Source of the DNA: a virus
Length of the DNA: 23,307 nt
Reading direction: 5' to 3' (one strand)
IMG/VR virus record: IMGVR_UViG_3300027708_000304
Coordinates: 1-23,307 of that record
This document shows, one piece after another, positions 1 through 23,307 of this stretch; the first letter of the stretch is position 1; every line of letters begins with the position of its first letter. Made by a program: the position numbers and the translations under genes. The notes beneath the pieces were generated by a model, which had not been told where the DNA came from, searched no databases, and saw only the letters and a program-made list of their open reading frames with translations.

Positions 1-1
1 G

Positions 2-352
2 TACCTTTTACAAGATGAGCAGGGTGCTGAGGCTTATAACCAGCAAATGACTAATATTACTCGTGCACTTAAGCGGCTGGCTATGAAGTCTAAAATTCCT
101 ATTGTGGCTACTACACAGGTGCTTAACTGGAAGATGCGTAAGGGTCAAGTTACCGCAGACGCTATTGGTTACTCTTCTTCATTCCATCAAGATGCTGACG
201 TTATTTTTGGTCTACAGCGTGAGGATGAGACGGTTGACGATACTCGTACTCTCAAAGTTATTGCGAACCGTAACGGAGGCTTTCACGAGGTGCCTCTTAT
301 GTGGGATTGGGACACTGGCTTGTTTCGCGAGATTGATGAAAGTGACCTATGA
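2..352 (+). CDS. DnaB-type replicative helicase, C-terminal fragment (5' end outside window)
   Basis: The reading frame is open from the first bases and ends at a TGA at 350-352, so only the last 116 residues of the protein are here. They read as the end of a RecA-fold DnaB C-terminal domain: a helix ending in a strand that leads to TTQ (the sensor-like Ser/Thr-Gln motif after the Walker B strand), then an aspartate-rich DADVIFGLQRED stretch, then VIANRNGG, which matches the K/R-x-R-N-G hairpin carrying the arginine finger in DnaB hexamers. Walker A and B lie upstream of the window. The protein would unwind the fork as a hexamer. The following primase gene overlaps it by 4 bases (ATGA), the usual helicase-primase coupling. 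A RecA-like ATPase of another family (KaiC/RadA-like) is possible but less likely given the primase neighbour. Confidence 0.8.
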   Translation, partial: YLLQDEQGAEAYNQQMTNITRALKRLAMKSKIPIVATTQVLNWKMRKGQVTADAIGYSSSFHQDADVIFGLQREDETVDDTRTLKVIANRNGGFHEVPLMWDWDTGLFREIDESDL

Positions 353-1269
353 CCGTAGATGAGATGAAAGATACGTTAACTCGTTTAGGTATCGAGTATT
401 ACTCCGAACGCGGTGACGAGATTCAAGCCGCATGCCCAGCGCATAAAGATAGAACAGGCCATGAAGACCGTAATCCATCATTTTATATAAATGCCGATAG
501 CGGGGCTTTTATATGTTTTTCTTGTCAATGGAAGGGCAACGTCTACACTCTTGTTAACTATATACACGGAGATGTAGACGCTAACACTTGGTTAAATAGT
601 GGCGGTGGTTTATCCCTACGTGTGCGCAGATTAACTAAAGAAGTTCCTAATATCCAAGAGCAGACTCATATAACTGAATCTATGCTTAGCGCTTTTACAG
701 AACCGCCATTAACTGTTTTAAAAGGTAGAGGGTTAACGCTTACCGCGGCTAAACAGTTTAATTTATTATGGGACGCTAGGCATATGAATTGGATTATTCC
801 TATTCGCGAGGTGGTTACTAATAAGTTACTAGGGTGGCAGGAGAAGGGCCATGACCGTAGGTATTTTAGAAACTACCCAACTGGCATTCAAAAAAGCCAA
901 GCTTTATTTGGGTACGACCAGTATAAGTCAGGGGACATGATTGTTGTAGAGTCACCTTTAGATGTAGTGCGGTTAGCTTCTTTAGGTATCACAGGTGGGG
1001 TTGCTACTTATGGTGCATTGGTATCTAGCGCCCAATTTAATTTAATACGTGGCGGCGCTAGGGTCGTATTTGCTATGGACAACGACGAGGCTGGTAAAAC
1101 CTCTACTCTTAAATTATACAATTTATGTAAAGAGATGGAAAAAGAAGCATGGTTTTTTAACTATAATCATTTAGATATTAAAGATATTGGCGGAATGAGC
1201 CTTGACGAGATACAATACGGGCTAGATAACGCTAAACACATTGCACAAGGACTAAAGGCGGTCGTATGA
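349..1269 (+). CDS. DNA primase with CHC2 zinc finger and TOPRIM domain
   Basis: A 306-residue primase that would make RNA primers for the helicase-coupled fork. The N-terminal zinc-binding domain shows C29-x2-H32 and C56-x2-C59 (CPAH ... CFSC), the CHC2 pattern of DnaG-like primases. The TOPRIM domain has the catalytic glutamate in VVESPLDV (E201) and the metal-binding pair in FAMDNDEAG (D244, D246). It is about half the length of bacterial DnaG and lacks an obvious C-terminal helicase-binding domain, as is common in phages. The ATG overlaps the stop of the helicase gene, and the 3' end overlaps the dNMP kinase start by 4 bases, so the three are likely translated in a coupled way. Confidence in the family is high; partner specificity is inferred. 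Confidence 0.92.
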   Translation: MTVDEMKDTLTRLGIEYYSERGDEIQAACPAHKDRTGHEDRNPSFYINADSGAFICFSCQWKGNVYTLVNYIHGDVDANTWLNSGGGLSLRVRRLTKEVPNIQEQTHITESMLSAFTEPPLTVLKGRGLTLTAAKQFNLLWDARHMNWIIPIREVVTNKLLGWQEKGHDRRYFRNYPTGIQKSQALFGYDQYKSGDMIVVESPLDVVRLASLGITGGVATYGALVSSAQFNLIRGGARVVFAMDNDEAGKTSTLKLYNLCKEMEKEAWFFNYNHLDIKDIGGMSLDEIQYGLDNAKHIAQGLKAVV

Positions 1270-1784
1270 TTATTGGATTATCGGGATATGCACAATCAGG
1301 TAAAGACACCGTAGCTAATATTCTTGTAGATCAATATGGATTTACACGAGTGGCTTTTGCTGACAAGATTCGTGAGTTCTTGTATGAATCTGGACCTGAT
1401 TATTTAAAATGCCTTGTTGATGAAGTAGGTTGGGAAAACGCTAAACAACATAAAAAAGTACGAGAGATGCTTCAAAATACAGGCGTTGGGGCTCGTAAAG
1501 TATTTGGAGATGACTTTTGGGTTTATCAAGCTATGGGTTCTATAGCTTCCGCACACTCCAACATTGTAGTAACTGACGTTAGGTTTTTAAATGAAGCTAA
1601 CATTATAAAAGAAAACGGTGGGCAAATTTGGCGTATTAAACGGTTTGGAGTAGACGCCGTGAACGCCCACGTATCTGAAACTGAAATGGATGATTACAAA
1701 GTAAATCAAATCTTTGTAAACAACGGAACTCTTGATGATTTATCTGCTCTTGTTAGATCTCGCATGGCGGGTTTGCTTGTATGA
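1266..1784 (+). CDS. Deoxynucleoside monophosphate kinase
   Basis: A 172-residue P-loop kinase. The first strand runs directly into GYAQSGKDT (G7-T15), a P-loop with the extra aspartate after the lysine that is typical of phage dNMP kinases and dephospho-CoA-kinase-like enzymes. VAFADKIREFL follows, matching the F-A-D/x-K-I/L-R segment of the phage dNMP kinase group. VVTDVRFLNEA near residue 100 is the D-V-R-F-x-N-E motif also seen in that group. It should phosphorylate dNMPs to dNDPs in the cytoplasm. With the class II reductase at 21154 it would raise the dNTP pool during phage replication. It starts 4 bases inside the primase gene and ends 4 bases inside the SNF2 gene. Confidence 0.85.
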   Translation: MIIGLSGYAQSGKDTVANILVDQYGFTRVAFADKIREFLYESGPDYLKCLVDEVGWENAKQHKKVREMLQNTGVGARKVFGDDFWVYQAMGSIASAHSNIVVTDVRFLNEANIIKENGGQIWRIKRFGVDAVNAHVSETEMDDYKVNQIFVNNGTLDDLSALVRSRMAGLLV

Positions 1785-3370
1785 CCTTTACGGGAACCCT
1801 TCTCCCTTATCAACCTGAGGCAGTAGCTAAAATGTGCGAGCGCGCTAGTATGCTTGTTGCCTATGACCTTGGTTTAGGGAAAACCGTTATTACTATAGCC
1901 GCATTAGAGCAGTTAATGGATGAGAACAAAATAACAGAACCAGGGCTTATAATTTGTCTATCTTCATTGAAATATCAATGGGCTAATCAGATTGAGAAAT
2001 TCACAGATGGTACTTCAAACGCTTTGGTTATTGATGGAACGCCAAAGAAAAGAACAGAGCAGTATGAACTTGCAAAAGATTGGCGAAACTCAGGGGTCGA
2101 CTACATCATACTTAATTATGAGCAAGTTGTTAACGACTGGGAGCACATCAAAAACCTCCCAAGAGGATTTGTCGTATTAGACGAAGCTACAGCTATTAAG
2201 TCTTTTCGTTCTAAACGTTCTAAAACAGTTAAGCGTTTAATCTACACCCCTTATCGTTTTGCTCTTACAGGCACACCCATTGAAAATGGTAAACCAGAAG
2301 AGCTTTACTCTATTATGCAATTTGTAGATCCAACTGTATTAGGTCGTTTTGACATTTTTGATTCTGCTTTTATTGTTCGTAACAACTGGGGCGGGGTGCA
2401 ACACTACCGAAACTTGTCTACTCTTCATGTTAAAATGAAAGAAGCGTCAGTCCGTAAAGCTCAAAAAGATCCAGATGTTGCTCCTTATCTTCCAGATACT
2501 ATTCACCAAGACCCCATTAAAATCACATTAGATAGAAAGACTTCTAAACTCTACAGCCGTATTGCTTTGGATCTTATAGAGGACTTAGATGAAGCTCAAA
2601 GTTTATTTGGTTCTACTTTTAATATACTTACACATTATGGGCAAGAGGGATCTAAAGGCGGCCCAGAGGATGAGATGCGTGGCAAGATAATGTCTAAGAT
2701 TGGCGCGCTTAAAATGCTCTGTTCACACCCAGACCTTTTGATAACCAGTGCTCAAAAGTTTAATCAAATGAACGGCTTAGGTTCAGCTTATATATCTGAG
2801 TTAGTAGATAGTGGGGCTTTAGAAGGAGTAACTTCTTCGCCTAAACTTGACTATTTAATACAATATATAAAAGACTTTCTAGAGCAAGATGAAGCTAATA
2901 AAGTAGTTATATTTGCTACCTATGTAGATATGCTAGACAAGATTGCTGAAGCTTTAGGGCCAGAGCAATGCCGTTTGTATTCAGGTAAACTAAATGCTAA
3001 AACTAAAGAGGAGAACAAAATTGCATTCAATACTGATGTTTCTGTTAGGGTTCTTATCAGCTCTGATGCTGGGGGCTATGGTGTGGACTTACCAGCAGCT
3101 AACCTACTGGTCAACTATGACCTACCTTGGAGTTCAGGCACCGCTGTTCAAAGAAATGGAAGAATAAAACGTGCCTCTTCTACATGGCCTTCTATTGTAA
3201 TAACTGACATCCTTGTAAACGGTAGCATTGAGCAGAGACAGTGGGAAGCGCTTCAACAAAAGAATGCTTTAGCAAGCGCAGTCATTGACGGTGAGGGTAT
3301 TGATGAAAACGGTGGAATTAACATGAATGTAGGCAGTCTTAAGCAGTTTTTGAGTGCGGCTATCATATAA
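1781..3370 (+). CDS. SNF2-family DEAD-like helicase/translocase
   Basis: A 529-residue superfamily 2 protein with both RecA lobes. Lobe 1 has a Q-like entry LLPYQ, Walker A in DLGLGKT (residues 29-35), Walker B/motif II as DEATAIKS (134-141, DEAx with SNF2-type KS) and motif III as LTGTPIEN (162-169). Lobe 2 has KVVIFATY (374-381), motif V as SSDAGGYGVDL (427-437) and motif VI as QRNGRIKR (457-464), where the arginine finger sits. This set is characteristic of SNF2/Rad54-like double-strand DNA translocases. Many phages carry such a gene in the replication module. It may remodel forks or strip proteins, but the exact role is not known. No nuclease or chromatin-reader domain is visible. It starts on the ATGA overlap with the dNMP kinase and ends the first run of coupled genes. 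Confidence 0.9.
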   Translation: MTFTGTLLPYQPEAVAKMCERASMLVAYDLGLGKTVITIAALEQLMDENKITEPGLIICLSSLKYQWANQIEKFTDGTSNALVIDGTPKKRTEQYELAKDWRNSGVDYIILNYEQVVNDWEHIKNLPRGFVVLDEATAIKSFRSKRSKTVKRLIYTPYRFALTGTPIENGKPEELYSIMQFVDPTVLGRFDIFDSAFIVRNNWGGVQHYRNLSTLHVKMKEASVRKAQKDPDVAPYLPDTIHQDPIKITLDRKTSKLYSRIALDLIEDLDEAQSLFGSTFNILTHYGQEGSKGGPEDEMRGKIMSKIGALKMLCSHPDLLITSAQKFNQMNGLGSAYISELVDSGALEGVTSSPKLDYLIQYIKDFLEQDEANKVVIFATYVDMLDKIAEALGPEQCRLYSGKLNAKTKEENKIAFNTDVSVRVLISSDAGGYGVDLPAANLLVNYDLPWSSGTAVQRNGRIKRASSTWPSIVITDILVNGSIEQRQWEALQQKNALASAVIDGEGIDENGGINMNVGSLKQFLSAAII

Positions 3371-3379
3371 AATTATAGG

Positions 3380-3526
3380 ATGCCTAACGCACCTAAGACC
3401 CCTACGCGCACCATACGCGTCTCTGACGACCTATGGAAGGCCGCTCAGAAAAAAGCTGCCCTAGAGGGTGTCAGTATTACCAGCGTCATTATTAAAGCTC
3501 TAGAGGAGTATTTGACAAAGGAATAG
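3380..3526 (+). CDS. Ribbon-helix-helix (CopG/Arc-like) DNA-binding protein, 48 aa
   Basis: A short gene in the gap after the SNF2 helicase, starting 9 bases after its stop. The 48-residue product has a basic N-terminus with TRTIRVSDDLW (residues 9-19), which is a classic ribbon strand (R-x-I-R-V-S-x-x-L-W) followed by two helices, KAAQKKAALEG and the SITSVIIKALEEYL segment (32-45). That strand-helix-helix order and the hydrophobic spacing match the CopG/Arc/MetJ fold, which binds DNA as a dimer. The upstream GGATGCC gives only a weak ribosome-binding site, so translational coupling with the helicase is likely. A -35 box lies within its last codons. It may regulate the promoter at 3512 or be an antitoxin-like orphan; no toxin partner is seen next to it. 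Confidence 0.8.
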   Translation: MPNAPKTPTRTIRVSDDLWKAAQKKAALEGVSITSVIIKALEEYLTKE

Positions 3527-3540
3527 AGCGGTACTAGATT
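3512..3540 (+). promoter_or_regulatory. Sigma-70-type promoter for the 3565 operon
   Basis: TTGACA at 3512-3517 is a perfect -35 hexamer. TAGATT at 3535-3540 matches the -10 consensus at 4 of 6 positions, with exactly 17 bases between. Transcription would begin near 3547, leaving a leader of about 18 bases with GGGGAG before the ATG at 3565. The -35 box lies inside the last codons of the RHH gene, so the promoter overlaps a coding end. It would drive the 3565-5123 block up to the terminator at 5139. Confidence 0.6.
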
Positions 3541-3564
3541 CTGCTTTATACCAGGGGAGAATAT

Positions 3565-3954
3565 ATGGATATCGCATCTACAGTACGTCAATACCTAAGC
3601 CTTAAAGATGAGGCTGCTTTACTTACTAATCGCACCGAACAACTAAAAGAACAACTTCTTGCTGCAGTCGAACAAGAAGAGCCAGACGATAGAGGCCATA
3701 AAAAACTAATAGTTGAAGACAAAATTAAAGGTGAAGTTACTCTTACAAAACAACGCAAAGTATCTAAAACTTTAGATATGAATATCGCAGAGGACATACT
3801 TACCGCTAAAGGTATTAAAGATAAATGTCTTAAAATGGTTCCTGTATTAGATGAGTCTGCAATTATGTCTTCTTTTTATGAAGGTCTTCTTACAGAAGAA
3901 GATATTGATGCCATGTTCCCTGCTAAAGTTATTTATGCTTTTTTGGTAAAATGA
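3565..3954 (+). CDS. Hypothetical coiled-coil protein
   Basis: A 129-residue protein that I do not recognise as a named family. Residues 8-40 form a heptad-rich helix (LKDEAALLTNRTEQLKEQL). A central region carries basic strands (VEDKIKGEVTLTKQRKVSKTL), and a C-terminal acidic helical part includes the LLTEEDIDAMFP segment. The arrangement of an N-terminal coiled coil followed by a small mixed domain resembles phage proteins sited between primase and SSB genes, but no enzymatic motif is visible. It has a strong ribosome-binding site (GGGGAG) and is the first gene behind the TTGACA promoter, so it may be made early and in quantity. The next gene starts 4 bases before its end. A Gam-like nuclease-protecting role was considered; evidence is insufficient. 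Confidence 0.8.
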   Translation: MDIASTVRQYLSLKDEAALLTNRTEQLKEQLLAAVEQEEPDDRGHKKLIVEDKIKGEVTLTKQRKVSKTLDMNIAEDILTAKGIKDKCLKMVPVLDESAIMSSFYEGLLTEEDIDAMFPAKVIYAFLVK

Positions 3955-4421
3955 CAGAAGATTTAATAGATTCAATGTTTAGTGACGTTGACCAATACTA
4001 CCCAGGTAGTAAGCGTAAACGTAAGCCAATAGTGGCTAAGAAGCCCGAGGTAGAGCCTGACCTTAATTGGGATGCAAAGCCTATAAAGAAAGCATTACCC
4101 AACGGCAGAGACCTTGAAATGTTTACTATTGGCGCACTAGCAGCCGCGTTAGGTAGGCCTGTAATAACCATACGTGCATGGATTAAAGAGGGCTACCTAC
4201 CAGTTGCACCTTATAGACTTCCTGCAACAAAGGATGTCAACGGTAAGGACCACCAAGGGCGCAGGTTATACTCGCGCACAATGGTAGAAAGAGTTGTAGA
4301 GATACTAAAAGCCGCTGGACTTCTTGAAGTAAAGCGTATAGAATGGTCCCTACATCGAAAGGTCAGCAATGACATAGCCGAGGCATGGACGCAAATCCGT
4401 GCAGATGAAACCAAACAATAA
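3951..4421 (+). CDS. MerR-like helix-turn-helix DNA-binding protein
   Basis: A 156-residue protein. Its N-terminal 50 residues are charged and probably disordered (KRKRKPIVAKKPEVEP). Residues 57-85, MFTIGALAAALGR followed by TIRAWIKEGYLP, form a winged-HTH of the MerR/excisionase type: T-I-G-x-x-A-x-x-L-G-R, then I-R-x-W-x-x-x-G-x-L-P. A wing-like segment follows (GRRLYSRTMVERVVEIL, 103-119), where R-x-Y-S-x-x-x-V-E matches the second half of MerR-type domains. A C-terminal helix ends the protein. No effector-binding domain is seen. It lies between the coiled-coil protein and the SSB-like protein in the same transcription unit and may control this unit or act in replication. Excisionase activity is unlikely because no integrase is in view. 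Confidence 0.75.
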   Translation: MTEDLIDSMFSDVDQYYPGSKRKRKPIVAKKPEVEPDLNWDAKPIKKALPNGRDLEMFTIGALAAALGRPVITIRAWIKEGYLPVAPYRLPATKDVNGKDHQGRRLYSRTMVERVVEILKAAGLLEVKRIEWSLHRKVSNDIAEAWTQIRADETKQ

Positions 4422-4448
4422 CAACAATATATAAAGGATGATACAAAT

Positions 4449-5123
4449 ATGTCGGTAAATAGAACAGACGAATACCTGCCAGAGCAAGATGAATTTGCTA
4501 TGACAGAAGCTCCAATCACAGCGCGCCCAGTGCAGACCACAAGTTCTGCAGTAGCATCAGGTTGGGAAGCCGCTAATAAAACAACAACAGGAATGTACCC
4601 AACTGATTTTAAGTTTGGCGATGCTCCTCAAATCATTAAATTCATTGACCCTAACGGACCATTTGCCGTTTATCGTCAACATTTCTTGTCACAAAAGACA
4701 AGCGGTCAACGCTCTTACATTTCATTGGGTGCAAACGACCCACTATGTGTAAAGCTTGGCAGTAAGCCAGAGCTTAAGCGCGCATTTAGCATTATCAATT
4801 TGAGTGCAGTAGGTGGCCCACGTCGTGAGCGCCTTATTGCGTCCCCTCGGTTGTACGATGCGCTACACGCAGCAGAGTTTTCACCTCAAGGCCCACTAAC
4901 TAAGAACTACTGGGCTATCTCACGTTCAGGAAAGATGCAGACAACTATGTATCACTTGAACGCAGTTAAGTCTCGTGACCTCGTAGAAGATTGGGGCATG
5001 ACAGACATTGAGGCTATTGAAAAGTCAATCGTTGACATTCAGCCGTTTACAAGCGCTGACTTAAAAGAACCAACTTGGGAAGAATTAGAGGCCGTAGCAG
5101 CTTCGCTTAATCCTGCATTCTAA
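4449..5123 (+). CDS. Probable phage single-stranded DNA-binding protein
   Basis: A 224-residue protein with a flexible N-terminus (1-50), a central region and an acidic C-terminal tail. The central part has IIKFIDPNGPF (62-72), RQHFLSQKTSGQRSYISLG (76-94), DPLCVKLG (97-104), FSIINLS (113-119), LIASPRLYDAL (129-139) and GPLTKNYWAISRSG (148-161). This order (K-F-x-D-x-G-P-F, then a GxRSY strand, PLC, F-x-I-x-N, a ligand-like YWAISRxG strand) resembles the SSB-like proteins in actinophage replication modules, from memory and without a search. In relatives a CPLC-type zinc knuckle is usual; here only one cysteine remains (DPLC). A good ribosome-binding site (AAAGGATG) and a strong terminator just after the gene suggest high expression, as expected of an SSB. 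The alternative is an unrelated abundant phage protein. Confidence 0.6.
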   Translation: MSVNRTDEYLPEQDEFAMTEAPITARPVQTTSSAVASGWEAANKTTTGMYPTDFKFGDAPQIIKFIDPNGPFAVYRQHFLSQKTSGQRSYISLGANDPLCVKLGSKPELKRAFSIINLSAVGGPRRERLIASPRLYDALHAAEFSPQGPLTKNYWAISRSGKMQTTMYHLNAVKSRDLVEDWGMTDIEAIEKSIVDIQPFTSADLKEPTWEELEAVAASLNPAF

Positions 5124-5138
5124 CCAAACAACTAGAAC

Positions 5139-5190
5139 GCTAAAAGGTCAGGTGCTACCATCCCCTGCATCTGGCCTTTTAGCTTTATAT
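5139..5190 (+). terminator. Strong hairpin terminator after the SSB-like gene
   Basis: The left arm at 5139-5155 (GCTAAAAGGTCAGGTGC) pairs with the right arm at 5167-5183 (GCATCTGGCCTTTTAGC) over 17 pairs, including two G-T wobbles, with an 11-base loop. The stem closes on an A-run/T-run and is followed by TTTATATT. It separates the SSB-like gene from the polymerase gene. Because the polymerase has no clear promoter of its own, partial read-through probably sets a lower polymerase dose. Confidence 0.75.
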
Positions 5191-5202
5191 TGGGGATAAC
5201 AT

Positions 5203-7206
5203 TTGAATATTATTACAACTAAAGAGCAACTTAATGAAATGGTTACTTATTATTTAAGTCAAGACGCATTTGCTTTTGACGTAGAGACAGTAGGAACTCA
5301 CCGCGGAACGCCTGCGGTTAACGAGGTGCTGTGGATATCTTTTGCTACTCATGGTCGTGGAGATGTAGTTCCTATGGGACATCCTAATGGCGATTTTGTA
5401 GAATTAATTAGACCACTTACTGGTGTGGGTCAAAAACGAATAGATGCTGGTCTTGCTATTAGAGATACCGATTATTCCGCAGATGATAAAAAAGCTACTA
5501 AAGTCTTTACCCCAGGACCAGAGCAATTGTTTCCAGCAGAGGTTTTTGAGGCTATTAAGCCTTTAATGTTTCACCCAACTATTCTTAAGATTGGTCACAA
5601 CTTAGGTTTTGATTTAAGTTCTGTTGCTAAGTACTATAACAATACTCCGCCTTCTCAACCATATTTTGATACGTTGATGGCTTCTTTTTTATATGACAAT
5701 AAGAACCGCGGAAAGCTTGGCCTTGATGACTGTTTACAACGTGAGTTTGGGTTCAGCATGCAAAAAGGTATTGGGCATAAAGTTGAAAACTATTCTTTTG
5801 ATGAAGTCGCAAAGTATGCCTACCTTGATGCTAAATACACATTTTTACTATGGAAAGTACTTGTAGGTAAATTAGAAGAGTCAGATGTTGTTCGCGTTAT
5901 GAAGCTTGAAATGGATGTCCTTGAGGTCTTGTGCCATATGAAACTAGAAGGCACTTATATTGATACCGAGTCTTTACAAGAGCTCAATATAACTTTAGAT
6001 AAAGAGATTGAGGTTGCTAAGACTCACGCTTATAGCGTTGTAGGACAAGTGTTTAACATGAACTCTAACAGTGAGAAGCAGTACCTTCTTTACGGTCCAA
6101 AAGAAGAAGGATGCCGCGGCTTAAAGGTAAGCCAGTTAACAGGGTCTGGTCAAAAGCGTGCTATTGAAAAAGGAGTCGACGCGCTTACCCATAAAGATTA
6201 TTCTATTAATTCAGCCGCGCTCGAAGAGCTTAGGTCTAAAGATGAGTTTGTAGATGCTTTATTAACTTATGCAGATCTTAACAAGATGCAGACTACTTAT
6301 GTAGTTCCTTATCTTGGCGGTGATGTAGTAAAAACTGTTAATGGTAAGTCTAAGATTGAAACCCGTGAGAGTATGTTGGTCAACGGTAAACTGTACGCAG
6401 ATTTTATTCAATGGGGTGCTGAGACAGGTCGGTTTTCTAGTCGTAACCCTAACTTGCAAAACATCCCTGCTCCTGAAGATCCTGATAAAGTTCCGGAAGA
6501 TAAACAGTATGGCCGTATGATTCGTAACTTATTTATTGCCCCAGAGGGTCACAAATTAGTTGTAGCTGATTACTCACAAATTGAGCCTCGCGTCATTGCC
6601 GCTATGTCTAAAGACCCTATTATGGTGGACAACTACCTTAACGGTGGGGATATCTATACAACCGTAGGTAATACTATGGGGGTAAACAGAAAAGCAGGTA
6701 AGGTGCTTGTTCTCGCTATGGCCTATGGCGTAGGTCCAGATAAGATTTCAAGTCAGATTGGTTGCTCTGTTCCAGAGGCTAAAGCGTTGTTAAATGCGTT
6801 TGCTGATAAGTTCCCTTCTATATCTAAGTACAAACAGACAGTAGTTGGGGTGTCTCGCAAAAAAGGGTACGTAACAACCATCATGGGCCGCCGCCGCTAT
6901 CTACCTGATATTAACTCCAAGGTGATGAAGTTTAGGGCTAGTTCTGAGCGTCAAGCGTTCAACACGCGTATTCAAGGCAGTGCGGCGGACATCATTAAAC
7001 TTGCTATGATTAGGGCCTACGAGCGGCTACCAAAGGAGGCTAAGTTGATTCTTACAGTGCACGATGAATTGGTTACGCTAGCTCCAGACGCATTTGTAGA
7101 TGAAACTATTGAGGCCATTCGTGAATCTATGGAAGGTATTGATTTACTTCCAATCCCATTAATAGCGGATATTAAAGTTGTGCAACGTTGGGGAGAGGCA
7201 AAATAA
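5203..7206 (+). CDS. Family A DNA polymerase (Pol I-like) with 3'-5' exonuclease domain
   Basis: A 667-residue replicative polymerase. The exonuclease domain has FDVET (D26, E28; Exo I), HNLGFD (D137; Exo II) and YAYLD (Y205, D209; Exo III). All the metal-binding residues are present, so proofreading should work. The polymerase domain has motif A VADYSQIEPR (D456), the O-helix RKAGKVLVLAMAYG with R496, K500 and Y508, and motif C TVHDELV (H620, D621, E622). There is no 5' nuclease domain, as usual in phages. At the position equivalent to E. coli Phe762 the residue is Leu504. The gene begins with TTG at 5203, preceded by GGGGAT at 5192-5197; no ATG fits upstream. A dose-limiting start and a terminator upstream suggest modest expression. 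The next gene overlaps its stop codon by one base. Confidence 0.95.
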   Translation: MNIITTKEQLNEMVTYYLSQDAFAFDVETVGTHRGTPAVNEVLWISFATHGRGDVVPMGHPNGDFVELIRPLTGVGQKRIDAGLAIRDTDYSADDKKATKVFTPGPEQLFPAEVFEAIKPLMFHPTILKIGHNLGFDLSSVAKYYNNTPPSQPYFDTLMASFLYDNKNRGKLGLDDCLQREFGFSMQKGIGHKVENYSFDEVAKYAYLDAKYTFLLWKVLVGKLEESDVVRVMKLEMDVLEVLCHMKLEGTYIDTESLQELNITLDKEIEVAKTHAYSVVGQVFNMNSNSEKQYLLYGPKEEGCRGLKVSQLTGSGQKRAIEKGVDALTHKDYSINSAALEELRSKDEFVDALLTYADLNKMQTTYVVPYLGGDVVKTVNGKSKIETRESMLVNGKLYADFIQWGAETGRFSSRNPNLQNIPAPEDPDKVPEDKQYGRMIRNLFIAPEGHKLVVADYSQIEPRVIAAMSKDPIMVDNYLNGGDIYTTVGNTMGVNRKAGKVLVLAMAYGVGPDKISSQIGCSVPEAKALLNAFADKFPSISKYKQTVVGVSRKKGYVTTIMGRRRYLPDINSKVMKFRASSERQAFNTRIQGSAADIIKLAMIRAYERLPKEAKLILTVHDELVTLAPDAFVDETIEAIRESMEGIDLLPIPLIADIKVVQRWGEAK

Positions 7207-7667
7207 TGGGATTTTTTCGTCGTAATAGGAAACCTGAATATGAAATTCAACATCACGATGTTCCGCTTAGTACTATGGTTCGCTGGTTTGTACATGACAT
7301 TGGTTATGGAGAAGACCGCATTGACAGCTTAATAGGGTTAAGCCCTATTAGTGACGAGGGCGTTACTAAAGAACTTGAAGATAGTGATAATCGCCTTTTA
7401 GTATTAAGGTCTATTACGCCATTTATTGAAACTATGGCGGAGATAGCTTCTAATACTTTGTCTACTATTGCAGTAAAAGCTGCAGATGAGCAAGGTCAAG
7501 AGCTAGCTGCTGATGACGATTCTATAGAGTTACTTAATACTCTTTATTATTCTATAGCGATGTCTTCAATCATTGGCGCTTTTTCAATTGCATCTGCTTT
7601 AGGTATTATTGAGATAACAGCAATAGCATCTGAAAACAAAGATATAGAAGGGTTATTCTATGAGTAA
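7206..7667 (+). CDS. Hypothetical helical protein with hydrophobic C-terminal segment
   Basis: A 153-residue protein that I do not recognise. The ATG at 7206 is chosen over an in-frame start 18 bases upstream because GGGGAGAGG sits at the right distance from it and the stop of the polymerase overlaps by one base. The N-terminus is basic (MGFFRRNRK). The middle is acidic and helical, and residues about 118-142 (ending in a SIIGAFSIASALGIIEI stretch) are hydrophobic enough for one possible membrane-associated helix, although small residues and flanking charges leave that open. It lies between the polymerase and a zinc-ribbon protein in one coupled run, so a replication accessory role is possible. 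No motif supports a specific function. Confidence 0.7.
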   Translation: MGFFRRNRKPEYEIQHHDVPLSTMVRWFVHDIGYGEDRIDSLIGLSPISDEGVTKELEDSDNRLLVLRSITPFIETMAEIASNTLSTIAVKAADEQGQELAADDDSIELLNTLYYSIAMSSIIGAFSIASALGIIEITAIASENKDIEGLFYE

Positions 7668-8028
7668 CGCAGACTGGTGGTCCCGTAAAATAGGAGCACC
7701 CGAAGCTCGTCCAGTTATGCCACAGGTTCCTTTGGCACAACCCCAACCTGCTACATACGTACAGCCTCAACAACCGCAATACCCGCCTAGTCAACAAGTG
7801 CGCCCTACCGCTGAACGGTGCCCTGGATGCGGTAGCGGTAACTATGGTGGCGCTACTCCTGAGTCTCGTAAACGGTGTTATGATTGCGGTTACCCAATTC
7901 AACAATCAGGAAGTGGCGTAGGTCAAGGCATTGTTGGTCAAGGTGGACAAGCTTCTGGCCCTGCTCAACCAGCAAGACAAATACAATCAGGCGGATTTAA
8001 TCCACAAACGATCATTGGACATATTTAA
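7660..8028 (+). CDS. Pro/Gln-rich zinc-ribbon protein
   Basis: A 122-residue protein. The N-terminus MSNADWWSRK is followed by a Pro/Gln-rich stretch (residues 19-50) that is likely disordered. A zinc ribbon follows with C54-x2-C57 (CPGCGSGNY) and C73-x2-C76 (CYDCGYP), and the C-terminal 40 residues are Gly/Gln/Ser-rich and end in a short hydrophobic patch. This is the layout of an adaptor: a single small metal-binding module between flexible tails. It overlaps the upstream gene by 8 bases and ends on a TAATG junction with recA-like gene 8028, so it is co-expressed with polymerase and recombinase. The partner is unknown. Confidence 0.75.
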   Translation: MSNADWWSRKIGAPEARPVMPQVPLAQPQPATYVQPQQPQYPPSQQVRPTAERCPGCGSGNYGGATPESRKRCYDCGYPIQQSGSGVGQGIVGQGGQASGPAQPARQIQSGGFNPQTIIGHI

Positions 8029-9077
8029 TGAAGATTAGCGGCAACCTTGCAAAACTTATAGTAAACCTTAATAAGAAGATGGGCGATGACACCATTGTTT
8101 TAGGGTCAGATATTACAGAATCAGGTAAACGGTTTACCTCAGGTTCCGTATCTTTAGACGTAGCTCTTGGTGGCGGTTGGCCAGCTAACCAATGGCACGA
8201 ACTTATTGGTGAATCAAGCAACGGTAAAACTGCACTTGCTCTTAAAACTATTGCCGCTAATCAAGCGTCTAATCCTGAGTTTACCGCTGTATGGGTTGCT
8301 GCAGAAGAATGGGTTCCTGAGTACGCCGCTATGTGTGGTGTGGACCCTTCTCGTTTATTAGTTATTTCTACTAACATTATGGAGGAGGCTTATGAAGCCG
8401 TCATTCAAATTACAGAGTCTCGTGAAATTGATTGTATTGTTATTGATAGTCTCCCTGCCCTCGTTCCTAGCGCGGAAGATGAAAAAGACATGGATGAGTT
8501 CACCGTCGGAAAAGGCGCCCTCTTAACCAACAAGTTCTTTCGCAAGGTAGGGAAGGCTTCTAAGAGGTCCCTCACGCGCCCTGAGCGCCCTTTTCTAGGA
8601 CTTATTGTGAACCAATGGCGGTCTAAGATTGGTGTCATGTACGGCGATCCTCGCACTACTCCAGGGGGTATGGGCAAAGACTATTCATACTTTACTCGTG
8701 TAGATGTGCGCCGTGATGAGTGGATTGAGTCTGGCACAGGGCAAGAAAAACGTTTTGTAGGCCAAACTATTAAGTTTAGAGTTATTAAGAATAAATCGGC
8801 TGCTCCAAAGCAGGTAGCGTCTGTTGATTTTTACTTTTCTGACGGGGGTACTATTTCAGCAGGAGAGTTTGACTTTGCTAAAGAAGTCTTAGCCATTGGT
8901 ATTGTTAATAAAGTTATTACTCGCGCAGGTGCTTACTACCGCTACGGCGATAGACAATGGCAGGGCGCAGATGCTATGCTTAGCTCAATACGAGAAGAGA
9001 TTGAGCTTAAGGAAGACCTTGAACGTGCAGTACTAGCCTCGATTAAAGCGGGGTCTAAGAACGTAAATGAAGAGTAA
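8028..9077 (+). CDS. RecA-like recombinase
   Basis: A 349-residue strand-exchange ATPase. Walker A is GESSNGKT (residues 61-68), preceded by the GGGWPANQWHELIG approach that matches GGLPxGRxxEIxG of RecA. A glutamate pair (AAEEW, 91-95) occupies the position of the catalytic Glu96 of RecA. Walker B is CIVIDSLPAL (136-145). The L2 segment reads LIVNQWRSKIGVMYG (192-206) and continues to TTPGGMGKDY, closely following RecA's INQ-R-x-K-I-G-V-M-F-G ... TTGG. RecA's short N-terminal helix is present; the C-terminal domain is short. It should coat ssDNA and pair it with homologous duplex for recombination-dependent replication and repair. It is coupled at both ends to neighbours, and downstream nucleases and a resolvase complete the pathway. 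Confidence 0.93.
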   Translation: MKISGNLAKLIVNLNKKMGDDTIVLGSDITESGKRFTSGSVSLDVALGGGWPANQWHELIGESSNGKTALALKTIAANQASNPEFTAVWVAAEEWVPEYAAMCGVDPSRLLVISTNIMEEAYEAVIQITESREIDCIVIDSLPALVPSAEDEKDMDEFTVGKGALLTNKFFRKVGKASKRSLTRPERPFLGLIVNQWRSKIGVMYGDPRTTPGGMGKDYSYFTRVDVRRDEWIESGTGQEKRFVGQTIKFRVIKNKSAAPKQVASVDFYFSDGGTISAGEFDFAKEVLAIGIVNKVITRAGAYYRYGDRQWQGADAMLSSIREEIELKEDLERAVLASIKAGSKNVNEE

Positions 9078-9495
9078 AGGTCAACGGGAATCTCAAAAGC
9101 ATGAGGCACGGTTAGCCAAAAAGTTTGACGGGCAGCGCAGCGCTGCTAGTGGGGCTTTTTGGAGTCGTAAAGGTGATGTGCGTTCACGAGATATGCTTAT
9201 AGAGCATAAGTGGACAGGCAAAGCTTCTTTTACTCTCAAAGCCGCAATTCTAGAAAAGATTGTTACAGAAGCAATACTAGATAGTCGTATGCCCGTACTA
9301 GGTATAAGCCTAAACGACAACAACTACATATTACTTACTGAAGATGACTTTGAGGAAATGCGCCAAACACTTCAGGAGTGCCCTTGTACGAAGACACATA
9401 TCATGATGAAGGCTGGCGATACGACGCCAAATGCCGAGGAATGGACACCGAACTCTGGTATCCCCCAAGAGACAAAACCAAATACAAATCAATAG
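9067..9495 (+). CDS. PD-(D/E)XK nuclease, putative Holliday-junction resolvase type
   Basis: A 142-residue small nuclease. An N-terminal helix carries GQRESQKHEARLAKKF with a glutamate at residue 13, then GAFWSRKGDVRSRDMLIEHKWT with D42, E46 and K48, which gives the E ... D ... E-x-K set of the archaeal Hjc/phage resolvase branch of the restriction-endonuclease fold. A following strand-helix (SFTLKAAILEKIVTEA) fits that fold. It overlaps the recA-like gene by 11 bases. The last ~38 residues lie over the start of the WhiB gene in another frame and look unstructured (Thr/Pro/Asn-rich), so they are probably not part of the fold. The role is junction or branch processing after RecA; VRR-NUC-type repair nuclease is the main alternative. 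Confidence 0.65.
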   Translation: MKSKGQRESQKHEARLAKKFDGQRSAASGAFWSRKGDVRSRDMLIEHKWTGKASFTLKAAILEKIVTEAILDSRMPVLGISLNDNNYILLTEDDFEEMRQTLQECPCTKTHIMMKAGDTTPNAEEWTPNSGIPQETKPNTNQ

Positions 9496-9692
9496 CCGAC
9501 ATTTCTAAATCCGTTTGCTACGGCAAAGATGGATTACCAGAATGTCCTGTGCGAAAAGAATGTTTATTATATTCAAACAAAATGGATGAGCAACACGGTA
9601 TTTGGGGTGGCATGAGCCACCGAGAAAGAAACTCGCTTAAGCGTAAAGCTATTAAGCAGGGTATGACGCTTGAGGAATGGATAAATAGATGA
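9384..9692 (+). CDS. WhiB-family Fe-S transcriptional regulator
   Basis: A 102-residue protein with the Wbl layout: AKC (C17), a W-Y-P-P-R segment, then SVC (C45), ECPVRKEC (C54, C60) and the G-I-W-G-G turn (residues 72-76) followed by a basic, HTH-like tail (RERNSLKRKAIKQG). The four cysteines would hold a [4Fe-4S] cluster, and the family binds the sigma-factor region 4 of actinobacterial RNA polymerase. The normal C-x2-C between the second and third cysteines is here C-x8-C. TTG at 9384 is preferred because AGGAG at 9374-9378 lies 5 bases before it, whereas the GTG at 9378 overlaps that site. The first 112 bases overlap the nuclease gene in another frame. Phage Wbl proteins are known in actinophages and can alter host gene control; the target here is unknown. 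Confidence 0.85.
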   Translation: MYEDTYHDEGWRYDAKCRGMDTELWYPPRDKTKYKSIADISKSVCYGKDGLPECPVRKECLLYSNKMDEQHGIWGGMSHRERNSLKRKAIKQGMTLEEWINR

Positions 9693-9704
9693 TAGGTTGC
9701 AGTC

Positions 9705-10547
9705 ATGAGTTACAAACCAAGCGGGGCGCTAAAGAAGTTTATCGACGTGGCTAAAAAAGACACGCGTGTATTAGGTTCAGTAGAACGTTATTTACTATCA
9801 CGTCCTAAAGACAAATCAAGACGCACAGATATGTTGCACCCTTCCGATATGGTTGGTAAAGATTGGTGTTACCGTGCTTCGTACTTTCATTTACTTGGTT
9901 ACTCGCCTGAATCAACTAGGACTTCTAGTTTACGTTTAGAGACTGTATTTCAAGAAGGCCACGACATTCATCATAAATGGCAAACTTGGTTTAAAGACAT
10001 GGGTGTTCTTCAAGGTAAATGGTGGTGCGAAGAATGCGGAGAGCTGTTTTGGGGCATGCCAGACTGCCACGACGGTCCGTTACATTACAGAGAAGTGCCT
10101 TTCTTTAATGAGGAGTACCGCATTACCGGCCATGCTGATGGTTGGCTTATTGGATTGAACGACCCGCTTATGTTAGAGATTAAATCTGTCGGTGAGGGTA
10201 CTTTGCGTTGGGAAGCGCCTGACCTATTTGCCGATAACGGTTATGATTTTAATAAAACATGGAAAGGCCTTACTGCACCATTTAAAAAACACATTGATCA
10301 AGTTCAAATGTATATGAAACTGGCTGAACTACAAGGGTATGAAAACGTACCTAATGAGGCTGTTATTATCTATGAGGCTAAGCCTAATCAAGAAAGCAAA
10401 GAGTTTGTAATACCTAAAAGCGACTGGGGTATCACTCACCTATTTGAAGCTGCTAAGATGATTGTAGAAGCGGTGGCTAAAAAGACGCCGCCAACATGTA
10501 ATATCGGTATAGACGGATGCGCGAGGTGCAAACATTATGTCAGTTGA
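9705..10547 (+). CDS. Cas4/AddB-like PD-(D/E)XK nuclease with Fe-S cysteines and a zinc-ribbon insert
   Basis: A 280-residue protein. The nuclease core has EGHDIHH (H86), ITGHADGW (H143, D145), MLEIKS (E158, K160) and HIDQVQMYM (Q199, Y203), the ordered motifs of RecB/Cas4-type exonucleases. C55 near the N-terminus plus C265, C272 and C275 at the C-terminus match the one-plus-three cysteine pattern that holds a [4Fe-4S] cluster in Cas4 and AddB. An extra insert has C108-x2-C111 and C121 (WCEECGELFW, then DCHD), likely a metal knuckle. No cas gene is present nearby, so a CRISPR role is not suggested; phage relatives resect DNA ends for recombination. It sits between WhiB and a small helical protein in the recombination block, overlapping the latter by 11 bases. 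Confidence 0.8.
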   Translation: MSYKPSGALKKFIDVAKKDTRVLGSVERYLLSRPKDKSRRTDMLHPSDMVGKDWCYRASYFHLLGYSPESTRTSSLRLETVFQEGHDIHHKWQTWFKDMGVLQGKWWCEECGELFWGMPDCHDGPLHYREVPFFNEEYRITGHADGWLIGLNDPLMLEIKSVGEGTLRWEAPDLFADNGYDFNKTWKGLTAPFKKHIDQVQMYMKLAELQGYENVPNEAVIIYEAKPNQESKEFVIPKSDWGITHLFEAAKMIVEAVAKKTPPTCNIGIDGCARCKHYVS

Positions 10548-11013
10548 TTTAATCGTTTCAGGAGTCAGTGATTCAATAATTAAAGTATTAGAGTCCCAAG
10601 GGCTTCCTATCAGACGTAGCTTAAACATCGACGTGCCCTCGTTTCCTATAGATATTACTGCTGTAGACGATAAAGTACTTATGGAGCTAGCCCGCGCTTA
10701 TATGGAAAACTATAACTTCCTTATTACTCAGGTAGCCTGTGCAGAACTAGCAGTTACCGAAACGGAAAATATGTATGATCAAGAAGAAGCAAAGCTTTTA
10801 CTTGTAAAGTCTTCAGACCCAAAGCTTAAAGCTACAACCATCAAAGCCATGATCCTTACGGACTCAAATATGCAGGATATGTTTCAAGGGTTAATGCAAG
10901 CCAAGGCTTATCATAAGCTTCTTAAAACCATGCAGGACAATCTTGAGCGGTATTACCAGCTTACAAGCCGTGAGCTAACGCGACGTACGTCCTCTATGAA
11001 GTCTAGGTTTTAA
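10537..11013 (+). CDS. Small helical protein, possible recombination mediator (UvsY-like)
   Basis: A 158-residue, mostly helical protein that I do not recognise with confidence. After a short N-terminal region (1-45) come long helices: DKVLMELARAYMENYNFLI (46-64), AELAVTETENMYDQEEA (68-84), LKATTIKAMILTDSN and AKAYHKLLKTMQDNLER. It ends with the basic SRELTRRTSSMKSRF tail. The series of amphipathic helices, the central K-x-x-x-L-T/S-D-x-N turn and the basic end are reminiscent of T4 UvsY and relatives, which load the recombinase onto SSB-coated DNA. Its position between the Cas4-like nuclease and RuvC-like resolvase and downstream of RecA supports this. The assignment is an inference from layout and composition; an unrelated structural role is possible. 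Confidence 0.75.
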   Translation: MSVDLIVSGVSDSIIKVLESQGLPIRRSLNIDVPSFPIDITAVDDKVLMELARAYMENYNFLITQVACAELAVTETENMYDQEEAKLLLVKSSDPKLKATTIKAMILTDSNMQDMFQGLMQAKAYHKLLKTMQDNLERYYQLTSRELTRRTSSMKSRF

Positions 11014-11552
11014 TGAAAGTATTTCAAAAAGGCGTTGTAAACAAATCAAATCCTGTTTACTTAGGCATTGATCAGTCTTACAGCGGTTTTGCAATAGTAG
11101 CCTTCCAAAATGGAAACTATTATTGCGAGGTGTATAAGTCAGACAAACGCGGCATAGACAGGTTAGCTGACATACAAGCGCATGTGATGAACTGGCTACA
11201 TGAGTTTGATAAAGTAAAAGACGTTGCTATGGAGGGCTATGCTTTTGGCTCCCAAATGGCTAATATGCTGGGAGAGCTTGGGGGTATGGTTAAGCTAACC
11301 CTTCATTCTTTTGGTGTGTACCCGCTTATAGTCCCGCCCACTAACCTTAAGAAGTACGTAACCGGTAAGGGCAACGGCATATCCAAAAGCCAAATGCTGT
11401 TACATGTGTATAAGAAATGGGATGCAGAGTTTACAGACGACAACGCGGCTGACGCTTACGCACTTGCGCATTTGGTCTCTGGCTCGTATAATTTGGCTTA
11501 TGAAAAAGAAGTATTTGAAAAGCTTCAAGACCCAAAGTTTAGGGAGAGATAA
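11013..11552 (+). CDS. RuvC-like Holliday junction resolvase
   Basis: A 179-residue RNase H-fold nuclease. It has YLGIDQSYSG (D20) in strand 1, VAMEGYAFG (E74), the VPPTNLKKYVTGKGNGISK segment (107-125) and the closing DDNAADAYALA (D142, D143, D147). This follows RuvC: first aspartate, E66-equivalent, the P-x-x-x-K-x-x-x-x-G-x-G-x-x-x-K stretch, and the terminal D-x-A-D-A. The residue equivalent to E. coli D138 appears to be N144, with D143 next to it, so the metal ligand may be shifted by one as in other phage members. It would cleave four-way junctions left by RecA recombination and replication. It starts on a TAATG overlap, and its stop codon shares a base with the next gene. Confidence 0.85.
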   Translation: MKVFQKGVVNKSNPVYLGIDQSYSGFAIVAFQNGNYYCEVYKSDKRGIDRLADIQAHVMNWLHEFDKVKDVAMEGYAFGSQMANMLGELGGMVKLTLHSFGVYPLIVPPTNLKKYVTGKGNGISKSQMLLHVYKKWDAEFTDDNAADAYALAHLVSGSYNLAYEKEVFEKLQDPKFRER

Positions 11553-11779
11553 TGGATAATGAATTATTAAAACTTGGTAAACTTAAATTAGAAGAATTAC
11601 GCAAAGCTAAAGAAGATGTTAAACGTTTAGAGGCGGAATATCGTAAGGTTTGTATTTGCAATGAACCTATTAAAGGCGTTCAGTTTCCTGTTAACACGAA
11701 CCAATATCAAAAAATATACAAAACTTGTGAATACCATACCTATAGAACTTATAAGGCCATGAGTCATGCCGACTTATGA
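11552..11779 (+). CDS. Small coiled-coil protein with possible metal site
   Basis: A 75-residue protein of unknown function. Residues 3-33 form a Lys/Glu/Leu-rich helix with heptad spacing, good for a short coiled coil. The C-terminal half holds C34-x-C36 (VCICNEP), C59 and H62 (TCEYH), which could bind one zinc ion, although the C-x-C spacing is not a standard ribbon. A ribosome-binding site (GGGAGAG) lies just upstream, in the end of the RuvC-like gene. It begins a run of five tiny genes, each overlapping the next. Confidence 0.7.
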   Translation: MDNELLKLGKLKLEELRKAKEDVKRLEAEYRKVCICNEPIKGVQFPVNTNQYQKIYKTCEYHTYRTYKAMSHADL

Positions 11780-11933
11780 TTTTGCATGTATAGCATGCGA
11801 TGTACAAGTAGAACGTTATTTTACTTTTAATGAAGAGCATCGTGTAGAATGTGAAACTTGCGGAAATAGTATGATTAAAGTTATACCATCAATACCCTCT
11901 CACTTTAAAGGTGGGGGCTGGGGAGGACAATAA
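11766..11933 (+). CDS. FmdB-like zinc-ribbon protein, 55 aa
   Basis: A short gene overlapping its upstream neighbour by 14 bases and ending on a TAATG junction. The product begins MPTYDFACIACDVQVER, which is the family start of FmdB/CxxC-type regulatory proteins (M-P-x-Y-x-F/Y-x-C-x-x-C). A second pair follows, C29-x2-C32 (CETCGN), then the G-G-G-W-G-G-Q tail also seen in these proteins (phage and bacterial members often end in a Ser/Gly-rich W-containing tail). So the zinc ligands are C8, C11, C29 and C32. Function in phages is unknown; a role in DNA or protein contacts is only inferred. Confidence 0.8.
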   Translation: MPTYDFACIACDVQVERYFTFNEEHRVECETCGNSMIKVIPSIPSHFKGGGWGGQ

Positions 11934-12079
11934 TGGGAGCACGTAAGAACCAAATGAAAATCAAAGCAGCTTTAGAGTCTCGCATTGCGGGAATGCCTAA
12001 AGGTTCAGGGTTTAAAAAACCAGGGTCTATGAATAAGAAAAAGACTGGTTATAGAAAAGCGGCGGCACTTAAAAAATGA
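11933..12079 (+). CDS. Very basic small protein, 48 aa
   Basis: A 48-residue product, starting with MGARKNQMKIKAALE and ending in a Lys/Arg-rich tail (MNKKKTGYRKAAALKK). It has no acidic residue after Glu15 and about 14 basic residues, so it would bind nucleic acid or an acidic protein surface. It is linked by a TAATG junction upstream and an ATGA overlap downstream, and the preceding GGGGAGGACAA gives a strong ribosome-binding site. This linkage is the main evidence that it is a real gene; I do not recognise a family. Confidence 0.65.
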   Translation: MGARKNQMKIKAALESRIAGMPKGSGFKKPGSMNKKKTGYRKAAALKK

Positions 12080-12303
12080 GTAATCGACAAGATAAAATAC
12101 AAGCTAACATAGATAATCAACAAGCGTTTTTATCTGCTCGCCGTGAACAACAGCTTATGATGTTAGAGCAGGCATATGAGACAGGTCTTAAAATATATGA
12201 GGCTAATAAAGATAAAATGTCTCCAGAAGAAATTGAACAAGTAGAGAAAATGAAGACGGAACAGTTGGAGCTTCTTGAAAAGGTAAGAAATGAAATCCAT
12301 TAG
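12076..12303 (+). CDS. Small helical/coiled-coil protein
   Basis: A 75-residue protein, almost entirely helical by composition: a Gln-rich first half (IQANIDNQQAFLSARREQQ) and an acidic second half (SPEEIEQVEKMKTEQLELLEKV). Leucine and isoleucine spacing fits a helical hairpin. It overlaps both neighbours (ATGA upstream, 14 bases downstream). The function is unknown. Its shape and size could suit a scaffold or an anti-host inhibitor, but nothing in the sequence points to one. Confidence 0.65.
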   Translation: MSNRQDKIQANIDNQQAFLSARREQQLMMLEQAYETGLKIYEANKDKMSPEEIEQVEKMKTEQLELLEKVRNEIH

Positions 12304-12508
12304 GTCTTTAAAACCTGACTACACGGGGACAATGGACTATGAGGATCAAATCCTGCATGAATGCCCCAAATGTGAAAGTACCCTTTGGCTATTAAAGGTA
12401 TCTTTTGAGGACTATGAAATATCCCAGTATATGCTCCCTATGGAGTGCGCTATCTGTGGGTCATACGCCACGGCGCCTACCCCTTTAGACAGACCTAACC
12501 TTATCTAG
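12290..12508 (+). CDS. Small zinc-ribbon protein
   Basis: A 72-residue protein with two clean cysteine pairs, C25-x2-C28 (HECPKCES) and C53-x2-C56 (MECAICGS), separated by two beta-like strands (TLWLLKVSFEDYEI). This is a rubredoxin-knuckle zinc ribbon. The tail is Pro-rich (TAPTPLDRP). The upstream AAAGG lies in the end of the coiled-coil gene. It closes the five-gene run that follows the RuvC-like resolvase. The partner and substrate are unknown. Confidence 0.75.
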   Translation: MKSIRSLKPDYTGTMDYEDQILHECPKCESTLWLLKVSFEDYEISQYMLPMECAICGSYATAPTPLDRPNLI

Positions 12509-12517
12509 ACGTCATAA

Positions 12518-12561
12518 TTTATACCACGGGGTTCCACACAATTCGTAAACCGAGGTATAAA
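12518..12561 (+). promoter_or_regulatory. Hairpin covering the ribosome-binding site of the SpoVS-like gene
   Basis: TTTATACC at 12518-12525 is the exact reverse complement of GGTATAAA at 12554-12561. Inside it GGTT (12530-12533) can pair with AACC (12548-12551), giving a two-part stem with a loop of about 14 bases. The right arm includes the purine-rich GAGG (12552-12555), the only candidate ribosome-binding site, and ends at the base before the ATG at 12562. The structure could hold translation off or act as an operator; it could also slow transcription from the upstream small genes. Confidence 0.55.
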
Positions 12562-12846
12562 ATGTCAGAACCGATTAAAGATGATGAGAACGTCCTACGC
12601 GTAGGGGCGGGCTCTAACCCCCAAGCTTTGGCTTCAGCTATTGCCCACGCTATCTATGAAACTCGTACCTGTAAGGTGCGCGCTGTAGGCGCTGGGGCAG
12701 TTAATCAAGCTACAAAAGCTTTAGCAATTGCGCGTGGTTACACCGCGCCAAGAGGTATTGATATCGCCTACGTCCCTGGATTCACAACAATTCAGAGCCA
12801 CGATGGGGATATTTCAGCAATAGTACTTACAGTAATCGTAATTTAA
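12562..12846 (+). CDS. SpoVS-family nucleic-acid-binding protein
   Basis: A 94-residue protein that follows bacterial SpoVS along its whole length: VLRVGAGSNPQALASAIAHA (residues 11-30), then VRAVGAGAVNQATKALAIAR (39-58), GYTAPRGIDIAYVPGF (59-74) and a last strand (SAIVLTVIV). The A-V-G-A-G-A-x-N-Q-A-x-K-A-x-A-I-A-R core is the signature of the family, a dimeric Alba-like fold that binds nucleic acid. In Bacillus it affects septation and sporulation. Copies in non-sporulating bacteria and phages have no settled role. It is not overlapped by its neighbours and has a structured leader, unlike the packed genes on either side, so it is probably controlled separately. The family call is firm; the role in the phage is open. 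Confidence 0.88.
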   Translation: MSEPIKDDENVLRVGAGSNPQALASAIAHAIYETRTCKVRAVGAGAVNQATKALAIARGYTAPRGIDIAYVPGFTTIQSHDGDISAIVLTVIVI

Positions 12847-12854
12847 GATACAGT
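12826..12854 (+). promoter_or_regulatory. Weak promoter candidate for the 12885 gene
   Basis: CTTACA at 12826-12831 (4 of 6 to TTGACA) and TACAGT at 12849-12854 (TAnAnT type) lie 17 bases apart, the -35 box being inside the end of the SpoVS-like gene. Initiation near 12861 would leave a short leader with AAAGGA before the ATG at 12885. With the terminator at 13214 this would give a one-gene unit. Matches are imperfect. Confidence 0.35.
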
Positions 12855-12884
12855 TATTTAAACCCTTCGGCCAAAGGAAATCAT

Positions 12885-13211
12885 ATGAACGAATCACCAA
12901 AGACCCCAAAGAACATCGCGCCTACTTCAACAGCGCCATCAAACGCTTCGGGTACAAAAACAAGCGCAGCCCCTGTAGTCAAGGGCGTACTTGTTAAGAA
13001 AAAGAACGTCGCTGCAGGCGGTCCTACTGGTACAACTGGTATGGCTAAGCATGTTAAGCAAACAGGCGGAGCGCGTTATGCAATTCGCGTTAAGTTCCAA
13101 CAGACTGAAGCACCAGAAGCTGGTGCTACTCAGGCTAATGGACGTATCCTGCCAGCTGCTATTGTGCGTCAGTCACAAAGTTTTGGCGCAGGTACAGTAG
13201 ACCATATGTAA
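12885..13211 (+). CDS. Low-complexity basic protein of unknown function
   Basis: A 108-residue protein. Residues 1-55 are Ala/Thr/Ser/Pro/Lys-rich and likely disordered (TAPSNASGTKTSAAP, then VKKKNVAAGG). The second half has short strands (ARYAIRVKFQQ, RILPAAIVRQSQ) and ends GAGTVDHM. No cysteines and no enzyme motif are present. The gene has its own good ribosome-binding site (AAAGGA), a possible promoter and a clear terminator directly after the stop, and its base use is richer in G and C than the small genes nearby. Together these suggest a separate and perhaps abundant product. A virion-associated or DNA-coating protein is a guess only. Confidence 0.7.
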   Translation: MNESPKTPKNIAPTSTAPSNASGTKTSAAPVVKGVLVKKKNVAAGGPTGTTGMAKHVKQTGGARYAIRVKFQQTEAPEAGATQANGRILPAAIVRQSQSFGAGTVDHM

Positions 13212-13244
13212 TTAAAAGGGCCGGTAACCCCGGTCCTTTTTAAT
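13212..13244 (+). terminator. Hairpin terminator after the 12885 gene
   Basis: AAAAGGGCCGG at 13214-13224 pairs with CCGGTCCTTTT at 13230-13240 (11 pairs, one G-T wobble) around a 5-base loop, and is followed by a further T. The A-run/T-run makes the stem useful on both strands. It starts 3 bases after the stop codon, so it ends the 12885 unit before the promoter of the proteasome-like gene. Confidence 0.75.
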
Positions 13245-13245
13245 G

Positions 13246-13270
13246 TGATACAGTAATCACTCGTGACTAC
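13246..13270 (+). promoter_or_regulatory. Extended -10 promoter and leader motif before the proteasome-like gene
   Basis: TGATACAGT (TG at 13246-13247, TACAGT at 13249-13254) is an extended -10 element. No good -35 box is present, since the region upstream is the terminator. Initiation would be near 13261, just before TCGTGACTAC (13261-13270). The same GTGATA ... TCG-N-GACTAC ... GGAG order occurs before the 13934 gene, which supports a functional element. Confidence 0.45.
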
Positions 13271-13282
13271 CTGGAGACTTAA

Positions 13283-13858
13283 ATGACTACTCTTGCTGCG
13301 TATCAAGGTGATGGTTGGGCGGTCATAGGTTGCGACTCTAGAGCCACAGACGAAGCTGGAAACATTATGGACCTTGCTACACCAAAGGTCATAGAAAATG
13401 GTCAATATTTAATTGCTGTTGCGGGATCAAGCCGAGGCGGAAACATATTACAATTTGGGTGGAAACCTCCACGTCCACCAGTATCTGACGATTTAAACAC
13501 CTTAGATAAGTTTATTACTACTAAATTCATTCCAGAGATGCGTAAAGTATTTATTGAATCAGGCTTTGATATGAAAGACGACGGCGATGTAGCCATGACC
13601 GACTCAGTGTTTTTAATTGCAGTAAATGGGGTCGTCTATTGGATTAATGAAGATTACTCCTGGGATAGGGATGTTCGCGGGATTTACCATCAAGGTTCAG
13701 GGGGCATTGTTGCCGCTGCTGCTATGACAGCTTTAGGAATTGAAAAGACCAAAACCGCCGCCGCTGCAGAAAAGATAGTTTATAAGTCTGTAGACGTTGC
13801 TACCCAGTGGGATGTATATAGCCACGGCCCTATTGTTGTTAGGACTCAACACTACTAA
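13283..13858 (+). CDS. Proteasome-beta/HslV-like Ntn hydrolase
   Basis: A 191-residue protein that starts MTTLAAYQGDGWAVIGCDSRAT. If Met is removed, the new Thr1 is followed by D17, R19 and T21 at the same positions as in 20S beta subunits and HslV, where Thr1 is the nucleophile and D17 is catalytic. The Lys33 equivalent is probably K34 (TPKV), one place off. LIAVAGSSRGG then matches the A-G strand, and HQGSGGIVAAAAMTAL (residues 136-151) matches the GSG(S/G) serine turn and helix (S129 region). VDVATQWDVYSHGP corresponds to the D166 region. It lacks the long propeptide of actinobacterial PrcB. It could form a self-compartment protease or cap the host proteasome; no ATPase partner is in view. 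GGAG lies 7 bases before the ATG. Confidence 0.75.
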   Translation: MTTLAAYQGDGWAVIGCDSRATDEAGNIMDLATPKVIENGQYLIAVAGSSRGGNILQFGWKPPRPPVSDDLNTLDKFITTKFIPEMRKVFIESGFDMKDDGDVAMTDSVFLIAVNGVVYWINEDYSWDRDVRGIYHQGSGGIVAAAAMTALGIEKTKTAAAAEKIVYKSVDVATQWDVYSHGPIVVRTQHY

Positions 13859-13875
13859 ACTACCTTGGGTTTTAC

Positions 13876-13903
13876 TTGATTTATTCTCGTTGTGTGATAG
13901 TCT
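13876..13903 (+). promoter_or_regulatory. Promoter for the HTH-metallophosphoesterase operon
   Basis: TTGATT at 13876-13881 (4 of 6), 16 bases, then TAGTCT at 13898-13903 preceded by TG at 13895-13896, an extended -10. Downstream is TCGCGACTAC (13911-13920) and a strong GAGGAG ribosome-binding site before the ATG at 13934. The leader shares its order of elements with the one before 13283. Confidence 0.5.
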
Positions 13904-13933
13904 AATCTCATCGCGACTACGACGAGGAGAATC

Positions 13934-14167
13934 ATGCTCGAGGCACTAACCAAACATTTATATAACGAAACAACAGGATGTGTTGTTGCGCAATGGATAA
14001 TCAAATTAAGCATTGAAGAACAAGAGGCTTTTGCATCTATTAAAGAGAAAAGCGCAAGAGTTAAAATAGCATCTTTATATTCAGACCTTAGTAAAGAAAC
14101 CGAATTACCATTTAAATTAACTGCTTTCCGTTCACATATGAGGGGCTACTGTACATGTCAAAATTAA
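13934..14167 (+). CDS. Small helix-turn-helix-type protein
   Basis: A 77-residue helical protein. After a first helix (ALTKHLYNE), helices follow at residues 26-40 and 45-54, then LPFKLTAFRSHMRGYCTC (58-75). That end, with a turn, a helix carrying R-x-H-x-R and a C-x-C finish, resembles the recognition-helix end of small actinophage HTH proteins, where L-x-x-H-x-x-G-x-C-x-C is common. It therefore may bind DNA, possibly as a terminase-small-subunit-like or repressor-like protein. It is first in its unit behind a good promoter and GAGGAG site, and its stop overlaps the phosphoesterase gene by 13 bases. Confidence 0.65.
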   Translation: MLEALTKHLYNETTGCVVAQWIIKLSIEEQEAFASIKEKSARVKIASLYSDLSKETELPFKLTAFRSHMRGYCTCQN

Positions 14168-15354
14168 ATGCATTAGGAAAAGCATTAATTAATGCTGACC
14201 TTAACGGCGCAGAGGAAGAAATTAAACGCACTAACACGCCCCCTGAGTATAGAGCGCGTATGGATATTGGCCCTGATGGTGGTTATTTTGTTTCTACGCC
14301 TCGCACAGCAGGTGAGCTTCCTGATGCAGCAGAGATGTTTAAAGACTTTAATCTTGATCCAGAGGTATGGACAGTTATTAGTATTAGGAAAAGCCGTTGG
14401 CAGACCTTTAACGGTGATTGGCTAGAAGCTGCCCGTGTAAATGTAAAACCCGCAAGTACGTCACATGGCATGGATATAGATTACAATGCATTAGTTACAG
14501 AAGTTGTTAAATGGAAACCAGGAAAAACAGAAGCGCATACAGGCCCTTTATACGCAGTGTACGCAATAGGTGATACACAGTATGGTAAGGACGCAGGTGG
14601 GGGGACAGAAGCCACAGTGTTGCGCGTGCTTACAGGTATTGATGAAGCAGTTGCGCGCCATAAAGAGTTGTTAAAAACAGGACGCAACATAGGGACAGTT
14701 GTACTCCCACAGTTAGGTGATTGCATCGAGGGTAGTGCGTCACAACATGGCAAAGTGTTAGGGCGCAGTGACCTTGGGGTTACCCAACAGGTGCGCATAG
14801 GACGTCGTGTGTTGATGGCTTGGATTAAAGCGTTTGCGCCTTTATGTAAAGAGTTAATCATTCCAGTAGTGCCAGGAAACCATGATGAACCACACCGCAT
14901 TATGATGACTGACCCAATAGATTCATGGCAAATTGAAGTGGTTGCTGCAGTGCAAGATGCGTGCGCAGAAAACCCAGCGCTTTCACATGTTAAGTTTTAT
15001 TATCCAAAACCAGACCATCAAACTTTAGCACTTGACTTAGGTGGAACTATTTTAGGTTTAGCGCACGGTCATCAAGCAAAAGATATGGGTAAGTGGTTGC
15101 ACGGGCAAGCTACAGGAAGAACTCCAGTAGGTTCAGCCGACGTTTTATTAACAGGTCACTTTCATCATTTCCGCGCAGACCAAATTGGCCCTCGTTTATG
15201 GATTCAAGTGCCCGCTATGGATGGCGGTAGTGCTTGGTTCCGTGACAAGAGCGGGTTGGAATCGCCTACAGGTATTGTTTCCTTGGTGGTTGGGGACGGA
15301 TATGACCCACGACGAGATTTAGCAGTTTTAGCAGGAGAACACCGAGTACCATAG
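14155..15354 (+). CDS. Calcineurin-like metallophosphoesterase
   Basis: A 399-residue protein. Residues 1-130 form an N-terminal region with strands (GPDGGYFVSTPR, WTVISIRKSRWQTFNGDWLEA) often seen ahead of the catalytic domain in phage members. The catalytic domain has the motif order GDTQ (139-142), GDCIEG (188-193), GNHDE (241-245), AHGHQ (303-307) and TGHFHH (333-338), giving all Asp/Asn/His ligands of the two-metal site. These enzymes cleave phosphomonoesters or phosphodiesters; the substrate cannot be read from sequence, and DNA-processing (Mre11/SbcD-like) or nucleotide hydrolysis are both possible. No SbcC-like partner is seen. It overlaps the HTH gene upstream and is 4 bases from the next gene. 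Confidence 0.88.
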   Translation: MSKLNALGKALINADLNGAEEEIKRTNTPPEYRARMDIGPDGGYFVSTPRTAGELPDAAEMFKDFNLDPEVWTVISIRKSRWQTFNGDWLEAARVNVKPASTSHGMDIDYNALVTEVVKWKPGKTEAHTGPLYAVYAIGDTQYGKDAGGGTEATVLRVLTGIDEAVARHKELLKTGRNIGTVVLPQLGDCIEGSASQHGKVLGRSDLGVTQQVRIGRRVLMAWIKAFAPLCKELIIPVVPGNHDEPHRIMMTDPIDSWQIEVVAAVQDACAENPALSHVKFYYPKPDHQTLALDLGGTILGLAHGHQAKDMGKWLHGQATGRTPVGSADVLLTGHFHHFRADQIGPRLWIQVPAMDGGSAWFRDKSGLESPTGIVSLVVGDGYDPRRDLAVLAGEHRVP

Positions 15355-15358
15355 GCTT

Positions 15359-15889
15359 ATGGCTACCCATCAAAATACCCAGAACCTTGGCGCTGGTGGT
15401 ATGTATGGAACCAATACCGTTTACGGCGGTGGCGGTGTTCCTGTTGCGCGTTCTGAATTAGACTTTTTACGTTTAGGTGTTGGCCGTACCCCACAAGCAG
15501 AATATCCTGATGGATACCTTGGAACTATTCGCACACGTAGAGATGATAGAGGTCGTGCCTCTAGTACATCAGACACCGTGCTTAATGCATTAAAAGTGCG
15601 CGTCGGTCAACGGTCTTACCAGCGTGGTGTTCACCGCGGTGAGCGTATTGACGTACAAGATTATTACTATCCAGATGGATTAGAAAACACACGTGGCATC
15701 GCGCGCCAGATGAAAGGCAAGCGGGTAGGAAACACAGTTTTAGTACAACGTAACGTAGAGAATGCAATGGCTGCCCCTGCGCCACATCTACCAAACGATG
15801 GTAAAGCAAACATGCGTAGTACTGCACCTTTGGCATTAGACAAGCGCCGTGTTGATCAAATGGCTCGTATGAGAACGCCGTGGAAATAA
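15359..15889 (+). CDS. Hypothetical basic, Gly-rich protein
   Basis: A 176-residue protein with no recognised family. The N-terminus is Gly/Thr/Asn-rich (LGAGGMYGTNTVYGGGGVP). The middle is Arg-rich (TIRTRRDDRGRAS, then VRVGQRSYQRGVHRGERIDVQDYYYPDG), and the end carries LDKRRVDQMARMRTPW. The composition is basic and probably largely extended. It begins 4 bases after the phosphoesterase stop and leads a run of eight small genes. Such proteins in phages are often minor virion or virion-assembly components, but no sequence feature here proves it. Confidence 0.7.
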   Translation: MATHQNTQNLGAGGMYGTNTVYGGGGVPVARSELDFLRLGVGRTPQAEYPDGYLGTIRTRRDDRGRASSTSDTVLNALKVRVGQRSYQRGVHRGERIDVQDYYYPDGLENTRGIARQMKGKRVGNTVLVQRNVENAMAAPAPHLPNDGKANMRSTAPLALDKRRVDQMARMRTPWK

Positions 15890-15890
15890 T

Positions 15891-16124
15891 ATGAATCTTA
15901 ATCAAGGGCAATTTCCTCCCGATAAAAATGTGCGCGAAGAGAACGTAGTAAGGGTTATTCGTCCAAAAGCTCAAGTTAACTATTCTAAAGAGAAAAACAC
16001 ATTGCTTCGTGGCCCGCACCATATACCCCTTAAAGGCCCTGATCGCCTATCAGGCAGAGGTAAAGCCTCAGAGGTAGCAAACATTCTTGGAGCTATTAGA
16101 GAGGCACACAGCCCTAATGACTAG
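15891..16124 (+). CDS. Small hypothetical protein
   Basis: A 77-residue, Pro/Arg/Lys/Asn-rich protein (QFPPDKNVREENVVRVIRP, HHIPLKGPDRLSGRGK) with a short helix at the end (ASEVANILGAIREAH). It has no cysteines and no known motif. It starts one base after the stop of 15359, with GGAAAT as a modest ribosome-binding site, and overlaps the next gene by 8 bases. Gene linkage is the main support. Confidence 0.6.
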   Translation: MNLNQGQFPPDKNVREENVVRVIRPKAQVNYSKEKNTLLRGPHHIPLKGPDRLSGRGKASEVANILGAIREAHSPND

Positions 16125-16476
16125 ACACGCAGACGGAGTATATAACCGACGCCCTTGGGTTGCCCCAACAGAGGCCGCAATGCCCCCACAGGAATACATT
16201 GGCCCTTTTGCTAGTAATCAAGAACGGTTATTAAGCCAATCATTAGCAGCATGGACTATGAGCGCGGCAGAGATCCAAGAGTACGTGCGCCCTCCGCTAC
16301 CTCAAATTAAAATGTTTCCACCTCGTTTTGGATATAGCGAGCATGAAATTGGCATTGAAGACTTGGTTGACTTGCGCCGTACTTTGATGGGCACACAGCG
16401 CGTAGAATCAGATTTCAGCCAGACTCCAAATACACAAGAATCTACTAGCACTAACTCACTAGGAGGTACCATCTAA
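16117..16476 (+). CDS. Hypothetical protein
   Basis: A 119-residue protein. The ATG at 16117 is preferred to an in-frame TTG 30 bases upstream because the extra residues would lie wholly inside the upstream gene, and GAGAGG (16099-16104) is the nearest purine-rich site. The sequence has a Pro-rich start (NRRPWVAPTEAAMPPQEYIGP), a helix with LAAWTMSAAEIQEYV, a Pro-rich linker, an acidic helix (IGIEDLVDLRRTLMG) and a Ser/Thr/Asn-rich tail. I do not recognise it. The next gene starts on the TAATG overlap with an AGGAGG site inside its last codons. Confidence 0.65.
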   Translation: MTRHADGVYNRRPWVAPTEAAMPPQEYIGPFASNQERLLSQSLAAWTMSAAEIQEYVRPPLPQIKMFPPRFGYSEHEIGIEDLVDLRRTLMGTQRVESDFSQTPNTQESTSTNSLGGTI

Positions 16477-16616
16477 TGGGACGTAGTAACGAAGACTTTC
16501 ACGAAGGTAAAGACACTAAAAGAAATATGGGTCAAACCAGCGGCGATAAAAAGACTAAAAACGATAAAATTGCAGATGATTGGGGTTATGAGGGCGGGGA
16601 CCAAAATGACTACTGA
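16476..16616 (+). CDS. Very small charged protein, 46 aa
   Basis: A 46-residue product, MGRSNEDFHEGKDTKR at the start and ending in an acidic/Gly/Tyr tail (ADDWGYEGGDQNDY). It is highly charged and lacks hydrophobic core residues, so it is likely disordered. Evidence for being a gene: a perfect AGGAGG site at 16461-16466, a TAATG junction upstream, and an 11-base overlap with the next gene. The function is unknown. Confidence 0.6.
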   Translation: MGRSNEDFHEGKDTKRNMGQTSGDKKTKNDKIADDWGYEGGDQNDY

Positions 16617-16839
16617 TCCAGGTTTATATACAGATAGCACAGGTGAAAGTATGGCGGGGGCTACAGACGTTAGCCTTGAGACCCAACGCGCCCTAGAAAA
16701 AACTATGTATAACGGGGACCGCGCTTGCAAAGCCTGTGGTACACAGATAGACCCTGTACAATCGTTGATGAACCAAGATGTATGCCCTTCCTGCTCGCGC
16801 CGGAAAAAGCATTCACTAGTGAAAGGACGAATGGCATGA
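16606..16839 (+). CDS. Small zinc-ribbon protein
   Basis: A 77-residue protein. The ATG at 16606 is chosen because GGGCGGGG lies just upstream and the preceding gene ends 11 bases inside it; an in-frame TTG at 16570 would overlap that gene far more. Residues 1-35 are Thr/Ser/Glu-rich. The ribbon has C41-x2-C44 (ACKACGTQ) and C60-x2-C63 (VCPSCSRR), and the tail is basic (SRRKKHSLVKGR). A basic tail after a zinc ribbon suggests nucleic acid contact. The function is otherwise unknown. Confidence 0.7.
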   Translation: MTTDPGLYTDSTGESMAGATDVSLETQRALEKTMYNGDRACKACGTQIDPVQSLMNQDVCPSCSRRKKHSLVKGRMA

Positions 16840-17045
16840 CCGTTCGCAAAGCAATGTCAGAAAACACAGCACTTGAAATGGGCGCAACCGACGGTAAGTA
16901 CCGTAAGCGTCGTCCAAATACAACAGTTGCTCCAGGCATGGGCGATCAAGACGTGGTTAAGAACCGCGCTGGTCTACACCCATACATGAATTACGGTTTC
17001 ATTAACTCAGAAGAAACTGTTCAGGTTAACCCAGCAGGTAACTAA
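16836..17045 (+). CDS. Small hypothetical protein
   Basis: A 69-residue protein starting at the ATGA overlap with the zinc-ribbon gene; a longer in-frame reading from upstream is rejected because it would run through the zinc ribbon's own codons. AAAGGA lies 9 bases before the start. The sequence is basic in the middle (DGKYRKRRPNTTVAPG) and ends GFINSEETVQVNPAGN. Its codon use resembles the 12885 gene, leaning to C-ending codons. The function is unknown. Confidence 0.65.
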   Translation: MTVRKAMSENTALEMGATDGKYRKRRPNTTVAPGMGDQDVVKNRAGLHPYMNYGFINSEETVQVNPAGN

Positions 17046-17260
17046 TGGGAATTTTAAAATACGTACCGCGTCGCGATGGCGCACATAGAGCAGTTAAAAT
17101 TGATAACAGCCTTAATGAAATGGGTTACGCTTTAGCTTCACGTTTAGGCGATAGCCCAGAACAAGCAATTAGGCGCCGCAGAGCTGCAGGAGATCCTAAA
17201 GCCGTTCCAACCGGTTCAGATGGCAAGAAATTAACTTCTAAAAAACCTAAACAAAACTAA
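17045..17260 (+). CDS. Small basic hypothetical protein
   Basis: A 71-residue protein joined by TAATG overlaps on both sides. It starts MGILKYVPRRDGAHRAVKI, has a helix with SPEQAIRRRRAAG, and ends Lys-rich (GKKLTSKKPKQN). It is strongly basic. No family is recognised; small basic proteins of this kind can be nucleic-acid-binding or virion-associated, which is inference. Confidence 0.62.
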   Translation: MGILKYVPRRDGAHRAVKIDNSLNEMGYALASRLGDSPEQAIRRRRAAGDPKAVPTGSDGKKLTSKKPKQN

Positions 17261-17565
17261 TGGGTCGTCCGCTATCGGGCAAGACCGAACCTAAAGGCCG
17301 ACCTTCATTTATTGATAGATTTTCACCTGGGGGTAAATATGAACCTGTTTCAGAAGCGCAGTTTGCTAACGTAACCGCCCCTGTAGAAAATAACAACGTT
17401 AATGCTGGTTCACCAGCAGTAGCCGATGAGGACGACTCTAAATTGATTGCGGCAGCACGTGCCCAAGCAGAGGCTAAGCGCCAGCATAAAATAAAAACAG
17501 CAGCAGATATGGAAGCGGCTAGAAAGAAAGCAATAGCAGACTTAAAAGCTAACAAAAATAAGTAA
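17260..17565 (+). CDS. Hypothetical protein with Ala/Lys-rich C-terminal helix
   Basis: A 101-residue protein. The first 60 residues are Pro/Gly/Asn-rich and probably disordered (GRPLSGKTEPKGRPSFIDRF). Residues 61-101 form one long helix rich in Ala, Lys and Glu (LIAAARAQAEAKRQHKIK and further to KAIADLKANK) that could make a coiled coil. It is the last of the eight coupled small genes begun at 15359. The function is unknown. Confidence 0.62.
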   Translation: MGRPLSGKTEPKGRPSFIDRFSPGGKYEPVSEAQFANVTAPVENNNVNAGSPAVADEDDSKLIAAARAQAEAKRQHKIKTAADMEAARKKAIADLKANKNK

Positions 17566-17583
17566 TACACGCTAAACTAGCGT
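17549..17583 (+). promoter_or_regulatory. Possible promoter with a palindrome over the -10 box
   Basis: CTAACA (17549-17554) and TAAACT (17573-17578), 18 bases apart, are weak -35/-10 matches. The -10 lies inside the inverted repeat ACGCTA-AAC-TAGCGT (17569-17583), which could be a repressor site or a small hairpin. GACTAC (17602-17607) follows before the ATG at 17611, as in two other leaders of this window. Confidence 0.3.
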
Positions 17584-17610
17584 ACTCGCACACTTCGATA
17601 GGACTACAAC

Positions 17611-18174
17611 ATGGTACTTGATTTAAGCGTTTTAAAAGACAATAATGTAAACCCTAATGAGCCTATGATGCGGCTATTGGTGTGCAAAAAGTGCAAGAGT
17701 ATTGAAGAAGTACCTGATTATGACGGGCCAGAAGGCGGTATCAATAGCGCCGAGTACGACCATTCGCTTCGTTTCTTTATTGACCAGCATATGGAAAAGG
17801 GTTGCAGCAAAGACCATTGGATTATGTACAACCTTCCAACTAAATATTGGATTATTCCTAAAGTTAAATCTAGTATTGAAAAACAAATACAAGAAGGCGC
17901 GCAAGGCCTTGATGTGTTTGGTACTAATTTTTATGCAACTAAAGCCAATTTCACCTCAGATGCTATGTCTTGTTGGATCAAGCACAACCAAACCAAAGAT
18001 TGTAGCGACTACAAAACCCCTCGTATGATGTTAAAGCCTGATACCGCCGCCGAACGAAAAGAAGCTGGTATGGAAAAAGAAGCTAAAGGGCCAAAGGTAT
18101 ACCTATGCGACTTCTGCCCAATAAAGAGTATTGTGCAAGAGAAGGCCTATACTAAGAAGGGTTTATATAAGTAA
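17611..18174 (+). CDS. Cys/His-rich hypothetical protein
   Basis: A 187-residue protein. The N-terminal part has C25-x2-C28 (VCKKCKS), H60 and C65 (QHMEKGCSKDH), fitting one zinc site. The C-terminal part has C121, C131 (DCSDYKTPRMM) and C166-x2-C169 (LCDFCPIK), fitting a second. Between them lies a helical region. No catalytic motif is visible. It has weak ribosome-binding sequence (AGGACTACAAC) but follows a possible promoter. I do not recognise a named family. It may be a nucleic-acid-binding accessory protein; this rests only on the metal sites. Confidence 0.75.
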   Translation: MVLDLSVLKDNNVNPNEPMMRLLVCKKCKSIEEVPDYDGPEGGINSAEYDHSLRFFIDQHMEKGCSKDHWIMYNLPTKYWIIPKVKSSIEKQIQEGAQGLDVFGTNFYATKANFTSDAMSCWIKHNQTKDCSDYKTPRMMLKPDTAAERKEAGMEKEAKGPKVYLCDFCPIKSIVQEKAYTKKGLYK

Positions 18175-18193
18175 GAAGCAATATACTAATCAC

Positions 18194-19126
18194 ATGGATA
18201 TCTACTCATCACTAGCCGCTAAGGCTTTGCCAGTATCCATAGAGCCGTCTGAAACTTCTTATTTTAGCGCCCCAGGGGCTGGTCTAGACCCTAGATTGTT
18301 TAGAAGCAACAAGCTAGTTCCTTCTATTCGTTCTTCTATTTTACGCGTTTTATTTGACCATTTACGCACCCATTACTACAGCCCAGACAATTATGTACAC
18401 GTATGGCTAGCGGGCTCGGCAATAAGTTACCAATGGTCTGCTGCTCGTAATCCAGTAGATTTAGATTGTTTAATTGGGGTTAACTATTTAATGTTTAGGC
18501 AGTCTAACCCAGAATACAAAGCATTAAGCGATAAGCAAATTGCAGATATGTTTAACACAGATTTTAGAGAAGCTTTGCACCCATTAACTAAAAACTTTAT
18601 GGGCGCCTACGAACTTACTTTTTTTGTAAATGTTAGACCAGATATTCGTTCTATAAAGCCGTACGCTGCCTATTCATTAACTAATGATGATTGGACGGTT
18701 CAACCTGAATTAAAAGCGCCCCCTCGCAATAGAGCGTGGGAAGACCGAGTTGCTAAAGATACTTCTAAAACTACAGAAATCTTATCTAGATACTCAGCCG
18801 CGCTTACTTCACTGGGAAGCGCCACAACAGATACGGCACGCAGAAACGCTGAGGCTGCCCTAAAGCTTGCTGTAGAGCAAGGTGCCGCATTATTTGATGA
18901 AATCCACCACGGAAGAACATATGCATTTAGTCCAGGTGGCCAAGGTTATATGGATATGTATAACTATAGGTGGCAAGCGGGTAAATCTGCTGGTATTGTT
19001 CAAGCCTTGCGTCAATTAAAAGATGTATCTACTAAAGGGCGTAAGTCATTTGAAGAGTCAACGTACGGTATGGAACTTCCAGATACAAGTGTTCTAATAA
19101 GAAGGGCACTTGGCGCTAAACGATAA
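18194..19126 (+). CDS. Nucleotidyltransferase-fold protein
   Basis: A 310-residue protein; the ATG at 18194 is used because an earlier in-frame start (18131) would overlap the upstream gene and adds a basic stretch with no counterpart. The key feature is VHVWLAGSAISYQW (68-81) followed by NPVDLDCLIGV (86-96): G74-S75 and D89-x-D91, the hG[G/S] ... DhDh signature of the polymerase-beta-like nucleotidyltransferases. A later strand (YELTFFVNVRPDI, 139-151) may supply the third acid. The C-terminal 130 residues are helical. Substrates in this fold range from nucleotides and tRNA to proteins and antibiotics, so none is assigned. It is 15 bases before the HAD-like gene and probably in the same unit. 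Confidence 0.72.
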   Translation: MDIYSSLAAKALPVSIEPSETSYFSAPGAGLDPRLFRSNKLVPSIRSSILRVLFDHLRTHYYSPDNYVHVWLAGSAISYQWSAARNPVDLDCLIGVNYLMFRQSNPEYKALSDKQIADMFNTDFREALHPLTKNFMGAYELTFFVNVRPDIRSIKPYAAYSLTNDDWTVQPELKAPPRNRAWEDRVAKDTSKTTEILSRYSAALTSLGSATTDTARRNAEAALKLAVEQGAALFDEIHHGRTYAFSPGGQGYMDMYNYRWQAGKSAGIVQALRQLKDVSTKGRKSFEESTYGMELPDTSVLIRRALGAKR

Positions 19127-19141
19127 TCGGAGAACTAAATC

Positions 19142-19597
19142 GTGGCAATATTAATGTTTGTAGACGGCGTACTGCGTAGCAGTACAGGTTCGCCTATTCG
19201 TCAAGGCTTTTCTTTATATAGAACCTTAAAAGAAAAAGACCAAGTTTTCCTTTTGTGCTCCCATAAAGTTAAAGACGACCGTTGGCTACGGGAAAATAAA
19301 ATCAATTTAGTGGACGACCTTGTTGGCCCTGACCTACCTTCTACTACTGAATGGGTGGAGTGGCGCCAAGTAGAATACTGCCGTGGTAGAGGCCAGGTCG
19401 ATTACGTAGTAACCTCTGACCCTAAGTTAGCAGCCAAACTATTAGAATCTGGTATTACAGCCCTTATGTTCTTACAGCCTATTTATATAAGCGAACGTTT
19501 TAGGCCAGATAGTAGAGACGGCAGACGAAGCTGGAGAGACATTACTGATGAGATTTCTCGTCAGCAAGCGCTATATGCGGGAGACCACCGTATTTAA
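19142..19597 (+). CDS. HAD-like protein lacking the nucleophilic aspartate
   Basis: A 151-residue protein starting at GTG 19142, with GGAG 9 bases before it. The first strand LMFVDGVLRSS (residues 4-14) has the D-G-V-L of HAD motif I, but the first Asp of D-x-D-G is Phe6, so the usual phosphoenzyme cannot form. QVFLLCSHK (34-42) fits the motif II strand, with S40 near the usual Ser/Thr. VDYVVTSDPKLAAKLLESG (86-104) resembles the HAD strand and helix before the motif IV acids. The C-terminal 40 residues are charged. Its stop overlaps the start of 19597 by one base, implying coupled expression with that protein. It may be a binding or regulatory version of the fold. The HAD assignment is moderate. 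Confidence 0.6.
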   Translation: MAILMFVDGVLRSSTGSPIRQGFSLYRTLKEKDQVFLLCSHKVKDDRWLRENKINLVDDLVGPDLPSTTEWVEWRQVEYCRGRGQVDYVVTSDPKLAAKLLESGITALMFLQPIYISERFRPDSRDGRRSWRDITDEISRQQALYAGDHRI

Positions 19598-21054
19598 TGA
19601 AAGTCATAATGCTAGGGGCAGAAGTCCCTTCTAATCGAACTTTGCTTGAAACCACCTCAGCAAACCACGTAGGTGTGAGCTTTTGGCGTTTATTAAAACG
19701 CGGTCTTCCCGCTAAAGGTTACCTATTAAAAAACTATTTTAACGATGATTTCTATATTTATGTGTACCCAGGTATCCCTAAAGATGTAATCCTTGACCGA
19801 CTAGACTTAGAGTCTTTTGCTGCCGAGTATGAAGGCTTTATTGCTAATAACATTGAACGTATTAATGTATTTAGCGAGATTGCTGGCAACGGTATTAACC
19901 AAGAGTTTATAGATGAACAACGCCGTACAGTATGGTCAGAGGTACCACCTAGCAAGTTCTTGCCCGTCTGGAGCCCTTCTACGGGCTATGAGGGGCTTCG
20001 TGACCTTGCGGACAAGTATCTTGACCTAGGGCTCCCAGGAGAGGCTTTAGAGACCGAAACTCAACTGGCTATGGTTACCCGTACCCTTAAGCGTCAGCAT
20101 GGAACACGCTTTCATATACTAGGTTCCGCTAAACCAGATAACCTACGTCAAGTCGCTTTTGAAACCGTAAGCACTATGTCGTGGCTTTCTCCTATGAGAA
20201 ACGGTGAGACTATAGTCTGGGATGGCACTAAACTTGTACGGTACCCAAGCCGTATGAAAGATCAAGCGCGGTCTAGATACCGCAACGTTTATATTAAAGC
20301 AGGCTTAGATGTAGACAAGATATTAGAAGATGACTCTAAAGAGGTCTGTCGATTGGCAGTCTGGTCTTACTTGCAATACGAAGCGAGGTTAAATGGAATG
20401 AATAAAGACGAGTTCTTATATGATAATAGCGGTGATTCCGATGTGGCAGGAAATGCGGAAAACTTACCTGCTGATATTGATAAGAGGGATTTAGAAGCGC
20501 GTAAAATTAACGCGCGCGAGCCTCACGAAATGGGCAATCTTCCCGTGTTTGGATACTCTTTAGACACCGTACTTGAAGAGGATGGGACCATTAAAGATGT
20601 GACCACGCTTACTTCACAAGACGTATCATTACGGGCATGCGATACCTGTTTTATTGCTTCTAATTGCCCTGCTTTTAAGCCTGCTAGTGCATGCGCTTTT
20701 AAGTTACCAGTAAGCATCAAGACTAAAGATCAACTTAAGGCTCTTATAAATGCGATCATAGAAATGCAGGGTCAAAGGGTTGCTTTTATGAGATTTGCTG
20801 AAGAAATCAATGGCGGCTATGCTGATCCCAATGTATCTCAAGAGATTGATCGGTTGTTCAAACTGATTAAAACAACTAAAGAATTAGATGACTCACGTGA
20901 GTTTATTCGCATGACTGTAGAGCGACAAGGCTCCGCTGGAGTGCTATCTTCTATCTTTGGTGAGCGGGCAAACGTCCTTAAAGAACTCCCTAATGAGGGG
21001 TTAAATGAAGACCAAACCACTAAGATAATCAAAGATTTAACGGAGAACTCTTAA
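19597..21054 (+). CDS. TGT/DpdA-like barrel protein with four-cysteine C-terminal domain
   Basis: A 485-residue protein. Residues 1-260 read like a tRNA-guanine transglycosylase/DpdA TIM barrel: MLGAEVPSNR, HVGVSFWRL, a helix with AAEYEGFIANNIERI (75-89), FLPVWSPSTG (121-130, matching the P-V-x-H-x-G strand), KYLDLGLPG (140-148, matching Y-x-x-I-G-x-G-G), FHILGSAKPDNL (172-183, matching H-x-L-G) and ETVSTMSW (189-196, matching the x-V-D-S-T-S-W strand). The aspartate of that last strand is Ser192 here, and no D-S-G-G/A-F motif is seen. Residues 345-370 hold C348-x2-C351-x5-C357-x8-C366, an Fe-S or zinc site. Residues 370-485 are helical (IEMQGQRVAFMRFAEE). No 7-deazaguanine synthesis gene is in the window. 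The barrel assignment is by eye and tentative; a wholly new family is possible. Confidence 0.5.
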   Translation: MKVIMLGAEVPSNRTLLETTSANHVGVSFWRLLKRGLPAKGYLLKNYFNDDFYIYVYPGIPKDVILDRLDLESFAAEYEGFIANNIERINVFSEIAGNGINQEFIDEQRRTVWSEVPPSKFLPVWSPSTGYEGLRDLADKYLDLGLPGEALETETQLAMVTRTLKRQHGTRFHILGSAKPDNLRQVAFETVSTMSWLSPMRNGETIVWDGTKLVRYPSRMKDQARSRYRNVYIKAGLDVDKILEDDSKEVCRLAVWSYLQYEARLNGMNKDEFLYDNSGDSDVAGNAENLPADIDKRDLEARKINAREPHEMGNLPVFGYSLDTVLEEDGTIKDVTTLTSQDVSLRACDTCFIASNCPAFKPASACAFKLPVSIKTKDQLKALINAIIEMQGQRVAFMRFAEEINGGYADPNVSQEIDRLFKLIKTTKELDDSREFIRMTVERQGSAGVLSSIFGERANVLKELPNEGLNEDQTTKIIKDLTENS

Positions 21055-21153
21055 TATATAAGAGGTCGTAGCAGAAGCGTGGATAACCTTCCCGCTGAAC
21101 TATGATAATTTAATATCTAAACTAAGTAACTCATCTAACGGAACGGGGTAAGT
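21055..21153 (+). promoter_or_regulatory. Intergenic leader of the ribonucleotide reductase gene, weak promoter
   Basis: These 99 bases hold no gene. TATGAT at 21101-21106 matches -10 at 5 of 6, but no convincing -35 box lies 16-18 bases upstream. GGGG at 21145-21148 is the ribosome-binding site for the ATG at 21154. No hairpin of B12-riboswitch size fits here, although the downstream enzyme uses B12. Confidence 0.3.
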
Positions 21154-23184
21154 ATGGCATTGTCATTTAATTTAGCCAGCGAATTTGTAGCAGGCTACGC
21201 GTCTAAGAAGGTTCCGTGGGGATATACGGACGCGGGCGGTAACGCGGTAGGTGAGATTACTTTCCTAAGAACTTACTCCCGTCTCAAAGAGGACGGAACT
21301 AAAGAAACCTGGCCTGAGGTATGCGAGCGCGTTATCAACGGCATGTACTCTTTACAGAAAGACCACGCTAAGTTAAATCGTCTTCCTTGGAATGACTCTA
21401 AAGCTCAGGCTTCCGCTAAGGAAGCATATGATCGCCTGTTTAACCTGAAGTGGACTCCGCCTGGACGTGGGCTTTGGGTAATGGGTACGCCCCTAGTTAA
21501 TGAGCAGCGCAACTCCGCTGCGCTTCAGAACTGTTCTTTTGTATCTACTAACTCTATGACCAAGATTGACCCTGCTAAGCCTTTTGCTTTCTTAATGGAA
21601 GCCTCGATGCTTGGGGTGGGTGTTGGCTTTGACGACAAGGGTGCAGATAAAGATTTTACTATCTATGAACCTAAAGATAATTTAGACAATACTGAGGTAT
21701 GGGTTGTCCCTGATACTCGTGAGGGTTGGGTGGACTCTACAACTTTGCTTATTAACTCATATCTAAAACCTGACCAACCTGCTTGGGGGTTTGATTACTC
21801 TTTAGTCCGTCCCGCTGGCGCACCTATCAAGACTTTTGGTGGAACCGCGGCTGGGCACGAACCTTTAGAGAAACTTCACAACTACATTCGTGGACTCTTT
21901 AATGGGCGCGCTGGTGAAAAACTCACTCGTAGAGATATTGCTGATATTGGTAATCTTATTGGTGTGTGCGTGGTCTCTGGTAACGTCCGACGTTCAGCAG
22001 AACTGCTTATGGGTCGCCTAGATGACCAAGACTTTCTTAACTTAAAGAACTCTGATGTATTTCCTGAGCGCAACTCTTATGACCCTAAGAATCCTGGCTG
22101 GGCTTGGATGTCTAACAACTCAGTAGAGGTTAAAGTAGGGGATGACTTCTCTGGAATTATTGACGGAATCTCTCGCAACGGTGAGCCTGGCGTAATTTGG
22201 ATGGACGTAACGCGAAAGTACGGACGTTTAATTGACGCACCTAACAACAAAGACTGGAGAGCCGCGGGATACAATCCTTGCGCCGAACAGTCTCTTGAAT
22301 CATTTGAGTGCTGTACTCTCGTTGAGACTTATTTAAACCGCCACGACTCTCTCGAGGACTTCAAGCGAACTCTCAAGTTTGCCTACCTTTATGCTAAGAC
22401 TGTAACTCTCTTGCCTACACATTGGGAAGAGACTAACGCAATCATGCAACGTAACCGTCGTATTGGTACTTCAATATCAGGTATTGCTAACTTTGCTGAC
22501 CGCGTAGGGCTACCAACTCTTCGTGAGTGGATGGACGCTGGGTACGAAACTATTACCAACCACGATAAAACATACTCAGAGTGGCTAGGCATCCGTGAGT
22601 CAATTAAGACCACAACTGTAAAGCCTTCTGGAACAGTCTCTATTCTGGCTGGAGAATCTCCCGGCGTACATTGGACCCCCGGCGGTCAATTCTTTCTTCG
22701 CGCGATCCGCTTTGGTAATGATGACCCTATGCTTCCTCTCTTTCAAGCGAGTGGCTATACCGTTGAACCTGCGAGTGAGTCGCCACAAACAACTTCTGTC
22801 GTGTTCTTCCCAATTAAATCTCTCTCTTTACGTTCAGAGAAAGACGTCTCCATATATGAAAAAGCCTCTCTTGCGGCTATGGCTCAACGTCATTGGTCAG
22901 ACAACTCTGTATCAGTAACAGTCTCTTTCTCTCCTGATGAGAAGAAAGACGTTGGGACTGTGCTTCATATGTTCGACGGACAACTTAAGACAATCTCTTT
23001 CTTACCTATGCTAGAGGGCACATATCAACAAATGCCTTACACACAGATTACAGAAAAGCAGTATGAGGGATATAAACTCTCTCTCTTACCTATTGACTTT
23101 ACTGACGTCTATGCGGGTATGGCTGCGGACGCTATCGGTGAGAAGTATTGCTCAACTGATTTCTGCGAAGTACCTAAGCCGTAA
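21154..23184 (+). CDS. Adenosylcobalamin-dependent ribonucleoside-triphosphate reductase (class II, monomeric)
   Basis: A 676-residue enzyme that converts NTPs to dNTPs using an adenosylcobalamin-derived radical. It follows the Lactobacillus leichmannii type: PPGRGLWVMGT (102-112), LQNCSFVST (C127, matching C119 there), NPCAEQSLESFECC (C376 radical cysteine, E378, C387, matching C408/E410/C419), TTVKPSGTVSILAGESPG (the conserved phosphate loop), and C666-x4-C671 at the end, matching the C731/C736 redox pair. All catalytic residues are therefore present. It is about 60 residues shorter than the 739-residue reference. It needs no oxygen and no second subunit, but needs cobalamin from the host or medium. 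It works with the dNMP kinase at 1266. A terminator follows directly. Confidence 0.95.
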   Translation: MALSFNLASEFVAGYASKKVPWGYTDAGGNAVGEITFLRTYSRLKEDGTKETWPEVCERVINGMYSLQKDHAKLNRLPWNDSKAQASAKEAYDRLFNLKWTPPGRGLWVMGTPLVNEQRNSAALQNCSFVSTNSMTKIDPAKPFAFLMEASMLGVGVGFDDKGADKDFTIYEPKDNLDNTEVWVVPDTREGWVDSTTLLINSYLKPDQPAWGFDYSLVRPAGAPIKTFGGTAAGHEPLEKLHNYIRGLFNGRAGEKLTRRDIADIGNLIGVCVVSGNVRRSAELLMGRLDDQDFLNLKNSDVFPERNSYDPKNPGWAWMSNNSVEVKVGDDFSGIIDGISRNGEPGVIWMDVTRKYGRLIDAPNNKDWRAAGYNPCAEQSLESFECCTLVETYLNRHDSLEDFKRTLKFAYLYAKTVTLLPTHWEETNAIMQRNRRIGTSISGIANFADRVGLPTLREWMDAGYETITNHDKTYSEWLGIRESIKTTTVKPSGTVSILAGESPGVHWTPGGQFFLRAIRFGNDDPMLPLFQASGYTVEPASESPQTTSVVFFPIKSLSLRSEKDVSIYEKASLAAMAQRHWSDNSVSVTVSFSPDEKKDVGTVLHMFDGQLKTISFLPMLEGTYQQMPYTQITEKQYEGYKLSLLPIDFTDVYAGMAADAIGEKYCSTDFCEVPKP

Positions 23185-23198
23185 CTCTCTTAAATTGA

Positions 23199-23231
23199 AA
23201 AGCCCCCTCGAATGAACAAAGAGGGGGCTTT
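23199..23231 (+). terminator. Hairpin terminator after the ribonucleotide reductase
   Basis: AAAGCCCCCTC (23199-23209) pairs perfectly with GAGGGGGCTTT (23221-23231) over 11 bases around an 11-base loop. The GC-rich stem closes on A-run/T-run; the trailing T-run is short (TTTCTGT). It starts 14 bases after the stop codon. Confidence 0.8.
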
Positions 23232-23257
23232 CTGTATTTGAGAGCAGGTACGGCTCG

Positions 23258-23290
23258 CTAGTAACTTACCCGCAAGAATAGGGTTACTAG
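23258..23290 (+). repeat. Inverted repeat downstream of the last terminator
   Basis: CTAGTAAC (23258-23265) and GTTACTAG (23283-23290) are exact reverse complements, 17 bases apart, in the last non-coding bases of the window. It may be an operator, a leader hairpin of the next gene, or chance. The window ends too soon to decide. No tRNA fold fits. Confidence 0.4.
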
Positions 23291-23307
23291 GTCTTGACCG
23301 CCCTTAG

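Follow-up and report, generated by a model that had tools for sequence, protein, structure and literature searches.

Here, we propose that the 485-residue protein encoded at positions 19597-21054 (+ strand) of a 23,307-base IMG/VR virus record (the window, which also carries phage replication genes) is a former DpdA with a dead barrel. DpdA places 7-deazaguanines in phage DNA by transglycosylation. The protein has a (beta-alpha)8 barrel of TGT type and homologous to DpdA, joined to a tail with a four-cysteine (Cys4) site and a helical domain, and we file it as a DpdA variant and not as a DpdA because the aspartate pair of the D-S-G and D-S-x-S-W motifs is absent from it. Having lost its catalytic aspartates together with the pathway that makes the base, and bearing a tail common to packaging-adjacent proteins, the protein has probably taken on a new use in handling DNA. 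On balance we favour this account as a whole, a former DpdA without aspartate-based base exchange that is kept for binding, and some kind of binding role, with no base exchange, is likely. Databases label such genes queuine tRNA-ribosyltransferase or DpdA, and readers then infer DNA hypermodification; in this very common group of phages, both the residues for hypermodification and those pathway genes that were tested have been lost.

The barrel and its active site

The gene is an intact open reading frame from ATG to stop, and its first 268 codons (19597..20400, + strand) encode the barrel. In profile searches the protein matches PHROG_887 at 1.7e-51, a family that also covers ordinary phage DpdA (ChristophMerian 1e-98, BcepGomr 2e-82), and profile-profile comparison of the fused family with DpdA (hhalign) gives 98.7%, E 1.9e-16. 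An AlphaFold model built from 27 relatives is confident over residues 1-265 (block pLDDT mostly 72-92), where strands and helices alternate, and residues 1-278 of the model adopt the TGT/DpdA barrel (Z 17.1, 3.4 A over 261 residues against DpdA 7ui4). The best VIA-align matches are archaeal, bacterial and human TGT along with 7ui4 (Z 16.4-17.3, rmsd 3.4-3.9), with chains including 7ui4, 1iq8 and 4gi4 at Z about 17, and only TGT/DpdA chains occur among the best 50 entries. A sequence search of solved structures found no relative for the whole protein or for the tail. An earlier note, made from the letters of the DNA, had assigned a TGT/DpdA barrel and suggested comparing a structure prediction with TGT and DpdA; profile homology, the model and the structural matches all bear the assignment out for the N-terminal part of the protein.

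The motif positions given in that note are exact (PVW 123-125, YLDLGLPG 141-148, FHILG 172-176, VSTMSW 191-196, YPG 57-59), and its claim that both catalytic aspartates are absent holds in alignment with real phage DpdA (FLDSGAFSA ... SCDSSSW), both positions being substituted in the subclade of the window protein. Y57-P58-G59 (19765..19773, + strand) aligns with the D-S-G general-acid motif and S192 (20170..20172, + strand) with the nucleophile aspartate of the DSSSW strand, a placement also reflected in the tree for S192; because both fall on the catalytic motifs of DpdA, we do not attribute the placement to chance. Position 192 is S, A, H or T in the 145 unique fused relatives and never D, the sole D there in the alignment table coming from the split gene L108, which an intein interrupts and which lies outside the fused set. 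Position 57 varies among H, E, Y, D, S, N and I. The dead barrel is well supported.

The loss of the aspartates is stepwise and clade-wide. In a tree of 86 barrels, made by a quick method and with many open forks inside, the intact split forms (BS162P1 gp87, L116) are sister to the fused clade with a support of 98, which places a single loss of the nucleophile at the fused-clade root. The D-S-G aspartate was lost later, twice, once to E and once to H, Y and other residues. Both aspartates are kept in the DpdA of Finch and Hilltopfarm, which also have preQ0 genes.

Other residues of the active-site face are still conserved, namely R14, G59 (145/145), E94, H173 (in 145) and W196 (essentially invariant). 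H173 corresponds to the strand-7 histidine of DpdA (H196, PMC6884629), the equivalence of numbering being taken from the alignment. E94, at the end of strand 4, adjoins the conserved strand-4 aspartate of DpdA and is specific to the fused clade (143/145), with V or N in its place in DpdA. Since E94 and H173 persist on this face, other chemistry is conceivable: the protein may still be an enzyme whose residues have been relocated, with E94 (strand 4 end) and H173 (strand 7 end) acting on a glycosidic bond or on another substrate. The near-invariance of R14 and W196, and a pocket-face conservation that has outlasted the aspartates, argue for such an enzyme. However, the strand-4 aspartate has decayed as well (position 96 is D in 85, N in 32, S in 10 and T in 8), positions 57 and 192 vary, and QueC, QueD and FolE are missing from the genomes scanned, so that we regard a relocated enzyme as unlikely.

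We reject the reading of the gene as a pseudogene or a decaying relic without function. The lost catalytic residues and tested pathway genes would agree with decay, but the median dN/dS is 0.065 over 60 pairs (barrel 0.054, tail 0.028), the frame is open in nearly all relatives, the neighbourhood is kept in 89/89 loci and the tail is more conserved than the barrel. Such strong purifying selection means that the gene is no relic, and we give that explanation almost no weight.

Relatives and the preQ0 pathway

Relatives of the gene are encoded in 437 IMG/VR stretches and are kept in hundreds of large viruses of Actinobacteria. Among actinobacterial genomes, four hold full-length copies, which are probably prophages, and a fifth holds the tail alone. 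One such case, scaffold 1 of Terracoccus sp. 273MFTsu3.1 (L197), encodes the same protein as IMG record 2522125155 (L121) and probably represents a prophage that bears the fused gene. Among annotated relatives, the nearest are Streptomyces phages with genomes of 112-116 kb; one of them, GiJojo, encodes a tail sheath. BRock gp36, GiJojo 181 and Alone3 192, annotated as TGT, dpdA-like or hypothetical, are 32-33% identical to the window protein and have the same fused architecture and the same HAD-like and nucleotidyltransferase-like (NTase-like) neighbours, but they keep D-S-G and have lost the nucleophile alone. With BRock-type proteins that retain D-S-G and window-type proteins that have neither aspartate, intermediates along the loss are available, and the culturable Streptomyces phages allow testing.

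QueC, PTPS/QueD and FolE had no match in 17 window-type contigs (64-100 kb, possibly incomplete), QueC, QueD and FolE had none in four Streptomyces phages, and QueC was likewise not found in the aspartate-less L118 and L121; an encoded preQ0 source (FolE, QueD, QueC) was not found in the window-type genomes. By contrast, QueC is present in 4/4 of the intact-aspartate relatives checked (BS162P1, MT835482, ChristophMerian and L116), with QueC, QueD and FolE all present in BS162P1 and ChristophMerian and with QueC and QueD but no FolE match in MT835482. Compared with phage DpdA of the 9g/ChristophMerian type (PHROG_887), the window protein shares the fold, the sequence family, the strand-7 His, the Gly of D-S-G and the Trp after strand 8, whereas both aspartates are replaced, QueC, QueD and FolE are not found and some 220 residues (Cys4 site and helices) are added at the C terminus.

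Each of the 17 window-type contigs and four Streptomyces phages has one PHROG_887 gene. TGT-family enzymes are dimers and a non-catalytic subunit is a known fate, as with eukaryotic QTRT2, which is non-catalytic and stands beside QTRT1. The barrel protein could by analogy be the non-catalytic partner of a host TGT/DpdA or of another modification enzyme, and both points speak in its favour; with a single PHROG_887 gene per genome and no phage partner found, we consider this very unlikely.

The fused clade resembles a published case, the Mycobacterium phage Orion, which by its description has a singleton DpdA homolog without preQ0 genes and DNA without 7-deazaguanine (PMC6884629). Its authors left open whether singleton DpdA has diverged in function (PMC6884629), and the fused clade offers a stepwise case for that question.

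The cysteine-helical tail

A variable linker of low conservation and low pLDDT (residues 269-345; 20401..20631, + strand) joins the barrel to a Cys4 site, C348-x2-C-x5-C-x8-C366 (20632..20700, + strand), which probably binds zinc, and to a helical domain (residues 369-466; 20701..20994, + strand) homologous to the C-terminal part of the small-terminase-like (TerS-like) PHROG_6902 proteins. The cysteines lie at 348, 351, 357 and 366, just where the earlier note had put them. All four are invariant in the 145 fused proteins, the site recurs in the split genes and in TerS-like proteins, and conservation along the protein is highest at residues 346-466. The earlier note was right that this conserved site and the helical domain are foreign to ordinary DpdA.

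Judged from sequence comparison, the tail is not unknown, since it stands alone beside DpdA in gut phages and is common to the PHROG_6902 'small terminase' family. In Bacteroides phage BS162P1, in MT835482 and in IMG L116 the same two modules, with the same PHROG_887 halves, occur as adjacent genes; these differ from the window protein in being two genes, in their intact aspartate pair and in the presence of QueC, with QueD in both records tested. In BS162P1 and MT835482, QueC and a QueE-like gene lie close to the pair of tail gene and intact DpdA gene; in such gut phages the tail accompanies DpdA, not the terminase. We also observed in L108 (3884-6082; MT835482.1) an intein-like insert within the catalytic D-S-S/T-T-W of a DpdA-like barrel, surrounded by a separate Cys4 gene, QueC and QueE.

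The link to packaging comes from PHROG_6902, of which the tail matches 43/49 members (best 2.9e-4). Aligned with the proteins of TIN2, TIN4, GMA7, Woes, Diabla and SteveFrench by hhalign, it reaches 92.5%, E 4.9e-7 and a score of 48.4 against 13.2+-3.0 for 80 column shuffles, and comparisons with PHROG_6902 proteins range over 92-94% and E 2e-7 to 5e-7. In Gordonia and Tsukamurella phages these genes lie just upstream of the large-terminase (TerL) gene and overlap its start, and the TerS name of the proteins was given by gene position (PMC4524720). The PHROG_6902 proteins of TIN2, Woes, GMA7 and Diabla have the Cys4-helical C-terminal domain in common with the window protein and a similar total length; they differ in that their gene overlaps TerL and in that their N-terminal half compares with the TGT barrel only at hhalign E 0.017. 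Homology of the barrel-tail protein to a TerS-annotated protein extends to the C-terminal domain only, the annotation being positional, and its gene lies about 30 kb from TerL in window-type genomes. Next to the large terminase no recognisable TerS was found, either in window-type genomes or in GiJojo, where the large terminase is gene 61. In the matching window-type genomes, PHROG_6902-like sequence occurs only in the barrel-tail gene.

The AlphaFold tail is of low confidence (pLDDT 66 for the tail model), and fold searches with that model returned common helical pairs only, with a best Z of 7.9 in the PDB. Its BFVD search returned other phage proteins, including a 'terminase small subunit' of Gordonia phage Jumbo at E 0.013. 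Separately, the N-terminal half of the TerS-like proteins (TIN2, L201 59-1402; Woes, L202 4922-6319) bears a faint co-linear likeness to the end of the DpdA barrel. The score, 24.3 where shuffles reached 21.0 at most (E 0.017), with co-linearity at G-(L/F)-D...D, is insufficient to claim that this half is a barrel.

What might a dead DpdA with such a tail do? The barrel would still grip DNA around a base, the Cys4 site would hold zinc, and the long tail helices would offer a surface for oligomers or a partner, in a protein that would act late in infection, handling the genome of the phage itself. The most likely specific job would be recognising the substrate for packaging, as TerS does, and we put such a role forward only tentatively, as possible rather than probable. 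A narrower version, in which the protein is the DNA-recognition part of a small terminase, its dead barrel reading the packaging site and its Cys4-helical tail linking the barrel to the packaging motor, is doubtful. On that version, the TerS-like proteins of Gordonia and Tsukamurella phages may represent a still further degraded form of this protein. Should the tail prove to be a packaging module, it would identify the small terminase that is missing from a large group of phages and would show a modification enzyme re-used as a recognition domain.

Neighbouring genes

The barrel gene follows a HAD-like gene with a degenerate nucleophile position (19142..19597, + strand), the stop of which overlaps the barrel-gene ATG. 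Upstream of it lie an NTase-like gene with an intact A-G-S...D-x-D motif in 114/114 (18194..19126, + strand) and, preceding this trio, a Cys-rich gene that matches no family (17611..18174, + strand). A B12-dependent ribonucleotide reductase lies downstream (21154..23184, + strand; Pfam RNR_Alpha 2e-28; phrog_367). The earlier note had suggested checking whether the barrel and HAD-like genes stay paired in related phages, and they do: the three upstream genes precede the barrel gene in 89/89 loci with enough upstream DNA, and the reductase follows it in 79/80. Promoter-like sites were no more numerous than in shuffles. That note had also singled out the barrel gene and the HAD-like gene as the best candidate for an undescribed system, which finds no support in that form, as the linkage extends to the NTase-like, Cys-rich and reductase genes, so that the whole looks like a conserved core-genome block, and as the HAD fold is putative.

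The HAD-like protein has the motif FVDGVLR without the first HAD aspartate (position 6 mostly F, S or Y, with D in 6/128; position 8 D in 108). The lost nucleophile described in the earlier note is seen in the motif, but neither profiles nor solved structures confirmed a HAD fold, the Pfam and PDB profile matches being no better than chance. As its nucleophile position is degenerate in almost all 128 relatives, it is a second possible pseudoenzyme beside the barrel protein. The NTase-like protein has the hG[GS]...Dx[DE] motif (G74, S75, D89 and D91 in 114/114), while its matches to Pfam, PHROG and PDB profiles do not exceed chance, and the Cys-rich protein keeps C25, C28, C121, C131, C166 and C169 in 102/102. 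In the isolate collection, relatives of the NTase-like and HAD-like genes are confined to the six Streptomyces records with the fused barrel.

These neighbours also bear on whether the protein binds RNA or tRNA and acts with the NTase-like and HAD-like proteins in RNA repair or tRNA metabolism. The barrel's relatives bind tRNA, the adjoining NTase motif is intact, and GiJojo has many tRNA genes, two RNA ligases, a polynucleotide kinase and a Ro-like protein. Yet the nearest relatives of the barrel are DNA-modifying DpdA, five 20-kb stretches of freshwater relatives contain no tRNA gene, and the NTase is absent near the barrel gene in L121; we consider an RNA role quite unlikely and retain the former DpdA kept for binding as our preferred account.

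Elsewhere in the window we noted an HslV-like peptidase at 13283-13858 (phrog_1040, 4.3e-18) and a calcineurin-like exonuclease at 14155-15354 (phrog_284, 2.4e-55). The product of 12562-12846 (GAGAVNQATKALA) looks SpoVS-like by eye, and a similar open reading frame is present at L108 2462-2878.
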